Assembly: GCA_017619445.1 (NCBI GenBank)
Contig: JAFZSI010000010.1
Coordinates: 62,001 to 126,000 of the forward strand
DNA length: 64,000 nucleotides
Source of the DNA: Prevotella sp.
GTDB lineage: Bacteria > Bacteroidota > Bacteroidia > Bacteroidales > Bacteroidaceae
Reading direction: 5' to 3'
Shown here: piece after piece, positions 1 to 64,000 of the stretch
How positions within the stretch are numbered: position 1 is the stretch's first letter
How the letters are laid out: every line of letters begins with the position of its first letter
Notes under the pieces: generated by a model
Database searches by the model: none
What the model saw: only the letters and a program-made list of their open reading frames with translations
Told to the model about the DNA's origin: nothing
Made by a program: the position numbers and the translations under genes

Positions 1-263
1 ATGTTCTGGCGCACATACCATGTGTTGTCGTTCTTTTTGTTGCCCCGGACAAACGGAAATTCGCCCGGCAAAGAGTCGGGTGTCTTCAGGTTAGCCAAGT
101 CCTCGCGGCGATAGAACGGCTGCACATTAAAACCTTCATTGGTTCTCCAGACGAGTTTCTTCTGAAAATCGGCACCTTTCAAATCGACCTGAATTTTGTC
201 AAGCCATTCTTGTGTAGTAGGAGCCTGAAACTCGGTGAAGAGTTTTTCTTTGTTGTTTGACAT
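1..263 (-). CDS. mutA: methylmalonyl-CoA mutase small subunit, 5' part
   Basis: The first 87 codons of a leftward gene that runs off the window edge; the start is the ATG whose complement lies at 261-263. The product opens MSNNKEKLFTEF and has the stretch KLVWRTNEGF followed by PGEFPFVRG, which I recognise from the N-terminus of the small (beta, non-cobalamin) subunit of methylmalonyl-CoA mutase in Bacteroidales. The heterodimer interconverts succinyl-CoA and methylmalonyl-CoA in the cytoplasm, a step of the succinate-to-propionate route. That fits the sodium-pumping decarboxylase subunits encoded 2 kb to the right. The large subunit mutB would be expected just outside the window. The catalytic regions are not visible, so the call rests on N-terminal similarity. 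Confidence 0.85.
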   Translation of the reverse strand, partial: MSNNKEKLFTEFQAPTTQEWLDKIQVDLKGADFQKKLVWRTNEGFNVQPFYRREDLANLKTPDSLPGEFPFVRGNKKNDNTWYVRQN

Positions 264-322
264 AGTGTAAATAAAATTATTATATAAGTTATTTATGTAT
301 CTGCGTGCATCAAAATAACGTG

Positions 323-330
323 CAAATATA
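323..330 (-). promoter_or_regulatory. candidate -7 box for mutA
   Basis: On the minus strand this reads TATATTTG, matching the Bacteroidota -7 consensus TAnnTTTG, about 60 nt upstream of the mutA ATG. No clear -33 TTTG is seen. Confidence 0.5.
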
Positions 331-454
331 GTGTTTTTTTCTGATATGATAAAATATTTATGCAGAAAATAATTCCTAAACGTAAAAAATTCAAAAACTT
401 AACATGCAAGACCTATTTTTTTGCACAAAAATTATTTTTTGCGCACAATAATTG

Positions 455-462
455 GTAACTTT
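455..462 (+). promoter_or_regulatory. candidate -7 box for the AspT-type transporter gene
   Basis: TAACTTTG matches TAnnTTTG and lies 92 nt upstream of the ATG at 555. With the box at 323-330 it makes a divergent promoter pair in the 291-nt gap; nothing else is evident in that gap. Confidence 0.5.
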
Positions 463-554
463 GCAGTCAATTTTGAAACATCGTTCACCAGCATCCTTTT
501 TTGAATGGCATGGTAACGACATGAATCAACGCGAAATAGATATTCTCGAATGTT

Positions 555-2243
555 ATGAACTGGATAGTCAATCTTTTTTCCAACACTGAATCAGTGGCCC
601 ACATCGCGCTGCTCTATGCGGTGGTCATTGCCGTGGGGGTTTTTCTTGGTAAAATCAAAATCGGTGGCATATCGCTGGGTGTAACATTCGTGCTGTTCGC
701 TGGCATCCTGGCCGGACACATAGGCTTCACGGCTCCCGTAGACATTCTGACCTTTGTACAGGATTTCGGACTCATACTCTTTGTGTTTATGATAGGTCTG
801 CAGGTGGGCCCAGGTTTCTTCGAGAGTTTCGGCATGGCGGGCATCAAGCTCAACGGACTTGCTGCCACAGGAATCCTGCTCAACATACTGGTGATGTTTG
901 CCTGCTACTACATTTTCTTCGACACGTCTAATCCCATCAACCTGCCTATGATGGTGGGCACACTCTATGGTGCCGTCACCAACACTCCAGGTCTTGGTGC
1001 CGCCAATGAGGCTATGGGCAACGTTTTTACACAAGGAAATGCCCCCCAAATAGCATCGGCCTATGCATGTGCCTATCCGTTGGGCGTTCTGGGCATCATC
1101 GGGGCCACCATTCTTGTGCGCTACTTCTGCAAGGTAAAATTGGAGCGCGAAGAAGAGCAGCTCAACGAAGGCGAAGGCGTGAAAGCCAACCAGAAGCCCT
1201 ACAAGATGAACCTGCAGGTAACCAACAACTATCTGGAAGGCAAGACGCTGCTTCAGGTTCACGCTTTCCTGAACCGCGACTTCGTGTGCTCGCGCATTCT
1301 ACACGACAACCACATCAGCATTCCCAACCGCAACACCGTGTTCCATCTGGGCGACAAACTCCGCATTGTGTGCGCAGAAACAGATGCCGAGGCCATCATG
1401 GCGTTCATTGGCCCAGTGGTAGAGGTAGAATGGCCTCTGCAGGACTATCCGCTCGTTTCAAAACGCATACTCATCACCAACCCGAAAATCAACGGCAAGA
1501 CCCTGGGAGGTATGCATTTCTCAAGCGCCTACGGAGTGAACGTCACACGTGTCACTCGTCACGGAATGGAACTCTTTGCCACCACATCGTTGCCCCTGCA
1601 GGTGGGCGACCGCATCATGGTGGTAGGACCAGAGGATGCTGTGGAGCGCGTCACCAGTCTCATGGGCAACTCCATACGCCGGCTTGACGCACCCAACATT
1701 GCCACCATCTTCGTGGGCATTTTCATCGGCATCATCTTCGGCTCGCTTCCTTTCGCCATTCCTGGAATGCCCGTGCCAGTGAAGCTTGGCATCGCCGGAG
1801 GACCGCTCATCATAGCCATCCTCATTGGCCGCTACGGCTACAAGATAAAACTGGTCACCTACACCACCACCAGCGCCAACATGATGCTGCGCGAGATTGG
1901 ACTTGTGCTCTTCCTTGCCTCTGTTGGCATCAAGGCCGGAGCCAACTTCTTCGAAACGGTGGTCGAGGGCGACGGACTGCTCTATGTGCTCACGGGATTC
2001 CTCATCACCGTGATTCCTATCCTCATCATCGGAACCATTGCCCGCATTAAGTTCAAGTTCAATTACTTCACCATCATGGGCATGATTGCCGGCACCTACA
2101 CCGACCCGCCCGCCTTGGCATACGCCAACTCGCTCTGCTCAAAACAAGCACCAGCCGTTGGCTACTCCACCGTCTATCCGCTCAGCATGTTCCTGCGCAT
2201 CTTCACCGCGCAAATCGTCGTGCTGTTCTTCTGCGGAGGATAG
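555..2243 (+). CDS. AspT/YidE-type membrane transporter with two RCK_C domains
   Basis: A 562-residue inner-membrane protein. Five or six hydrophobic helices (residues about 13-190) are followed by a soluble middle with two TrkA-C-like (RCK_C) domains at about 210-285 and 295-375, then a second helical half (about 385-560). This duplicated arrangement around paired RCK_C domains is that of the aspartate:alanine exchanger family and of YidE/YbjL. The glycine-rich stretch [12 protein letters not shown] in the first half is mirrored by [14 protein letters not shown] in the second, as expected for the duplicated transport domain. The substrate is unknown; a dicarboxylate or amino acid is likely by family. 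It diverges from mutA and precedes the decarboxylase genes, so a role in organic-acid exchange is plausible but inferred. Confidence 0.8.
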
Positions 2244-2362
2244 CGAGGCCCCCATACAGCCACTTCTGCATGGTGTTTCAAGCCATTTGCACCGTGCAAA
2301 CTTCCACGCTGCCAATCAGCAAGATACAACAAAAACCTAAATAAATTATTAGTAATACATTC

Positions 2363-3286
2363 ATGAAGAAAATCGGTTTTCTATTGGCCGTATTATTAGC
2401 AGCCACCCCGCAACTTTTTGGCCAGGGTGCCAAGAACATCAGAATCAGCGAGGTGCTCACCTTTAACACGGCCAGCCTGCAAGACGACTACGGCAACCAC
2501 GAACCGTGGATGGAGCTGGTCAACACGGCCTTCTCCACCTACAACGTGCGCGGCATGTACATCACTACCGACCGCTCCGTACTCGACACGAAACTCACCG
2601 CCCCCGAGCGCATCAGCCGCATGAGCATCATTCCAAACGGCGATGCACGCACCATCATGTCGGCGCGGCAACATCTGCTTTTCCATCTTGGCAGCAACCC
2701 CAAGCAGGGTACATTCTACCTGCAAGTGCCCATCGACTCACTGAAAGCAAACTGGGTGGCCATCTACGACGGCAACGGCATCGACCTCATCGACTCCGTC
2801 ACGGTTCCCGCACTCAAGGCCAACCAGTCCTACGCCCTGTTCAAGGACGAACAGAGCCAGTACGTGTGGCGCACCATGGAGCCCGACCAGGTGACACCCC
2901 TCATTGACAACGCCCTCAACACCGTCGAGTCCAAGGCCGCACGGTTGAAGCGCGACGACCCCCACGGATTCGGCATCACCGTCCTCTCCATGGGCATTGT
3001 GTTCTTCTGCCTGTTCCTGCTGTTCGTGTTCTTCAGCATCTTCGGCAAAATCATGGCCAGTCAGCCCGCCGACGACAACAAGCCGCGTAAGCGTCAGCCC
3101 GTGAAAGTGTCGCGCGAATCTGTTCAGGCAATGGCCGCCAGCAAAGCCAAGGAAGCCACACCCGACCAGGAAGTCTATCTGGCCGTCATCGCCATGGCCC
3201 TGAAACAATACATGGACGATGTGCACGACGTGGAGAGCGGCATCATCACCATTCATCCCCACCACAGCAACTGGACAAGAGTGTGA
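2363..3286 (+). CDS. OadG-family gamma subunit of Na+-pumping decarboxylase
   Basis: 307 residues. A signal peptide (1-20, ending LFGQG) is followed by a periplasmic lamin-tail-like beta domain (about 25-170; ISEVLTFN, GNHEPWMELVN). One transmembrane helix lies near residues 212-235 and a cytoplasmic tail carries PDQEVYLAVIAMALKQYM, the signature seen in Bacteroidales OadG proteins. The gamma subunit assembles the membrane beta subunit with the carboxyltransferase and biotin carrier. The periplasmic domain is a Bacteroidota addition; OadG of enterobacteria is only about 80 residues. Biotin-carrier and beta-subunit genes follow in the same direction, so an operon is likely even though a repeat tract separates it from the next gene. 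Confidence 0.82.
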   Translation: MKKIGFLLAVLLAATPQLFGQGAKNIRISEVLTFNTASLQDDYGNHEPWMELVNTAFSTYNVRGMYITTDRSVLDTKLTAPERISRMSIIPNGDARTIMSARQHLLFHLGSNPKQGTFYLQVPIDSLKANWVAIYDGNGIDLIDSVTVPALKANQSYALFKDEQSQYVWRTMEPDQVTPLIDNALNTVESKAARLKRDDPHGFGITVLSMGIVFFCLFLLFVFFSIFGKIMASQPADDNKPRKRQPVKVSRESVQAMAASKAKEATPDQEVYLAVIAMALKQYMDDVHDVESGIITIHPHHSNWTRV

Positions 3287-3295
3287 GAGGGTGTA

Positions 3296-3392
3296 AGACC
3301 ACAGATTACACAGATTACTCGGATTAAAATAATACTCCCAATACTCCCATTATTCCCATAACTCCCATAACTCCCATAACTCCCATAAACAA
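3296..3392. repeat. composite tract: CACAGATTA module plus (CCCATAACT)n
   Basis: CACAGATTACACAGATTACT is followed by about six imperfect copies of a 9-10 nt unit, CCCATAACT. It fills the whole gap between the gamma and biotin-carrier genes, ending 12 nt before the ATG at 3404. The CACAGATTA module recurs at 28320-28460. Confidence 0.8.
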
Positions 3393-3403
3393 CAACATAA
3401 AAA

Positions 3404-3856
3404 ATGGAAAACAAATATCAATATAAAGTGAAAGGCGTCGATTACGACGTAGAAATAGAAGAAATAGAAGGCAACGTGGCCCGCGTCACCGTCAACGGCA
3501 TTCCCTTCGAAGTGGAAATGAAAGAACCCATCAAGGCCCAGCCACAGGCACACAAAGTGCAGCGCGTCGACCGACCCGCGGCAGCACCCGCCGCGGCAGC
3601 ACCTGCAGCAGCCCCGTCAAAGCCCGCACAGGCCGCCGGAGCAGGCCGCAAGGTGGTGGCACCGCTTCCCGGCACCATAAGCGAGGTGAAGGTGAAAGTG
3701 GGCGACGTGGTAAAGGAAGGCGAGACCGTCATTGTGCTCGAAGCCATGAAGATGCAGAACAACATCGGGGCCGAATGCAGCGGCACCATCACTTCCGTGC
3801 TCGTCAACCAGGGCGAGACCGTCATGGAAGGTGCCACACTCGTCACCATCGAGTGA
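3404..3856 (+). CDS. biotin carboxyl carrier subunit of Na+-pumping decarboxylase
   Basis: 150 residues in three parts: an N-terminal beta region (1-45), an Ala/Pro-rich flexible linker (about 57-80) and a C-terminal biotinyl/lipoyl domain (about 82-150). The biotinylation motif EAMKM is at 113-117, making Lys116 the biotin site. The linker lets biotin swing between the carboxyltransferase and the membrane beta subunit. Size and order match MmdC/OadA-C-type carriers in Bacteroidales. Its neighbours are the gamma subunit upstream and the beta subunit downstream. Whether the substrate is methylmalonyl-CoA or oxaloacetate cannot be told from this subunit; mutA nearby favours methylmalonyl-CoA. 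Confidence 0.9.
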   Translation: MENKYQYKVKGVDYDVEIEEIEGNVARVTVNGIPFEVEMKEPIKAQPQAHKVQRVDRPAAAPAAAAPAAAPSKPAQAAGAGRKVVAPLPGTISEVKVKVGDVVKEGETVIVLEAMKMQNNIGAECSGTITSVLVNQGETVMEGATLVTIE

Positions 3857-3879
3857 TGAACCCCGAAGAACATCCAACA

Positions 3880-3985
3880 ATATTTACAACTTGACAATTT
3901 AACAATTTACATTTTATCACCCTCCCCTTGGGAGGGCTGGGGTGGGTTCCAATACCAAACACCCAACATCCAACACCCAATAACC
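3880..3985. repeat. composite intergenic tract
   Basis: Three modules in order: TTGACAATTTAACAATTTAC (AAATTG module), CCCTCCCCTTGGGAGGG (GC-rich palindromic module) and ACACCCAACATCCAACACCC (GTGTTGG module read in reverse). The same modules recur in the same relative order elsewhere (26440-26565, 47790-47920, 48324-48420). Confidence 0.8.
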
Positions 3986-3992
3986 AACACCC

Positions 3993-5150
3993 ATGTCATT
4001 TACAGAATTTCTTGTAAGCAACTTCCACGAGTTTCTCACCTACACGGGCTTTGTCAACGCCACGTGGGGAAACCTCATCATGATAGGTGTGGGAGCCATT
4101 TTCATCTGGCTCGCCATCAAAAAAGACTTCGAGCCGTTGCTGCTCGTACCCATCGGCCTTGGCATCATCCTCGGCAACATTCCCTTCCGTGCCGACGCGG
4201 GGCTCGAGATTGGCCTGTATGAGGACAACTCCGTGCTCAACATCTTCTACCAGGGCGTGCGCCAGGGGTGGTATCCCCCACTCGTCTTCCTCGGCATCGG
4301 AGCCATGACCGACTTCTCGGCACTCATTGCCAACCCCAAACTCGTGCTCATCGGAGCCGCAGCCCAGTTCGGCATCTTCGGTGCCTACATGACCGCCCTG
4401 GCACTCGGCTTTGAGCCCAACCAGGCGGCAGGCATCGCCATCATCGGCGGAGCAGACGGCCCCACGGCCATCTTCCTCTCGTCGAAGACAGCACCCAACC
4501 TCATGGGAGCCATCGCCGTATGCGCCTACAGCTACATGGCCCTGGTGCCCGTCATACAGCCCGTGCTCATGCGCCTGCTCACCACCAAGAAAGAGCGCAT
4601 CATACGCATGAAGCCCGTGCGCCACGTCAGCCAGACAGAACGCGTGCTGTTCCCCATCATCGGCCTGCTGCTCACCACGTTCATCGTGCCCTCGGGCCTG
4701 CCTCTGCTCGGTATGCTGTTCTTCGGCAACCTGCTCAAAGAGTCGGGCAAGACCACCCGTCTGGCCAAGACCGCCGGTGCAGCCCTCAACGACATTGTCG
4801 TCATGCTGCTCGGACTCACCGTGGGATGCTCCACACAAGCCAGCGAGTTCCTCACCATGAACACCATCTTCATCTTCTTCATCGGTGCCTGCGCCTTCGT
4901 CGTAGCCTCCGCCAGCGGCATTCTGTTCGTCAAACTGATGAACCTCTTCCTGCCGCGCGACAAGAAAATCAACCCGCTCATCGGTAACGCCGGTGTGAGT
5001 GCCGTGCCCATGAGCGCGCGCATCTCCAACAACCTCGGACTCGAGTACGACCGCCACAACTTCCTCCTCATGCACGCCATGGGTCCCAACGTGGCCGGTG
5101 TCATCGGCTCGGCCGTCGCTGCAGGTGCCCTCCTCGGATTCCTCAGCTAA
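3993..5150 (+). CDS. Na+-translocating decarboxylase beta subunit
   Basis: 385 residues of very hydrophobic protein with about 9-11 membrane helices. Family motifs include NPKLVLIGAAAQFGIFGAY (114-132) and GGADGPTAIF (152-161). By homology with OadB, the aspartate in this second motif (Asp155 here) lies in the Na+/carboxybiotin site. The subunit decarboxylates carboxybiotin and exports Na+. It ends the gamma/biotin/beta gene group and is followed by a strong hairpin. It could be called mmdB, oadB or gcdB; the substrate depends on the alpha subunit, which is not in this window. I favour methylmalonyl-CoA decarboxylase by context. Confidence 0.9.
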   Translation: MSFTEFLVSNFHEFLTYTGFVNATWGNLIMIGVGAIFIWLAIKKDFEPLLLVPIGLGIILGNIPFRADAGLEIGLYEDNSVLNIFYQGVRQGWYPPLVFLGIGAMTDFSALIANPKLVLIGAAAQFGIFGAYMTALALGFEPNQAAGIAIIGGADGPTAIFLSSKTAPNLMGAIAVCAYSYMALVPVIQPVLMRLLTTKKERIIRMKPVRHVSQTERVLFPIIGLLLTTFIVPSGLPLLGMLFFGNLLKESGKTTRLAKTAGAALNDIVVMLLGLTVGCSTQASEFLTMNTIFIFFIGACAFVVASASGILFVKLMNLFLPRDKKINPLIGNAGVSAVPMSARISNNLGLEYDRHNFLLMHAMGPNVAGVIGSAVAAGALLGFLS

Positions 5151-5208
5151 AGACAAAAACTCTCGGGCAAACAACAGAGCTGGGCTTTGAAAGCCCAACA
5201 CAAATATC

Positions 5209-5257
5209 AGAGCCAAAGAGAATGGAAATGCTCCACATCTCTTTGGCTCTGCCTTTT
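5209..5257 (+). terminator. intrinsic terminator after the decarboxylase operon
   Basis: A 13-bp perfect stem (AGAGCCAAAGAGA at 5209-5221 with TCTCTTTGGCTCT at 5238-5250) is followed by GCCTTTTATT. Confidence 0.75.
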
Positions 5258-5320
5258 ATTGTTGACATAAACCATTGCTTTGTTTAAAGAGCGTTACGCC
5301 TCGTTATCATAACGCTACGA

Positions 5321-5485
5321 GTTACGCTCAAATTTTCTAGAAAATCTGAGCGTAAAGTTTAGCGTTGTTTCCGGCGGGCTGAACATGGTAATGACAAAGT
5401 GGTGAGTTACATCCAAATTTTCTAGAAAATCTGAGCGTAAAGTTTAGCGTTGTTTCCGGCGGGCTGAATGTGCCGGAAACAACGC
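5321..5485. repeat. TTTTCTAGAAAA palindrome element, two copies (locus A)
   Basis: Two identical 54-bp direct repeats (5330-5383 and 5415-5468) lie exactly 85 bp apart, each starting with the palindrome AAATTTTCTAGAAAAT. The first is a nested palindrome: TTACGCTCA on the left mirrors TGAGCGTAA on the right. The second copy runs into a perfect 14-bp hairpin (GCGTTGTTTCCGGC at 5447-5460 with its complement at 5472-5485) that could end leftward transcription. The element fills most of the gap between the beta-subunit gene and the next gene. Confidence 0.85.
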
Positions 5486-5521
5486 CAAGAGTTATTTCTT
5501 CAATATCTCAAACAAGTGGCC

Positions 5522-6175
5522 CTAAATCTTGTTTATATCCACATAGCCGTGCATGACGGCGTAGATGGTGAGGGCGGGCACGGACTTCAGGTGCAGCTTC
5601 TCCATGATGTTGCGGCGGTGGGTGATGACAGTGGCCAGGCCAATGTTGAGCCGTTGGGCTATTTCCTTGTTGAGGAGTCCCTGTGCGATGAGGGTGAGCA
5701 CCTCCACCTCGCGGTTAGTGAGGGGTGGTTGCTCCCCCCGCCCCTCAGAGGTAGCCCTCCCTGTTCCCCGGAGGGGGGTGTTTGAAAGATGGCGCAGCCT
5801 GTTATGGGTATGGGCTCCCGCGGGCAGGTTCTTGCCGTTGCGGTGGGCGTGCTGCTCGAGCATGAGGATGTTGCGCACAAGGATTTTCTCGGGCACGTTT
5901 ACACAAAGGCTGTGGAACTCGCTGAGTTGTGTGCCTGGGTCGAGCGACAGCGTAAGGACAATGGTCTTGCGCCGCCGCTCTTGGAAGAAGGCACGGTTTT
6001 GGAGTACTAAGTTCATGGCCACGAAATAGTGGTAGTACGAGTCGGCATTGTTGGCCTCCAGTTCGGCCAGGGAGCCGAAAAGATGGACCGTGGCAATGGG
6101 CATTACTTGCTGAAGGATGCCCTTCAGTCCCATCGCCGACAAGGTGTTTGGGTCTATAATTGCTATTTTGAACAT
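5522..6175 (-). CDS. LuxR-type regulator with a degenerate receiver domain
   Basis: 217 residues from MFKIAIIDPN. The open frame extends 27 codons further upstream, but that part is encoded by repeat tract, so I take the ATG at 6175. The N-terminal half resembles a response-regulator receiver (IIDPN acidic pocket, then VLTLS). Where the phospho-acceptor Asp should be, near residues 51-55, the sequence is FVAMN, so phosphorylation looks impossible. The C-terminal domain (about 150-215; LTNREVEVLTLIAQG, NKEIAQRLNI) is a clear LuxR/GerE helix-turn-helix. Between them lies a stretch of about 20 residues (NTPLRGTGRATSEGRGEQPP) encoded by GC-rich repeat-like DNA at 5724-5786. The target is unknown; no sensor kinase is adjacent. 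Confidence 0.8.
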   Translation of the reverse strand: MFKIAIIDPNTLSAMGLKGILQQVMPIATVHLFGSLAELEANNADSYYHYFVAMNLVLQNRAFFQERRRKTIVLTLSLDPGTQLSEFHSLCVNVPEKILVRNILMLEQHAHRNGKNLPAGAHTHNRLRHLSNTPLRGTGRATSEGRGEQPPLTNREVEVLTLIAQGLLNKEIAQRLNIGLATVITHRRNIMEKLHLKSVPALTIYAVMHGYVDINKI

Positions 6176-6184
6176 ACTTTTTGA

Positions 6185-6300
6185 ATTGAAGCCCCCGCGC
6201 CCCCCGGAAGGGGGAAGAGAGGAGAGAGGAGAGAGGAGAGAGAAATGAGGAAGCATTTGTCCGCTAACTCCCGATAACTCCCGATAACTCCTTTTCTCTG
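6185..6300. repeat. composite intergenic tract
   Basis: In order: a GC-rich palindromic piece (CGCCCCCCGGAAGGGGG), a GAGAGAGGA purine run, AAATGAGGAAG and a CATTTGTCCGCTAACTCCCG module with two further TAACTCC repeats. Module order agrees with the other composite tracts when orientation is allowed for. The tract fills the gap between the LuxR-type and GH3 genes. Confidence 0.75.
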
Positions 6301-6313
6301 GGGGGGCTTTTCT

Positions 6314-8515
6314 CTATTTCTCTCCTTTCAGCGTCAGGTTGTCTGACGAGCCGCCTACATGCACCACTACCCTGCCGGGCTCATACATCCATGTCTGCGC
6401 GGCCTCGTCCCAGTGGCAGAGGTCGGCACGGCGTACGGGGATGGTGATGGTCTTGCGCTCGCCAGCCTTCAGCAACACGCGCTGGAAGCCCTTGAGTTCC
6501 TTCACGGGGCGCTCAAGATGGGAGTCGGGGCGCGACACATAGACCTGCGCCACCTCCTCGGCATCAATGGCTGAGGTGTTGGTGAGTGCGAAGCGCACGT
6601 TGAAGCCGTCGGCCGTGGGCTGCACGTCCAGGTCGCTGTACTGGAACTGAGCATAGGATAGGCCATGGCCGAAAGGATAGGCCACGGGCACTTCCTTGCA
6701 GTCGTACCAACGGTAGCCCACCAGGCCTTCCTCGGCGTAGTTGGCGATGAGCTGCTGGCGGCGGTCGTTGCTGCGGCCGTGTGTCAGACCTACGAAGATG
6801 TCGCCCTGACCGTCGTTGCCTACGTTCTGCGGATAGGTACCGGTGGCGTAGGCGGGAACGTCCTCCAGCTTCTTAGGCCAGCTCATGGGGAGCTTGCCCG
6901 AGGGCGAGACTTTGCCAGTGAGCACTTCGGCCACGGCCTGTCCGCCCATGGAGCCGTTAAACCACGAGGCAAGGAGGGCTCCCGAGGTGCCGCTGACGGT
7001 GGATACATCCACAGGACCACCCGAAACGAGCACGGTAACAAGCCGCTTGTTGGCCTTGGCCAGCGCGGCGGCCAGCTCGTCTTGTCCTGAGGGCAGCGTG
7101 ATGGACTTGCGGTCGGAGCCTTCGGTCTCCACCTCGCGGTTGTCGCCGGCAAAGAAAATCACCATGTCGGCACGCTTGGCGGCTTTCACGGCCTCAGCCA
7201 TGAGTTTCGGGTCGGCCTGCTGCACAGGGCTCTGCCGTTTGCTGCGGCCCTCGCGGTCGAAACTCTTGTAGCCCGGCACGTAGGTAATCTTCACCTGCTG
7301 GCCGAGAGCCTGCTGCAAGCCTTCGAGCGGAGTAATCTCCAGGCGCGTCTTCACGCCTGCCCCTACTCCACCCAGGGCCATCTTGGTGACAGCATTCTCG
7401 CCCACGACGAGGATGTTGCGCACGCGCTTGGTGTCGATGGGCAGCAACTGCTCGTTCTTGAGCAGCACAATGGAGCGGCGGGCCACTTGCAGGGCAACGT
7501 CCATTTCCTCGGCATTGCCAACGGGTTGCTGGTTGGCCACTTCCTTGGCTATGGGCTTCACGGTGAGCCTGACACGGAGAATCTCGCGTACACGCTGGTT
7601 GATGACGTCCTCGCTTACCTTGCCAGCCTGCACGGAGTCGAGCAGAGCCTTGCCAAAGAACCGCTCGCCGGGCATCTCGACATTCATGCCAGCGTTGACG
7701 GCATCGACGGTGGAGTGTACGCCACCCCAGTCGCTGATGACCATGCCGCGGAAGCCCCACTGGTTGCGCAGGACGGTGGTGAGCAGATGCTCATTCTCTG
7801 AACACCAGCGGCCATTGACCTTGTTGTAGGCTGCCATGACACCCCACGCATCGGCCTCGCGCACGGCCATCTCGAAGGGACGCAGGTAGATTTCGTGCAT
7901 GGCACGGTCGGAGATGTGCACATCCACAAAACCGCGGAAGTCTTCCTGATTGTTGAGCGCATAGTGCTTGAGGCACACCGCCGTGCCGTCGTCCTGCGAG
8001 CCACGTGTATAGGCCACGGAGAGGAATCCGCTGAGTAGCGGGTCCTCGCTCAGATACTCGTAGGTGCGGCCGCCAGTGGGAATGCGCTGAATGTTAATGG
8101 CAGGGCCGAGAATCATGTCCTTGCCGCGCAGACGTGCCTCGCGGCTCATGGCGCGTCCGTATGCGTAAGCCCACTCGATGCTCCAGGTGGCCGCAAGTGC
8201 CGAGCCTGTGGGGAAGAAGGTGGCAGAGTCGGTGGTAAGATGGAGCGAGTTCCATGAGTGGGGCTCCATCTCCTCGCGTATGCCGAAGGGTCCGTCGGCA
8301 TATTCCACATCGGCAATGCCAAGACGGGCTATGCCGGCAGAGGAGAACATGTTCTTGCCGTGGAGCATCTGTATCTTCTCCTCAAGCGTCATGCCCTTGA
8401 TGATGTCGTCTATCTGCGACTCGTTGGCTAAGAGCCTAGTGGTTTGAGTCTGTGCCTGAATCATGGCGGCAACGACGAGGGCTGCCGCCATGAGGATGGT
8501 TCTGAGTGTCTTCAT
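6314..8515 (-). CDS. GH3 family beta-glucosidase, secreted
   Basis: 733 residues with a signal peptide (about 1-21, ending IQAQ). The N-terminal GH3 TIM barrel includes the LKH substrate-binding motif (Lys183-His184) and VISDWGG, whose Asp262 is the predicted catalytic nucleophile. A GH3_C alpha/beta sandwich follows (about 350-610) and then a C-terminal fibronectin-III-like domain (about 655-730). It hydrolyses terminal beta-linked glucose or related sugars from oligosaccharides, probably in the periplasm. It is the last gene of a leftward run with the secreted unknown protein (16 nt upstream) and the serine hydrolase, divergent from the hybrid two-component regulator at 12005. Exact specificity cannot be read from sequence. 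Confidence 0.9.
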   Translation of the reverse strand: MKTLRTILMAAALVVAAMIQAQTQTTRLLANESQIDDIIKGMTLEEKIQMLHGKNMFSSAGIARLGIADVEYADGPFGIREEMEPHSWNSLHLTTDSATFFPTGSALAATWSIEWAYAYGRAMSREARLRGKDMILGPAINIQRIPTGGRTYEYLSEDPLLSGFLSVAYTRGSQDDGTAVCLKHYALNNQEDFRGFVDVHISDRAMHEIYLRPFEMAVREADAWGVMAAYNKVNGRWCSENEHLLTTVLRNQWGFRGMVISDWGGVHSTVDAVNAGMNVEMPGERFFGKALLDSVQAGKVSEDVINQRVREILRVRLTVKPIAKEVANQQPVGNAEEMDVALQVARRSIVLLKNEQLLPIDTKRVRNILVVGENAVTKMALGGVGAGVKTRLEITPLEGLQQALGQQVKITYVPGYKSFDREGRSKRQSPVQQADPKLMAEAVKAAKRADMVIFFAGDNREVETEGSDRKSITLPSGQDELAAALAKANKRLVTVLVSGGPVDVSTVSGTSGALLASWFNGSMGGQAVAEVLTGKVSPSGKLPMSWPKKLEDVPAYATGTYPQNVGNDGQGDIFVGLTHGRSNDRRQQLIANYAEEGLVGYRWYDCKEVPVAYPFGHGLSYAQFQYSDLDVQPTADGFNVRFALTNTSAIDAEEVAQVYVSRPDSHLERPVKELKGFQRVLLKAGERKTITIPVRRADLCHWDEAAQTWMYEPGRVVVHVGGSSDNLTLKGEK

Positions 8516-8531
8516 GCTGTGGAGCGTTGTA

Positions 8532-10439
8532 TTAATAGCCTAATCCAACATAACTGTGTGCCTCGAGGGTGATGTCGAACACCGTGGAGTTCTCAGCATA
8601 GCCGAAGAAACGGTTGCGGCCCCACATGCCCTGTGGCTTGGGCAACTCGGCAGGCTTCAGTTGCTCGCCTGTAAGGAGGTTGCGCAGGCTGCTGACCTTG
8701 GAGTTGACGACCACACGCAGAGTGACGCGGTTGTCGTTGAAGTTCTCCACCACCATGGTCTTGTTGTCGTAGGGGAACAGGGAAACCTTTGACGGGCCCT
8801 CAATGTAGGCACCCACGTCCTTGCTCATGGCGCGGCGGATGACGTTCAGGGCTGGTGCGGGATAGTCGTAGAGGTTGCCGAAGTCGTCGGGAATGGTGAG
8901 CACGAAGAGCATGCCCTTGGAATAGGTGTCGCGCAGCAGAATGGGATAGCCCGACACGCCGCCGGTGAGGGGACGGCCAGCACTTACCACCTCCCAGGAG
9001 TCGTTGGTGAAATATTTCACCTGCGGGATGATGAACTCGCGCTCTGACTTGCCAAACCAGCCGAAGTCATTGACAATGGCCTTCAGGTCGCCGCAGTAGA
9101 GCTCGCACACGTCGGCAAGCTTGTCCTTGATAGCCTTGAGGAGGCCTGTGGTAATAATGACATCGCCGCCTTTCTTCAGCTGAGCCTTGATTTTCTCCAC
9201 AATCTGCTCGTCCTTTGCTGCCTGCTGGGTGAGCAGAATCTGCTGACGGCCGTCAATCCATTTGGGATGCATGTCCATGGGCAGGCCAATCATGCCGAGG
9301 TAGTTCTGCAGGAAGTCCTCGCCTGAGGAGTGGTAGGGCTTGTAGGAAACAAGTCCGATGGGCTTGCCCAGCTTCCCCATGAGCTTGTCGGTCTCGTGGA
9401 GCGTCACGTGAGCAAAGCGGGCCATGGTTGTAGGCGTGATGGTCTTGCCGTTTTTGGTGTAGGGAGCCACCATGTCGTCGTAGCGGAAACTGTTGCCGCC
9501 CACCGACTGCCATTTAGCCTTCATCTGCGGGTTGATTTTCACGTCGTTAAGCTGCATGTAGTTCCAGAGGATAATCTCGGGCGTCTTAGACAGCATGGTG
9601 AGGTGCAGCTGCTCGGCATAGCGGTCCATGCTCATATTGATGCCGCCGGCATCTACCCATCCTCCACCGTTGCGCCCTGGAGCAATGTTGTCAAAGAAAC
9701 GCACAATGTTGTAGCTCAGATAGTTCTGCAAGTGCTGCGCAGAGCCTGGGTCGCGGGTCTCCGTGCCTGTCCAAAGGCCGTCGAAGTAGGTGGGCTCTTC
9801 CTCAAGGTTGAATCCCAGTCCGTGGAAATGGTCATACCAGTTGGGGTACTTGATAATGACCTTCACCTTGGGATTGACAGCCTTTGCGGGGTTTACCACG
9901 AGCTCACGGCCTGCGTCGGCCATGAGTCTGAGGCGATACTCGGTCCAGCTCTTGGTGCCTTTGGCTGCTATCTCGTCGTCGTTTTTCAAGTCTATGAAGA
10001 AGAAGTCGTCGAGAATGAAGTCGTCGAACAGCTTTGCGGTGTACTCAGAGATTTGCTTCACCTGCTGCCGCTCGTTCTCACGGGCGTAGCTGTAGGTCTC
10101 AAAGTCGGTAGGCTCAGAGCGTGTGAAGGTGATGCCGCCGCCAACCTCCAATCCTTTCGACTGGAAGAATTTCTTCACCTTGAGCATGACTTTCTCAGGC
10201 ACGGTGAAGGCGTCGCGGTGGGTCTCAAGGTATATTTTGTCGAGGTCCACCTGACTGCTCACGGTTTCCCATGTAGATTTCAGGAACTTGTCGTCTTCCA
10301 TCCTTGCCACGTCCTGGGCACGGATATAGGTAGATACCTTGAAGTTTTGGTACTTGCCGGCATGCACCGAAACGGTGGTCATGAGCGCGACGGCTGCTAA
10401 TAGGAATGACTTCATTTTGTTTTTCATTTTGCTTTCCAT
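8532..10439 (-). CDS. secreted protein of unknown function, possibly glycosidase-like
   Basis: Up to 635 residues; the true start may be at internal Met5 or Met9, just ahead of a clear signal peptide ending SVHAGK. I do not recognise a named family with certainty. The first two thirds have the feel of a TIM-barrel glycoside-hydrolase-like domain: acidic clusters after hydrophobic strands such as DDFFFIDLKNDD, then VKVIIKYPNWYDHFHG and a GGWVDAGGINM turn. The last third is beta-rich (YVGLGY ends the protein). It lies 16 nt upstream of the GH3 glucosidase and downstream of a secreted serine hydrolase, so it probably acts on the same glycan or glycoconjugate. No catalytic residues can be assigned. 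Confidence 0.6.
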   Translation of the reverse strand: MESKMKNKMKSFLLAAVALMTTVSVHAGKYQNFKVSTYIRAQDVARMEDDKFLKSTWETVSSQVDLDKIYLETHRDAFTVPEKVMLKVKKFFQSKGLEVGGGITFTRSEPTDFETYSYARENERQQVKQISEYTAKLFDDFILDDFFFIDLKNDDEIAAKGTKSWTEYRLRLMADAGRELVVNPAKAVNPKVKVIIKYPNWYDHFHGLGFNLEEEPTYFDGLWTGTETRDPGSAQHLQNYLSYNIVRFFDNIAPGRNGGGWVDAGGINMSMDRYAEQLHLTMLSKTPEIILWNYMQLNDVKINPQMKAKWQSVGGNSFRYDDMVAPYTKNGKTITPTTMARFAHVTLHETDKLMGKLGKPIGLVSYKPYHSSGEDFLQNYLGMIGLPMDMHPKWIDGRQQILLTQQAAKDEQIVEKIKAQLKKGGDVIITTGLLKAIKDKLADVCELYCGDLKAIVNDFGWFGKSEREFIIPQVKYFTNDSWEVVSAGRPLTGGVSGYPILLRDTYSKGMLFVLTIPDDFGNLYDYPAPALNVIRRAMSKDVGAYIEGPSKVSLFPYDNKTMVVENFNDNRVTLRVVVNSKVSSLRNLLTGEQLKPAELPKPQGMWGRNRFFGYAENSTVFDITLEAHSYVGLGY

Positions 10440-10499
10440 GTTTTTGTTTAGTTTTTGTGTATGAATTTGATTATAGGATGATGCATAGCTATTTGTTTG

Positions 10500-10624
10500 G
10501 AGTTTGGGAGTTCTGAGGAGTTTTCCTCCTTCTCTCCTTCCCTCCTTTACTCCTTTACTCCTTTACTCCTTTTACTCCTTTTTTCGCTTTGCTCAAGGAA
10601 CTTCTCCTTTTACTCCTTTACTAC
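10500..10624. repeat. pyrimidine-rich CTCCTTTACTCC tract
   Basis: Many imperfect CTCCTTTACT repeats. Within it, 10575-10608 is a 34-nt sequence whose exact reverse complement is at 17302-17335. The tract runs up to the stop codon of the serine hydrolase gene. Confidence 0.8.
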
Positions 10625-11689
10625 CTAAAGAATGGGAAGCAGATATTCCCAGATGAGGTCCATGTAGGGCTGATAGAGCGAGGAGGATGTTGTCAGCACC
10701 AGCACGGCATCGCGGTCGGGGAACACCATAATATATTGTCCTGCGAAACCGTCGGCGCGGAATGCGTTGTGGCGACACATCCACATCTGATAGCCGTAGC
10801 CCTGCACCCACTCGTTATTGTCCTTGTTGAGTCCTGCCTTCTCGAGGTCCTCAAAGCGTGTTCCGGAAGGGGCAGAAGGCACTTGATAGCTCGACATTTC
10901 CTTCAGCCACTCGGCGGGCACAATCTGCTTGCCGTTCCATTGGCCTTTCTGCAGGAACAGCTGTCCCATCTTAGCCATATCCTCTGTTTTCAGCATCAGT
11001 CCCCAGCCTCCGCAGTTGATGCCCTGCGGACTCTCGTCCCATTGCGGACGTGCGATGTGCAACGGCTGGAAGAGGCGTGTGTCAAGATAGTCGATGAGCT
11101 TTTCGCCTGTCACTTTCTGCACTATGGCGGAGAGCATATATGTGCCGAGGGAGTTATACAGATAATACTCTCCTGGCTTGTGCTCCACAGGCCAAGAAAG
11201 GAATCCCTCCACCCAATCTACAGAGTCTTGTCTTGCGCTTTTGGGCTCCTCGTCGTGTCCGCAGGTCATAGTAAGCAGGTCACGAACGGTCATGGCCTTG
11301 AGGTTCTCACTTTGCTCTGCGGGCAGTTTGTCGGGGAAGAACTTCACCACGGGGTCTGTGAGGTTGAGTTTCCCTTCATCGATGGCCAGTCCCACGGCTG
11401 TGGCGGTGAATGTTTTGCTGACCGAATGCATAGGATGCGGCGTTTCGGCAGTCTGTCCGTTGAACCACTTCTCAAACACCACCTCGCCGTGCTTCAGAAT
11501 CATGATGCTGTGCAGGGTGATGGAATCTGGTGCCACCGGGCGCGTTTGTGTGGCATTGACAAACGAGTCAACAGCCGCCACCACTTCGGGCGTGGCTATG
11601 TTTCGCGGCAGGTCGATTACCAGATTTTCTCGTCTGCAACATGGCAACAACAGCATCGCCAAGGCGAATAAATAGAATAACTTCTTCAT
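10625..11689 (-). CDS. beta-lactamase-fold serine hydrolase lipoprotein
   Basis: 354 residues. The N-terminus is a lipoprotein signal (LLLPCC, probable lipidated Cys17 or Cys18). The serine beta-lactamase/class C (PF00144) motifs are present: SVSK at 89-92 with Ser89 as nucleophile and Lys92 as base, YNS at 178-180 in place of the YxN tyrosine motif, and GFAGQ in the position of the HxG box near the C-terminus. Such CubicO-type enzymes act as esterases or peptidases; a true beta-lactamase role is not indicated. It is the first gene of the leftward group with the unknown secreted protein and the GH3 enzyme, and has a good promoter at 11735-11765. Confidence 0.85.
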   Translation of the reverse strand: MKKLFYLFALAMLLLPCCRRENLVIDLPRNIATPEVVAAVDSFVNATQTRPVAPDSITLHSIMILKHGEVVFEKWFNGQTAETPHPMHSVSKTFTATAVGLAIDEGKLNLTDPVVKFFPDKLPAEQSENLKAMTVRDLLTMTCGHDEEPKSARQDSVDWVEGFLSWPVEHKPGEYYLYNSLGTYMLSAIVQKVTGEKLIDYLDTRLFQPLHIARPQWDESPQGINCGGWGLMLKTEDMAKMGQLFLQKGQWNGKQIVPAEWLKEMSSYQVPSAPSGTRFEDLEKAGLNKDNNEWVQGYGYQMWMCRHNAFRADGFAGQYIMVFPDRDAVLVLTTSSSLYQPYMDLIWEYLLPIL

Positions 11690-11734
11690 AAGGCTTGAAT
11701 TAATTGATGATAATAAAATTGTCGTTTATTCTAC

Positions 11735-11765
11735 AAAGGTAGCGGTTTATCTCTTTACGACCAAA
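11735..11765 (-). promoter_or_regulatory. promoter of the serine hydrolase/GH3 operon
   Basis: On the minus strand: TTTG (11762-11765), a 19-nt spacer, then TACCTTTG (11735-11742). Both boxes and the spacing fit the Bacteroidota vegetative promoter. Confidence 0.7.
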
Positions 11766-11805
11766 TTATTAACATTTTTTGGTGCAAGGAAGGTTCTTGA
11801 GTGCA

Positions 11806-11889
11806 GAGTTACGGGCATAAAGCATAGAGTTATGGGCGTAAAGCATAGAGTTATGGGCGTAAAGCATAGAGTTACGGGCGTAAATGCAT
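11806..11889. repeat. four tandem 21-bp units (locus B)
   Basis: Four perfect-register 21-bp units (starts 11806, 11827, 11848, 11869), each of the form GAGTTAYGGGC followed by RTAAAGCATA; the last unit is slightly degenerate. They match the 21-bp units of loci D and F, but no TTTTCTAGAAAA palindrome is present here. They lie between the divergent promoters of the GH3 operon and the hybrid regulator. Confidence 0.85.
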
Positions 11890-11950
11890 GTTTTTGACTG
11901 AAAGGGAAGATTTTTATGATAACAATTTCGCAGGATAAAAAAATTTTTAC

Positions 11951-11958
11951 TATTTTTG
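11951..11958 (+). promoter_or_regulatory. candidate -7 box for the hybrid two-component regulator
   Basis: TATTTTTG matches TAnnTTTG, 47 nt upstream of the ATG at 12005; the -33 region is weak. Confidence 0.5.
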
Positions 11959-12004
11959 CACACAAAGAACAAAAACTAAACTTCTGAGCAACTCTTTTTA
12001 GACC

Positions 12005-15000
12005 ATGAAACAAAAGGGACGAATACTAGCATTCTGCATCTTGTTTATTCATACACTTGCGGCAAAAGCCGCCACAGACCTGCATTTCGAGCACATCGAC
12101 ACACGCGGGCACATGGTGTATTGTATCTGCCGCGATGCAGACGGCGTTGTGTGGGCTGGCACATCAAACGGACTCACAACACTCGCACAGCTGCAAAGCA
12201 GCAGGCCTTTCAGCTACGTGCGCCACAAAGCACTAAACGAAATCATCCACAATATCCGACAGGACAACATGGGGCGCCTGTGGCTGACCACCAACACAGA
12301 GCACCTAATAGTCTATGATGCAAGGCGAAACCACACCATCACCAACATTGCAGCCTACTTCAAAACCATCGGACTGGAAAATTGTGACGAGCAGCTGACT
12401 ACCATCGACGCACAGGGCCGCCTGTGGACAAGCAATGGAAAGGCCATCTTCTGCTACAACTTCAAGACCAAAGAAATCCGGAAATTCACGTTCCCTCAAA
12501 TAAATGGTGTGAAGCCAAACGGCTGGAATATTCTATCTCTGCAGAGCAATAACGAGGAAATAATCGTGGCCACATCCACCGACATCTTCTATATTTCGGA
12601 CAGCACCCAACGGTTGGTGCACAATGCCCAGACTCCCCAAACGTTCACAACGCAATTCATCACCATGGTGCGCGACTGGGAACGAAATCTGTGGATTGCC
12701 GCAGACAACAAACTGTTCCGCTTCGACGCGGCAGCAAAGAAATGGGACATGCTCAACAGCGTTCATCATGTTAAGGACATTGTGGCCACGCAAACGGGAC
12801 AGGTGTATGTTGCCACCAGCAACTACGGACTCTACATCTTCGACAAGAGCAGCCCTTCGGCCTTACAGGCTCCCGTCAACCTGAAACAGGCGCCGCCCAA
12901 CACAGACGGACTGCTGAACAACCACATTGAACGGCTCTACTACGACCAGCCGCGACAAGCCATCGTGGTAACGTATAATAAAAGCAACCTGAGCATCGGC
13001 ACGCTGCAGAGCGAAAAATACGCCATCCACCGACTGGCCACGGCAGCCAACCAGTATCAGCCCGAAGACATCATCAGCTTCACGGCAACAGCCGACGGGC
13101 GTTCGTTCTGGGCAGGTTCTGAGGATGGCGGCATGTTCAGGATTGAGAGCTCAGGCAACTATCCTATCGTGGAGAACCGCTTCAGGGGTCATACGGTAAG
13201 CGCCCTGTTCACCGACAGCAACAACCATCTATGGACTGGACTCTACAACGAAGGACTCTTTGCGGCCGACGGACGGGTATATTGCGAGGGAAGTTCACCC
13301 TACGCTATTGTGCAGCCCATTCGCGGCGGCAAGCTGTTCGTAGCCCTGCTGGGACAGGGCATCGTGGCCATTGACCCGCAGACAGGCAAGACGGAAACCG
13401 TGAAGACCAACAGCCCCTGGGTGCTTGACCTGACAGAATGCAACGGACGGGTGTATGCCGTCACCAACAACTTCATTCACGAAATAAACGCTGCCACGCT
13501 GGCCACAAAACTCATTTCCACCGACAAGTTCGGCAAGGATGCAAAGATAAAGGAAGGTCATCGCGAACTAATGACCGACAAACGGGGATGGCTGTGGGTT
13601 GTGAGCAACGTGAACCACTCCCCTCTCTACATCTACGAGACGAAAACCGGCAAGACACATGCCCTCGACGAGATGGAAAAATATATTGTCCATTCCATCT
13701 GTGCAGATAAATTCGACAACATCTGGTGCACCACCGACGAGGGACTCGTTAGAATCAGCACCAACGGCCAGCAGTTCACATACAGCAGATACCAGTTCAA
13801 CGTGCGCCACGACTTCAACTACAACAAACGTGCACTTTACGCATTGCCCAACGGCAACCTGGTGGCGGGGACCGACAGGGGATTCATTAGCTTCAACCCG
13901 AAACTACTGACTGCCGACAACAGGCCGCAAAGCAACAATGTGCCGCCCATCATCACCCTGCTGCGCATCAACTCGCAACTGCAGGCGCCACCACAAACAG
14001 ACTCAGACAAGCAGAAAGGCTGCGGCAACGGCATTGAAGGCGACATCATCTACACCCGCGAACTGAATCTGAGCCACAAAGAGAACAACATCGTCATAGA
14101 ATGCCGACCAAGAGGGTTCATGCCCGAAATGGCCTACCAGTACTACTACATGCTGAAGGGACACTCTGACCAATGGACACCAACCAACAACAACAACATC
14201 ATATTCTCGAACCTGCCGCCGGGACAATACGACCTCTACCTGCGAATGGCACCTACAGCCGACGACACCAGCGAAGAGTTCCACATGATGCACATCAACA
14301 TCAGGCAGTCGTTCTGGCGCTCGCCTTGGGGTTACGCGCTCTACGCAGCCGTGCTCGGCGCCATGGCCATTGCTGTATTCCTGATTGTAAGAAACCGCCA
14401 ACGCTACCGCCGTGAGATTCGTGAAATAGAACAGCAGAAGCAACAGGAAGAAAAGCTGAACGAAATGAAAAACCGCTTCTTCACCAATGTCAGCCATGAC
14501 CTTCGCACTCCGCTCTCGCTCATCCTCGCTCCGGCAGAAGAACTCATACAGCGGTTCAGCGCACAACCCCAAACCGACAACACGCTGTTCATGCTCAGCA
14601 CCATCAAACGCAATGCCAGCAGACTGTTGCAGCTGGTCAACCAGATTCTCGATGTGCGAAGGATGGAAATTGCAGGTGACACGCTGCACATCGAACAAAC
14701 CGACATCAACAAGATGCTCAGCGACATTGCCACGGCCTACGTTCCCATGACCCTGCAACGCGACATCGCCCTGAACATCAGTCTGCCCGAACAACCGCTC
14801 ATAATGGGCATAGACAAGGAGAAAATCACAAAGGTAATCAACAACCTGGTATCAAATGCCTTCAAATTCACTCCCGATGGCGGCAATATAGACATCATTT
14901 GTAAAACTATGCTGAACGGCAAAGGTGACAACCTTGTGGTACAAGTGGCCGACACGGGGTACGGCATCTCAAAAGAAGACCTTCCACACATCTTTGAGCG

Positions 15001-16081
15001 CTACTATTACTCCAAGCAACTGCACACAAGCCACGAGAGCAGCGGCATTGGACTGAGCATCGTAAAACAATATACCGAACTGATGGACGGCTCGGTAAGC
15101 GTGGAAAACAACACGCCAAGGGGAACACGGTTCACCATCACCATTCCCATCAACAAGACTTCACAGAACGCTGACAAAACAGAAATGCCGACAGAAGAAC
15201 TGCCGGCAATTGAAAAAGAAAAGGTCGAACCGACTGTTGAAGAACCGGCAGCAGGCAAGCAAACAATTGAAAAAGAAACTGTTGAAAAACCAGCCAACGA
15301 AATAAGAAAGGAAAAACCGACCGTTTTGTTGGCCGACGACAATGCCGACCTGCTGAATTTCCTTGTCACTTCGCTGGCCAACGACTACAAGACCTTGGCG
15401 GCCAGCAGCGGCGAAGAAGCACTACGACTGCTCAACGACGAAGAAAACATCATCGACGTGGTGGTGAGCGACATCATGATGCCCGGCACCGACGGACTGG
15501 AACTCACACGGCGCATCAAACAAGACGTTAATCTCAGCCACATTCCCGTCATTCTACTCACGGCCAAAGCTTTGGAAGAAGACCAGCTCAGAGGCCTGCA
15601 GATGGGTGCTAACGACTACATCACCAAGCCGTTTAACATAGAGATTCTGCGCCTGCGCATCAACAGCTGGATGCAACGCCGAAAGGCCGCGCGCGAAAAA
15701 TTCAACAATCAGCCCGTCGTGGAGCCCGAAAAGCTGACCATCACCACCCTCGACGAGCAACTGCTGCAGCAAGCCGTCAGCCTGGTGAGCGAGCACATGC
15801 ATGAGCCCGACTTTAATGTGGACCAGCTGGCGTCGTTGATTGGTATCCATCGTACGGGTCTGAACCGTAAGCTGCAATTCATCACGGGTCAGACGCCCAT
15901 TCTGTTTATCCGTACGCTCAGGATGAAACGCGCCTGCCAGATAATGGAAGCCGACCCATCGCTGCCGGTTTCGCAGGTGGCCTATCAGGTGGGGTTCAAC
16001 AATCCCAAGCTTTTCGCCAAGCATTTTATGGACGAATACGGCATGAGACCCAGCGAATTCATCAAGAAAAAACGCAGCTGA
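12005..16081 (+). CDS. hybrid two-component system regulator (HTCS)
   Basis: 1358 residues combining sensor, kinase and transcription factor in one inner-membrane protein. In order: signal sequence; periplasmic two-component propeller repeats (about 25-690); a Y_Y_Y domain (about 690-770); a transmembrane helix (about 777-797); HisKA with phospho-acceptor His831 in NVSHDLRTPLS; HATPase (about 925-1040); a Glu/Lys/Pro-rich linker with repeated EKxxVE-type units (about 1045-1105); a receiver with Asp1156 in SDIMMPGTDG; and a C-terminal AraC helix-turn-helix (about 1255-1355). HTCS proteins bind oligosaccharides in the periplasm and switch on glycan-use genes. No SusC/SusD pair is adjacent, so the likely target is the divergent serine hydrolase/unknown/GH3 operon. 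Confidence 0.93.
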   Translation: MKQKGRILAFCILFIHTLAAKAATDLHFEHIDTRGHMVYCICRDADGVVWAGTSNGLTTLAQLQSSRPFSYVRHKALNEIIHNIRQDNMGRLWLTTNTEHLIVYDARRNHTITNIAAYFKTIGLENCDEQLTTIDAQGRLWTSNGKAIFCYNFKTKEIRKFTFPQINGVKPNGWNILSLQSNNEEIIVATSTDIFYISDSTQRLVHNAQTPQTFTTQFITMVRDWERNLWIAADNKLFRFDAAAKKWDMLNSVHHVKDIVATQTGQVYVATSNYGLYIFDKSSPSALQAPVNLKQAPPNTDGLLNNHIERLYYDQPRQAIVVTYNKSNLSIGTLQSEKYAIHRLATAANQYQPEDIISFTATADGRSFWAGSEDGGMFRIESSGNYPIVENRFRGHTVSALFTDSNNHLWTGLYNEGLFAADGRVYCEGSSPYAIVQPIRGGKLFVALLGQGIVAIDPQTGKTETVKTNSPWVLDLTECNGRVYAVTNNFIHEINAATLATKLISTDKFGKDAKIKEGHRELMTDKRGWLWVVSNVNHSPLYIYETKTGKTHALDEMEKYIVHSICADKFDNIWCTTDEGLVRISTNGQQFTYSRYQFNVRHDFNYNKRALYALPNGNLVAGTDRGFISFNPKLLTADNRPQSNNVPPIITLLRINSQLQAPPQTDSDKQKGCGNGIEGDIIYTRELNLSHKENNIVIECRPRGFMPEMAYQYYYMLKGHSDQWTPTNNNNIIFSNLPPGQYDLYLRMAPTADDTSEEFHMMHINIRQSFWRSPWGYALYAAVLGAMAIAVFLIVRNRQRYRREIREIEQQKQQEEKLNEMKNRFFTNVSHDLRTPLSLILAPAEELIQRFSAQPQTDNTLFMLSTIKRNASRLLQLVNQILDVRRMEIAGDTLHIEQTDINKMLSDIATAYVPMTLQRDIALNISLPEQPLIMGIDKEKITKVINNLVSNAFKFTPDGGNIDIICKTMLNGKGDNLVVQVADTGYGISKEDLPHIFERYYYSKQLHTSHESSGIGLSIVKQYTELMDGSVSVENNTPRGTRFTITIPINKTSQNADKTEMPTEELPAIEKEKVEPTVEEPAAGKQTIEKETVEKPANEIRKEKPTVLLADDNADLLNFLVTSLANDYKTLAASSGEEALRLLNDEENIIDVVVSDIMMPGTDGLELTRRIKQDVNLSHIPVILLTAKALEEDQLRGLQMGANDYITKPFNIEILRLRINSWMQRRKAAREKFNNQPVVEPEKLTITTLDEQLLQQAVSLVSEHMHEPDFNVDQLASLIGIHRTGLNRKLQFITGQTPILFIRTLRMKRACQIMEADPSLPVSQVAYQVGFNNPKLFAKHFMDEYGMRPSEFIKKKRS

Positions 16082-16136
16082 ACAACACCTTTCAACAACC
16101 CTTCGTCATCACCCTGTAACCGCTTTGAAGAAAAAG

Positions 16137-16167
16137 AGTGCATCATTTGAAGAATGCACTTTTTTTC
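16137..16167 (+). terminator. terminator of the HTCS gene
   Basis: AGTGCAT (16137-16143) pairs with ATGCACT (16154-16160), followed by seven T. Confidence 0.65.
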
Positions 16168-16179
16168 TATACCCGTATG

Positions 16180-16410
16180 CTTGCACGGTTCTATTTTATG
16201 CCTTATCTTTGCAACAACAAAAAGACAACGGACTAAGCATAAAGAAGAAAAATCCATACTAAAAAAGCGATCTTGTTATTAGAAACATGTGAGGTTCAAC
16301 ATTAGAGATATTGTCGATGATTACTATATACAACATGCAACACACAAACTAAACAGACTGTGGCGGGCTTTTCCCCATTCAGTAAGCCATGGAGAGCCCG
16401 CCATTTTTTC
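16180..16410 (+). ncRNA. candidate small RNA with its own promoter and terminator
   Basis: A promoter-like pair is present: CTTG (16180-16183), a 20-nt spacer and TATCTTTG (16204-16211). About 150 nt downstream is an intrinsic terminator: TGGCGGGCT (16361-16369) pairs with AGCCCGCCA (16395-16403) and is followed by six T. No reading frame of note lies between, and no rightward gene follows for 3 kb. The predicted RNA would run from about 16218 to 16410. I cannot match it to a known family. Confidence 0.4.
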
Positions 16411-16480
16411 AAAAGAAGATGTAAGTTATTCAGATATTAGTAATATAGTTTTGTTTTAACAGAATCACATTGTGATGATA

Positions 16481-16512
16481 CCACCCTATAAGTAGTGATA
16501 TTTGTAGGGTGG
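16481..16512. repeat. short inverted repeat in the maf-HTCS gap
   Basis: CCACCCTA (16481-16488) and TAGGGTGG (16505-16512) form an 8-bp stem. Function unknown; a weak TAGTTTTG box lies upstream at 16446-16453. Confidence 0.5.
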
Positions 16513-16524
16513 CAATTGTTTAAA

Positions 16525-16656
16525 AGGAAAAAGGAGCCCATCTTCACAGACAAACTCCTAAGGAAAATGATAAATATAGATTAAAACTACTGTTATGCTA
16601 TTGAAAGTCATACAATAGCGCTTGCAAAGGTACGATTAAGTGAGCAAAAAACCAAA
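16525..16656 (-). ncRNA. candidate leftward small RNA downstream of maf
   Basis: Reading leftward: TTTG (16653-16656), a 20-nt spacer and TACCTTTG (16625-16632) form a good Bacteroidota promoter. It starts just beyond the maf stop codon and points away from maf. The RNA would begin with a hairpin (GCTATTG at 16597-16603 with CAATAGC at 16613-16619) and reach AGGAG...CTCCT followed by five T near 16525. No coding frame is seen. Family unknown. Confidence 0.4.
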
Positions 16657-16657
16657 T

Positions 16658-17257
16658 CTATTTGAGTTTTTTCTCTAATTCTATAAACAGAATCCCCATT
16701 TTCTGCAGTTCGGCGTAAATGCGTTGTACGGGCAGTCCCATCACATTAAAGTAGCTGCCGTTGAGGGCCGTCACGCCCACATAGCCAATCCATTCCTGAA
16801 TGCCGTAAGCACCAGCCTTGTCCATGGGCTTGTAGGTATCCACATAGTAATTGATTTCTTCGTCGGTAAAAGCCTTGAAAGTAACCTCAGTGGTAACCCC
16901 AAACACACGTTGCGTAGAGGTGGTGGTCAGACACACACCCGTAATCACCTGATGGGTCTTACCGCTGAGTTCCTTCAGCATGTGCACGGCATCGGCACGG
17001 TCGGCAGGCTTGCCAAGCACCTCCTCGTCGAGCACCACAACGGTATCGGCGGTAATCACCACTTCATCGTCTGCCATCGTGGACTTATAGGCCTCGGCCT
17101 TGTTTTTTGCAAGAAACTGCGGAATATCCACCGGGCTGAGCATCGGAGGATAGGATTCGTCTATACCATCGAGCACACGCACGCTGAACGGGATGTCAAG
17201 ACCCGCCAACAGTTCTTTTCTTCGGGGCGAATTGCTCGCCAAAACAATTCTGTGCAT
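16658..17257 (-). CDS. maf: Maf-family nucleotide pyrophosphatase
   Basis: 199 residues with the Maf signature near the N-terminus (LASNSPRRKELL) and the central ITADTVV acidic motif. Maf-type enzymes hydrolyse dTTP, UTP or modified nucleotides to the monophosphate plus pyrophosphate, removing non-canonical or excess nucleotides in the cytoplasm. Length is normal. It is transcribed leftward with kdsC and the DUF2520-type gene upstream. A low-complexity tract of about 170 nt separates it from kdsC, so cotranscription is uncertain. Confidence 0.9.
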   Translation of the reverse strand: MHRIVLASNSPRRKELLAGLDIPFSVRVLDGIDESYPPMLSPVDIPQFLAKNKAEAYKSTMADDEVVITADTVVVLDEEVLGKPADRADAVHMLKELSGKTHQVITGVCLTTTSTQRVFGVTTEVTFKAFTDEEINYYVDTYKPMDKAGAYGIQEWIGYVGVTALNGSYFNVMGLPVQRIYAELQKMGILFIELEKKLK

Positions 17258-17284
17258 CTGTTTGAGATTTGTCGTTTAGTCGTT

Positions 17285-17410
17285 TAGGTGTAAAGAAGTA
17301 AAGGAGAAGTTCCTTGAGCAAAGCGAAAAAAGGAGTAAAGGAGTTATCGGAAGTTATCGGAAGTTAACGGGAGTTAGCGGACAAAGGAGCATATCTCGTA
17401 CCTACGTACC
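17285..17410. repeat. composite intergenic tract
   Basis: It contains the 34-nt segment 17302-17335 (exact inverse of 10575-10608), then GGAGTTATCGGAAGTTATCG, GGGAGTTAGCGGACAAAGG and a CGTACCTACGTACC stretch. It fills the maf-kdsC gap. Confidence 0.8.
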
Positions 17411-17433
17411 TCCGCACCTTCGTACCCCCGAAC

Positions 17434-17952
17434 TTACCATCCGAACGCCTCGGCGCCACTGAGCCACGTTCCTTGCGTACGCATCACCTGTTCTATCACG
17501 TCGCGCACACAGCCCATGCCGCCGTTGCGCTGACTCACATAGACGGAAATGGCCTTAATCTCGGGGCAGGCGTCAGCCGGACAGCACGGACAGCCACATC
17601 GCAGCATAATCTCGTAGTCGGGAATGTCGTCGCCCATGTAAATCACCTCCTCGTCGGTGAGGTTGTACTTCGCCAGAAACTCCTCGTAGGTCTTGATTTT
17701 CACGGCGCAACGCATATACACATCCGCCAGTCCCAAACGCTCGTAACGCAGCCTTACGCTCTCTGTATAGCCTCCTGTGATGATGGCCACATGCAGCCCT
17801 TTCTTCACAGCCAGCTGCAGGGCGTAGCCGTCCTTGATGTTCACGGTGCGCATGGGGTCGCCGTTGGGATGCAGGGGTATGGTCTCGGCGCTAAGCACTC
17901 CGTCAACGTCGAATATCAATGCGCGTATTTTCTTTAGGTCGTAATTAATCAT
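17434..17952 (-). CDS. kdsC: 3-deoxy-D-manno-octulosonate 8-phosphate phosphatase (HAD)
   Basis: 172 residues, the usual KdsC length. HAD motif I is IFDVDGVLS with nucleophile Asp15 and acid Asp17; motif II is in AIITGG; motif IV is [11 protein letters not shown] cap domain is lacking, as in KdsC. The enzyme removes phosphate from KDO-8-P in lipopolysaccharide core synthesis in the cytoplasm. The start codon overlaps the stop of the upstream DUF2520-type gene by four bases, showing translational coupling. A phosphatase for another sugar acid phosphate is the main alternative. Confidence 0.85.
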
Positions 17953-18719
17953 GAGTTGAGTTTATGAATGTTTTTGCTCATCTTCTCGTAAATCTCCTTC
18001 CATTCCGGATGGTTCTCCAACAGTTGGGCTTGGCGGCTGATGACATTCTCGTCGTAGCGCACAGCAGGGCCCGTCTGCGCAGCCCTGGGCGACAACTGGT
18101 GCACCTTCCTCGCCGTCTCGTCAATGAGGGGCAGCATCACGCTGAAAGGAATGTCATGCTCGGCAAGCAGAGCCTCCGCAAGCGCATAGCAATGATTCGG
18201 GAAGTTGCAGGCAAAGACGGCTGCCAGATGCAAGTATCGGCGGTCGGCTGAACTAAGCCAGCGGGTGTTGCTGCTGATGCTCACGGCCAGCTCAGAAAGC
18301 AACGTGCGCGAAACCTCGTCTGATGCTTCCATGAAAATGGGTATCTCACTGAAATCCAACACCCTCGACTTTGAGAAGGTTTGCATGGGATAGCACACGC
18401 CATAGTGACTCGCACAGCCTTCGAACACCTCCATAGACATGCTGCCTGCTGTATGCAGGAACACACCCTCAGGACGCGAGGGACACACCTGTCGTATGAC
18501 TGCTTCCAACGCCGAGTCTTTCAGCGCAAAAACATACACGTCTGCATCGCAGGCTATGTCTGAGACATCGGTCAACGGCTCGGCTTGCAACGCTTCTGCC
18601 AGCACAGAAGCTGACTCCATGGTACGCGACCACACTTGCGCCACGCTGTGTCCCGCCTTGCCCAAAGCATGACCGAGGCTGGTGGCCAGGTTGCCTGCGC
18701 CAATCAAAACTACCTTCAT
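17949..18719 (-). CDS. DUF2520/Rossmann-like NAD(P)-binding protein
   Basis: 256 residues. The N-terminal Rossmann fold starts with [15 protein letters not shown], a glycine-rich dinucleotide-binding loop. The C-terminal helical half has the DUF2520 features ([19 protein letters not shown]). Such proteins resemble ketopantoate or pyrroline-5-carboxylate reductases, but their substrate is unknown. It overlaps kdsC by four bases and lies 8 nt downstream of the nitroreductase gene, so the three form one leftward operon. Confidence 0.8.
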
Positions 18720-18726
18720 CGTCCTC

Positions 18727-19254
18727 TTACCATTTGCCCACGTGCACGTTCTCCCATTTCAGTCGGTCCTCGTTCTGAGGCTTTCGCTCGTCGGCCTTGT
18801 GTCCGAATCCGATGGCACAGAGCACGCAATAGTTCTCAGGAATATCCAGAATGCCCCGTATCACCGTGTCGGCACTCGTTCCGTCACTCAGTCCGCGCCC
18901 GCGCATCTGAGCCCAGCATGAGCCAAGCCCAAGGTCCTCTGCCTGCAGCTGCATACTGATGGCAGCTATTGAGCCGTCCTCCACCCAGCAGTCGTTCTGC
19001 ATGGGGTCGCCGAGCACCACCACCACCAGCGGCGCATTCTTCAGAAACTGTGCCCCTAAATCCTTGGCATCGCTCAGTTTCTCGATGTCCATTTTGTCGT
19101 CAACAACTACAAACTGCCAAGCACGCTGGCTTTTCGAGGTGGGCGACATCAGGGCTGCACGGAGTATCAGCCGCACATCCTCGGCGCTGATTTCCTCGTC
19201 AGTGAACTTGCGGTGGCTGCGGCGCAGCTGCACCAAATCTTTAAATTCTGTCAT
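18727..19254 (-). CDS. nitroreductase-family flavoprotein
   Basis: 175 residues. Typical FMN-binding nitroreductase features: LRRSHRKFTDEEIS near the N-terminus, ALMSPTSKSQRAWQFVVV, and GLGSCWAQMRGR in the middle. It reduces flavin-accessible nitro, quinone or similar substrates with NAD(P)H; the natural substrate is unknown. First gene of the operon with the DUF2520-type protein and kdsC. A TATCTTTG -7 box lies 27 nt upstream. Confidence 0.85.
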   Translation of the reverse strand: MTEFKDLVQLRRSHRKFTDEEISAEDVRLILRAALMSPTSKSQRAWQFVVVDDKMDIEKLSDAKDLGAQFLKNAPLVVVVLGDPMQNDCWVEDGSIAAISMQLQAEDLGLGSCWAQMRGRGLSDGTSADTVIRGILDIPENYCVLCAIGFGHKADERKPQNEDRLKWENVHVGKW

Positions 19255-19280
19255 TTTTCTTTTTCTTTACGATTCTGTTG

Positions 19281-19288
19281 CAAAGATA
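19281..19288 (-). promoter_or_regulatory. -7 box of the nitroreductase operon
   Basis: It reads TATCTTTG on the minus strand; a TTTG lies 22 nt further upstream (19311-19314). Confidence 0.55.
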
Positions 19289-19451
19289 CAAAAAACTGAG
19301 TAAGCGAGTGCAAACAAAACTCGTTTTCTTTGCCGAGCGCGAAGTTTTTATCGAAAAAAATGAGTTCTATCCTCTATAAAGGGCTGTGAGACTACCGCAG
19401 GTGAGACACCTGCGTACCAGTTGGCGAAAGCGATGAGAAATGACAGGAATA

Positions 19452-19597
19452 CAAAGTGCAGGTTTATGGATGAATTTTCTAGAGAATTTAAACGTAAAGC
19501 ATAGGGTTGCAAAAACCATGTTTAGGACGGCTGTTGCAAAGTGCAGGTTTACGAATGAATTTTCTAGAAAATTTAAACGTAAAGCATAGGGTTGCAA
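19452..19597. repeat. TTTTCTAGAAAA palindrome element, two copies (locus C)
   Basis: Two 61-bp direct repeats (19452-19512 and 19537-19597) differ at three bases and lie exactly 85 bp apart, as at locus A. Each runs CAAAGTGCAGGTTTAYG, a spacer, AATTTTCTAGARAATT, then AAACGTAAAGCATAGGGTTG. The TTTACG before and CGTAAA after the palindrome make it a nested inverted repeat. The rest of the 19255-19795 gap holds only the two flanking promoters. Confidence 0.85.
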
Positions 19598-19783
19598 CAG
19601 GCTGGCTTCTTTTCAGAACTGTAAAAGGGGCTTTGGACAGACGCAAGTCCGACATGGGTTTGCGGAAAGTGCTCGCTTTTTCAGTGGTTTACATGTTCAT
19701 GGCGCGTTTATTCGGCAATAGGTAGGATGGAGCTGCAGAAACTTAAAAAATGTATAATGTTGCAGAATGCGAAAAAAAAGTGC

Positions 19784-19791
19784 TAACTTCG
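19784..19791 (+). promoter_or_regulatory. possible near-leaderless -7 box
   Basis: TAACTTCG, one mismatch from TAnnTTTG, ends 4 nt before the ATG at 19796. If used, the transcript would be leaderless or translation would start at an internal Met. Confidence 0.3.
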
Positions 19792-19795
19792 CAAC

Positions 19796-20767
19796 ATGAC
19801 AACAAAGATTGAGATTATCACGCGCAGCGACAAGCTGCCGACAATGTCGGAGCGCAACTTCTTCCACAGTCCCGAGCTGTTCAGGATTGTGGAGCAGACA
19901 CGCGGGCAGACGCCCTACATGGTGGTTGCGATGCGCGAGGGGCACGTGGTGGCTCATCTGTTGGCTGTGCTTCGGCGGCGTGGCTCGCTCCTTCCGCCTT
20001 ACCTGTTCACCCAAGGGCGCATCTACGGTGAGGGAGAGTATGACGAGGGTGAGTCTCGGGAGGAGCTGTTCAGCCTGATGCTGCAGGCCATCAGCCGCAA
20101 GCTGCACCGCCGTCTTTGCTTCTATATTGAGTTCAGCGACCTGAGCACCAAAATGTTCGGCTACCGCCATCTGCGCCGTCAGGGATTCTTTCCCATTCAT
20201 TGGATGGAGATTCACAACTCGCTGCACTCCATGCCGCCCGAGGACCGCCTGAACGAGAAAATGAAGGAGCGCATACAACACGCGTATGAGCAAGGCGTGG
20301 TGACGAAACGAGTGGCCCACTACGACGACTTCCGCGACTTCTACAAAATGCTGCGCAGGTTTTTCAGGATGAAGATACGGCGCTATCTGCCGCCCGAACG
20401 GCAGTTCTACGAGCTGAACAAGAGCAGCAACTGCCGCCTTTATATCACGCAGTACAAAGGCAAGGCCATCGGAAGCTGTGCCTGTGTTTACACGGGCGGC
20501 AATGCTTACTTGTGGTACCTGGCATCGCGGCGCAAGAGCCATCCCCTGCTCCACCCCGAGACGCTCACGGTGTGGAACGCTATGAAGGAGGCACACGCTG
20601 AGGGTATGCGCCACTTCTACTTCATGGACGTGGGACTGCCCTACCGCCGCAACCCACAGCGCGAGTTCATCCTGAGCTTCGGGGGCAAGCCCGTGGGCAC
20701 CTACCGCTGGTTCAACTTCACCTTTGGATGGCTGAACAAAATCGTGTCGTGGTTTTATCGGGAATGA
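19796..20767 (+). CDS. FemAB/GNAT-like acyl- or aminoacyl-transferase
   Basis: 323 residues without signal peptide or membrane helix. The sequence has the look of Acetyltransf_6/FemAB-like proteins: an N-terminal domain (FFHSPELFRIVEQT, MVVAMREGHVVAHLLAV) and a second acetyltransferase-like half (about 160-300) with CRLYITQYKGKAIGSCACVY and the aromatic NAYLWYLASRR, where such enzymes bind the acyl donor. It ends in an aromatic tail. Family members add amino acids or acyl groups to peptidoglycan, lipopolysaccharide or lipids; no substrate can be assigned. It is a lone rightward gene; the next gene is separated by a long low-complexity tract. Confidence 0.65.
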   Translation: MTTKIEIITRSDKLPTMSERNFFHSPELFRIVEQTRGQTPYMVVAMREGHVVAHLLAVLRRRGSLLPPYLFTQGRIYGEGEYDEGESREELFSLMLQAISRKLHRRLCFYIEFSDLSTKMFGYRHLRRQGFFPIHWMEIHNSLHSMPPEDRLNEKMKERIQHAYEQGVVTKRVAHYDDFRDFYKMLRRFFRMKIRRYLPPERQFYELNKSSNCRLYITQYKGKAIGSCACVYTGGNAYLWYLASRRKSHPLLHPETLTVWNAMKEAHAEGMRHFYFMDVGLPYRRNPQREFILSFGGKPVGTYRWFNFTFGWLNKIVSWFYRE

Positions 20768-20975
20768 GGAATGGGAAATGAGAAATGAGGAATGAGGAAT
20801 GAGGAATGAGAAATGAGAAATGAGGAATGAGAAATGAGGAATGGACTTTACTCCTTCCCTCCTTTACTCCTTTACTCCTTTTCTCCTTTACTCCTTTACT
20901 CCTTTTCTCCCTTTTAAATTGTAAATTGTCAAATTGTCAAATTGTAAATGACTCTACTCCTTCCCTCCTTCCCTT
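20768..20975. repeat. composite tract: GAGGAAT repeats, CTCCTTTACT repeats, AAATTG repeats
   Basis: About ten GAGGAAT/GAGAAAT heptamers are followed by CTCCTTTACTCC repeats, then AAATTGTAAATTGTC with TCAAATTG repeats, then more CTCC. This is the longest low-complexity tract in the window. It fills the gap before the TonB-dependent receptor gene. Confidence 0.8.
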
Positions 20976-21010
20976 ACAATAAAAGCCCGTTTCTTGCGTT
21001 ATTATAGTTA

Positions 21011-23443
21011 ATGAAACGATTGTTGCTGATTTTTTTCATCGTGTGTGTGGCAGCCGTCAGCGGCCGTGCGCAGTCGTTCACCTTGCAGGGCAAGGTGATG
21101 GACTCTGACATGAACCCGCTGGAACTGGCCACGGTTAGCTGCGTGAAGCAGGGCAAGGTGACCATGACCAACCTGAAGGGTGAGTTCAGCATGGAACTGC
21201 ACTCTGCCGACAGCGTGACGGTGAGCTTCTCGATGATTGGCTACAAGACAAAGACGCGCGTGCTGCGAAACCCACGCGGCAAGCAGACCCTGCAGATACA
21301 GTTGTTTGACGACGACTATGTGCTGAACGAGGTGACCGTGACGGAGAAGAAACGACAGACAAGCACCACGCAGGACATTGACGTGAAGGACATCAAGGCC
21401 ACCCCGTCGGCCACAGGAAACGCCGTGGAGGAACTGATTCAGCAGCAGGCGGGCGTGAGCACCCACAGCGAGATGTCGTCGCAATACAACGTGCGAGGCG
21501 GCAGTTTCGACGAGAACTGCGTGTATATCAACAATGTGGAGGTCTATCGCCCGTTCCTCGTGCGCAGCGGCCAGCAGGAAGGCCTCTCCATCATCAATCC
21601 CGACATGGTGGAGAGCATAGGCTTCTCCACAGGCGGATTTGAGGCCCGCTTCGGCGACCGCATGGCCTCGGCACTCGACATCAAATACCGCAGACCTACA
21701 CGCAAGGTGGAGGGCACCATCTCGGCAAGCCTGCTCGGCGCCAGCGCATACCTTGGACTGAAAGGCAAGCACTTCACCTGGAGCAACGGACTGCGCTACA
21801 AGACCAACCGCTATCTGCTCGGCTCCATGCAGACCAAGGGCGAGTATGACCCGACGTTCCTTGACTATCAGACCTACTTCAGTTATCAGCCCAACAAACG
21901 GTGGACTATCGACTTCATCGGCAACATCTCGGACAACCACTACAATTTCAAGCCCAAGGACCGAGAGACAAAGTTCGGAACGATGGAGAACGTGAAGGAC
22001 TTCCGCGTGTATTTCGATGGCGAGGAGCGCGACCTGTTCCGCACCTTCTTCGGAACGCTGAGCATTACCCGCAACTTCACCGAGAACACCCGCATTTCGC
22101 TCATCGCATCGGCATTCAACACCAAGGAAAAGGAAACCTACGACATTCAGGGCCAATACTGGCTCACGCAGACCGAGACAAGCGAGAACCTGGGCGTGGG
22201 AACCTACATGGAACATGCGCGAAACTACCTCAAAGCCAATGTGGAGAGTTTCAAACTGATGCTCAACCAGAAGACACGCAAGCACGCCATGGAGGCAGGA
22301 CTGACCTACCGCATGGAACAAATCACCGAGCACAACCGCGAGTATGAGATGCGCGACTCGGCGGGCTACTCCGTGCCCCACACCGGCAACGACCTCTATC
22401 TCATCTATTCGCTCAACGCACACAACAAGCTGAATGCCAACCGCATTGAGGCTTACGCGCAGGACACGTACAAGTTCAGCAGCGGAGCTGCAGCAGACGA
22501 CGACGGGGAGAGCAAACAAACGTTCTACACGCTGAACTACGGCGTGAGACTGGCACACTGGAACTTCAACCGTGAAACCATCGTCAGCCCGCGTGTGAGC
22601 CTCGGCATCGTGCCCTCGTTCAACCACGACATGACCTTCCGTCTTGCCGCAGGACTCTACTACCAGGCTCCGTTCTACAAGGAACTTCGCGACACCACAA
22701 CCATCGGCGGCATCAACACATCTACAGGAGGGGCCGTGACCACCGCAACGCTCAACAACAAAATCAAAAGCCAACGCTCCATTCATTTCATCGCTGGCAT
22801 GGACTACCGATTCCACATCAACGAGCGGCCCTACAGATTCTCCGCGGAAGCCTATTTCAAAGCCTTAGGCAACCTGATTCCCTACAGCGTGAACAACGTG
22901 AAGATTGTATATTATGGCGAGAACAGCGCCAGCGGACACGCAGCAGGTATCGACCTCAAACTCTATGGTGAGTTTGTGCCGGGCACCGACTCGTGGATTA
23001 GCCTGTCGTGGATGAACACCCGCATGAAGCTCAACGGGCGAACCATGCCACTGCCCACCGACCAGCGAATAGGTGTCAACCTGTTCTTCACTGACTATTT
23101 CCCAGGCACAGAGCGGTGGAAAATGTCGCTCAAACTGGCATACGCCGACGGATTGCCTTTCGGACCGCCACACCGCGAACTCGAGATGCAGAGCTTCCGC
23201 GCACCTGCCTACAAACGCGCTGACATTGGTATGAGCTATCTGGCCTACGGCTATCAGCCCGACATCCCCGCAGGGGCCCGGAAAGGGCTGAAAGTATGGC
23301 TCGGACTTGATTGTCTGAACCTGCTCGGCATCAACAACGTGAACTCGTACTACTGGATAACCGATGTCACCAACCAGCAGTACGCCGTTCCAAACTATCT
23401 CACAGGCCGGCAAATCAACGCCCGCGTGCTGGTAGAATTCTAA
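21011..23443 (+). CDS. TonB-dependent outer-membrane receptor
   Basis: 810 residues. After a signal peptide ending SGRAQ comes a carboxypeptidase-regulatory-like beta domain (about 24-105; GKVMDSDMNPLELATV, SMIGYKTKTRV). A plug domain follows (about 130-235; QYNVRGGSFDENCVYINNVE) and then a long beta-barrel ending in an aromatic-terminated strand (ARVLVEF), as required for outer-membrane insertion. It takes up an unknown ligand by TonB energy. No SusD-like partner gene is adjacent. The stop codon is followed directly by the ATG of the TPR/LuxR-type gene, so the two are cotranscribed. Confidence 0.9.
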   Translation: MKRLLLIFFIVCVAAVSGRAQSFTLQGKVMDSDMNPLELATVSCVKQGKVTMTNLKGEFSMELHSADSVTVSFSMIGYKTKTRVLRNPRGKQTLQIQLFDDDYVLNEVTVTEKKRQTSTTQDIDVKDIKATPSATGNAVEELIQQQAGVSTHSEMSSQYNVRGGSFDENCVYINNVEVYRPFLVRSGQQEGLSIINPDMVESIGFSTGGFEARFGDRMASALDIKYRRPTRKVEGTISASLLGASAYLGLKGKHFTWSNGLRYKTNRYLLGSMQTKGEYDPTFLDYQTYFSYQPNKRWTIDFIGNISDNHYNFKPKDRETKFGTMENVKDFRVYFDGEERDLFRTFFGTLSITRNFTENTRISLIASAFNTKEKETYDIQGQYWLTQTETSENLGVGTYMEHARNYLKANVESFKLMLNQKTRKHAMEAGLTYRMEQITEHNREYEMRDSAGYSVPHTGNDLYLIYSLNAHNKLNANRIEAYAQDTYKFSSGAAADDDGESKQTFYTLNYGVRLAHWNFNRETIVSPRVSLGIVPSFNHDMTFRLAAGLYYQAPFYKELRDTTTIGGINTSTGGAVTTATLNNKIKSQRSIHFIAGMDYRFHINERPYRFSAEAYFKALGNLIPYSVNNVKIVYYGENSASGHAAGIDLKLYGEFVPGTDSWISLSWMNTRMKLNGRTMPLPTDQRIGVNLFFTDYFPGTERWKMSLKLAYADGLPFGPPHRELEMQSFRAPAYKRADIGMSYLAYGYQPDIPAGARKGLKVWLGLDCLNLLGINNVNSYYWITDVTNQQYAVPNYLTGRQINARVLVEF

Positions 23444-25063
23444 ATGAAGAATACTGTAATCATCATCCTTTTGGCTCTGCTCGCAGGCTGCAACAGCCCG
23501 CAAAATATGCGACAGGCACTGGTTGAGCTTGACTCACTCAACAAAGGTGACCTGCCACTCCCTGACGGCGACTCGCTCGCATGGCTAACAAACTACTTCA
23601 ACAGCCATGGCACACCCAACGAACAGATGACTGCCCACTACCTAAGAGGTCGGGCCTACGCCACGCGGGGACAGGCACCACAGGCTGCGGAATCGTTCCA
23701 TGATGCCATACAGAGTGCCGACACGACACAAACAAACTGCGACTTCAGACTATTAAGCAAAACATACGGGCAACTGGCAGAAACCTTTTATGAGCAGAAT
23801 CTTATGCCTGAGATGCTTCATTACAATACAAAAGCCATCATGGCAGCCAAGCATTGTAATGACACGCTCTACACCCTGTTATATACCGCTCAGCGAACAA
23901 AAGCATTCGAACGAACTGGCCAGGGCGACTCGCTCATTGCCCTGTGCGACAGCTTACTGAAACAGTCTGACCAATATGGATTTAGGAACATTGGAGCAGG
24001 AGTGCTGGGCATTGGAATCATAGAACTGAGCAAGAAAAAACAATTTGAAAAAGCTGCCGAGTATATAAGAATCTATGAACAGGAATCTGGATTCTTTGAC
24101 CAGAACAACAACATTGCAACAGGCAGAGAAATCTATTACTACAACAAAGGCCAGTTCTTTTTGATGCAAAACAAATTAGACTCAGCTGAATACTATTTCC
24201 GAAAAGAACTGCACACAGGCAAAGACCTGAACAACCAAAACGCTGGCTCAAAAGGGCTGGCAGAAGTTTATAGGGCAAAGAACATGCCAGACTCTGCTAC
24301 GAAATACTCCATGCGGGCATATCTGCTGAACGATTCCGTGAATGCTTCCATGGCAATACAGGAGGTTGCAAGAACCAAGGCCATGTATGATTACAGCAGA
24401 AGCCAGAGAATGGCTGTCCAAAAAGAAAAAGAAGCAAGATTGCACGCCTCTATTTGGCATCTGCTGCTTTTTGTCCTAATCTGTGTTGCCATATCAGGAT
24501 GCTGGTTTATCAATAAAGAAAGGAAGAAAAAGCAAAGAGAAAAAGCTGCCTACCAGCAGTCGCTTGCCATTTTGGAGAATACCCGGACAGAAGTGAACCT
24601 CCTGAAAAAACACGAGCATGAATACCAAATGCTCATCGAACAAAAAGAAGCCCTGATTGACGAACAATTAGCAGTCATTGAAAAATACCAGAGAAAAGAA
24701 TACCGGGGAACAAAAACTGCCGAGAAACATTTACAGGCTTCTGAAAATTACAATAAACTGCTTATGATGGCCGACACTGGCCAACAACTTACAGACCAAG
24801 ACTTTATGACTGTTAAGGAAATGGTACATACCCATTTCCCGCAGTTCTACGACTATCTGATTTCAAACAGCCATCTGTTGAATGCCAACGAATATAGGCT
24901 TTGTCTGTTGACACGGCTTCACATCAATCCTATACCCATCAGTCACATGCTGAACGTGTCACCCTCATACGTTACCAAAATGCGTAAAGAAGTATCACGG
25001 AAGCTGTTTCAAAAAGAATTGACAGGAAAAAAATTAGAGCTGCATTTGTCAAAAATCGGATAA
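23444..25063 (+). CDS. TPR membrane protein with LuxR-like helix-turn-helix
   Basis: 539 residues. A lipoprotein-type or signal sequence (LLAGCN) leads a periplasmic helical region with TPR-like repeats (about 60-300). A transmembrane helix lies around 343-362 (LLLFVLICVAISG), followed by a coiled-coil (about 365-420; EKEAxxQ-type heptads, KKHEHEYQMLIEQ). The C-terminal part (about 455-530) carries SHMLNVSPSYVTKMRKEV, a LuxR-like helix-turn-helix. The layout, a sensor outside and DNA-binding inside with no kinase, is common in Bacteroidota. The ATG abuts the receptor gene's stop codon, so it probably senses or regulates uptake by that receptor. Codon usage is more AT-rich towards the end. Confidence 0.75.
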   Translation: MKNTVIIILLALLAGCNSPQNMRQALVELDSLNKGDLPLPDGDSLAWLTNYFNSHGTPNEQMTAHYLRGRAYATRGQAPQAAESFHDAIQSADTTQTNCDFRLLSKTYGQLAETFYEQNLMPEMLHYNTKAIMAAKHCNDTLYTLLYTAQRTKAFERTGQGDSLIALCDSLLKQSDQYGFRNIGAGVLGIGIIELSKKKQFEKAAEYIRIYEQESGFFDQNNNIATGREIYYYNKGQFFLMQNKLDSAEYYFRKELHTGKDLNNQNAGSKGLAEVYRAKNMPDSATKYSMRAYLLNDSVNASMAIQEVARTKAMYDYSRSQRMAVQKEKEARLHASIWHLLLFVLICVAISGCWFINKERKKKQREKAAYQQSLAILENTRTEVNLLKKHEHEYQMLIEQKEALIDEQLAVIEKYQRKEYRGTKTAEKHLQASENYNKLLMMADTGQQLTDQDFMTVKEMVHTHFPQFYDYLISNSHLLNANEYRLCLLTRLHINPIPISHMLNVSPSYVTKMRKEVSRKLFQKELTGKKLELHLSKIG

Positions 25064-25175
25064 AACGCAACCGTGTTTCCTGACAAATCCTGTTGACTGT
25101 CAACAAGATACAACAGGTGAATTCTTGGTGAATTATTCTAAGGACATTTATTGCCCCTGTTCAGATTGTTTCAAG

Positions 25176-25183
25176 TACTTTTG
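25176..25183 (+). promoter_or_regulatory. candidate -7 box before the signal-peptide remnant
   Basis: TACTTTTG matches TAnnTTTG, 43 nt upstream of the ATG at 25226. It could serve the remnant and the lipoprotein genes behind it. Confidence 0.45.
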
Positions 25184-25225
25184 CATTCGATTTTATAACC
25201 ATTAATTTAGCGCAAAAGTAAACAA

Positions 25226-25327
25226 ATGAAAAAAGCATTTCTTCTGTTGATATTTGCTGCATTATGCACAAATATCTGTTTAGCCGATGGAAACAGGAAC
25301 CATCCAACTACAATTAATAACCGTTAA
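25226..25327 (+). pseudogene. truncated secreted-protein ORF (signal peptide remnant)
   Basis: A 33-codon frame with ATG behind a good -7 box. The product begins MKKAFLLLIFAALCTN and continues ICLADGNRNH before a stop: a perfect signal peptide plus about ten mature residues. It looks like the 5' end of a small secreted protein whose body was lost, or a short secreted peptide. The sequence between it and 25425 shows no continuation in any frame. The intact version may be similar to DUF3244-type Prevotella proteins, but this is a guess. Confidence 0.5.
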
Positions 25328-25424
25328 AGCCAAAACAATATGTTTAAGAAATCACAAAAAACAGCATCCATGCAGTTTTCATACTGTTCTCATTCGTTAT
25401 ATTAATAGAATCTATAAGTATAAC

Positions 25425-25907
25425 ATGAGAAAAAATGTATTATTTCCATTTGTGTTCATCATCATTGCAGTATTCGGTTGTAAAAACGAAGAGACAATAG
25501 AAGAACCGCGGCCTAAATACTTCTATTACAAACCTTCTGAATTAGTGTTTTCTGCAAAGGGAGGTATTGATTCTGTTTGGAGTGGTAACGTTGTCTTTAT
25601 TTATCGTGACGATACAACTATTGTATATGGAAACTCTCTCAGGAGTTTGAATAAAGACACTCTCTCAGGGAACAAGCTGCGGTTTCACGGTGCATGGTAT
25701 GATATAGACGTGTCATATACCGACAGCTGTTTCATGAGAGTCACTGTTCTACGGAATGACTCATCCGCAGAACGACATGATCATTTATTTATGAACGTTG
25801 GAAAATTCTATAAATGGCCTCCATTTTATAATGGTGACCTCATCATCCGACAGGAAGGAGAGAGGGAGCACCAGGAAAGAGGAAAGAGAATAGCATTTGT
25901 CCGCTAA
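25425..25907 (+). CDS. small BACON-like lipoprotein, paralogue 1
   Basis: 160 residues from the ATG at 25425; an in-frame upstream extension to 25287 lacks coding character. Lipobox AVFGC, so the mature protein is probably a lipoprotein. The body shares SAKGGIDSVW, YRDDTTIVYGNS, DTLSGN, NDSSAERHD and IIRQEG with the next two genes. The ordered GG...W...NxSxxER...IxRQ pattern resembles the BACON beta-sandwich domain found in Bacteroidota surface proteins; that assignment is mine and unverified. The C-terminus continues past the family end (IRQEG) through about 18 residues encoded by repeat tract. DNA is AT-richer than the neighbours. Confidence 0.65.
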   Translation: MRKNVLFPFVFIIIAVFGCKNEETIEEPRPKYFYYKPSELVFSAKGGIDSVWSGNVVFIYRDDTTIVYGNSLRSLNKDTLSGNKLRFHGAWYDIDVSYTDSCFMRVTVLRNDSSAERHDHLFMNVGKFYKWPPFYNGDLIIRQEGEREHQERGKRIAFVR

Positions 25908-25940
25908 CTCCCGTTAACTCATAACTCATAACATCATTAA
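25860..25940. repeat. composite tract overlapping the 3' end of paralogue 1
   Basis: A GGAGAGAGGGAGC purine run and GCATTTGTCCGCTAACTCCC followed by TAACTCATAACTC. The first 48 nt are translated as the tail of the upstream gene. Confidence 0.7.
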
Positions 25941-25953
25941 ATTGATAACTATC

Positions 25954-26394
25954 ATGAGAAAACCGATTTGGCTAATATGCATATCTGTCTGTTTGGGGGT
26001 ACTATCCAATTGCAATAAAGAGGAACAATTCGAGATTGGCCCTGGCAGTTTTCATTTTGATTACTATACTCCGCGAGAATTAGAGTTTTCGTCTAAAGGA
26101 GGGGTTGATTCTATTTGGACAGAAAAGGCGATATTTGTCGTGCGCGATGATACCACCGTCATTTATGGTAATTCAGGAAAAAAACTTCAAAGAGACACTT
26201 TGCCAGGCAACATCATACGATGGTATTGGAAATGGTATGAAATAGAAACTCCTTACAAAGACAGCGGTTATTTAAGAGTCTATGTGCATCCAAATGACTC
26301 AAACGGAGAGCGACATGACGAATTGTATGTACGAATTAAAGAAATTGACAACAAAGCCTATAAAAGATTCACCATCAGACAGAAAGAGAAATGA
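25954..26394 (+). CDS. small BACON-like lipoprotein, paralogue 2
   Basis: 146 residues from the ATG at 25954 (MRKPIWLICI). Lipobox LSNCN. It has the shared stretches SSKGGVDSIWTEK, VRDDTTVIYGNSG, DTLPGN, WYEIETPYKDSGYLRV, NDSNGERHDELYVR and FTIRQKEK, aligned with paralogues 1 and 3 over the full mature length. Function unknown; surface or periplasmic location inferred from the lipobox. It is flanked on both sides by composite tracts, which could serve as recombination sites for copy-number change. Confidence 0.65.
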   Translation: MRKPIWLICISVCLGVLSNCNKEEQFEIGPGSFHFDYYTPRELEFSSKGGVDSIWTEKAIFVVRDDTTVIYGNSGKKLQRDTLPGNIIRWYWKWYEIETPYKDSGYLRVYVHPNDSNGERHDELYVRIKEIDNKAYKRFTIRQKEK

Positions 26395-26439
26395 GAAGCT
26401 GACAATTGCATAAACAGAAGTAATCACGTTATTGTTGAC

Positions 26440-26565
26440 TTTGGAAAGAGGAGAGAGAAAATTGACAATTGACTATTGATAATTCTTCATTTGTCCGCTA
26501 ACTCCCGCTAACTCCATATAACTCCCAAACACCCAACACCTAACACCTAACACCAATTACAAGCA
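26440..26565. repeat. composite intergenic tract, full module set
   Basis: In plus orientation: GAAAGAGGAGAGAGAAAATT (purine run), AATTGACAATTG, CATTTGTCCGCTAACTCCCG with further TAACTCC, then CACCCAACACCTAACACC. This copy shows four modules in one piece. Confidence 0.8.
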
Positions 26566-26586
26566 TTAGATAATAACTAAAAGAAT

Positions 26587-27048
26587 ATGAAATACAATCT
26601 TTTCTTTTTCAATTTTCTCTTACTATTATCATTCATCAGTTGTAGTAATAATGATGAGAACGAAGAATATAATGTACCAAGAAGGGTAGATTTCAATTAT
26701 ACTCTCTCGGTGGATTGTTTTTCATCTGACGGGGGCAGAGATTCTGTCTGGACAGACAATGTGGTTTTGGTTTATCGCGATGATACTACTGTAGTTTATG
26801 GGAATTCGGCCAGATCCTTAGAAAAAGACACTCTTCCAAACAATAGGATTGTTCATCGTGGAGAATGGTACGAAATCATAGCATCATATACAGACAGCTG
26901 TTATATGTGTATTACTGTTTATCCTAACGAAAGCCATAATGAACGACACGACGATATATATGTTTTATTAGACAACATGTATCAAAGATTGCCCATCACT
27001 ACAGGACATTTCACAATCCGCCAGGAGGGAAAAAAGACGGACTATTAA
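26587..27048 (+). CDS. small BACON-like lipoprotein, paralogue 3
   Basis: 153 residues. Lipobox FISCS. Shared stretches: SSDGGRDSVWTDN, YRDDTTVVYGNSAR, DTLPNN, WYEIIASYTDSCY, NESHNERHDDIYV and HFTIRQEG. The last codons overlap the stop region of the convergent yggS gene by four bases. Closest in pattern to paralogue 1. It is the third of a tandem family behind the TonB receptor/TPR regulator pair; a shared role with that uptake system is conceivable but untested. Confidence 0.65.
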   Translation: MKYNLFFFNFLLLLSFISCSNNDENEEYNVPRRVDFNYTLSVDCFSSDGGRDSVWTDNVVLVYRDDTTVVYGNSARSLEKDTLPNNRIVHRGEWYEIIASYTDSCYMCITVYPNESHNERHDDIYVLLDNMYQRLPITTGHFTIRQEGKKTDY

Positions 27049-27716
27049 TAGACGCGGGGACCGAAAATGGTGGTGCCGATGCGCACCATTGTGGAGCCAT
27101 GGCGAAGGGCGATGGGATAGTCGTCGCTCATGCCCCAGCTGCGCTCGCAGAAAGTATCGTCGTCGGCAAAATAACGGGCTTTGACTTCGTCGAAGAGGTC
27201 CGCAGCCTGTTGGAACTCGCGGGCTATCTGTTCCTGATCGTCGGTGAGGCTGGCCATCATCATCAGTCCACAAATGCGAACGTGCTCCATCTGCCGCCAC
27301 TCACCATCATCGAGCAACTGATGGAGGGCATCGGTGGTGAGACCGTACTTGGTGGCCTCGGCGGCGATGTGGAGTTCGAGCAGCACATTGATGCAACGAC
27401 CGCAACGGGCAGCCTGCTTGTCAATCTCTCGCAACAGGCGGAGCGAATCGACAGACTGAATCGTGCTGATGTAGGGCACGATGTACTTCACCTTGTTGGT
27501 CTGCAAATGGCCAATGAAATGCCACTCAATGTCCGCAGGCAGCTGCTGGTGCTTCTGCCTGATTTCCTGCTCGTGACTCTCGCCGAAGATGCGCTGTCCG
27601 CACGCGTAGGCCTCAAGAATCTGTTCGCAAGGGTGAAACTTGCTAACGGCCACCAAACGGACTCCCTGCGGCAGCGTGGCAAGAACTTCCTGTAGATGCT
27701 GTTTTACGTCGTACAC
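27045..27716 (-). CDS. yggS: YggS/PLPBP-family pyridoxal phosphate homeostasis protein
   Basis: I start it at the GTG at 27716 (223 residues). A TTG gives a 12-residue extension, but the GTG start places QHLQEVLATLPQGVRLVAVS where other Bacteroidales copies begin. The PLP-lysine motif is LVAVSKFHP; IEWHFIGHLQTNK and GRCINVLLELHIA are family hallmarks. The YggS/PROSC family is a single-domain TIM barrel that binds PLP and balances B6 vitamers without known catalysis. The 3' end meets the third lipoprotein gene head-on with a four-base overlap. Confidence 0.88.
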   Translation of the reverse strand: MYDVKQHLQEVLATLPQGVRLVAVSKFHPCEQILEAYACGQRIFGESHEQEIRQKHQQLPADIEWHFIGHLQTNKVKYIVPYISTIQSVDSLRLLREIDKQAARCGRCINVLLELHIAAEATKYGLTTDALHQLLDDGEWRQMEHVRICGLMMMASLTDDQEQIAREFQQAADLFDEVKARYFADDDTFCERSWGMSDDYPIALRHGSTMVRIGTTIFGPRVY

Positions 27717-27761
27717 CTTTGATATTTTTTCACAGAGCTCAAAAAACTCCAATTTGAAATC

Positions 27762-27845
27762 TCAATTTTTCACTGTCGTTCAACAACTCGTCTCAATTCT
27801 TAAATCTCAATTTTTCACTGTCGTTCAACAACTCGTCTCATCGAG
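27762..27845. repeat. two tandem copies of a 39-nt sequence, 45-bp period
   Basis: On the minus strand each copy starts TGAGACGAGTTGTTGAACGA and ends AAAATTGAGATTT; six bases separate them. The TGA of the right-hand copy is the stop codon of the DUF4494 gene. The pair fills the gap to yggS. Confidence 0.85.
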
Positions 27846-28278
27846 TCAGCACGTCAATTATCGGGGTTTCGGCAACTGAAGCAATGACATAGTCAATAAG
27901 CGTGCCACTCATCACCTCGACGATGTTCTTAACTGCACCTTGGAATGTGGAGGCCTGCACCAAATAATAGACGTTGGAGCGTTTCTCCTTCTCGGTTTTC
28001 TCATCAAAAGTGATGAACTGCAGTTTGGCTTTGAACCATCGGTCGGCTGAGGTGTCTTCGCTGAAGAAAACTTCCTTGAATGTGGCTTTCTTGATGTCTT
28101 TCACCTCAAATTCGCCACTGATATAGGAAGACATTTCCTCGGTGATGCGTTGCTCTGCCTCCGTAAAACTGAGTGCGTCAACCACATAGGTTTCAACGAT
28201 GGGCTTTTGCAGGCCATCTTCCATGGTTTTGTCATACTTCACTTTGGTTATAAACCAGTTTGCTGTTCTCGATTTCAT
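27838..28278 (-). CDS. DUF4494-family protein
   Basis: 146 residues from MKSRTANWF at 28278. The frame opens 40 codons earlier, but that part is read from a CACAGATTA repeat tract. The N-terminus (TANWFITKVKYDKTMEDG) and the centre (FSEDTSADRWFKAKLQFITFDE) match what I know of DUF4494, a small cytoplasmic Bacteroidales family of unknown role. No catalytic motif is visible. The stop codon is shared with the tandem repeat downstream. Confidence 0.75.
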   Translation of the reverse strand: MKSRTANWFITKVKYDKTMEDGLQKPIVETYVVDALSFTEAEQRITEEMSSYISGEFEVKDIKKATFKEVFFSEDTSADRWFKAKLQFITFDEKTEKEKRSNVYYLVQASTFQGAVKNIVEVMSGTLIDYVIASVAETPIIDVLTR

Positions 28279-28319
28279 TGGTTTAAGAATTATGAGTTTT
28301 ATGTTGCACATGTCTTTCT

Positions 28320-28460
28320 CACACAGATTACACAGAACACACGGATTCTTCTCTGTGTTTTCTGTGTAATAAGTGTGGAATGAAGTCGGATATTTCACAG
28401 GCGTTTAAGAACACGTTTCAAGTTTGTTCTCTGTGCTATCTGTGAAATCCGTGTAGTTTT
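28320..28460. repeat. CACAGATTA-type repeats flanking the DUF4494-rubrerythrin gap
   Basis: CACACAGATTACACAGAACA lies near 28320 with a CTGTGTTTTCTGTGTAAT inverse copy near 28350; TGTGCTATCTGTGAAATCCG near 28430-28450 runs the opposite way. The same module occurs at 3299-3326. Confidence 0.7.
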
Positions 28461-29015
28461 TTATCCGAAATAACGTTTCAGCAGTCCGGCAAAGCCTGCG
28501 CCGTGACGAGCCTCATCCTTTGCCATCTCGTGTACAGTGTCGTGGATAGCATCGAATCCTGCAGCCTTGGCGTTCTTAGCAATGCGGAACTTGTCCTCGC
28601 AGGCACCAGCCTCCGCTGCGGCGCGCTTCTCAAGATTGGTCTTGGTGTCCCAAACGCACTCGCCCAAGAGCTCGGCAAAGCGGCTGGCATGGTCGGCCTC
28701 CTCGAATGCATAGCGCTTGAAGGCCTCTGCAATCTCAGGATATCCCTCGCGGTCGGCCTGACGGGCCATGGCAAGATACATGCCCACCTCGCTGCACTCA
28801 CCGTTGAAGTGGTCGCGCAGGTCCTGAATCATTTCTTCGCTCACACCCTCGGGCTTGCCGTCGCCAATGCGGTGAACGGTGGCATAGGTGGTTTCACCGT
28901 CTTCAACCAGTTCGCTGAACTTGCTGGCCGGAGCCTTACAGATGGGGCACTTTTCGGGTGCCTCGGTGCCTTCATAGATATATCCACAAACGGCACAAAT
29001 GAATTTTTTCTTCAT
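28461..29015 (-). CDS. reverse rubrerythrin (rubredoxin domain N-terminal)
   Basis: 184 residues. A rubredoxin-like Fe(Cys)4 domain comes first (CAVCGYIY...CPICKAP, residues about 4-30). The diiron four-helix bundle (about 45-184) follows, with ExxH-type motifs ([27 protein letters not shown]). Canonical rubrerythrin has the opposite order, as in the gene at 44428. Rubrerythrins reduce hydrogen peroxide with electrons from NAD(P)H-linked donors and protect anaerobes. It is transcribed leftward, 30 nt after hisS. Length is normal for a reverse rubrerythrin. Confidence 0.88.
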
Positions 29016-29045
29016 AATGTCTTTGTTTTTTTAGGTTAATGGTTA

Positions 29046-30416
29046 TCACTTATGATGCAAAATGCATTCAATCAGTTCGTCGGGAGTGAGAAGTTGCTGC
29101 TCACCGGTTGTCATGTCCTTGAGCGTCAGTTTATTGGCAGCCATCTCGTTGTCACCTGCTAATGCCACGAAGGGCACGTGCTTGGCATTGGCATAGCTCA
29201 TCTGCTTTTTCATCTTTGAAGCGTCGGGATAAATCTCGGTGCGGATACCAGCCTGACGGGCCTTTGCCACAACAGGCAGACAATAGGCTGCCTCTTTTTC
29301 TCCGAAATTGATGAACAGCAGTCTTGTTGTGCTTTGTGCGTCGGCAGGATAAGCGTCGAGTGCGTTGAGCACGTCGAAGATGCGGTCAACACCAAACGAG
29401 ATACCCACACCGCTAATGCCCGGCATTCCAAAGATACCAGTCAGGTTGTCGTAACGTCCTCCACCGGTGATGCTTCCAATCTGCACGTCGAGTGCTTTCA
29501 CTTCGAAAATGGCACCTGTGTAATAGTTCAGTCCGCGAGCCAGAGTCAGGTCGAGCTGCACTTCGTTGTTGAGTGCTAAGGGCTTGAGGGTGTTAAGAAT
29601 GAAACTGGTCTCCTCTACGCCTTTCAGCCCGACTTCTGAGGCTTGTAACACCTGTGCGATGGTGTCGAGTTTCTGCTCGTTAGTGCCTTCGAGCATGATG
29701 ATGGGTTGCAGTTTCTCTATCTGCTCGTCGGTTAGCCCGTCGGCACGCAACTCATTGTTGACGTTGTCAAGACCTATTTTGTCGAGTTTATCGATGGCCA
29801 CGGTTATATCAACAATCTTGTCGGCTGCGCCGATGGCTTCGGCAATACCCGTAAGAATCTTGCGATTGTTGATTTTTATCTGCACGCGCACACCAAACCG
29901 TGTGAACACCGTATCAACAATCTGCATCAGCTCCACTTCGTTTAGCAGAGAGTCGCTGCCCACCACGTCACCGTCGAATTGCCAGAACTCGCGATAGCGG
30001 CCTTTCTGCGGACGGTCTGCACGCCACACGGGCTGCATCTGATAGCGTTTGAAGGGCAGCTGCAACTCCTCGCGATGCATGACCACATAGCGTGCGAAAG
30101 GCACGGTGAGGTCGTAGCGCAGTCCTTTTTCACACAATCGGGCTGCCAAATGCAGGGCGTTGCGCTCTTGCAGTTCTTCGTCGCTCACTTTGTTGAGGAA
30201 ATCGCCGCTGTTGAGTACTTTGAACAACAGTTTGTCGCCCTCTTCGCCGTATTTCCCCATCAGAGTCTGCAACGTCTCCATGGCCGGTGTCTCTATCTGC
30301 TGGAAGCCATAGAGCGCATACACTTCCTTGATGGTGTCAAAGATATAGTTGCGCTTAGCCATTTCTATGGGCGAAAAGTCGCGTGTGCCTTTGGGTATGC
30401 TTGGTTTCTGTGCCAT
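29046..30416 (-). CDS. hisS: histidyl-tRNA synthetase
   Basis: 456 residues. Class II synthetase: the start [18 protein letters not shown], motif 2 around [19 protein letters not shown] (arginine contacting ATP), the histidine-specific [13 protein letters not shown], and [10 protein letters not shown]-terminal anticodon-binding domain covers about 365-456. It charges tRNA-His in the cytoplasm. purA lies 9 nt upstream in the same direction, so they are cotranscribed. Confidence 0.96.
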
Positions 30417-30425
30417 GATTGCCTT

Positions 30426-31700
30426 TTATTTTCTGATAATGGTCTGCGCACGGTCGGGACCGATGCTGATAATCTTGATGGGTGTCTCGAGCTGCTGCTC
30501 CAAGAAGCGGATGTAGTTGCTGAATGCTTCGGGGAACTGCTCCTCGCTGGTGAAGCTGGTCATATCGGTCTTCCATCCCGGCATTTCCACATAGACAGGC
30601 TCGATGCCCTCCTCAATGTTGTAAGGGAAATAGTCTATCTGCTGACCGTTCTGCTTATATGCTACACATGCCTTGATGGTTTCGAAGTCGTCGAGCACAT
30701 CGCTTTTCATCATGATGAGCTGGGTAACTCCATTCACCATGATAGCATAGCGAAGGGCCACAAGGTCAATCCATCCGCAGCGGCGCTCGCGTCCTGTAAC
30801 AGCTCCGTACTCGTGGCCGAGGTCGCGAATGCGCTTTCCCGTCTCATCAAACAGTTCCGTTGGGAAGGGTCCGGCTCCTACGCGTGTGCAGTAGGCTTTC
30901 ATAATGCCATACACCTCGCCAATCTTGTTGGGACCGATTCCAAGGCCTGTGCATGCTCCAGCGCAAATGGTGTTCGACGAAGTGACAAAGGGATAGCTGC
31001 CAAAGTCGATGTCGAGCATGGTGCCCTGGGCACCCTCGCAGAGCACGCTCTTTCCGCTACGCAGAATGTTGTTTATCTCATGTTCAGAATCCACAATTTG
31101 GAACTGCTTCATATACTCAATGCCTTCCATCCATTTGCGCTCTACCTCGGTAATGTCGTAATCGGTGTAGTTGAGCGACTGCAGGATGGCCTCGTGGCGG
31201 GCCTTGTGGGCAGCATATTTTTCCTGAAAGTTCTCAAAAATATCGCCCACACGCAGTCCTGTGCGCGACACTTTGTCTGTGTAGGTGGGGCCAATGCCTT
31301 TACCGGTGGTGCCCACCTTGCTTTTGCCTTTGGCGGCCTCGTAGGCAGCGTCGAGCAGACGGTGGGTAGGCATAATGAGGTGAGCCTTGCGCGAAATGTG
31401 CAGACGGTTTCTCAGTTCGTGGCCGCTTCGTTCCAAATCTTTGGCCTCATCCATGAACAAATCGGGTGCTAACACCACACCATTGCCGATGATATTCACC
31501 TTGCCACCCTGGAAAATGCCCGAGGGAATGCTGCGCAGCACATATTTCTGACCTTCAAACTCAAGTGTGTGACCAGCATTGGGGCCACCCTGAAAGCGGG
31601 CAATCACATCGTAGCCGGGTGTCAGCACATCTACAACCTTTCCTTTACCTTCGTCGCCCCACTGCAAACCGAGCAGGACATCAACTTTACCTGTATTCAT
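30426..31700 (-). CDS. purA: adenylosuccinate synthetase
   Basis: 424 residues, standard length. The N-terminal GTP-binding loop is GLQWGDEGKGKVVD with catalytic Asp and His (GPNAGHTLEF). Also present are EGAQGTMLDIDFGSYPFVTS and the C-terminal ISIGPDRAQTI base-binding segment. It makes adenylosuccinate from IMP, aspartate and GTP, the first committed step to AMP. Followed closely by hisS; the fur-like gene is 44 nt upstream in the same direction. Confidence 0.97.
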   Translation of the reverse strand: MNTGKVDVLLGLQWGDEGKGKVVDVLTPGYDVIARFQGGPNAGHTLEFEGQKYVLRSIPSGIFQGGKVNIIGNGVVLAPDLFMDEAKDLERSGHELRNRLHISRKAHLIMPTHRLLDAAYEAAKGKSKVGTTGKGIGPTYTDKVSRTGLRVGDIFENFQEKYAAHKARHEAILQSLNYTDYDITEVERKWMEGIEYMKQFQIVDSEHEINNILRSGKSVLCEGAQGTMLDIDFGSYPFVTSSNTICAGACTGLGIGPNKIGEVYGIMKAYCTRVGAGPFPTELFDETGKRIRDLGHEYGAVTGRERRCGWIDLVALRYAIMVNGVTQLIMMKSDVLDDFETIKACVAYKQNGQQIDYFPYNIEEGIEPVYVEMPGWKTDMTSFTSEEQFPEAFSNYIRFLEQQLETPIKIISIGPDRAQTIIRK

Positions 31701-31744
31701 TCTGTTCTGAATAATTGAAAATGTATTTTTGTTGTTATTGATTT

Positions 31745-32326
31745 CTACTTCGTACTTCCTTCTCTCCCCAGCCCCTTCCCCGCTTTTCTTTGTTTTTCCT
31801 TCACCTTCCCTTTCTTCTCTACTTGTTTTCTCTTCTCCTCAAGTTCCCGCTCTTTCTCTTCCTCTCTCTTTCTTTTTGTTCGCGTCTGCCGGGCGAGGCA
31901 TGTGCTGCAAATGCCATAAATATACATGCTGAACACGTCCTTGTGAAAACGCCGCAGGTGCGTTTTCTCCAATGCTTCGCTTATTTCGGGCGAGCGCACG
32001 ATGGTGGTCTTGCCGCACATGGTGCATATCTGCCAGCAACGACTGCCCGAGGCAAAGCAAGCCTCATAGACGGTGCCTTTGTTGAGGCGATGCCTAACCA
32101 CCAACCTCAACGTCATGAACAGCCGCATGGTGTTATAGAGAGTGGCGCGACTGACACGGAAATTTTTCTTCAGCAGGTACTCGTCAAGTTGTTCAAGGGA
32201 GAAATGGCCATTGAAGCTATATGCGGCATCAAGAATGGCAGAGCGCTCGGGGGTCTTGCGCAGGTTGTTAGCTTCCAAATAGGAAGCGAGAATCTGCTCC
32301 ACGTTCGTCTTCACATTCTCTTTCAT
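31745..32326 (-). CDS. Fur-family transcriptional regulator with a charged tail
   Basis: 193 residues from MKENVKTN; a 12-residue longer frame exists. The winged helix (about 15-85; RKTPERSAILDAAY, SRATLYNTMRLF) and dimer domain with structural zinc cysteines (CTMCGK, CSTCLA) are intact. After residue 150 comes a highly charged Lys/Glu tail of about 43 residues (KRKREEEKERELEEKRKQ) encoded by a purine-rich strand resembling the CTCC tracts. Fur proteins repress genes with Fe2+, Zn2+ or peroxide signals; which one applies here is not evident. A -7 box TACTTTTG lies 26 nt upstream. Confidence 0.85.
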   Translation of the reverse strand: MKENVKTNVEQILASYLEANNLRKTPERSAILDAAYSFNGHFSLEQLDEYLLKKNFRVSRATLYNTMRLFMTLRLVVRHRLNKGTVYEACFASGSRCWQICTMCGKTTIVRSPEISEALEKTHLRRFHKDVFSMYIYGICSTCLARQTRTKRKREEEKERELEEKRKQVEKKGKVKEKQRKAGKGLGREGSTK

Positions 32327-32351
32327 CGGGCTACTCTCTCTAATTGTCGCA

Positions 32352-32359
32352 CAAAAGTA
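32352..32359 (-). promoter_or_regulatory. candidate -7 box of the fur-like gene
   Basis: It reads TACTTTTG on the minus strand, 26 nt upstream of the ATG at 32326. If used, the longer open frame starting at 32362 cannot be translated. Confidence 0.5.
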
Positions 32360-32420
32360 CAATTATTTGCCGACATTTCCCGAATTATTCTCGTAAAAAA
32401 AACTAAATTTCACCTATATG

Positions 32421-33035
32421 CTAAAAAAAGTCCAGTTTAGCCCTTTTCAATGCTCCCTCAGCCAAACGCTGGTGGCCGTCGCTCAAATCGGCAAAACGCC
32501 GCAGGCAACTCAAGGCCGCATGGCGCACCGGCAAACTGCCGCCCTGCAACGCCACGACAGCCTGGTCAATAAACTCGCTGATGCCACGCTCGTCGGGTTC
32601 CTTACCCTGACTCAGCAACCGCGAGAGCAGATGAAAACCTGCTACCTGATACAAGTCGTCGGTTGCCGCCATCCATTGGTAGGCCAGCAACGGGGCGAAA
32701 TCCAAATACTGATAAAGATTGAAAACCGATTGTTCTGCCAGTTCCAATGAATGGGTTTGTTCCATCCACAGGTCAACAATCTCGGGCAGCATATCCTCTG
32801 GCGGCATGATGATTGTGGCCATGATTTTGCACTCGCGGATGTTTTCCTTCCAGAGTTCTATTGCTAACGAGTAGTCCTTACCATATTCCGATGCAAGTTC
32901 CTTAATATCAGCTATCGACAACCCCCAGTTAATGTGATAATCAAGGCCTTTGTTGCGCATCGACTGCGCCACGACTCCGTTCATCCGCAGCCGGAACGAA
33001 CGTTTTATTGTTTTTAGTTTTTCCTGTGTGTCCAT
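32421..33035 (-). CDS. AlkD-like DNA alkylation repair protein (HEAT-like)
   Basis: 204 residues, all helical. The pattern of HEAT-like pairs and the stretches LWKENIRECKIMATIIMP, IVDLWMEQ and VRHAALSCLRRFA resemble the AlkD/AlkC family, whose members remove N3- and N7-alkylated purines. Substrate residues cannot be confirmed by eye, so the enzymatic role is by family only. It lies leftward between the DPP III gene (35 nt upstream) and the fur-like gene. Confidence 0.7.
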   Translation of the reverse strand: MDTQEKLKTIKRSFRLRMNGVVAQSMRNKGLDYHINWGLSIADIKELASEYGKDYSLAIELWKENIRECKIMATIIMPPEDMLPEIVDLWMEQTHSLELAEQSVFNLYQYLDFAPLLAYQWMAATDDLYQVAGFHLLSRLLSQGKEPDERGISEFIDQAVVALQGGSLPVRHAALSCLRRFADLSDGHQRLAEGALKRAKLDFF

Positions 33036-33069
33036 TGTTATTTAGTCTTTCGCGTCATTCAAACTTTCT

Positions 33070-35013
33070 TCATAGTGCACCATAGTCGCGGCTGTAGCGC
33101 ATCATCTGTTCCGCATAGCCCTCCGTGTAGTCGAGTTCTATGTCTGTCACTTCGCCCTCACCGTTTCGTATAGGCTTCATCACAGGATTGATGAATCCCT
33201 TGTAAGGTGCCAGATGCAGCAGCTCATAGCGACGGAGTATTTCCTCGTGCAATGCAGGCTCAACGCTCACACCATATTTCTCCACCAACTCGCGTGCCGC
33301 AGAAAAATCGCCTTCGCTTTTGATTCGCTGCACTTCGGCCAACAACCTTGCAAACAAACTGCGCAGCTGGGCATAGTCGGTTATGCGTACAAAGGTTTTT
33401 CCATCGCGGCTGTAGCATTCAATGGCCATGCCGTTGGCAAGACACCAGCTGGCAATCAACGCACGGTTGCGCATGTGGGCCTCCTCAATCTGGTGACCGG
33501 GTTTGATGCGTGTGAGCTGGGTCAGCAGGCCGTTCAGAATATAAGAGTAGTACTGCGCTTTATAGGCTTCGCTGTCGGGCAACAATCCCAATTCAATGAG
33601 TTTCGCATCCGCAATGTAATACAGCCCGAACAGGTCGGCACGGGCTTCCTCGATGGTGTTGCCGTAGGCTTTCAGCGCATCAGCATCCACACCGGGCAAC
33701 AGCTGGCCGCTGCCGTGACCAAGACACTCGTGCAGGTCGGTATGCAGGTCGTCGCACACGTCGCCGTACTTCTCTATCATCGCCAGCGTCTCGGGGTCAT
33801 CAACAAACTCCTCGCGGAAGCCGCTGCCGTGAGCAGCCTTGTTGTAGGCCTCAGTCAGATTGCCGATGGTAACGCTCTTACTGCCATAACGGGCGCGAAT
33901 CCAGTCGGCATTGGGAAGGTTGATGCCGATGGCCGAGGCTGGATATTCATCGCCGCCGAGCATGGCCGCACAAATCACGTTGGCGGTCACTCCCTTCACC
34001 GTTTTCTTGCGGAAGCGCGGGTCAACGGGCGAATGGTCCTCAAACCATTGGGCGTTGTTGCTGATGGTCTGCGTGCGACGCGTGGCCTCGAGGTCCTTGA
34101 ATTCAACAAGGCCTTCCCACGATGCTTTCAGCCCCAACGGATCGCCATAAACCTCAATGAAACCGTTGATAAAATCAACCCTACCCTCTTGTTCTTTAAG
34201 CCATTCGATAGAATATTCATCAAACAGACGCAAATCGCCTGTTTGATAATATTTTATGAGAAGCTCGATAACCTTAATTTGTTGCTCGTTCTCAGCAAAG
34301 CTGATGGCCTTTTCAAGCCACTCAACGATGTGTCGGATGGCTTTACCATAGCGTCCCGACTCACACCATTTGACTTCCTCCAACTGTCCGTCGCGCTTGC
34401 GCAGCGTGGTGTTCAGGCCGAAGGACGGCGGACACGGGCCGGCATCTTTTTTCATCGCGGCATAAAACTGCTCCACTTCTTGCTGACTGACACCCTCGTA
34501 ATAGTTACACGCGGAGGTCAGCACAAGGTCGTCGCCGTCGTTCTTGTTCACACGCTTGGGCAACACATCGGGGTTGAAAATAACGGGAAACAGCTCGTCG
34601 CACATGGTCTCAACGCTTTGATCTCCGAGCGGCAGCAGCGAGGCATCGATATCACGAAGGGCGCGGCGCAGAAACGACTCGCTGAACGCGGGTACAAACT
34701 TGTCACAACCGTAGTGGTGATAAATGCCATTGGAGAACCACACACGTTTGAGATAGTTTTCCAACGCAAGGAACTCGCTTTCAACGCGGTTCCCCTTATA
34801 ACAACTGAATACAACCTCCAGCATCTTACGGATGCGGAGGTTGTATTTGCCAAACTGGTCGAAGGTGATGTCGCGCCCCCATAGCGTGGCTTCGGACAGG
34901 CAATAAACCAGCTTTTTCTGTTTCAGACTGAGGCTTTCAAAACCATTCAGACGATAGCGCAGCATCTGAACATCGGCAAAGCGCTCGTCGGTGTATTTAA
35001 AATCATTAATCAT
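33070..35013 (-). CDS. dipeptidyl-peptidase III (M49 metallopeptidase)
   Basis: 647 residues. The zinc motif HECLGH is at 428-433 (His428, His433, catalytic Glu429), followed by GSGQ. The second zinc motif EEARAD is at 455-460, with Glu456 as ligand. This is the M49 pattern, with the Bacteroidota form of HExxGH. The enzyme removes N-terminal dipeptides from short peptides; no signal peptide is seen, so it is cytoplasmic. Bacteroidales depend on peptides, which fits. Leftward, between the AraC-like gene and the AlkD-like gene. Confidence 0.9.
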   Translation of the reverse strand: MINDFKYTDERFADVQMLRYRLNGFESLSLKQKKLVYCLSEATLWGRDITFDQFGKYNLRIRKMLEVVFSCYKGNRVESEFLALENYLKRVWFSNGIYHHYGCDKFVPAFSESFLRRALRDIDASLLPLGDQSVETMCDELFPVIFNPDVLPKRVNKNDGDDLVLTSACNYYEGVSQQEVEQFYAAMKKDAGPCPPSFGLNTTLRKRDGQLEEVKWCESGRYGKAIRHIVEWLEKAISFAENEQQIKVIELLIKYYQTGDLRLFDEYSIEWLKEQEGRVDFINGFIEVYGDPLGLKASWEGLVEFKDLEATRRTQTISNNAQWFEDHSPVDPRFRKKTVKGVTANVICAAMLGGDEYPASAIGINLPNADWIRARYGSKSVTIGNLTEAYNKAAHGSGFREEFVDDPETLAMIEKYGDVCDDLHTDLHECLGHGSGQLLPGVDADALKAYGNTIEEARADLFGLYYIADAKLIELGLLPDSEAYKAQYYSYILNGLLTQLTRIKPGHQIEEAHMRNRALIASWCLANGMAIECYSRDGKTFVRITDYAQLRSLFARLLAEVQRIKSEGDFSAARELVEKYGVSVEPALHEEILRRYELLHLAPYKGFINPVMKPIRNGEGEVTDIELDYTEGYAEQMMRYSRDYGAL

Positions 35014-35072
35014 TCTTCATTCGTACTCCTTCTGTCTCCCCAACTCCTTCCCTACTTTACTCCTGTTCTCCT

Positions 35073-35561
35073 TTACTCCTTCTCTCCTTCCTTTTTGGCT
35101 TTCGGTTTTCTGCCGCGTTTTGCCGGTTTCTTTTTGTCGGCCGGTTGAGGAATCATGTGCTGTAACTTGTAATCGCGGGGAGTCACGCCATTCAGTCTGT
35201 AGAAAGCCGCATAGAACGACTGGCGGTTGGAGAAACCCACCATAGCACTAATGTCCTCCATGTTCAAATCGTTGTAACGGCGGTCAGTGAGCAAAGTCAT
35301 GGCCTCCTCAATGCGATACTTGTTAATGAGCATCGTATAGTTCATGTGAAACCTCACATTCACCACGGCAGAGATGTAACGGGTGTTAGTACCCAGGTCT
35401 TCAGCTAAGCGTTTTGCAGAATAGTCTTTGTCCTTGTATTTCTTCTGAATAAGAATAATGTCAAGGATTTTCTCTTTCAGCTCGTCCATGAGCGTTGGAT
35501 TTACAAGACCCCTATAAGCAGCCTCCTTTTCCTTTTTTTCAGTAATATTATATTTCGCCAT
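35073..35561 (-). CDS. AraC-type helix-turn-helix regulator with a basic tail
   Basis: 162 residues. It is a stand-alone AraC DNA-binding domain (about 30-135): YSAKRLAEDLGTNTRYIS for the first helix-turn-helix and MEDISAMVGFSNRQSFYAAF for the second. No sensing domain is present, as in several Bacteroidales regulators related to HTCS output domains. The tail KKPAKRGRKPKAKKEGEKE contains RGRKP, an AT-hook-like motif. The last residues are encoded by a purine-rich tract. Target unknown. Confidence 0.8.
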   Translation of the reverse strand: MAKYNITEKKEKEAAYRGLVNPTLMDELKEKILDIILIQKKYKDKDYSAKRLAEDLGTNTRYISAVVNVRFHMNYTMLINKYRIEEAMTLLTDRRYNDLNMEDISAMVGFSNRQSFYAAFYRLNGVTPRDYKLQHMIPQPADKKKPAKRGRKPKAKKEGEKE

Positions 35562-35822
35562 ACCTGAAATGATAATAAAATATGTTTTTCATTTGCAATG
35601 CAAATATAATATTTACGCCTTAAAAAATCAAGCAACCAACCAATTATTTAACGGTTTTTTACCGTTTTCCATTTCTTTAACATCTTTTTAGGGTAACAGC
35701 ACGGAAAACCATAGGCATACTCACCTTGTATCGATGACTTTTTATTGAGCATCCATGGAAAAATGTGCGTTTTTTTCAATGCAATGCAGCTTTATGTCAT
35801 CACAGCACAGCGAGTTACAGTT

Positions 35823-35935
35823 GCAAAGCATAGGTTTATGAACGCAAAGTGTAGGTTTACGAACGCAAAGTGTAGGTTTACGAACGCAAAGTGTAGGTTT
35901 ACGATGAAATTTTCTAGAAAATCTGAACGTAAAGT
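35823..35935. repeat. 21-bp tandem units plus TTTTCTAGAAAA palindrome (locus D)
   Basis: Four 21-bp units (starts 35823, 35844, 35865, 35886), each GCAAAGTGTAGG followed by TTTACGAAC, run straight into the palindrome AAATTTTCTAGAAAAT (35907-35922) and CTGAACGTAAAG. This locus shows the whole element in one piece. The remaining 35562-36131 gap holds only the promoter below. Confidence 0.88.
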
Positions 35936-36075
35936 GCGCAGTTGTATTTGTGGCAAGAAACGGGATGAAAACAAAGTGTGAAGATAGAAAAGCCATCTGT
36001 AGAAAAAATGCCTGTATTGTAAACGTTTGCGTTTTTTTTGCGTTGAAAAGCAGGCAATAATAGCAAAAAATACAG

Positions 36076-36083
36076 TAAATTTG
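36076..36083 (+). promoter_or_regulatory. -7 box of the pectate lyase operon
   Basis: TAAATTTG matches TAnnTTTG, 48 nt upstream of the ATG at 36132. Confidence 0.55.
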
Positions 36084-36131
36084 CAGCACGATAAAAATAG
36101 AAACTAAAAAACTATACAAACCTATAAAAAC

Positions 36132-36527
36132 ATGACAAAGAAAATGCTTTTGGTCCTCTGCCTGGCAGCACTCACATCGACAACGGTGTGGGGCGACAAC
36201 ACGCAGACCGTGACCATCAACGGTGCTACCGTTGAGAAAAACGTGACACGTATCACCTTTGAAGGCGACTACATCGTGCTCCACTTTGCCGACGGCTCCA
36301 GTGAGCAGTCAGACGACTTCGCTTCGGTGAAAATAGAATTCAGCGTGCCATCGGCCGTTCGCACACTCAACCGCGACAACAGCCAGCAGGCTGTGCTGGT
36401 GTTCGACATGACGGGAAAACTGGTGGCTACCTACCCCACCGCAAATGCCAACCAGCTCGACGCGCTGCAAAAAGGTGCTTATATTATTAAGAAAGGTAAG
36501 CAAACCGTGAAACTCATCAAAAACTAA
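36132..36527 (+). CDS. small secreted protein with sorting-signal-like C-terminus
   Basis: 131 residues with signal peptide (about 1-21, ending VWGD). A short beta-rich mature domain of unknown function is followed by a C-terminal region (about 85-131; VLVFDMTGKLVATYP, KGAYIIKKGKQTVKLIK). That region follows the pattern of type IX secretion sorting domains: a 'xDxxGKxV' strand, then 'GxYIxK' and a basic end. It lies 15 nt upstream of the pectate lyase and is surely cotranscribed. It could be a small surface accessory of pectin breakdown; no motif shows what it binds. Confidence 0.65.
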   Translation: MTKKMLLVLCLAALTSTTVWGDNTQTVTINGATVEKNVTRITFEGDYIVLHFADGSSEQSDDFASVKIEFSVPSAVRTLNRDNSQQAVLVFDMTGKLVATYPTANANQLDALQKGAYIIKKGKQTVKLIKN

Positions 36528-36542
36528 ACCGCCATTTCAGCC

Positions 36543-39344
36543 ATGAAGAAATTAATAGCTATAACAGCCATGCTTCTTGCCGTTGTGGGCATGAAAGCAC
36601 AACAGACATGGGACTTTAGTGTTGAGAACGCCAGCGACGTGGCTGCTCTGAAAGCAGCTACAAGCGACTGGACTTACACAGAGTCGAGCAACCGCTTCGA
36701 GAACAAAAATGCCATCAACGGCGTGCTCAAGGCAGGCGGCACCGAACTGCAGATGACCAAAGGGCTGAAGTTCAGCGCTGCCGAGAAGAAATTGCGCATC
36801 GATGTGGGCAAACGGGTGCAGTTGGCAGGCAAGAACGTGTCAGTAACCATCGTCGGCCTGAAAAAAGGACAGAAGGTTACCGTGAGTTGTGCCTCTACCG
36901 GCGACAATGCCACCACGCTCGACAACCAGCAGAACCTGACGGGCGCTACCGGATTCACAGCCGCCGACAAGAACACCACACAGACCGGAACGGGAACCGT
37001 GGCACAGGATGGCGACGTGACATTGTCGTCATCTGCAGGCTCGATGAACGTATTCAGCATCAGCGTTTCAGAAGCCCCACAGGGCGGAGGTGAAGGCGGA
37101 GAGAGCGGCGAGGAAGACCAGGTGAACAACGACGTGGCCATGAACCTCAACCAGAACCAGGCCATACTGACCCTGAACTCGAACGACGTGAAATACTACA
37201 ACACCGACGAGCTGGCCGACATCGCCATCGACGAGCAGACCAACAAGGTGACCGTCAGCACGCTGGCCGACGCGCAGGATGTGTTCAACGGTTCGGTAAA
37301 GAGCATCGCATTCAGCCATGCTTCCGAGCAGGGCAACGAGGGAACCATCAACAACAATGGTGTGGAAATCACCGAATCAAAAGGTTGGTTGGAGTCGTTG
37401 TACGCTAAGTGGAAGCCATTCCAGGGTGCACAGAGCTACAACGTCTATGTGAAAGGCGGAAAGTACAGCAGCTGGACACAAATAGACCAACAGATGGTGC
37501 GCAACTATGGCACCTATGGCCGTGCTGATGTTGTTGGACTCGTGGCTGCTGACAACTACGAGCTCAAGGTGGTGCCCGTGGTCAACGGCGCGGAAGATGC
37601 TTCGAATGCAAGCACCGTGAGCGACCTGAGTGTGAGAAGCTACTCGCGCCAGGGCTTTGCCTTCAAGAACAACTATTCGCCCGGCGCCTACAACAGCGAC
37701 GGCACGCTGAAAAGCAACGCGGTGGTGATTTACGTGACCAGCAAAAACGCAAAGACCGTCACAGCCAAACTGAGCACAGGCACATTCACGGGCATTCAGG
37801 CCATTCTGGATGCATACGAAAAGAAGCCCGAGCAACATCCCACCAATCCTCTGGCCATTCGCATCATCGGCACCGTGAATGCAGATGACGTAGATAAGTT
37901 CAGCAGCTCGGAAGAAGGTATTCAGGTAAAAGGAAACAAGCCCGACCAGGAGCACCACATTACCATTGAAGGCATCGGCGAGGATGCCACCATCAAAGGA
38001 TTCGGCTTCCTGGTGCGCAACAGCAAGAGCATTGAGTTCCGCAACTTTGCCATCATGCGCTGCATGGACGACGGTCTCTCGCTCGACACCGACAACTCAA
38101 ACATCTGGATTCACCACTTGGACATGTTCTACGGGAAGCACGGCAGCGGTGACCACGACAAGGGCGACGGAGCCATCGACGTGAAGAGCGACTCGAAATA
38201 CGTCACCATGAGCTACTGCCACGAGTGGGACACCGGCAAGAGCAACATGTTTGGCATGAAGAGCGAGAGCGGCCCCAACTACATCAGCTACGACCACAAC
38301 TGGTTTGACCATGCCGACTCGCGCCATCCGCGCGTCCGCACCATGAGCGTGCACGTATGGAACAACTATTTCGACAACGTGGCCAAGTATGGTGTGGGTG
38401 CCTGCACCGGTGCCAGCGTCTTTGTGGAGAACAACTACTTCCTGAAGACCAAGAAGCCCATCCTCAGCTCCAACCAGGGCACCGACGCACTGGGCAGCGG
38501 CACCTTTAGCGGCGAGGACGGAGGCATGATTAAGGCATACGGCAACTACTTCGACCGCACGGCCACGAACTTCCGCTACTACACGCAGAACAACCCGGCA
38601 TCTACCGGCTATGATGCCTACGAGACCGACTCGCGCGACGAGCAGGTGCCTTCGTCGGAGAAGACCCGCGCAGGCGGAACCACCTACAACAACTTCGACA
38701 CCAATAGCAGCGTCATGTTCAGCTACACACCCGACGAGGCCGCCGAGGTTCCTGCCATCGTTACGGGCTACTATGGTGCTGGCCGCATGAACCACGGTGA
38801 TTTCCAATATACTTTCAGCGATAATGTGGGCGACGACGACATTGACTCCAACTACGACTCGACTCTTGGCTCCCTGCTCGACAATTACGAGTCGGAATTC
38901 GTGGGATTCTTCGGCGAGGAAGAACCCGGAGGCGACGAGCCTGGAGGTGACGAGCCTGGAGGCGACCAACCCGAAGGCACCATTACCGCTTCGTTCGACG
39001 GAGCCCCCTCACACTCCATGTTCACCGTGCGCGGTGACTATGGCGACGGCAAAATCACCTACAACGGAACCTATTATAAAAAAGGTGTGAAGCTCAACAG
39101 CAATGGTTCCATCGCCTTCACCCCGAACAAGGACTACAACATGACCCTCGTTCTCGCTTCTGCAAAAACGGGCCGCGACGTGAGAATCAACGGTGAGCTG
39201 ACCACCGTCAGCGGAACGGTGAACACTAATGGCGCATACTATGAGATGCAGCCCATCGCCATCAGCAAGGACACCCCATGCACCATCACTAAGGGCAGTG
39301 CCGAGAGCATTGTCATGCTGATTATACTGGAGCCGCGGGAATAA
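36543..39344 (+). CDS. secreted pectate lyase, PL1 family, multidomain
   Basis: 933 residues. A signal peptide (1-19) is followed by an N-terminal beta domain (about 20-175), a fibronectin-III-like region (about 275-365) and the PL1 right-handed beta-helix (about 380-740). Signature segments are IWIHHLDMF, GAIDVKSDSKYVTMSYC (Asp546 as a Ca2+-site residue) and SRHPRVRTMSVHVWNNYF with Arg594 as the likely catalytic base. A Gly/Asp/Glu/Pro linker (GGDEPGGDEPGGD) leads to a C-terminal beta domain (about 815-933). It cleaves polygalacturonate by beta-elimination outside the cell. Neighbours include uxaC, which acts on the resulting uronates. Confidence 0.9.
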   Translation: MKKLIAITAMLLAVVGMKAQQTWDFSVENASDVAALKAATSDWTYTESSNRFENKNAINGVLKAGGTELQMTKGLKFSAAEKKLRIDVGKRVQLAGKNVSVTIVGLKKGQKVTVSCASTGDNATTLDNQQNLTGATGFTAADKNTTQTGTGTVAQDGDVTLSSSAGSMNVFSISVSEAPQGGGEGGESGEEDQVNNDVAMNLNQNQAILTLNSNDVKYYNTDELADIAIDEQTNKVTVSTLADAQDVFNGSVKSIAFSHASEQGNEGTINNNGVEITESKGWLESLYAKWKPFQGAQSYNVYVKGGKYSSWTQIDQQMVRNYGTYGRADVVGLVAADNYELKVVPVVNGAEDASNASTVSDLSVRSYSRQGFAFKNNYSPGAYNSDGTLKSNAVVIYVTSKNAKTVTAKLSTGTFTGIQAILDAYEKKPEQHPTNPLAIRIIGTVNADDVDKFSSSEEGIQVKGNKPDQEHHITIEGIGEDATIKGFGFLVRNSKSIEFRNFAIMRCMDDGLSLDTDNSNIWIHHLDMFYGKHGSGDHDKGDGAIDVKSDSKYVTMSYCHEWDTGKSNMFGMKSESGPNYISYDHNWFDHADSRHPRVRTMSVHVWNNYFDNVAKYGVGACTGASVFVENNYFLKTKKPILSSNQGTDALGSGTFSGEDGGMIKAYGNYFDRTATNFRYYTQNNPASTGYDAYETDSRDEQVPSSEKTRAGGTTYNNFDTNSSVMFSYTPDEAAEVPAIVTGYYGAGRMNHGDFQYTFSDNVGDDDIDSNYDSTLGSLLDNYESEFVGFFGEEEPGGDEPGGDEPGGDQPEGTITASFDGAPSHSMFTVRGDYGDGKITYNGTYYKKGVKLNSNGSIAFTPNKDYNMTLVLASAKTGRDVRINGELTTVSGTVNTNGAYYEMQPIAISKDTPCTITKGSAESIVMLIILEPRE

Positions 39345-39370
39345 TGGCCCAAGGGAACGGAATACAAGTA

Positions 39371-39406
39371 AAACGGCGACTGTAGTCACTACAGCCGCCG
39401 TTTTCA
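39371..39406 (+). terminator. terminator after the pectate lyase gene
   Basis: A long stem (AAACGGCG and CTGTAG with their complements, one mismatch) ends in TTTT. Confidence 0.75.
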
Positions 39407-39632
39407 TTTCATTTTTCAACTAAAATCAAATACTTCTCTCAAATTTTCCTTATACTAATCTTTTCACCTTAACTATATTTTGTCCCAATTCAAGTGTCTT
39501 GAACGGAGTTCTTTCGTTTTGTTTTATGCAAAGTTAATACGAAAATCCGCTATGTTTGCTCATTTTTGAATAAAAATGAACCTGTTGGCGATTTTTTTTG
39601 ACATAAATCAAAACAACTTTCAAGTTTTTTTG

Positions 39633-39640
39633 TATCTTTG
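39633..39640 (+). promoter_or_regulatory. -7 box of dcuB
   Basis: TATCTTTG, about 196 nt upstream of the dcuB ATG, leaving a long untranslated leader that contains the tandem repeat at 39673-39794. No clear -33 box. The rest of the 39345-39836 gap is AT-rich without recognisable features. Confidence 0.55.
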
Positions 39641-39672
39641 CAAAGATAAGAAGCGTGATGCTCTGAAAAACG

Positions 39673-39794
39673 AAAGATAATGCAAATCGAATGCAGAAGA
39701 ACTTGTTCTTATGCTGAGATGCAGCTTATCTTATGTAAAGATAATGCAAATCGAATGCAGAAGAACTTGTTCTTATGCTGAGATGCAGCTTATC
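39673..39794. repeat. 58-nt direct repeat in the dcuB leader, 64-bp period
   Basis: Two identical 58-nt copies (39673-39730 and 39737-39794). Each holds the palindrome AAGAACTTGTTCTT and the small inverted repeat GCTGAGATGCAGC. Both lie between the promoter and the start codon. Confidence 0.85.
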
Positions 39795-39836
39795 CTATGC
39801 AAAGTATAACTTAACAATCTAATAACAATTTCGCTT

Positions 39837-41279
39837 ATGGTACTTATGATTATCCAGCTGCTCATTGTGTTGGGCGCGTTGTGGGTTGGCTCGCGTTACG
39901 GCAGCCTTGCCCTTGGTGCAATCTCAGGCATTGGTCTTGCACTTCTTGTCTTCGGTTTCGGACTGAAACCCGGTACTCCTCCTACTGATGTCATCTACAT
40001 CATCATTGCAGCCGTAACCTGCGCCGGCATCATGCAGGCTTCGGGCGGTATGGACTGGCTCATTCAGATTGCGGAGCGTCTGCTGCGCAAACATCCCGAC
40101 CGCATCACCTTCCTGGCTCCCCTCTGCACATTCTTCCTCACCGTACTCGTGGGAACAGGCCACGTGGTTTATACGCTGATGCCCATCATCTGCGACATTG
40201 CGCTAAAAAAGGGCATTCGTCCCGAGCGTCCCTGCGGTGTGGCCAGCATCGCGTCGCAGGTGGGAATCACCTGCTCGCCCATTGCAGCGGCTGTGGTGGC
40301 ATTCGTCAGTATTTCTAACGCCAACGGCTTCGACATCACCATCCCCAAGGTGCTTATGATTAGCATTCCGGCTTGTCTGTGCGGACTGATGGCCGCAGCA
40401 ACGGCATCGTACAAGCGCGGACTTGACCTTGACAAGGACCCGAAGTTCCAGGCCAAGCTGAAAGACCCCCAGCAGCGTGCCTACATCTACGGCAACAATG
40501 CCACCACGCTGGACCTTGAGATTCCGCAGTCGGCAAAGAACGCCGTCTATATCTTCCTCGGCGCACTGGCCATCATCGTCTTCTTCGCCATCTTCCAGAA
40601 CCTGCTGCCCTCCTACGACACGCTGCGCGCTGTTAAGGGTGCGAGCGATGTGAGCATCACGCCCGACGTCACCGTCACCGCCGACCAACTGGTGAAGGCC
40701 AAATTAGAGGTGGCCGGTGTTACAGAGATGTTCAAGAAGCCCCTGGCCATGAACCTGGTTATCCAGATTGTGATGATAAGTGCTGCCGCGCTGATGATTA
40801 TCTTCTGTAAGGCTGCTCCCAAGAAAGCCGTCGCAGGTCCTGTGTGGCAGTCAGGAATGGTGGCCGTCGTTGCTATCTACGGCATCGCATGGCTTGCCGA
40901 CACCTATTTCTCCAACTATCTGGGCGAAATGCAGGTAATGCTCGAAGGAGTTGTGCGCGACTACCCGTGGAGCATCGCATTGGTGTTCTTCCTTGTCTCT
41001 GTGCTCATCAATTCGCAGGGAGCCGTGGTTGTGGCCATGCTTCCGCTGGCCTACAAGCTCGGCATTGCCGGACCGGTGCTGCTCGGTGTGCTGCCCAGCG
41101 TCTATGGCTACTTCTTCATCCCCAACTACCCCAGCGACATCGCAACAGTGAACTTCGACCGCTCAGGCACTACGGTGATAGGCAAATACCTGCTGAACCA
41201 CTCGTTCATGATGCCGGGCCTCATCTGCGTGTTCACCTCAACCGTGGTGGCCTATCTGCTGTCCATGTTGTTCTATTAA
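39837..41279 (+). CDS. dcuB: anaerobic C4-dicarboxylate transporter, DcuA/DcuB type
   Basis: 480 residues with about ten membrane helices. Family motifs: SGGMDWLIQIAERLLRKHP, GTGHVVYTLMPIICDIA, SQVGITCSPIAAAVVAF, and near the end VYGYFFIPNYPSDIATV. Dcu carriers exchange fumarate, malate or aspartate for succinate across the inner membrane during fumarate respiration. An insert near residues 270-300 lies between helices and looks lumenal. Neighbouring ansA releases aspartate from asparagine, a natural source for this exchange. dcuA versus dcuB cannot be settled by eye. Confidence 0.93.
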   Translation: MVLMIIQLLIVLGALWVGSRYGSLALGAISGIGLALLVFGFGLKPGTPPTDVIYIIIAAVTCAGIMQASGGMDWLIQIAERLLRKHPDRITFLAPLCTFFLTVLVGTGHVVYTLMPIICDIALKKGIRPERPCGVASIASQVGITCSPIAAAVVAFVSISNANGFDITIPKVLMISIPACLCGLMAAATASYKRGLDLDKDPKFQAKLKDPQQRAYIYGNNATTLDLEIPQSAKNAVYIFLGALAIIVFFAIFQNLLPSYDTLRAVKGASDVSITPDVTVTADQLVKAKLEVAGVTEMFKKPLAMNLVIQIVMISAAALMIIFCKAAPKKAVAGPVWQSGMVAVVAIYGIAWLADTYFSNYLGEMQVMLEGVVRDYPWSIALVFFLVSVLINSQGAVVVAMLPLAYKLGIAGPVLLGVLPSVYGYFFIPNYPSDIATVNFDRSGTTVIGKYLLNHSFMMPGLICVFTSTVVAYLLSMLFY

Positions 41280-41311
41280 AATTCCCTGTTCCCCAGAGGG
41301 CGGGATAATTC

Positions 41312-41362
41312 TGTGCACAATATGTTCACACGGTTTTGTGAACATATTGTGCACACTTTTTT
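41312..41362 (+). terminator. terminator of dcuB
   Basis: A perfect 19-bp stem (TGTGCACAATATGTTCACA at 41312-41330, complement at 41337-41355) is followed by CTTTTTT. Confidence 0.85.
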
Positions 41363-41459
41363 CGGTTTTAACATTTCGCTGTAATCACGCTGTGCTTGGT
41401 TTTGGCGCGCTAACTTATAGCTTTATGAAAGCAAAACTAAGCACGGTAATAACAAAGTG

Positions 41460-41545
41460 AGGCTTTACGGTGAAATTCTCTAGAAAATTCATGCGTAAAG
41501 CCTAACGTTAGAAAACAAGCGCCGCACTTTGTATTTGCGGCGCTT
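41460..41545. repeat. palindrome element with nested inverted repeat and hairpin (locus E)
   Basis: AGGCTTTACG (41460-41469) and CGTAAAGCCT (41494-41503) are perfect inverted arms around the core AATTCTCTAGAAAATT (41474-41489). Just behind is a 10-bp hairpin (AAGCGCCGCA at 41517-41526 with TGCGGCGCTT at 41536-41545), which can serve as the terminator of the leftward uxaC gene. Confidence 0.82.
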
Positions 41546-41558
41546 AGGTTTAGGTGGA

Positions 41559-42989
41559 TTATTTGTCAAACTTGAAATAGTTCTTTGCGTTGTTGTAGGA
41601 AATGTCCTCAACCATGCGGTAGAGACTTTCAAGATCGTTGGGCAGCAGGCCACGCTCCACGTCGTTGCCGAGCAGGTTGCAGAGCAGGCGGCGGAAGTAT
41701 TCGTGGCGGGGATAGCTGAGGAACGAGCGCGAGTCGGTGAGCATGCCCACGAAACGGCTGAGCAGGCCAAGTACAGAGAGGGCATTCATCTGCCGTGTCA
41801 TACCGTCTAACTGGTCGTTGAACCACCAGCCCGAGCCAAACTGAATCTTGCCGGGGCACGAGCCGTCCTGGAAGTTGCCGAGCATGGTGGCGATGACTTC
41901 ATTGGCGCAGGGGTTGAGGGTATAGATGATGGTGCGCGTGAGCTGTCCGGTGCTGTTGAGGTTGTTGAGGAAACGGCTCATGGCCTTTGCGGTGGTGAAC
42001 TCGCCGATGCTGTCGAAACCGGTATCGGGACCGAGCTGGTTGTACATCAGCGTGTTGTTGTCGCGGATAGCTCCGTAGTGGAACTGTTGTGTCCAGTCGC
42101 TGGCGGCGTCCATCTGTGCCATGACGGTGAGGAAGCAGTTTTTGTATTGGCGGGTCTCAAACTCTGAGAGCTGCATGCCTCGCATGGCTTTGCTGAAAAT
42201 GGTCTCAATCTGCGAGTCGGTGTATTCCTCGTCGTAGAACTCCTCAATGCCGTGGTCGGATAGGCGGCATCCCTGCTCGTGGAAGAAATCGTGGCGACGC
42301 TGCAGGGCATCCACCATATCCTTGAAGGTGGTGATGCTGATGCCGCTCACCTCGCTGAGACGCTGAACATAGTCGGAGAAGTCGGGTTTCTCAATGTTCA
42401 TGGCCTTGTCGGGGCGCCAGGCGGGAATCATCTTGGGATATTGACAATTTGACGATTTACTATTTACAATTTCTTCAGCGTAAGCCTTGTGGAAACGCAG
42501 GTCATCTACGGGGTCATCGGTGGTGCAGACGGTCTCAACGTTGTAGCGGCGCATGAATCCGCGGGCAGTATAGCCGGGCTGCTGCAGTTTCTCGTTGCAC
42601 TCGTCGAAAATCTCGCGGGCAGTCTTGGGACTGAGCAGTTTGTTGATGCCAAAGGCAGTTTTCAGCTCTAAGTGTGTCCAGTGGTAGAGCGGGTTGCGGA
42701 AGGTGTAGGGCACGGTCTCGGCCCATTTCTCAAACTTCTCCCAGTCAGAGGTGTCCTTGCCGGTGCAATAGCGCTCATCGACGCCGTTGGTGCGCATGGC
42801 GCGCCATTTGTAGTGGTCGCCGCCCAGCCACACTTCGGTGATGCTCTTGAACTTGTGGTCGTTGGCCACCATTTCGGGAATCAGATGGCAGTGGTAGTCG
42901 ATGATGGGCATCTTGGCCGCATGGTTGTGATACAGGTCCTGCGCGGTCTTGGTTTCGAGCAGGAAGTTTTCGTCCATGAACTGTTTCAT
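41559..42989 (-). CDS. uxaC: uronate (glucuronate/galacturonate) isomerase
   Basis: 476 residues of the UxaC amidohydrolase-like TIM barrel. Motifs: IIDYHCHLIPEMV with the metal-site histidines, VCTTDDPVDDL, and SDHGIEEFYDEEY. It converts D-galacturonate or D-glucuronate to the ketose (tagaturonate or fructuronate) in the cytoplasm, the first step after pectin oligosaccharides enter the cell. The segment EEIVNSKSSNCQY (42441-42473 on the DNA) has no counterpart I know in other UxaC proteins and is encoded by a copy of the AAATTG repeat. It sits in a loop before AWRPDK, so activity may be retained. It has its own promoter. Confidence 0.92.
   Translation of the reverse strand: MKQFMDENFLLETKTAQDLYHNHAAKMPIIDYHCHLIPEMVANDHKFKSITEVWLGGDHYKWRAMRTNGVDERYCTGKDTSDWEKFEKWAETVPYTFRNPLYHWTHLELKTAFGINKLLSPKTAREIFDECNEKLQQPGYTARGFMRRYNVETVCTTDDPVDDLRFHKAYAEEIVNSKSSNCQYPKMIPAWRPDKAMNIEKPDFSDYVQRLSEVSGISITTFKDMVDALQRRHDFFHEQGCRLSDHGIEEFYDEEYTDSQIETIFSKAMRGMQLSEFETRQYKNCFLTVMAQMDAASDWTQQFHYGAIRDNNTLMYNQLGPDTGFDSIGEFTTAKAMSRFLNNLNSTGQLTRTIIYTLNPCANEVIATMLGNFQDGSCPGKIQFGSGWWFNDQLDGMTRQMNALSVLGLLSRFVGMLTDSRSFLSYPRHEYFRRLLCNLLGNDVERGLLPNDLESLYRMVEDISYNNAKNYFKFDK
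42441..42473. repeat. AAATTG-type repeat inside uxaC, in frame
   Basis: 33 nt equal to 11 codons. Read on the minus strand it differs at only three positions from the repeat at 47847-47879 (GAAATTGTAAATTG and so on). Confidence 0.8.
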
Positions 42990-43083
42990 TGTTGAATCAA
43001 GTTTTTAAGTGTTCTATGTATTTTTAGTTATCTCGATGGTACGGGGGTGCGACACCCCAGTGAATCTGCATAAATTTAGCATA

Positions 43084-43091
43084 CAAAGATA
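43084..43091 (-). promoter_or_regulatory. -7 box of uxaC
   Basis: It reads TATCTTTG on the minus strand, 95 nt upstream of the uxaC start. Confidence 0.55.
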
Positions 43092-43123
43092 AGTTTTTTT
43101 TTGGAGGTGAACGAATTTTGCCG

Positions 43124-43131
43124 TATATTTG
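43124..43131 (+). promoter_or_regulatory. -7 box of ansA
   Basis: TATATTTG, 163 nt upstream of the ATG at 43295; divergent from the uxaC box. Confidence 0.5.
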
Positions 43132-43174
43132 TAACCGAAAGTTACGCAAACGATGTCGTAAAGATTATCCTTAT

Positions 43175-43285
43175 TCATGGAGTTATCAGGAGTTAACGGA
43201 AGTTATCGCGGTCTGCGACCGCTTTAGGAGTTAACGGACATTAGCAGAGCTGTTGTCCGTTAACTACCGCAAACTCCCGTCAATA
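43175..43285. repeat. GGAGTTAACGG-type tract with hairpins in the ansA leader
   Basis: Several GGAGTTAACGG/GAAGTTATCG units. Two inverted repeats are formed: GCGGTC-TGC-GACCGC and an 11-bp pair GTTAACGGACA...TGTCCGTTAAC. They lie between the ansA -7 box and its start codon. Confidence 0.75.
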
Positions 43286-43294
43286 ATATAAGTT

Positions 43295-44332
43295 ATGAAA
43301 AACAAAGTATTGCTTATCTACACGGGCGGAACCATCGGCATGGGGCGCAATCCGCAGACGGGCGCGCTCGAACCGCTCGACTTCAACCACCTCAGAGAAC
43401 AGGTGTATGAACTGGCCTTCATCAAAACAGCCATTGATGTCTATCAGTTCAGTACGCCCATCGACTCCAGCGACATGAATCCAATGGCTTGGGCAAAGCT
43501 GGTGAGCATCATTGCCGAACGCTACGACGAATACGACGGCTTTGTCATTCTGCACGGCACAGACACCATGGCCTATACGGCCTCGGCGCTGTCGTTTATG
43601 CTGGAGAATCTTACAAAGCCCGTAATCCTTACGGGCAGCCAGCTGCCCATCGGACAGCTGCGCACCGACGGCAAGGAAAACCTCATCACAAGCCTCGAAC
43701 TGGCCTCGCAATACGACGAAAAAGGTCACCCCAAGGTGCCCGAGGTGTGCATCTATTTCAGCGGCAACTTGCTGCGCGGCAACCGCAGTACCAAACAAAA
43801 CGCAGAAGGATTCAGCGCATTCGAGTCGTTCAACTATCCGCACCTCTGCGATGCCGGTGTGAATTTCACCTACCACGACCACCACATTCTGCAGCCCGAC
43901 TACTCGAAGCCCATGGTGCCGCACATCAATATGGATGCCAACGTGGTGGTGTTCTCTCTGTTCCCAGGAATACAGGAAAGCGTGGTGCGCCACGTGCTCG
44001 ATGCGCCCGAGCTGCGCGGCATTGTGATGCGCAGTTACGGCAGCGGCAACGCGCCCCAGCAACCTTGGGTGATGCGTCTGCTGACAGAGGCTTACGAGCG
44101 GGGTGTCGTCATTGTGAACATCAGCCAATGTGTGGCCGGATGCGTGGAGATGGGCCGCTACGACGCGGGCTATCATCTGAAAAACGCAGGGGTGATAAGC
44201 GGATACGACAGCACGGTGGAAAGTGCCGTCACAAAACTGATGTATCTGCAGGCGCGCTATGACAATCCTTCCACCATACGCATGTGGATGAACCGCTCCA
44301 TAGCAGGCGAAATCAGCGTCGAGAACACTTAG
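43295..44332 (+). CDS. ansA: type I L-asparaginase
   Basis: 345 residues. The first catalytic threonine is in YTGGTIGMGRNP and the second in ILHGTDTMAYTASALSFM; TGSQLPIGQLRTDGKEN and MRSYGSGNAPQ are type I family stretches. No signal peptide, so cytoplasmic. It hydrolyses asparagine to aspartate and ammonia; aspartate can feed fumarate respiration through the nearby dcuB product. Length agrees with the AnsA family. Confidence 0.93.
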   Translation: MKNKVLLIYTGGTIGMGRNPQTGALEPLDFNHLREQVYELAFIKTAIDVYQFSTPIDSSDMNPMAWAKLVSIIAERYDEYDGFVILHGTDTMAYTASALSFMLENLTKPVILTGSQLPIGQLRTDGKENLITSLELASQYDEKGHPKVPEVCIYFSGNLLRGNRSTKQNAEGFSAFESFNYPHLCDAGVNFTYHDHHILQPDYSKPMVPHINMDANVVVFSLFPGIQESVVRHVLDAPELRGIVMRSYGSGNAPQQPWVMRLLTEAYERGVVIVNISQCVAGCVEMGRYDAGYHLKNAGVISGYDSTVESAVTKLMYLQARYDNPSTIRMWMNRSIAGEISVENT

Positions 44333-44348
44333 TTCTCAACACAAAAAA

Positions 44349-44407
44349 ACGAGTTCAGAGTTATGATTACCCCTCAAATAGAAAAGTAATCATAACTCTG
44401 AACTCGT
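44349..44407. terminator. 22-bp perfect hairpin between ansA and rubrerythrin
   Basis: ACGAGTTCAGAGTTATGATT begins the left arm (44349-44370), which pairs perfectly with 44386-44407; the loop is 15 nt. Read leftward it is followed by seven T, so it fits as a terminator for the rubrerythrin gene and may stop ansA transcripts too. Confidence 0.75.
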
Positions 44408-44427
44408 ATCTCTGAAATAGATTCTAC

Positions 44428-44967
44428 TTAATAGTTCTCAGGCTTAATCTGGAAGAAGGCCTGCGGATGGTCGCACACGGGGCAAATCTCAGGAGCATCC
44501 TTGCCCACCACAATATGGCCGCAGTTGGCACACTGCCAGATAACGTCGCCCTCCTTAGAGAATACGCACTTGTCCTGCACGTTTTTCAGCAACTTGCGAT
44601 AGCGCTCCTCATGGTGTTTCTCGATGGCAGCCACGCCGCGGAACTTCTCAGCAATCTCGGGGAATCCTTCCTCGTCGGCCTCGCGGGCCATGCGGTCGTA
44701 CATATCTGTCCACTCAAAATTCTCACCATCGGCAGCAGCCTCCAGGTTCTTCTCGGTGCTGTCAATACCACCGTTGAGCAGTTTGAACCACATTTTGGCA
44801 TGTTCTTTCTCGTTGGCGGCAGTCTCTTCAAAAATGGCAGCAATCTGCACAAAGCCGTCTTTCTTGGCTTTAGATGCCCAATAAGAATACTTGTTCCGGG
44901 CCATTGACTCACCGGCAAAAGCCTCCTGCAGGTTTTTCTCGGTTTTTGTTCCTTTCAGTTCTTTCAT
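44428..44967 (-). CDS. rubrerythrin (rubredoxin domain C-terminal)
   Basis: 179 residues. The diiron four-helix domain comes first (about 1-135; [47 protein letters not shown]). A C-terminal rubredoxin-like Fe(Cys)4 domain follows ([10 protein letters not shown]...[11 protein letters not shown]). It is the canonical rubrerythrin order and reduces peroxide in the cytoplasm. It lies leftward behind the AraC-type gene by about 47 nt. A second, reverse-order rubrerythrin is at 28461. Confidence 0.93.
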
Positions 44968-45014
44968 AATGATTTTGGTTTAGGGTTATTGGTTATTGTT
45001 TATTGTTTATTGGT

Positions 45015-45902
45015 TTACACTATGATGCGTGTTTTATGGTAATTCTCACGGAACTCGCTGGGCGAGCATCCTTTCTTGCGCTTGAATATCCGATTGAAAT
45101 TGCTCAGGTTGTTGAATCCACAGGCAAAACTGATTTCAGAAATGCTGCGGGCTGTATCAACCAACATGCGGGCGGCATAGCCCAACCGCATGTCAATAAT
45201 ATAGTCGGTAAGATTGCGGCCCGTGTGCAACTTGAAGAAACGGCTGAACGCGCTGGGACTCATACCGGCAATGCTTGCCAGAGTGGCCAGCCTCATCTCG
45301 TCCATATAGTTTTTGCTGATATAGTTTTTCACTTTCAGAATGCGTCGACTGTCATCCTCAACGGCGATTTTCGCGTAGCTGCTGGTGGCGAGCGTGCGTG
45401 CTCCACTGCAACGCGACAGTTCGTAGAGAATGCTCAGAAACTGCTGCACAGCATAAAAACCGTCCTTGATGGTGCTCAGTGTGTCGAGCATTCCATAGAC
45501 TTTCATTATGGCAGACAACGGGAAACAGAGTCCCTTGCGGGCTTCGTTCAGCATCTTGCGCATACTGAAAAACGGATTGCGGCCAAACAGGCTGTCTTCG
45601 CCCAATGGGAAATCAAACTGAACGGTAATCTCACGAATATCCTCGCTTTTGCAATCGTGTTGCTCCCATACGTGCTCAAGCTCAGGGCTTGTAATGAGCA
45701 CCAGGTCGTATTCACCAATCACCTCGCTCGAATCGCCCACAACACGCCTTACACCCGAGGCATGCTCAACAAAATTGAGCTCAAACACCTCGTGGTTGTG
45801 AATGGGATAGGTGAATTCTTTCTTATGCCGGTCGGCAATATAAAGAACATCCTTTCCCATCAGCGGAGTAATCTCGTGAATCACACGTCTCTCTTCTGCC
45901 AT
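45015..45902 (-). CDS. AraC-family regulator with cupin-like sensing domain
   Basis: 295 residues. The N-terminal cupin-like domain (about 20-130; PIHNHEVFELNFVEHASG) can bind a small ligand. The C-terminal AraC DNA-binding domain (about 190-290) has MRLATLASIAGMSPSAFSRFF and ISEISFACGFNNLSNFNRIF, the two helix-turn-helix units. The ligand is not known. It precedes rubrerythrin in the same direction, but this adjacency alone does not show control. Confidence 0.87.
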   Translation of the reverse strand: MAEERRVIHEITPLMGKDVLYIADRHKKEFTYPIHNHEVFELNFVEHASGVRRVVGDSSEVIGEYDLVLITSPELEHVWEQHDCKSEDIREITVQFDFPLGEDSLFGRNPFFSMRKMLNEARKGLCFPLSAIMKVYGMLDTLSTIKDGFYAVQQFLSILYELSRCSGARTLATSSYAKIAVEDDSRRILKVKNYISKNYMDEMRLATLASIAGMSPSAFSRFFKLHTGRNLTDYIIDMRLGYAARMLVDTARSISEISFACGFNNLSNFNRIFKRKKGCSPSEFRENYHKTRIIV

Positions 45903-45964
45903 ATATGCTGGTATATGATGCTTTAATCTATGGTTATCAATCGGAATATGTGCGCTATTCCTTT

Positions 45965-46045
45965 ATTTCTTCCGCTCCTTTTCTCCTTTACTCCTTTACT
46001 CCTTTTCTCCTTTTCTCCTTTACTCCTTTTCTCCTTTACTCACGC
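45965..46045. repeat. CTCCTTTACTCC pyrimidine tract
   Basis: About twelve imperfect CTCCTTTACT/CTCCTTTTCT units between the AraC gene and dapA. Confidence 0.8.
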
Positions 46046-46046
46046 A

Positions 46047-46934
46047 TTAAATTCTCAGGTCTCTCAGGATGGCACTGATTTTCTGCAGAGTAGTGACACG
46101 TGTAGGTACGAGCGGTAAACGCAACTCGTTCTCAATCATACCCATCTCGTGGAGCAAAGCTTTCACACCGGCCGGGTTGCCGTCAACAAAAAGCAGTTTG
46201 TATAGTTCGGTAAACTTATGGTGAATCTTGCAGGCTGCCGCATACTCACCGCGGAACTCTAGCCTAATCATGCGCGAAAACTCTTTGGGCAGGGCATTGC
46301 CGATGACAGAAATCACACCTGCGCCGCCACTTGCTATCATCTGGAAAGTAATGGCATCGTCGCCACTGATAACATCGAAACGCTCGGGTTTGTGCTTGAT
46401 GATTTCATCCACCTGCTCCAGATTACCACTCGCTTCCTTGATGGCCACAATGTTCTCGCAGTCGTTGGCAAGGCGTACGGTGGTCTCAGCACTCATGTTG
46501 ATGCCAGTACGACCAGGAACATTGTAAAGGATTACTGGCCTTGGGCTGGCTTCAGCAATACGTTTGAAATGCTGGTAAAGTCCTTCCTGAGAGGGTTTGT
46601 TGTAGAACGGGCATACGCTTAAGACACCGTCAACACCCTTGAAATCAGTAGATTGAAGTTCCTCAACCACCGCAGCTGTATTGTTGCCGCCACATCCCAT
46701 CACGATGGGGATGCGACCATTCACCAACTCAACAACAAATTCTTTGATGCGACGCTTCTCGTCGGTAGTAAGACAAGGGGTCTCGCCGGTGGTAGCCAAA
46801 ATGCAAAGGAAGTCGGCACCGTTCATCAGCTGGTATTCTATCAGCCGCTTCAATGCAACAAAATCTACTGCGCCATCCGACGTGAAAGGGGTTATCAGGG
46901 CTATTCCTAAACCCTTGAAGATATTTCGTGCCAT
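46047..46934 (-). CDS. dapA: 4-hydroxy-tetrahydrodipicolinate synthase
   Basis: 295 residues from MARNIFKG at 46934; a 28-residue longer frame lacks family similarity and overlaps the promoter. Motifs: ATTGETPCL (substrate carboxylate), ILYNVPGRTGIN with the catalytic tyrosine, and VAIKEASGN with the Schiff-base lysine. It condenses pyruvate with aspartate semialdehyde, the first step of lysine and meso-diaminopimelate synthesis. Leftward; the upstream truA gene lies 94 nt away with this gene's own promoter in between. Confidence 0.95.
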   Translation of the reverse strand: MARNIFKGLGIALITPFTSDGAVDFVALKRLIEYQLMNGADFLCILATTGETPCLTTDEKRRIKEFVVELVNGRIPIVMGCGGNNTAAVVEELQSTDFKGVDGVLSVCPFYNKPSQEGLYQHFKRIAEASPRPVILYNVPGRTGINMSAETTVRLANDCENIVAIKEASGNLEQVDEIIKHKPERFDVISGDDAITFQMIASGGAGVISVIGNALPKEFSRMIRLEFRGEYAAACKIHHKFTELYKLLFVDGNPAGVKALLHEMGMIENELRLPLVPTRVTTLQKISAILRDLRI

Positions 46935-46955
46935 AAGAATATTTCTTTTCTGCTG

Positions 46956-46986
46956 CAAAATTAATGCAATTCTGCCAAATTGCAAA
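46956..46986 (-). promoter_or_regulatory. promoter of dapA
   Basis: On the minus strand: TTTG (46983-46986), a 19-nt spacer, then TAATTTTG (46956-46963), 22 nt before the ATG at 46934. Confidence 0.7.
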
Positions 46987-47028
46987 ATAAAACACCGTTT
47001 TTTTGACAGCCTGGTCAACTCTTAACAC

Positions 47029-47778
47029 CTAACACCCAACACCCAACTCATATCTCACCTCTTCGAGAAAAAGCGCATGGGCTGGCATACTCTCCCCTGC
47101 CGCCATGCGGTTTTTGCCCTCCACTACAGCGCGGAACTCATCTAGGCTCATGCGATGACGACCGACCTCCACCAATGTGCCCACAACGGCGCGCACCATG
47201 TTGCGCAGAAAACGGTTAGCCGTGATGCGGAAACACCACTGCGTGGGTGACTGCTGAATCCAACGCGCCTCGCTCACACGGCAGAGCGTCGTCTTCACGT
47301 CAGTATGAGCCTTGCAGAAAGCGCCGAAGTCATCGTAGGTACAAAGAATGCGCCCCGCCTCATTCATCAGTTCAAAGTCCAGGTCATAGTGCATCTGGCA
47401 CGAAGTGTTGCACACAAATGGATTCTTGCGTGTGTGTATATAATAATGATACGTGCGCGAGGTGGCACTGAACCGTGCGTGCATATCCTGTGCCACGGCC
47501 ACCACACGACTTACCGCAATGTCGCGCGGCAGCAGGCGGTTCAACCTGTAGGCCAACTGCTGACAATCAACTGCTGCCTCTGTGTCCCAATGAGCCGCCA
47601 TCATGCGCGCATGCACGCCCGCATCCGTGCGCCCAGCACCGACCACCTGCACGTCCTCGCGCAACAGCGTTGAAAGGGCACGCTCAAGCTCCGCCTGCAC
47701 AGAATTGCCGTTGGGTTGCACCTGCCAGCCATGGTAGCGCGAACCGTCGTAACTGAAAAAAACAAAATAACGCTGCAT
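47029..47778 (-). CDS. truA: tRNA pseudouridine synthase A
   Basis: 249 residues. The catalytic Asp52 lies in VVGAGRTDAGVHA; FRITANRFLRNMVRAVVG is the family's C-terminal motif. It forms pseudouridine at positions 38-40 of tRNA anticodon stems. The last five residues (LGVGC) are encoded by a GTGTTGG-type tract that runs on past the stop codon to 47004. The LytTR gene lies upstream across a composite tract. Confidence 0.93.
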   Translation of the reverse strand: MQRYFVFFSYDGSRYHGWQVQPNGNSVQAELERALSTLLREDVQVVGAGRTDAGVHARMMAAHWDTEAAVDCQQLAYRLNRLLPRDIAVSRVVAVAQDMHARFSATSRTYHYYIHTRKNPFVCNTSCQMHYDLDFELMNEAGRILCTYDDFGAFCKAHTDVKTTLCRVSEARWIQQSPTQWCFRITANRFLRNMVRAVVGTLVEVGRHRMSLDEFRAVVEGKNRMAAGESMPAHALFLEEVRYELGVGC

Positions 47779-47789
47779 ATTTATTTGGA

Positions 47790-47920
47790 TGTTGGGTTAT
47801 TGGTCGTTTAGTCGTTTGGGTGATGGATGTTGGATGTTGGGTACTTGAAATTGTAAATTGTAAATTGTAAATTGTCAAATTGTAAATTCCCTCTCTCCTC
47901 TTCTCCTTTCTCAAATAGTC
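47790..47920. repeat. composite intergenic tract between truA and the LytTR gene
   Basis: In order: GTTGGGTTATTGG / GATGTTGGATGTTGGG, then GAAATTGTAAATTG repeats, then CCCTCTCTCCTCTTCTCC. The same three modules in the same order recur within the LytTR gene at 48324-48420. Confidence 0.82.
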
Positions 47921-48896
47921 ACAGAGCCTTGATGGCGTCTTTGACTTGCTGCATATTGCTGCGCGACACGGGAAGCGACTCATTGCAATGTCTTATATGG
48001 AGTTGCATGGTGCCCGAACGTGAAACAACGTGTTCCACCTGCTGCAGGTTGACAAGGAAGGCGCGATGGCAGCGTACAATGGTAGGGAAGCCGCTCAGCT
48101 GGTCTTCCATCTGCTTGGTGGTGGCGCGCAACATATCTGAGTGTGGCTGTTCGTCTTGCAAATGAATTACTTTCACATAGTTTCCGACAGACTCTATATA
48201 TAAAAGGTTTTTTACCTGAATGCTAATCGACTCACTGGTTGTGCCCGTAAGAGTGACAGACAGGGGTATTGACGTGTCGTTGAACGTTTGCTGCGGAATC
48301 CCCGTTAATGCAGAAGGCTCGTTTGGGTGTTGGGGGTTGGGTGTTAGGTGTTGGTTATTGGACAAATGAGAAATTGTAAATTGTAAATTTCCTCTCTCCT
48401 CTCTCCTCTCTCCTTTTCTCAACTGTTCGTTCATCAGCCGTGTTTCTTCCAGCTCAGCTGCAAGATACTTGCTGCGAAACTTGAAACGCCAGTACAAGCC
48501 AATAGCGAATGAGCAGAACGCAATGATGACAAGCGTTTCCAAGAAATTGCTCCACGAAAGAATGTTGGAAGCCACTTGCAGCCCCTCATGGTGGCTCAGC
48601 ACAAAGTGGCGGTAAAGGCATATCATCAGTGCCACAAGCGGCGTATTGATGAATTGAAACCACAGGTTGCGCCGTATGACATAGTTGATACCCCTGTCGG
48701 TGGCCCGAGGCATCCTGACAATATATTTCATCACCAAATCAGTCAGCATACACACAGTTAATCCCAACAAAAAAATAATCAGCAGGTGCACGTAGGCCGT
48801 TGCCTGCCACGCTTCAAGACCGAAAGGCTTGAACACCGCCAATGCCAACGCCACAAAGGCTGAGCTAACCGCACGAACAATAAGTATATGTTTCAC
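47919..48896 (-). CDS. membrane-bound LytTR transcription regulator
   Basis: 325 residues from the GTG at 48896. The longer ATG frame (48956) overlaps the -7 box and would start upstream of the expected transcript. Four transmembrane helices (about 5-140) are followed by a short amphipathic stretch and a C-terminal LytTR DNA-binding domain (about 225-322; NLLYIESVGNYVKVIH, RCHRAFLVNL). The linker (about 159-191; KGERREERGNLQFTISH...) is encoded by a composite repeat tract. It is divergent from the outer-membrane barrel gene at 49186, its probable target. Confidence 0.78.
   Translation of the reverse strand: MKHILIVRAVSSAFVALALAVFKPFGLEAWQATAYVHLLIIFLLGLTVCMLTDLVMKYIVRMPRATDRGINYVIRRNLWFQFINTPLVALMICLYRHFVLSHHEGLQVASNILSWSNFLETLVIIAFCSFAIGLYWRFKFRSKYLAAELEETRLMNEQLRKGERREERGNLQFTISHLSNNQHLTPNPQHPNEPSALTGIPQQTFNDTSIPLSVTLTGTTSESISIQVKNLLYIESVGNYVKVIHLQDEQPHSDMLRATTKQMEDQLSGFPTIVRCHRAFLVNLQQVEHVVSRSGTMQLHIRHCNESLPVSRSNMQQVKDAIKAL
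48324..48420. repeat. composite tract inside the LytTR gene, in frame
   Basis: The modules GTGTTGGGGGTTGGGTGTTA, GAAATTGTAAATTG and CCTCTCTCCTCTCTCC occur in the same order as in the intergenic tract at 47790-47920. They encode the linker between the membrane and LytTR domains. Confidence 0.82.
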
Positions 48897-48923
48897 TCCT
48901 TGTTGTTTATTTCCTTTTCGATG

Positions 48924-48954
48924 CAAATTTATAACTATTTTTCGAAATAACAAC
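48924..48954 (-). promoter_or_regulatory. promoter of the LytTR gene
   Basis: On the minus strand: GTTG (48951-48954), a 19-nt spacer, then TAAATTTG (48924-48931). Its position decides the GTG start at 48896. Confidence 0.55.
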
Positions 48955-49185
48955 ATACAAGATGGTTTTTTCTGGCATCCGCAGTATCACTTTAAGGTTG
49001 TTGGTTATTGTAAATTCCCCGTCATTCATCCCAAAACCATGCAGAATATCCCAAATTGCATGGTGGAGTGCAACTATTCACACATGGGTTGCGTCAAACA
49101 GATAGAAATCTCACAGACGACACGAAAAGTAAAAATGAGTGATTGAAGAGTGAGAAGAATAAAGTAAAAAAATGAAACCAAACAC

Positions 49186-51558
49186 ATGATGACTATGACC
49201 AATTTTATTGTAAGATTAGCAACCTTGATTGCTGCATTGTTGATGACACTCTTGGGATTCGCCAAGACACACGACGTTGGCGGACGAGTAATCGACGAAA
49301 AGGGCGAGCCGATGCCCTATGTGAATGTGGTATTGCTGTCGCTGCCCGATTCTGCCTTTGTGCAGGGCGCAATGACCGACGAGCAGGGCATGTTCCGCAT
49401 CGTGACCGACAAGAACGAGGGCCTACTGAAGGTATCGAGCGTTGGCTATGAAACCATCTATATGACGGCTGCCGACGGGCTGACCATCCAGATGAAGGAA
49501 GACACACAGGTGATCGGCGAGGTGGTGGTGAAAGGACAACTGCCCAAGACTCATGTCAAGGGCGATGCCATGCGCACCACGGTGGCAGGCACCATATTGG
49601 AAAAGGCAGGAACGGTGAGCGACGCACTGAAACGAATCCCCTCGTTGGAAGCCGACCGCGATGGTGGCGTAAAGGTGTTGGGCCGTGGCGATGCCGAGGT
49701 GTATATCAACGGCCGCAGGATGCAAGATGCCAGCGAGCTCACCCGTCTGCGCTCAGACCAAATTCAGCATGTTGATGTCGTGCAAAACCCTGGTGCACGC
49801 TATGCAGCCTCAACGAAGGCTGTGGTACGCATCACGCTGAAGAAAGCACAAGGCGAGGGCATCAGTTTCCGCGATAATGCAGGTTATGTCTACAAGTATG
49901 GGAACGCATTTACCAACAACCTCGACGTGAACTACCGCACGGGCGGCCTCGACATTACCGCCTCATTGTGGGCCGGCGACGACCGCCACTACAAAGGCCT
50001 GCAGGACAACGACCTGCTCTACTTCGTGGGCCCCGACCGCATTGACGGCTACACCACCCAGGAGACTACGCACGACTGGAAAGGCTTCTCGCCACAGCTG
50101 CAAGTGAACTATATGGTGGACGAGAACCACAGCTTCGGTGCATTCTATAAATACGACCGTCGTCCCAGTGGCGAACTGAAGAGTTTTTTCTGTACCGACT
50201 CTTACGAGAACGGCACATTTACTGAGCATTCCGAAAGCGACATCTGGCAGGACGAGAGTTTCAATAAGCACATCTTCAACGCCTATTATAACGGTAAGGT
50301 GGGGCAACTGGGTATCGACCTCAACATCGACGGTCTCTTCGATGACACCAAGGCTCCTGGCAGTACTGCGGAACAGACTACTGCCGTAGGGGAAATGCCT
50401 GTTAATCGCAAGATGGAGAGCAACACCATCAGCGGCAACAACTTTTGGGCATCTAAACTAATATTCACCTATCCTGTGCTGCGAGGAAACCTCTCTGTTG
50501 GCGGCGAGTACTCCTATAACCACCGCACGGATGCTTATGACTTTACCTCTACAGACGCCTTGCCAGTGAAGACGACCGACACGGAAATCAATGAGAAGTC
50601 GGTGGCAGCCTTCGCAGAATATGGCCGTCCATTTGGTAAGGTGTTTGTTCAGGCAGGCCTGCGCTATGAGCACCTGAAGAACGACTACTTCAACTTCGGC
50701 GTACGCGAGGACGAGGTTTGCCGCGACTATGGCGACTGGTTCCCCACGGCCCTTATCACGGCCCCCATCGGCAAGGTGCAGATGTCACTCTCATACCGTC
50801 GGGATATCCAACGACCCGCCTACAGCAACCTTACCAGCTCTACTATCTATCTGAACCGTTACGCCTTCCAAAGCGGAAACCCCTATCTGCTGCCAACCTA
50901 CACCCACAGCCTTGTGCTGAATGCCGGTTACAAGTGGACTAACCTCACGCTGAACTACAGCCGTATCAAGAATGTTCTCACCTTGTCCACTGAGCCCTAT
51001 CCTGGCTCCGATGACCCACTTATCAGCCTCGTCAGACCCATCAACAGCTCGGAAGACTACAGCCAGATGTCTGTCAGTCTCTCTGCCAGTCCAACCATTG
51101 GTTGCTGGCACCCGATGTGGTACGTCTATTGTTTGTTCCAGAACTACAAGTCCCTGACGGCTGAGGGTTCTGTTATCACGCTCAACCGTCCATACCTGAC
51201 CCTCGCATGGCAGAACGACATTGAACTGCCAAAGGGCTTCCGTCTGAACGCCTTGATGCAGTGGGCTACGCATGGCGACTACAACAATAACCGCATTACC
51301 GCCTGCCGCTTCTACTCTGGAATAGGCATACAGCGCGACTTCAATCTCCGCAGCCTCGGCACGCTGACGGCTGACCTGCGTTGCCAGGATATCTTCAACA
51401 CCGACAAGACCGATGCCATTATCTATGGCATCCGCCAGCTCTCCGTCCGCAACCCCGCTCGCCGCAGGTTCAGCCTCGACCTGACGTGGAAATTCAACGA
51501 AGCCCGCTCAAAGTATCGCGGCTCTGGAGCCGGCGAGAAGCAGAAGGCAAGAATGTAA
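49186..51558 (+). CDS. outer-membrane beta-barrel protein, TonB-receptor-like
   Basis: 790 residues. Signal peptide (about 1-26), carboxypeptidase-regulatory-like domain (about 30-105; GGRVIDEKGEPMPYVNVVLL), plug-like region (about 115-220; DALKRIPSLEADRDGGVKV, VYINGRRM) and a C-terminal barrel of the OMP_b-brl_3 kind. It resembles the 'outer membrane beta-barrel family' common in Bacteroidota, often next to LytTR or ECF regulators, as here. The transported or bound ligand is unknown. The last residues after the barrel are basic rather than the usual aromatic end, suggesting a short extension. Confidence 0.82.
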   Translation: MMTMTNFIVRLATLIAALLMTLLGFAKTHDVGGRVIDEKGEPMPYVNVVLLSLPDSAFVQGAMTDEQGMFRIVTDKNEGLLKVSSVGYETIYMTAADGLTIQMKEDTQVIGEVVVKGQLPKTHVKGDAMRTTVAGTILEKAGTVSDALKRIPSLEADRDGGVKVLGRGDAEVYINGRRMQDASELTRLRSDQIQHVDVVQNPGARYAASTKAVVRITLKKAQGEGISFRDNAGYVYKYGNAFTNNLDVNYRTGGLDITASLWAGDDRHYKGLQDNDLLYFVGPDRIDGYTTQETTHDWKGFSPQLQVNYMVDENHSFGAFYKYDRRPSGELKSFFCTDSYENGTFTEHSESDIWQDESFNKHIFNAYYNGKVGQLGIDLNIDGLFDDTKAPGSTAEQTTAVGEMPVNRKMESNTISGNNFWASKLIFTYPVLRGNLSVGGEYSYNHRTDAYDFTSTDALPVKTTDTEINEKSVAAFAEYGRPFGKVFVQAGLRYEHLKNDYFNFGVREDEVCRDYGDWFPTALITAPIGKVQMSLSYRRDIQRPAYSNLTSSTIYLNRYAFQSGNPYLLPTYTHSLVLNAGYKWTNLTLNYSRIKNVLTLSTEPYPGSDDPLISLVRPINSSEDYSQMSVSLSASPTIGCWHPMWYVYCLFQNYKSLTAEGSVITLNRPYLTLAWQNDIELPKGFRLNALMQWATHGDYNNNRITACRFYSGIGIQRDFNLRSLGTLTADLRCQDIFNTDKTDAIIYGIRQLSVRNPARRRFSLDLTWKFNEARSKYRGSGAGEKQKARM

Positions 51559-51700
51559 GAATCAAGAAAAATATTCAATCTCCTGTAATTATTTCATTTT
51601 TTCTGCGACTAATGGCATAAACGAAGAAGCAGCAGAAGTGCACGGAGCTTGCTCCAGCATCCAAAAACTGCGACAACGTTAAGACAAAACAGAGAGATTC

Positions 51701-52192
51701 ATGGAAACAAAAGTAATGGAGAAAGAATTCCTGGACATGATTACGGCACAGAAACGTATCATCTACAAAGTGTGCTACGTGTATGCCAACGATGAAGACG
51801 ACCTGAACGACCTGTTCCAGGAAACTGTGCTGAACCTGTGGAAGGGCTTCCCGCGCTATCGGGGGGATAGCAAGCTCACAACATGGGTTTACCGCATAGC
51901 CATGAACACCTGCATCACTTTCCTGCGCCACACTAAAAACCGTCCGCAAACCATTCCCATAACGGCAAATGTGGCTCGGAAACTGGCAGATGAGGAGAAT
52001 AAGGCAGGTCAGTTTCAGGAACTTTACACACTCATCAACCAATTGGGGAAATTGGAACGCGCGCTGATTCTCCTTTGGCTGGAAGAGCGAAGCTACCAGG
52101 AAATGGCCGATATCCTGGGCATCTCCAAGAACAACGTTGCCGTGAAACTCAATCGTGTCAAAGAGAAATTAAAGAAAATGCATTGCAGTTAG
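51701..52192 (+). CDS. ECF-type RNA polymerase sigma factor
   Basis: 163 residues. Region 2 (about 15-85; YANDEDDLNDLFQETVLNLW, TTWVYRIAMNTC) and region 4 (about 105-160; LILLWLEERSYQEMADILGI, VKEKLKK) are those of sigma-70 family ECF factors. It probably directs transcription of stress or envelope genes. The gene behind it encodes a membrane protein that may be its anti-sigma partner. Confidence 0.9.
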   Translation: METKVMEKEFLDMITAQKRIIYKVCYVYANDEDDLNDLFQETVLNLWKGFPRYRGDSKLTTWVYRIAMNTCITFLRHTKNRPQTIPITANVARKLADEENKAGQFQELYTLINQLGKLERALILLWLEERSYQEMADILGISKNNVAVKLNRVKEKLKKMHCS

Positions 52193-52272
52193 GTTTCAGG
52201 TTTGAGACTTGAAATAGTTAATTGTCAAATTGCAAATTCAGAGAATGTCTAACCAATTAAAATCAAAGAAAA

Positions 52273-52881
52273 ATGGAGCTTGATGAATTGAAAGCCAGTT
52301 GGAACGCACTTGACAAGCGTCTGGCAGAAAGTGAAATAGTGAACCTGCGCATGGTGAAAGAGATGATTGCCCAGAAAACCCGGTCAGCCTTCGACCACAT
52401 CTGGCGGTTCAACATTTTCAATCTCATAGTGTGTATTCTGATTATTTGCATCGTCTTCCCGTATGTCTATACGAATACGCCCATCATGACCACTTCGTTC
52501 GTCATTGTTGAGGCGACGATGATTATTGGACTCATACCGCAGATATGGAAACTCACCTTGCTCTCTAATTTCGATTTAGAGAAAAAGAAATGCAACCAGC
52601 TCAGCGGCCTCGTACTCAAGTATAAGAAAGTCTGTAACCATGAGAAGACTTGGGGGATAGCCCTGGTCTGCTTGGCCATGGGAGCCTTCTACATCTCAGA
52701 ACTGGGTTTCAACAAGAATGCCGGCTATGTGCTGGGGCCAAGACTCGTGCTGCCGTTGGTTCTCACATTACTTACGTTCGCCATGGGCTATTTGTTTGCT
52801 ATATGGCAACGCAGACGACATGCCCAGCAAATGGAGGAAATAGAGCAAGGATTGGAAGAACTTAGAGAATTTGAGAATTGA
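52273..52881 (+). CDS. membrane protein, possible anti-sigma partner
   Basis: 202 residues. An N-terminal cytoplasmic helical part (MELDELKASWNALDKRL) is followed by four hydrophobic helices (about 50-72, 77-95, 132-150, 158-180) and a charged C-terminus. Such proteins commonly follow ECF sigma genes in Bacteroidota and may bind the sigma factor through the N-terminal part; there is no proof here. The last residues and stop codon run into a GAGAATTGAGAGTTGAG tract. Confidence 0.55.
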   Translation: MELDELKASWNALDKRLAESEIVNLRMVKEMIAQKTRSAFDHIWRFNIFNLIVCILIICIVFPYVYTNTPIMTTSFVIVEATMIIGLIPQIWKLTLLSNFDLEKKKCNQLSGLVLKYKKVCNHEKTWGIALVCLAMGAFYISELGFNKNAGYVLGPRLVLPLVLTLLTFAMGYLFAIWQRRRHAQQMEEIEQGLEELREFEN

Positions 52882-52949
52882 GAGTTGAGAGTTGAGAATT
52901 GGGAATTGAGAATTGACAAATCCCTACTCCCCTACTAAAAAAGAAGAAA

Positions 52950-53579
52950 ATGAAAAACGTGACCATCAGATTAGAACAACCACAAGACTTTCGCGAGGTG
53001 GAAAACCTTACACGCGAAGCATTCTGGAACGTCTATCGACCCGGATGCACTGAACATTATGTGCTCAACCAGTATAGAAATAATCCCGATTTCATACCCG
53101 AACTGGACTTAGTGATGGAGAAAGACGGGAAAATTATCGGCCATGTGATGTTTTCCAAGGCAGAAATCATCCTTGACGACGGTAGAAAGTTTCCGTCCTG
53201 GACTTTCGGCCCAATCAGCATTCATCCGGACTACAAACGCAAGGGATATGGCCTACGGCTGCTGACCTACGCACTCGAAAAAGCCGCGGCAATGGGCATC
53301 GGACTGCTCTGTATGGAAGGTAACATTGATTTCTACAAACATGCCGGCTTCGGCCTTGCCAGCAAATTGAAGATTCATTATCACGCTGAGCCGAGAGAAT
53401 CAGAAGTGCCCTATTTCCTTGCACAAGAGCTAATCCCCGGCTATTGGGGCAACCGTGAGGGAACCTATTGCCCACCCAAAGGGTATTTCGTGGCTGATGA
53501 GAATCCCGACGCTTTTGAAGCCTTCGACGCGACATTTCCCCCTAAGGAGAAACTCCATCTGCCGGGCCAGTTAGTATAA
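52950..53579 (+). CDS. GNAT-family N-acetyltransferase
   Basis: 209 residues. GNAT core: IGHVMFSKAEIILDDGR, then FGPISIHPDYKRKGYGLRLL containing the acetyl-CoA-binding Q/RxxGxG/A-type loop (RKGYG). The C-terminal half is longer than in simple GNATs and resembles YhbS-type proteins. Substrate unknown. Confidence 0.82.
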   Translation: MKNVTIRLEQPQDFREVENLTREAFWNVYRPGCTEHYVLNQYRNNPDFIPELDLVMEKDGKIIGHVMFSKAEIILDDGRKFPSWTFGPISIHPDYKRKGYGLRLLTYALEKAAAMGIGLLCMEGNIDFYKHAGFGLASKLKIHYHAEPRESEVPYFLAQELIPGYWGNREGTYCPPKGYFVADENPDAFEAFDATFPPKEKLHLPGQLV

Positions 53580-53692
53580 CAAGGCTAATATCATTACCTG
53601 CATCAAGAATATGTGAACAGATGCCAGTAAAGCTGAGCTACAGCAATTAATGGCAACAAACTCAGCATTGAGGCATTTCCTATTTAAGGCAA

Positions 53693-53738
53693 GAATTGCA
53701 AGTGAAAATCGGCATTTCACTTGCAATTCTCTATTTTT
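53693..53738 (+). terminator. terminator after the GNAT gene
   Basis: A 15-bp perfect stem GAATTGCAAGTGAAA / TTTCACTTGCAATTC, then TCTATTTTTTAA. A TATTTTTG box lies behind it at 53805-53812. Confidence 0.75.
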
Positions 53739-53854
53739 TAACCCAAAATCTTTACGTTCAGGGAAAAAAACGAGGAGTTTTGCGCAAACTTACTCATTTT
53801 TTTGTATTTTTGACATCGTCGAAGATACTCCCGTTTGAAAAAGCTCCAAATTCT

Positions 53855-53886
53855 TTTGGCACTTTGCTCACTTATTCGTATCTTTG
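53855..53886 (+). promoter_or_regulatory. promoter of the M6 protease gene
   Basis: TTTG (53855-53858), a 20-nt spacer, TATCTTTG (53879-53886), 51 nt before the ATG at 53938. Confidence 0.65.
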
Positions 53887-53937
53887 CCGCGGACTGTTGT
53901 CTGAGTATTGAAATAACATAAAAAGATTAAATATCAG

Positions 53938-55857
53938 ATGAAAAAACTTGTTCTATTTCTATTTGCAATGTTGATAAGCACCGCAACTTGGGCGGTGAAG
54001 GCATGGCCTTATCCTTTCGAAGTGACTCAGAGAGACGGAACGAAGGTGACGCTTGTAGGACACGGCGACGAGGACCTGAACTGGCTGACGACGACGGACG
54101 GAGTGCTGGTGGTGCGCGAAGAGTCTGGGTTTTATGTGGCTTCGGTTGACGCTGACGGCGAGCTGAAAGCCACGGACCAACTTGTGCACAACCTTGGTCA
54201 GCGTGACAGCGCGGAGCTACAGACAATCGCTGCGCAGGACATTGCCGGATTCAAGTCGAAGGCATCTTCATTGCGACATAAGGCGATGATGAAGCGCGAG
54301 CCTGTGAATGCCTCGGGCAAGGACGTGCGGCTGTTTCCTCACGAGGGCTCGCCAAAGGTATTGGTGATTCTGGCGCAGTTCAGCGACACCACGAAGGTGC
54401 CCATTTATGAGGATAACAAGCTGAAGGGTTTCCAGACGTACCAGGCAAATTTCGTTGACAGCAAGCCGAAGGAAGTGTTCGAGGAATACTTGAACGGCAC
54501 GGAACACCCGCTTCAGGCTTTGGGCGATGTGACGGAGGGCACGTTATCAAGCAACTGGGGGAGTGTGAGCTCCTACTTTAGCGACATGAGCTTTGGGCAG
54601 TTTACACCCCAATTTGACATCTACGGCCCAGTGACACTGCCGGACAAGCTGAGGACATACGGTGCGGGAAAGAGCGACGATATGAGCAAGTTTATTCCTG
54701 CGGCGTGCAAGGCTGCTAACGAGCAGTGCGAGGACCTTGACTTTGCGCAGTATGACGCTGATGGCGACGGCTACGTTGACCTGGTGTATGTTATCTATGC
54801 GGGCTACTCGGCCAGCTACTCCCAGAATGACCCTGTGTGCATCTGGCCCAAGTCGGGCAGCATCAGTAACTCCACGAAGTACGATGGCAAGATGATTTTC
54901 CGATATGGGGTGAACAGCGAGCTGAACGCATATCCAGGAGCCAGCTCCAGGCATGAATATAATATGAACGGCATTGGATTGTTCTGCCATGAGTTCAGCC
55001 ACACCATGGGCCTGCCCGACTTCTACCCTGCCCACAACACCGATGCACGCGTCAACAACCAAGCTCTGGAGGACTGGTCGCTGATGGACGGTGGCGAATA
55101 TGTGAACAACGGTTACGATCCTACGGCCTACACCGCTTGGGAGCGCGAGGCTTTTGGATGGATGGAGATTGAGACACTGACGGAATCGACCCAGAACATA
55201 GAAATGGCCACCATAGATGAGGGTGGCAAGGCTTACCGAATCAAGAACGATGCAGATGCGACCGGAAACGAGTATTATCTGCTGCAAAACATCCAGTTAC
55301 CTCGGGAAGGAAAAGGATGGAACAGAAAGATGTATGGCCACGGCTTGCTGGTGTTCCACGTGTATTACAACCCGAATTCGTTCAGCCTGTATTATAACAC
55401 AGTGAACGACACCAAGGAATCTCCGCGCATGACCATCGTGCCTGCCGACGGGGTGCTATTCACGTCGTATAACATTGACTACAAAACAGTATTTACCGCT
55501 GACTACCGTAGGCAGTTGGCTGGCGACCCCTTCCCAGGCACCAGCAGCGTGACCATGCTCAATGATGAGAGCGGCCTGATAAACTTCTCACCTTATATTT
55601 CTGAAAAGACTAACGAATCGGGAGTTAAACTGCTAAACAAGGCACTGACCAACATCCGTGAAGCTGACAACATCATCACGTTCGACTTCATTGCCAACTA
55701 TGAAGAGTATGTGACGGGTGTGAAAGAGATAATGAATGTCTCAGGCAGCACTGACAGCAGAATCTACACGCTCGACGGTGTGCTTATGGGCACTAAAAAA
55801 GATGAGCTGTCCAAGGGTATCTACATCATCGGAAAGAAGAAAGTGGTGGTGAAGTGA
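53938..55857 (+). CDS. secreted M6-family metalloprotease
   Basis: 639 residues. Signal peptide (about 1-19), pro-region (about 20-130), catalytic domain with the zinc motif HEFSH at 351-355 and downstream MGLPD giving the third ligand Asp361, as in immune-inhibitor-A-like M6 peptidases. A beta-rich region follows, and the C-terminal part (about 600-639; RIYTLDGVLMG, KGIYIIGKKKVVVK) looks like a type IX secretion sorting domain. It digests proteins outside the cell or at the cell surface; the substrate is unknown. Confidence 0.87.
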   Translation: MKKLVLFLFAMLISTATWAVKAWPYPFEVTQRDGTKVTLVGHGDEDLNWLTTTDGVLVVREESGFYVASVDADGELKATDQLVHNLGQRDSAELQTIAAQDIAGFKSKASSLRHKAMMKREPVNASGKDVRLFPHEGSPKVLVILAQFSDTTKVPIYEDNKLKGFQTYQANFVDSKPKEVFEEYLNGTEHPLQALGDVTEGTLSSNWGSVSSYFSDMSFGQFTPQFDIYGPVTLPDKLRTYGAGKSDDMSKFIPAACKAANEQCEDLDFAQYDADGDGYVDLVYVIYAGYSASYSQNDPVCIWPKSGSISNSTKYDGKMIFRYGVNSELNAYPGASSRHEYNMNGIGLFCHEFSHTMGLPDFYPAHNTDARVNNQALEDWSLMDGGEYVNNGYDPTAYTAWEREAFGWMEIETLTESTQNIEMATIDEGGKAYRIKNDADATGNEYYLLQNIQLPREGKGWNRKMYGHGLLVFHVYYNPNSFSLYYNTVNDTKESPRMTIVPADGVLFTSYNIDYKTVFTADYRRQLAGDPFPGTSSVTMLNDESGLINFSPYISEKTNESGVKLLNKALTNIREADNIITFDFIANYEEYVTGVKEIMNVSGSTDSRIYTLDGVLMGTKKDELSKGIYIIGKKKVVVK

Positions 55858-55901
55858 TTATGTGACTGATAATTGAGTCATCATAGACAACTGCATAATA
55901 C

Positions 55902-55940
55902 AAAAAGCGCACGTTTCAACCAATGAAACGTGCGCTTTTT
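55902..55940. terminator. bidirectional terminator between the M6 protease and rny
   Basis: AAAAAGCGCACGTTTC (55902-55917) and its complement (55925-55940); A-run and T-run on either side fit both convergent genes. Confidence 0.85.
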
Positions 55941-55959
55941 GTATTTCTATCAATGCAAC

Positions 55960-57492
55960 CTATTTGGCGTATGCTACGCTTCGGGTTTCACGGATAACGG
56001 TGATTTTCACCTGTCCCGGATAAGTCATTTCATTCTGAATCTTGGTTGCGATTTCGCCGCTGAGTGCCTCGGTCTCAGCGTCATCCATCTTGTCGGCACC
56101 GACAATGACACGAAGTTCGCGGCCAGCCTGAATGGCATAAGTCTTGGTTACACCAGGATAGCTCATCGCAATGGCTTCCAAGTCGTTAAGACGCTTAATG
56201 TATGCCTCAACTATCTCACGGCGGGCACCTGGGCGGGCACCACTGATGGCATCGCAAACCTGTACGATGGGAGCCAACAGCGTGTTCATATCCATTTCGT
56301 CGTGGTGAGCACCAATGGCATTGCAGATGTCGGGTTTCTCCTTGAATTTCTCTGCAATCTTGGCACCATAGAGAGCGTGTGGCAACTCGCTTTCCTCATC
56401 GGGCACCTTGCCGATGTCGTGCAACAGTCCGGCACGCTTTGCTTTCTTGGGGTTCAGACCCAGTTCGGAAGCCATGACGGCACATAGGTTGGCCGTTTCA
56501 CGGGCATGCTGAAGCAGGTTCTGGCCGTAGCTGGAACGATATTTCATCTTGCCGATGATGCGGATAAGCTCGGGGTGCAGGCCATGAATACCAAGGTCGA
56601 TGGCGGTGCGCTTGCCTGTTTCAATGATTTCGTTTTCAAGCTGTTTTTTCACCTTGGCCACCACTTCCTCGATGCGGGCGGGGTGGATGCGGCCGTCGGC
56701 AACAAGCTGATGGAGTGCCAGTCGGCAAACCTCGCGGCGTATGGGGTCGAAACCGCTGATGACGATGGCCTCGGGCGTGTCGTCAACCACGATTTCCACG
56801 CCAGCGGCAGCCTCTAAGGCTCGGATGTTGCGGCCTTCGCGACCGATGATGCGGCCTTTCACCTCGTCATTGTCAATGTGGAACACACTGACAGAGTTTT
56901 CGATAGCTGTCTCGGTGGCAACACGCTGAATGGTCTGAATGACAATTTTCTTGGCCTGCGCATTGGCATTGAGCTTGGCCTCGTCCATGATTTCGTTGAT
57001 GTAGCTGGCAGCGTCGGTACGGGCTTCGTCCTTTAGGCTTTCCACCAGTCGGTTTTTAGCTTCCTCAGCACTAAGTCCGGAGAGCTCTTCGAGCTTTGCG
57101 CGCTCTTGGTTTTGCATTTTCTCCAACTCATCGTGCTTAATCTGGAGCAGTTTCTTCTCATTGTCAACGCGCTGTTGCTGCTGCTCTATGTCCTGCTTGC
57201 GGCGTCCCAATTCCTCCTGTCGCTGATTGAGGCTTATCTCGCGCTGTTTCAGTCGGTTTTCGCTTTGCTGGATTTTGGAGTTGCGCTGCTGTACCTCTTT
57301 TTCGAGCTCTGCCTTTTTGTTGAGGAACTTCTCCTTTACCTCAAGCAGTTTCTTTTCTTTCAACACTTCTGCCTCTTTTCCGGCAGCATCAATCATTTCG
57401 TTGTATTTTCCCTTGATTACATATCTGAAAATCAAGTATCCGATAGCTCCGCCCACAACGAGCGCAGCCACCGCAATAATCACATATATCAT
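55960..57492 (-). CDS. rny: ribonuclease Y
   Basis: 510 residues. One N-terminal transmembrane helix (about 3-22), a long coiled-coil (about 25-190), a KH domain (about 205-265; [15 protein letters not shown]) and an HD domain (about 325-420; [12 protein letters not shown]) with the metal-binding His-Asp. The membrane-tethered enzyme starts mRNA decay by endonucleolytic cuts. It is the last gene of a leftward group with zapA and a small coiled-coil protein. Confidence 0.95.
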
Positions 57493-57527
57493 TTAATAAG
57501 TATAAAAAGTTAAATAATTAAATATTC

Positions 57528-57827
57528 TCATTTCAGTGTTTCCTCTATCTCACCGGTGAGTTTCTTGAGAATATCTTCATACGGAGTCGTGTCGTTGCGC
57601 TTGTCGCCGCGTTCGGCTTTAAGCGCAATGACGAGCATGGCAGAATAGAGTATTTGCTTTTCACTCATTTTGCCTTTGTACGATTTTGCGTATGTATTGA
57701 CGGTGCTATTGATAAGCGTTGCAGCCCTTCGATAGACTTCTTCATCCTCTCGCGCCACGCGGAAGGACATGTCGGTATCATAGAGATGCAATCTTATCTG
57801 TAGCTTGTTGTTCTCGTTTGGCATCAC
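57528..57827 (-). CDS. zapA: cell division protein ZapA
   Basis: 99 residues, usual size. The N-terminal beta part (LQIRLHLYDTDMSFRVARE) and the helical rest fit ZapA, a cytoplasmic protein that cross-links FtsZ filaments at the division ring. It lies between the 97-residue coiled-coil gene and rny, an order I recall from other Bacteroidales. Confidence 0.82.
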   Translation of the reverse strand: MMPNENNKLQIRLHLYDTDMSFRVAREDEEVYRRAATLINSTVNTYAKSYKGKMSEKQILYSAMLVIALKAERGDKRNDTTPYEDILKKLTGEIEETLK

Positions 57828-57841
57828 TTCGGTGTTTAGGT

Positions 57842-58135
57842 TTACTTGTCACTCAACAATGTGATACATTTGTTTACTTCCCTGATGAGTTTGGCCAACC
57901 GTTTTTGTGCTGCTTCGTGGTCACCGTCGGTGATTTCGAGCATTTTGGCCATTTTCAGGGCGTTGTAATCGTTTTGCACCTGAGCGAGCTGCGCCTGCAG
58001 TTGCTTGATTTCGGCATCGCGCTGATCCACCAGTGCATACAGGTCGTTGTTCTCCTTTTTCGTTTCGTTGAATTGGAGAATGAGCTGCCGCACACGGGTA
58101 GTAAACAGCGTTATTGTTTTCTCAGTTGCATCCAT
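57842..58135 (-). CDS. small coiled-coil protein, ZapB-like by context
   Basis: 97 residues, predominantly one long amphipathic coiled-coil (FNETKKENNDLYALVDQRDA, EIKQLQAQLAQVQNDY). No enzyme motif. Size, coiled-coil nature and place 14 nt upstream of zapA suggest a cell-division partner, but sequence similarity to ZapB is not demonstrated. It is the first gene of the group and has a strong promoter. Confidence 0.65.
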   Translation of the reverse strand: MDATEKTITLFTTRVRQLILQFNETKKENNDLYALVDQRDAEIKQLQAQLAQVQNDYNALKMAKMLEITDGDHEAAQKRLAKLIREVNKCITLLSDK

Positions 58136-58154
58136 AGCGATTACAATTTGGCGA

Positions 58155-58185
58155 CAAATTTAGCAAAAACTTTTTAAATCACAAA
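58155..58185 (-). promoter_or_regulatory. promoter of the zapA-rny operon
   Basis: On the minus strand: TTTG (58182-58185), a 19-nt spacer, TAAATTTG (58155-58162), 20 nt before the ATG at 58135. Confidence 0.75.
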
Positions 58186-58313
58186 ATATTTTGCTCATTT
58201 ATTGTCGTTTACATGGCTCAATTAGAGTTTTTAAACGGCTGAAAACGATTTTTTGTTGCGCCTTGAGCCGCAAAAGGTTGCCACATGAGCCTTTGGCATC
58301 GGCAACTGTCAGT

Positions 58314-58937
58314 TCATTCGTTCTGTTTCGGCTTGGGTTCTTTTTTGGCCAGCATGACCACCTGATAGACGAAATCGGTAATCCATTTCTGCGAGAATCC
58401 CAGACGGTTGTTATACTGTCGCACGGCGGCCACAGTTTTCATCACACCCGCGTCTTTGTAATCGTTTTTGGAAAAAATGTCGTTGATGGTTTTCTCTGTC
58501 ATCGTGTAGAGAGCCTTTTTGAAGAAGCCCGGCAGACGGAGTTTAAACTTCATCAGGTTGCCCGTGAGCATCATCAGGTCTTGCGAAAAGCCCTGGAACT
58601 GAACCATATACACCTGCACGTCCTGAATTTTACGGCAGTTCTTGCGAATGCTCTGGTCAATCTCCTTGAAGAAATCGTCGCTGGTGTTGTAGAGTTTTTG
58701 CAACATCTTCTTGCAGTGGTTGCGCTCACCCACGCCGAGCTTGTTGTTCACGGTGGGCACGTGCAGCGTCTGCTTGTAAGTGCGCAAGTCGGGCAGCATG
58801 GCCAGGTTGGTGATGCCAAGCTGCTGGGCGAGCACCGACTGGAAATAAACCCTGACGAGGGTCATATAGTCTTCCATGCCGCCGATTTTATGTTCTTCAG
58901 CCGATTTCTTTCCAAACAATTTTGATAAAAATCCCAT
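58314..58937 (-). CDS. conserved protein of unknown function
   Basis: 207 residues, soluble, mostly helical and basic, beginning MGFLSKLFGKK, which may form an amphipathic membrane-associating helix. I recognise it only as a conserved Bacteroidales-type hypothetical. No catalytic motif is seen. Leftward, with its own promoter at 58971. About 180 nt separate it from the zapA-rny operon; that gap has little besides the promoter of the latter and a weak inverted repeat (GTTGCC...GGCAAC). Confidence 0.6.
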   Translation of the reverse strand: MGFLSKLFGKKSAEEHKIGGMEDYMTLVRVYFQSVLAQQLGITNLAMLPDLRTYKQTLHVPTVNNKLGVGERNHCKKMLQKLYNTSDDFFKEIDQSIRKNCRKIQDVQVYMVQFQGFSQDLMMLTGNLMKFKLRLPGFFKKALYTMTEKTINDIFSKNDYKDAGVMKTVAAVRQYNNRLGFSQKWITDFVYQVVMLAKKEPKPKQNE

Positions 58938-58970
58938 AATTCTAAAATGCTAAATATTCGTTTCGTTGTG

Positions 58971-58978
58971 CAAAGGTA
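58971..58978 (-). promoter_or_regulatory. -7 box of the unknown protein gene
   Basis: It reads TACCTTTG on the minus strand, 34 nt upstream of the ATG. Confidence 0.55.
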
Positions 58979-59012
58979 CGGCATTTTTTCCACTTATCAA
59001 TCTTTTTATATC

Positions 59013-59157
59013 AAATTTTCTAGAAAATGTGACAACAAAGCATCGCTTTACAAACGCAAAGTGTAGGTTTACGAACACAAAGTGCAGGTTTACAAACGCA
59101 AAGTGCAGGTTTACGAACGTAAAGCAATGGTTTACTACTGAATTTTCTAGAAAATTT
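59013..59157. repeat. 21-bp tandem units between two TTTTCTAGAAAA palindromes (locus F)
   Basis: Palindromes ATTTTCTAGAAAAT at 59015-59028 and 59142-59155, 127 bp apart. Between them are five 21-bp-register units, mostly CAAAGTGYAGG followed by TTTACRAACG. The spacing equals the 85 bp of loci A and C plus two 21-bp units. It fills most of the 58938-59294 gap. Confidence 0.88.
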
Positions 59158-59266
59158 GGCTCCAACGCTGTGGTGTTGTGTTGGCCGTGGGCGTTTTTAA
59201 GTGTGTAGATTGCTGAAAAAGCGTAAAAAAACAACATTAATAATAGGTAGATTCAAATAATATTGC

Positions 59267-59274
59267 TACCTTTG
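59267..59274 (+). promoter_or_regulatory. -7 box of rmlA
   Basis: TACCTTTG, 20 nt upstream of the ATG at 59295. Confidence 0.6.
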
Positions 59275-59294
59275 CACAAAATTTTGCAAAATAG

Positions 59295-60164
59295 ATGAAA
59301 GGTATTGTTTTGGCAGGCGGTTCCGGAACCCGCCTCTACCCCATTACTAAAGGCATCAGCAAGCAGCTGATACCCATTTACGACAAGCCGATGATATACT
59401 ATCCGATATCGGTGTTGATGTTGGCTGGTATCAGGGAAATACTTATCATTTCCACTCCGCACGACCTGCCGGGTTTCCGCCGCCTTTTGGGCGACGGCAG
59501 CGAACTGGGCGTCAGGTTCGAGTATGCTGAGCAGCCCTCACCCGACGGGCTGGCACAGGCATTCATCATTGGAGAGCAGTTTGTGGGCGACGACAGCGTG
59601 TGCCTAGTGTTGGGCGACAACATTTTTCATGGCGCAGGCTTCACCGGTCTGCTGCGTCAGGCTGTGGCCGATGCAAGCGAGGAGAAAGCCACCGTGTTTG
59701 GTTACTGGGTGAGCGACCCGGAACGCTATGGCGTAGCCGAGTTCGATGCCGAGGGTAACTGCCTGAGTATTGAGGAAAAGCCCGCTGAGCCAAAGAGCAA
59801 TTACGCCGTGGTGGGACTCTATTTCTATCCCAACAGCGTGGTGGAAATAGCCAAGCACATCAAGCCCAGCGCACGTGGCGAACTCGAGATTACCACCGTC
59901 AACCAGGAGTATCTGAAGCGCAACGAGCTGAAAGTGCAGACTTTCAAACGCGGATTCGCGTGGCTTGACACGGGCACTCACGACAGTCTGTCGGAAGCCA
60001 GCACCTTTATTGAGGTGATTGAGAAACGGCAGGGGCTGAAAATAGCCTGTTTAGAGGAAATTGCCTTTAAGCGCGGATGGATTACGAAAGAACAAGTGAG
60101 AGAACAGGCTCAGCCCATGGCCAAGAACGACTACGGCAAATACCTGCTGAGAATCTCAGAGTGA
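59295..60164 (+). CDS. rmlA: glucose-1-phosphate thymidylyltransferase
   Basis: 289 residues. The nucleotide-binding signature [11 protein letters not shown] lies at the N-terminus, with [16 protein letters not shown] right behind it; GDNIFHG and [17 protein letters not shown] are typical of RmlA/RfbA. It makes dTDP-glucose from dTTP and glucose-1-phosphate, the first step to dTDP-rhamnose and other deoxysugars. It opens a rightward run with the Wzc-type kinase, so it belongs to polysaccharide synthesis. The rest of the dTDP-rhamnose genes are not in the window. Confidence 0.95.
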
Positions 60165-60242
60165 CAACCGCAGAACAGAACATCTATAGGAACCGCATAA
60201 GACCTATAAAAAAAATAATAACAACAATAATAAATAAAAGAA

Positions 60243-62780
60243 ATGGAAGAAAACAAAACCCAAAACCTGGAATTGGAGAACATCCAGGAAGAAGACGAGA
60301 AATCGTTTTTTGACCTACAAGCCATTCTGATGACGCTGGTGCTGAACTGGAAATGGTTCGTACTCTCCGTGCTCTTGTGCCTGGGATTGGCATTCCTCTA
60401 TCTGCGCTACGCCACGCCCATCTATCAGGCGACGGCCAAGCTGCTCATTAAGGACGAGAACAACAGTAGCCGCGCCCGCAGTTCTATCGACATGACCAAC
60501 CTCGGTATGATTACCAACAACTATGGTATCGACAACGAGATGGAAATTCTGGCCTCGCGCTCATTGGCCACGCAGGCCGTGCGCGACCTGAAACTGTATG
60601 TAACCTATAAGTCTGAGGGCAATGTTGTTGACAAACTCATGTACAAGAACCAGCCTGTGAGCGTTGATGTGGACCGCATTCACGTTGAAAGACTCACAAC
60701 GCCCATTCAGCTGCGCATTGAAAAGGAGAAAGCAGGCTATCATGTGACGGGAAGCTACTATGTGCCGCTGGCCAACGGCGGACAGCGCGGCCCGTACATG
60801 ATTGACAAGACCTTCAACACCCTGCCTAACACCATCGGAACAGGTGCCGGTGTGATTTATTTCACAGCCAACACCTCCAAGCCCATGGCTAACGGCGATG
60901 CCGAACTGGTTACCGTTCAGTCGCCTACGACAGCCGCTTATAAGTATGCTGGCGGTCTGAGTGTGTCGCAGTCATCGAAGACTACCTCTATTGCCCGTCT
61001 TATCTTCACCGACGAGATTCCCCAGCGTGCCGCCGACTATCTGAAGCAGCTGGCCGTGGTGTATAACCGTCAGGCCAACGAGGACAAGAACCAGGTGGCC
61101 ATCCGCACGGAGGAGTTCATCAACAGCCGTCTGGAGAAAATCAACAACGAGCTGGGTTCTACCGAAGGAGCCATCGAGAGCTACAAAAAGCAGAACCGCA
61201 TGGTGGAGCTGCGCATCAATGCTCAGCAGGCAGTGGGTAACACCAACGAATTTGAACAGCGACTGGCTGACGCCAGCACACAGATTCAGCTGCTCAACAG
61301 CCTGAGCCAGGAAGTTGACAATCCCGTGAACAAATACCAGCTGTTGCCTGCCAACATCGGTATTCAGGACGGTGCAGCCACCTCGCTCATCAACAAGTAC
61401 AACGAGATTGTGATGGAGCGCAACCGTCTGCTCCGCTCTGCCGCAGAGAACAGCCCCACGGTCACACCGCTTACCGCCCAGTTGGAATCTCTCAGCAGTT
61501 CTATCCGTCAGGCCCTGAACCAGGCTCGCCGCGGTCTGGAAATCCGCCGCAGCAGCATTGCCTCGCAGGTGGGTAAGTACAGCAGCCAGATAGCTCAGAC
61601 ACCTGAGCAGGAGCGCATCCTGACACAGATTGGACGTCAGCAGGAAGTTAAATCAGGCCTTTACCTCATGCTGTTGCAGAAACGTGAGGAGAACTCCATT
61701 TCATTGGCAGCCACTGCCGACAAAGGAAAACTTATCGACAACCCACAGATGTTAGGACAAATCAGCCCGAAACGCCAGATTATCCTGCTCATCGCTCTGA
61801 TCGTAGGTCTGCTTATTCCCGCTCTGATTCTGTTCCTTGTTAAATTCCTCAACTACCGCATCGAAGGTCATGACGATGTGGCTCGTCTCACTCGTCTGCC
61901 CATCATTGCCGACGTACCGGTGGCCAGCGAGACAGCCAAGACCAAGGCCGACATTGTGGTGCACGAGAACACCAACAACCAGATGGAGGAGGTGTTCCGC
62001 TCCATGCGTACCAATGTCAACTTCATGCTGAAAGAACACCAGAAAGTCATTATGTTCACCTCTTCAACCTCGGGTGAAGGTAAGACGTTCAACGCAGCCA
62101 ACCTTGCAGTCAGTTATGCGCTGCTCGGAAAGCGCGTGGTGCTGCTTGGTCTTGATATCCGTAAGCCTCGACTGGCAGAGCTGTTTGAGATTGACGACCA
62201 CAACCACGGTATCACACCGCTGTTGGCATTGGACGAGCCTACATGGGCCGACGTCAATTCTCAGATTCTGAGTTCAGGCGTACACGCCAACCTCGACCTG
62301 CTGCTGGCTGGACCTATCCCGCCCAACCCGTCAGAGTTGGTTGAGCGTCCGTCGCTTGATAAGGTCATTGAGCTGCTCAAGGAGAAATACGACTACGTGC
62401 TCATCGATACCGCTCCTGTCGGACTGGTTACCGATACGCTGCAGATTGGACGTATTGCCGATGCCACTATCTTCATGTGCCGTGCCGACTACACGCCGAA
62501 GTCTAACTTTGGACTCATCAACAATCTCGGCCAGTCGCAGAAACTTCCCAACATCGCCATTGTCATCAACGGTATCGACATGTCGAAAAAGAAGTATGGC
62601 TACTACTATGGCTACGGCAAGTATGGACGCTATGCACAGTACGGCTATGGTCGTTATGGCAAGTATGGCTATGGTTATGGTCGTTACGGTTATGGAAGCG
62701 TTTATGGCGGTTATGGTTACGGCAACTATCGCAAGAGTAACTATGGCAACAAGAACGATGACTCAATCAAACTGAAGTAA
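60243..62780 (+). CDS. Wzc-type polysaccharide co-polymerase/tyrosine kinase
   Basis: 845 residues. N-terminal Wzz domain with a transmembrane helix at about 33-55, long periplasmic coiled-coil (about 280-470), second membrane helix near 515-535, and a cytoplasmic BY-kinase with Walker A SGEGKT (Lys614), Walker A' LLGLDIRKP and Walker B VLIDTAP. The C-terminal tail holds over twenty tyrosines in YGYGRYGKYG-like repeats (about 780-830), the autophosphorylation cluster. Such proteins control chain length and export of capsule or exopolysaccharide. No separate phosphatase gene is visible nearby. Confidence 0.93.
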   Translation: MEENKTQNLELENIQEEDEKSFFDLQAILMTLVLNWKWFVLSVLLCLGLAFLYLRYATPIYQATAKLLIKDENNSSRARSSIDMTNLGMITNNYGIDNEMEILASRSLATQAVRDLKLYVTYKSEGNVVDKLMYKNQPVSVDVDRIHVERLTTPIQLRIEKEKAGYHVTGSYYVPLANGGQRGPYMIDKTFNTLPNTIGTGAGVIYFTANTSKPMANGDAELVTVQSPTTAAYKYAGGLSVSQSSKTTSIARLIFTDEIPQRAADYLKQLAVVYNRQANEDKNQVAIRTEEFINSRLEKINNELGSTEGAIESYKKQNRMVELRINAQQAVGNTNEFEQRLADASTQIQLLNSLSQEVDNPVNKYQLLPANIGIQDGAATSLINKYNEIVMERNRLLRSAAENSPTVTPLTAQLESLSSSIRQALNQARRGLEIRRSSIASQVGKYSSQIAQTPEQERILTQIGRQQEVKSGLYLMLLQKREENSISLAATADKGKLIDNPQMLGQISPKRQIILLIALIVGLLIPALILFLVKFLNYRIEGHDDVARLTRLPIIADVPVASETAKTKADIVVHENTNNQMEEVFRSMRTNVNFMLKEHQKVIMFTSSTSGEGKTFNAANLAVSYALLGKRVVLLGLDIRKPRLAELFEIDDHNHGITPLLALDEPTWADVNSQILSSGVHANLDLLLAGPIPPNPSELVERPSLDKVIELLKEKYDYVLIDTAPVGLVTDTLQIGRIADATIFMCRADYTPKSNFGLINNLGQSQKLPNIAIVINGIDMSKKKYGYYYGYGKYGRYAQYGYGRYGKYGYGYGRYGYGSVYGGYGYGNYRKSNYGNKNDDSIKLK

Positions 62781-62784
62781 GCTC

Positions 62785-63222
62785 ATGACAATCGCAGTAG
62801 ATTTCGACGGAACAATCGTCGAACATGAGTATCCAAATATCGGTCGCGAAATACCTTTCGCGACCGATACTTTAAAAATGCTCATCAAAGATCACCACAA
62901 GCTCATCCTTTGGTCATGCCGTGAGGATCAGCTGTTGGAAGATGCCATCAACTGGTGCCGTGAGCGTGGTGTGGAGTTTTATGCCGTCAACAAGGACTTT
63001 CCTGAAGAGAAAGTGGAATACAACAACCACTTTACCCGTAAGTTGAAAGTCGATATGTTTATTGATGACCGCAACGTAGGTGGACTGCCCGACTGGGGTG
63101 TCATCTACGATATGGTAACCCACAAAAAGAACTACCGACAAGTCATTGAGGAAGCACGCCGGGCAAGCCGCGGCGAAGCCTCAGAGGAGCAAAAACAAAA
63201 GAAGCGTTGGTGGCAATTTTAG
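62785..63222 (+). CDS. HAD-like small hydrolase (BT0820-like)
   Basis: 145 residues. It starts MTIAVDFDGTIVEHEYP with the HAD nucleophile motif DFDGT (Asp7, Asp9), followed by LILWSCRED and FIDDRNVGG in positions of HAD motifs II and IV. The cap is absent. Substrate unknown. It is 4 nt behind the Wzc-type gene and thus cotranscribed. A perfect 14-bp hairpin lies within the early coding part (62838-62869). The C-terminus is basic (KQKKRWWQF). Confidence 0.72.
   Translation: MTIAVDFDGTIVEHEYPNIGREIPFATDTLKMLIKDHHKLILWSCREDQLLEDAINWCRERGVEFYAVNKDFPEEKVEYNNHFTRKLKVDMFIDDRNVGGLPDWGVIYDMVTHKKNYRQVIEEARRASRGEASEEQKQKKRWWQF
62838..62869. repeat. strong hairpin inside the HAD-like gene
   Basis: TATCGGTCGCGAA (62838-62850) pairs perfectly with TTCGCGACCGATA (62857-62869); one further A-T pair leaves the tetraloop TACC. 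Confidence 0.85.
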
Positions 63223-63245
63223 CCCCAGCGCTTCTTCGCTTTTTG
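63199..63245 (+). terminator. terminator overlapping the stop of the HAD-like gene
   Basis: AAGAAGCG (63199-63206) pairs with CGCTTCTT (63229-63236) with further pairs inside; CGCTTTTT follows. The stop codon is in the loop. Confidence 0.75.
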
Positions 63246-63304
63246 ATATTTTGACTCTAACTTCTTCCCAACTCTTCTCTACTTCTCTCCTTCTCTTCTC
63301 AACA

Positions 63305-64000
63305 TCACCACAAATCCACCAACTTTCTTACCCAGTGGAATAAAGGGCCTGTCTCTATATGACTTAATCGTGCCGCTTTCTTTAATGCCTTATATGGCCA
63401 GTGTTCATGGTCCAACCTTCTGACGACATAATAGAAACCAGTTGTAATTAAGAAACCAACCACAACGACAACCACCAACTGATCCATAGCACCACCACCA
63501 AGCTGATAGGTGATAAACCAGCATAGAATATTAAAGCTATTCAGCGACAATACGCAGAAAGTGGTACCAATATGTGAGAAGCCCATCTCAATGAATAGGT
63601 GGTGCAAATGCGATTTGTCTGCATGGAAAGGCGAGATTCCTTTCATAATGCGTCCTGTCATGACACGTAAAGTGTCGAAAACCGGCACAGAAAGAACAGA
63701 TAACGGGAAGGCTATTGCACCCATGTTGGTAAAGTTATATGCTACCCGCGAATTTTTGTCAATGATATGCATCACGAAAATGGTCATCACCATACCCATC
63801 ATCAACGTGCCACCATCACCAATGAACATCTTTGTCTTCTGTCCAAACACGTTGTGAAAGAAAAACGGAAGCAGGGCACCCAGGCAAAGAGCCGCTAAAA
63901 CGGTCATCGTTCCGTCTTTCGACAAGAAGAAAGCCATGCCAAAGATGGCACAAGCCATCACACAGAATCCTGATGACAAACCGTCAACTCCATCAATCAT
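63305..64000 (-). CDS. WecA/MraY-type sugar-phosphate transferase, 3' part
   Basis: The C-terminal 231 residues of a leftward gene; the ATG at the very window edge is internal (IDGVDGLSSGF is mid-protein in this family). Several membrane helices; the motifs IDGVDGLSSG, FIGDGGTLMMG and HADKSHLHHLF are those of glycosyltransferase family 4 (WecA/MraY). These enzymes load N-acetyl-hexosamine-1-phosphate on undecaprenyl phosphate, starting O-antigen or capsule repeat units. The H-rich motif fits the WecA branch. It is convergent with the HAD-like gene, and belongs with rmlA and the Wzc-type gene in polysaccharide synthesis. Confidence 0.88.
   Translation of the reverse strand: MIDGVDGLSSGFCVMACAIFGMAFFLSKDGTMTVLAALCLGALLPFFFHNVFGQKTKMFIGDGGTLMMGMVMTIFVMHIIDKNSRVAYNFTNMGAIAFPLSVLSVPVFDTLRVMTGRIMKGISPFHADKSHLHHLFIEMGFSHIGTTFCVLSLNSFNILCWFITYQLGGGAMDQLVVVVVVGFLITTGFYYVVRRLDHEHWPYKALKKAARLSHIETGPLFHWVRKLVDLW

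Follow-up and report, generated by a model that had tools for sequence, protein, structure and literature searches.

A phased palindromic array in Prevotella as a candidate binding site of an HU-HIG-type HU-family protein

Introduction

The intergenic stretch at positions 59013–59157 of a 64,000-nucleotide window of DNA from a rumen Prevotella (the window being the whole stretch analysed) carries two copies of a short palindrome joined by units in a 21-bp register. Similar arrangements recur elsewhere in the window, always between the longest open reading frames, which raises the question of what kind of element this is, how widely it is distributed, and which protein might bind it. No strand is assigned to the element or to its relatives described below.

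Results

Architecture of the element in the window

The core of the element, TTTTCTAGAAAA, is a perfect CTAG-centred palindrome with no loop, present in six exact copies in the window (starting at 5333, 5418, 19560, 35910, 59016, and 59143; mean expectation 0.00 in 100 dinucleotide shuffles). Two further cores differ by one mismatch, TTTTCTAGAGAA at 19475 and TTCTCTAGAAAA at 41476, so that the eight cores at five intergenic loci listed in the preliminary description are all found at their correct coordinates. In the element under study, core 59016–59027 is followed by units in a 21-bp register and then by core 59143–59154, the core-to-core distance of 127 bp being equal to 43 + 21 × 4. The two-core locus at 5311–5494 contains cores 5333–5344 and 5418–5429, 85 bp apart, the first of them within a 34-bp palindrome at 5322–5355 (TTACGCTCAnATTTTCTAGAAAATnTGAGCGTAA), which is the nested inverted repeat that had been proposed. 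Another two-core locus, at 19452–19597, has cores 19475–19486 (one mismatch) and 19560–19571, also 85 bp apart; the spacings of 85, 85, and 127 bp given earlier are thus exact. Four 21-bp units precede a single core (35910–35921) at 35823–35935, a lone one-mismatch core (41476–41487) with arms CTTTACG/CGTAAAG lies at 41459–41505, and four 21-bp units without a core occupy 11805–11889. Tandem Repeats Finder recovers the 21-bp arrays at the three loci where they had been noticed (11805–11889, 4.0 copies; 35823–35904, 3.9; 59047–59124, 3.7).

All six loci fall between the longest open reading frames; shorter mechanical frames that overlap three of them (35742–36284, 180 aa with a GTG start; 58950–59237, 95 aa; 5468–5785, 105 aa) are taken as chance. 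A family search with ten proteins encoded beside the window arrays gave, where it assigned any family, ordinary ones: oxaloacetate decarboxylase beta subunit, LuxR-type and AraC-type regulators, a beta-lactamase-fold protein, nitroreductase, GNAT, UxaC, and a nucleotidyl transferase.

The window holds other tandem repeats as well. An 8-bp unit (CTCCTTTA/CTTTACTC) forms four arrays (10522–10581, 20846–20910, 35043–35089, and 45975–46041) that represent a second interspersed microsatellite family, unrelated to the palindrome element. Arrays of 7-bp units (CCAACAC, GGAATGA, AACACCT, GGTTATT, AACACCC, AAATTGT, TCCTCTC, and GAGAATT) are found at 3949–3993, 20761–20843, 26528–26554, 44984–45015, 47024–47047, 47848–47888, 48390–48414, and 52865–52916, and are slippage-prone and possibly phase-variable. 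Related 10-bp units (CCGATAACTC, AGTTATCGGA, and CCGCTAACTC), each about one helical turn long, make up three arrays on both strands (6261–6291, 17342–17381, and 26495–26526).

Copy number and distribution

The window's own genome (G000; 2.87 Mb in 81 contigs, 85% complete) contains 129 exact cores, with none for the reversed control, and 177 matches to the wider form AATTNTCTAGANAATT; the copies are therefore not few. Since the 50 exact cores with listed positions make up 41 loci, the total of 129 corresponds to about a hundred loci. Core positions in G000 were sampled, with 64 distinct cores used for placement and spacing and 39 loci for unit parsing and between-locus comparison. The suspected intergenic bias holds: 61 of the 64 cores lie outside open reading frames of at least 100 aa (ATG starts), as do 40 of 42 in RUG107 and 14 of 16 in UBA3776, against a coding share of 76–81% in the DNA sampled around them. 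Gaps carrying G000 arrays are convergent (15), divergent (14), or tandem (9), and promoter-side gaps are not preferred; with no preferred gene orientation and with ordinary neighbours, regulation of neighbouring genes array by array is not proposed.

An exact 14-mer was found in 9 of 398 Prevotella genomes and a wider 16-mer core in 48 of 249 (G000 included in both), the control being 0 in every genome of the latter sample, which is treated as one draw for the core, VapE, and HU-HIG counts. An order-wide sample comprised 247 genomes; of the 246 other than G000, 5 have single copies, fewer than the 7 matched by the reversed control. Among the genomes sampled, only the genus Prevotella carries the element. 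Many Prevotella genomes hold exactly two copies, which, where positions were listed, usually lie 65 bp apart. A scan of contigs, which may omit the window's own genome, yielded 18 loci, of which seven from Prevotella or Prevotellaceae records were kept (L042–L047 and L051) and 11 lacking units were set aside as chance. On inspection by eye, the single copies in two genomes, G060 and G335, likewise resemble chance matches. Carriage by phages was considered because two viral contigs matched the pattern; by eye, one (L067) is the stretch of the other (L066) on the opposite strand, without units, and they were treated as chance.

Helical register, units, and curvature

Cores and units have one common register of about two helical turns. 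Core-to-core distances in G000 equal 43 + 21n within 1 bp in all 25 sampled pairs, 24 of them exactly (85 bp in 11 pairs, 84 in one, 106 in seven, 127 in three, 148 in two, and 190 in one), and a further pair, known from coordinates alone, is 107 bp apart. In RUG107, 12 of 13 pairs follow the same rule (43 bp in five, 85 in four, 106 in two, 127 in one, and the exception, 116, in one), and the 28 pairs from other species are spaced by 65 bp (23 pairs), 66, 21 (two pairs), 115, and 116; the sampled pairs as a whole are not all independent, as they include tandem copies inside one locus (three in L034, two in L013). The quantisation by 85 + 21n that had been predicted is thus borne out and widened to 43 + 21n. 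All distances except 115 and 116 are near multiples of 21.2 bp, that is, two turns of 10.6 bp, with 65 off by 1.4 bp and 66 by 2.4 bp. Units of 22 bp stand beside the core in three other species (L126, L120, and L124), and 65 equals 43 + 22. The peaks of the half-flank profile put unit centres at 21.5, 42.5, and 63.5 bp from that of the core, from which it follows that the core occupies one place of the unit register and that neighbouring cores are therefore 43 + 21n apart, or 21 bp if directly adjacent.

The half-site consensus is AGAAAATTTga-CGTAAAgC...GCtTTG in G000 (128 half-flanks, both halves of 64 cores) and AGAAAATTT-a-cgTAtCGcCGtGAGtTAtTTT in RUG107 and UBA3776 (116 half-flanks); their comparison shows that the core and the near arm CGTA are common, while the unit words are unlike. 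The units are dyads such as AAAGYRnnRCTTT, in which AA/TT half-sites alternate in orientation every 10.5 bp, and the A+T content in G000 likewise fits a period of 10.5 bp best. Among the 350 half-sites of 175 units parsed by a simple rule at 39 loci, the commonest, AAAGCA, AAAGTG, and AAACCT, account for 167, and unlike partners are favoured (AAAC with AAAG in 58 units, 39 expected). The half-flank profile fades outward without fixed ends. Predicted intrinsic bending amounts to 82 degrees per 126 bp, compared with 47 in shuffles, and 27 of 61 loci exceed the 95th percentile of random window stretches, in a prediction based on wedge angles.

Positions shared between species

Comparison of 37 core loci of G000, 27 of RUG107, and 14 of UBA3776 identified nine cross-species pairs in which a neighbouring protein is 72–94% identical (five G000–RUG107, three G000–UBA3776, and one RUG107–UBA3776); six further pairs at 26–51% identity were left uncounted. 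The chance expectation, a rough one that assumes about 2000 intergenic gaps, is 0.5 shared pairs for G000–RUG107 and 0.26 for G000–UBA3776. Both flanking sides align in three pairs (the window gap at 19475 with L045, L010 with L046, and L017 with L051), the others aligning mainly on one side. Compared with the window gap, its RUG107 counterpart L045 has two cores separated by 106 instead of 85 bp, with other unit words, and elsewhere among the shared positions the species have different numbers of cores. The core therefore stays in place while the number and words of the units change.

Link to a clade of HU-HIG proteins

The preliminary description had suggested looking for a linked nucleoid protein, and the search led to a clade of HU-HIG proteins. 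These proteins, reportedly described by Burroughs et al. in 2017, are HU-family DNA-binding proteins; the clade adjacent to cores matches Pfam PF18291, and its profile weakly matches solved HU structures (best 5eka, E 3e-5). HU-type proteins are generally taken to recognise DNA shape more than sequence. We know of no described DNA binding site for HU-HIG proteins, and none appeared among the listed titles and abstract openings of open-licence papers on HU-HIG and HU-like/VirE proteins. The whole family was rejected as the partner of the core, being too general: it is present in all 14 genomes searched, and its model also matches 9 of 14 control genomes, so that ordinary HU is included in it. 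Only one clade follows the core.

A profile of this clade, seeded mostly with core-adjacent proteins, among them ten from core loci, and applied at 150 bits or more, a threshold placed at a gap in the match list (157 to 138 bits), matches 43 of 249 Prevotella genomes. Cores are present in 32 of these 43 genomes, compared with 16 of the 206 lacking the clade (Fisher p = 2.5e-19, kinship of genomes ignored). VapE (PF08800), a primase-helicase considered below, is a weaker predictor (cores in 44 of 159 genomes with it and in 4 of 90 without it; p 3e-6, kinship ignored), and among VapE-bearing genomes the clade still separates those with cores (30 of 41) from the rest (14 of 118; p 5e-13). All eight genomes with at least 10 cores carry the clade, and it co-occurs with cores in the VapE-free genomes G000 and G134. 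Because scoring covered no more than 13 candidates in any genome, the matches per genome are lower bounds; G000, the genome with the most cores, also has the most clade matches (at least 7), and RUG107 (G209) has at least 4.

The link is positional as well as statistical. Among the 30 best HU-HIG loci, a core is present in 22, in 21 of them within 600 bp upstream of the ATG, and among the 20 that did not contribute seeds it is present in 13. Counted per gene, over 75 loci (80 minus three without a profile match and two duplicates), a core lies no more than 600 bp upstream of 24 of 42 clade genes and of 3 of 33 other HU-HIG genes; with the seeds removed, the figures are 14 of 31 and 3 of 33 (p 0.0015). 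In four loci (L196, L197, L208, and L070), the core ends 36–37 bp before the ATG, just ahead of a box resembling TAnnTTTG, which we take to be the Bacteroidota -7 consensus, and in two others (L200 and L201) it is found 53 and 59 bp before the ATG. A protein bound at the core beside such a box could block transcription. The orthologous HU-HIG genes of G000 (L017), RUG107 (L051), and UBA3776 (L148) have a common 5′ footprint, TAACTTTGCGCTCAGATTYTCTAGARAATTC, that includes the core, and form one group with a support of 98 in a quick tree, half of whose inner branches are weak. In this tree of 57 HU-HIG rows, 11 of which had been found via cores, the core-adjacent label changes 6 times, compared with a mean of 14 in shuffles (none of 500 shuffles reaching so few). 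A second group (L132, L056, and L134) is also located near cores, once downstream. The core thus follows the HU-HIG clade across genomes and sits in its 5′ region.

Some observations speak against the link. The 16-mer core is missing from eleven of the 43 genomes with the clade (in G050, one of the eleven, L202 has a 12-mer core at 0.7 kb upstream), 16 genomes with one to nine cores each have no clade member, several of these genomes being incomplete, and a core was seen beside only one of 7 clade genes in G000 and one of 4 in G209. The site could also belong to the VapE cassette and be bound by another protein.

In one genome, G272, TTTTCTAGAAAA and TTCTCTAGAGAA-type cores form pairs with a 65-bp spacing at four loci (L068–L071), and GGTGGAAGTG-type repeats are also present at three of these; L070 adjoins HU-HIG and L071 adjoins VapE.

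The VapE cassette

In eight of twenty loci read around cores of other Prevotella, an adjacent gene encodes a BT4734-like_N and VapE primase-helicase, with the core (seven pairs, one single) on its 5′ side; one further locus holds a VapE remnant. HU-HIG lies on the other side of the core from VapE in five loci (L109, L111, L116, L122, and L127). In L114 it is found downstream of VapE, and L118 has HU-HIG but no VapE. The two genes are divergent and 1–2 kb apart in a minimum of 19 loci, spread over 17 genomes. Among 32 pair loci with a repeat test (26 distinct, six fetched twice), repeats with a period of about 11 bp are found on both sides in 24 (20 of 26 distinct) and are mutually inverted in 22 (19 distinct), inverted meaning that the two sides have more reverse-complemented than direct 7-mers in common. 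This basic-looking module is helically phased, dyad-symmetric, and approximately 400–500 bp long, and its 11-bp-period flanks possibly represent the iterons of an origin used by VapE. Only the pair modules of other species show direct repeats next to a gene for replication: G000, 85% complete, has no PF08800 match, and G209 has two (best E 3.8e-7).

The words of the inverted 11-bp-period flanks around 65-bp core pairs (L108, L109, L113, L115, L116, L121, L127, and others) are species-specific, for example CCTACAT, GACAT, and CTCGCAT.

Discussion

With moderate confidence, and as judged from sequence comparison, we propose that the element is a binding site for an HU-family protein of HU-HIG type, a predicted operator and perhaps an origin, which in the window's lineage would have spread to about a hundred loci as phased arrays. 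HU-HIG is the likely binder of the palindrome because related species often have the core in front of an HU-HIG gene. What looks like the basic form of the site, present in many Prevotella, has two CTAG-centred palindromes at a distance of 65 bp, usually with 11-bp direct repeats on either side that are inverted to each other, and is positioned 5′ of an HU-HIG gene, in a region often common to a divergent gene for a VapE/BT4734-like primase-helicase. There it would most likely serve as an operator for autoregulation, and perhaps also as the origin from which the cassette replicates. A clade member with its 5′ core has been kept in the window's species and in two relatives, and copies of the site would meanwhile have spread to many loci between genes, where 21-bp dyad units, two turns long, share the register of the palindrome. 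Proteins of the HU family bend DNA as dimers, and the array, in which AA/TT half-sites recur every 10.5 bp in step with a palindrome, suits a row of dimers on one face. HU-HIG dimers may thus bind core and units along one face of curved DNA, yielding a bent or wrapped nucleoprotein; at its own gene the protein would repress itself, and at dispersed loci it would form curved nucleoprotein patches, so that an autoregulatory and an architectural role are both suggested.

A bolder interpretation, which we offer tentatively and regard as rather doubtful, is that an HU-family protein with its own sequence-specific, two-turn-phased code has made its operator the basis of a nucleoid scaffold that extends over the genome. 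In it the palindrome would stay fixed, and within each species the unit words would change in concert at different loci, as though tracking changes in the expanding HU-HIG paralogs. Such a system would parallel, in bacteria, a satellite DNA that coevolves with the protein binding it.

Other explanations place the function of the element elsewhere. The 65-bp pair with its inverted 11-bp repeats might be the iteron origin of a satellite-like VapE primase-helicase cassette, solo copies being remnants and the window arrays decayed or decoy origins. The position of the core 5′ of VapE, the inverted flanking repeats, and the divergent HU-HIG/VapE arrangement described above are all consistent with this explanation, and PMC7145576 describes iterons at origins as well as replication initiators of satellites that have the activities of a helicase and a primase. 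We nevertheless consider it unlikely as the main account, since G000, even at 85% completeness, combines 177 matches to the wider core with no PF08800 match, VapE predicts cores less well than HU-HIG does, and flanking inverted 11-bp repeats were not noticed at G000 arrays on unsystematic reading. For the basic module, an origin is compatible with an operator bound by HU-HIG, and both may hold. It is very unlikely that the arrays are operators of another regulator with the HU-HIG gene merely one target or a passenger; the presence of cores in the 5′ region of HU-HIG genes themselves, and of the same 5′ core at their cassette partner VapE, would fit such a regulator, but of the two families followed genus-wide (the HU-HIG clade and PF08800) HU-HIG fits better, and it accompanies cores in VapE-free G000 and G134.

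A mobile repeat of MITE or REP type, spread by a transposase and having no function of its own, would explain numerous, lineage-specific, palindromic intergenic copies. For the RAYT-type transposase that the preliminary description proposed to seek, a genome profile search of G000 gave a single partial Y1_Tnp match, under the family cut-off. RUG107 (G209) and UBA3776 (G040) have partial matches over the cut-off (31–34 bits), the best Y1_Tnp proteins belong to a genome without cores (G010), and nearly full-length matches in three core-rich genomes (G236, G095, and G056, with 27–50 cores each) mean that RAYTs are not missing from all carriers and favour mobility. Against it stand the longest between-locus matches, which are only 66–76% identical (the 25 longest of 971, from 39 sampled G000 loci), the persistence of the quantised register across species with unlike unit words, and the nine cross-species pairs with a common neighbour gene, three of them matching on both sides; nor were defined ends or target duplications seen by eye, with no empty-site strain for comparison. 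We consider a mobile repeat of this kind quite unlikely. When eight Y1_Tnp loci were read, a core was present in the stretch at two (L180 in G095 and L181 in G056), in both cases about 0.7–1.4 kb downstream of a Y1_Tnp gene of 199 aa; these belong to two species and possibly represent one ancestral arrangement. An RNA-level element (a hairpin, attenuator, or structured RNA) is the least probable of the explanations, to the point of being hardly credible. The three two-core window loci do fold better than shuffles (z -5.2, -5.5, and -3.5), because the cores pair with one another, but the unit array with one core (z 0.26) and the coreless array (z -1.1) do not, half-sites prefer unlike over self-complementary partners (11 like pairs compared with 15.6 expected), and convergent and divergent gaps are used alike; no Rfam match was found in the window.

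Binding by an HU-HIG protein remains the explanation that we prefer, and it provides a concrete candidate site, consisting of a palindrome whose register has been measured, together with a candidate partner gene in many species and, at some promoters, a location like that of an operator. Should the link prove correct, an HU-family protein would have a testable sequence-specific site, and a self-regulatory site would have multiplied into some hundred phased arrays, with species-specific unit sequences at shared positions.

Among the matches listed in open-licence literature on Prevotella repeats, REP, MITE, and BT4734/VapE (titles and abstract openings), the element was not found described, although several known systems resemble it. 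REP-type palindromes are imperfect, with a loop and a GTAG foot. Like the element, REP/BIME with RAYT are short intergenic palindromes in many copies; the element differs in its helically quantised spacing, in the lack of a GTAG foot in the sequences read, and in the lack of an over-cut-off RAYT in G000. Of the two possibilities left open at the outset, a REP-like family or a phased protein-binding array, the former is not supported, and the latter is supported by the common two-turn register, the quantised spacing, and the genus-wide HU-family link. The SaPI origin reportedly contains two iteron sets. As in the phage-satellite and iteron-plasmid origins covered by PMC7145576, inverted sets of short direct repeats stand here beside a gene of primase-helicase type; unlike them, the module has a central pair of CTAG palindromes and often an HU-family gene opposite, and its role as an origin is that of a candidate.

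Porphyromonas gingivalis belongs, as does Prevotella, to the Bacteroidales. The closest described repeat found is its MITE BrickBuilt (PMC4596501), which has 23-bp minisatellite direct repeats, a leader and a tail, inverted-repeat ends, and 19 copies. Both BrickBuilt and the element are intergenic and lineage-specific, with a variable number of tandem units about two helical turns long. Compared with BrickBuilt as described there, the element is distinguished by a central palindrome, 21-bp dyad units in its register (22 bp in three species), 129 exact cores, and the link to HU-HIG, and no leader or tail with terminal inverted repeats was seen in it. One BrickBuilt copy, BrickBuilt_14, adjoins a gene for an HU-type DNA-binding protein (PF00216) in Table 1 of the same paper, which raises the question of whether BrickBuilt, too, has an HU-family partner.
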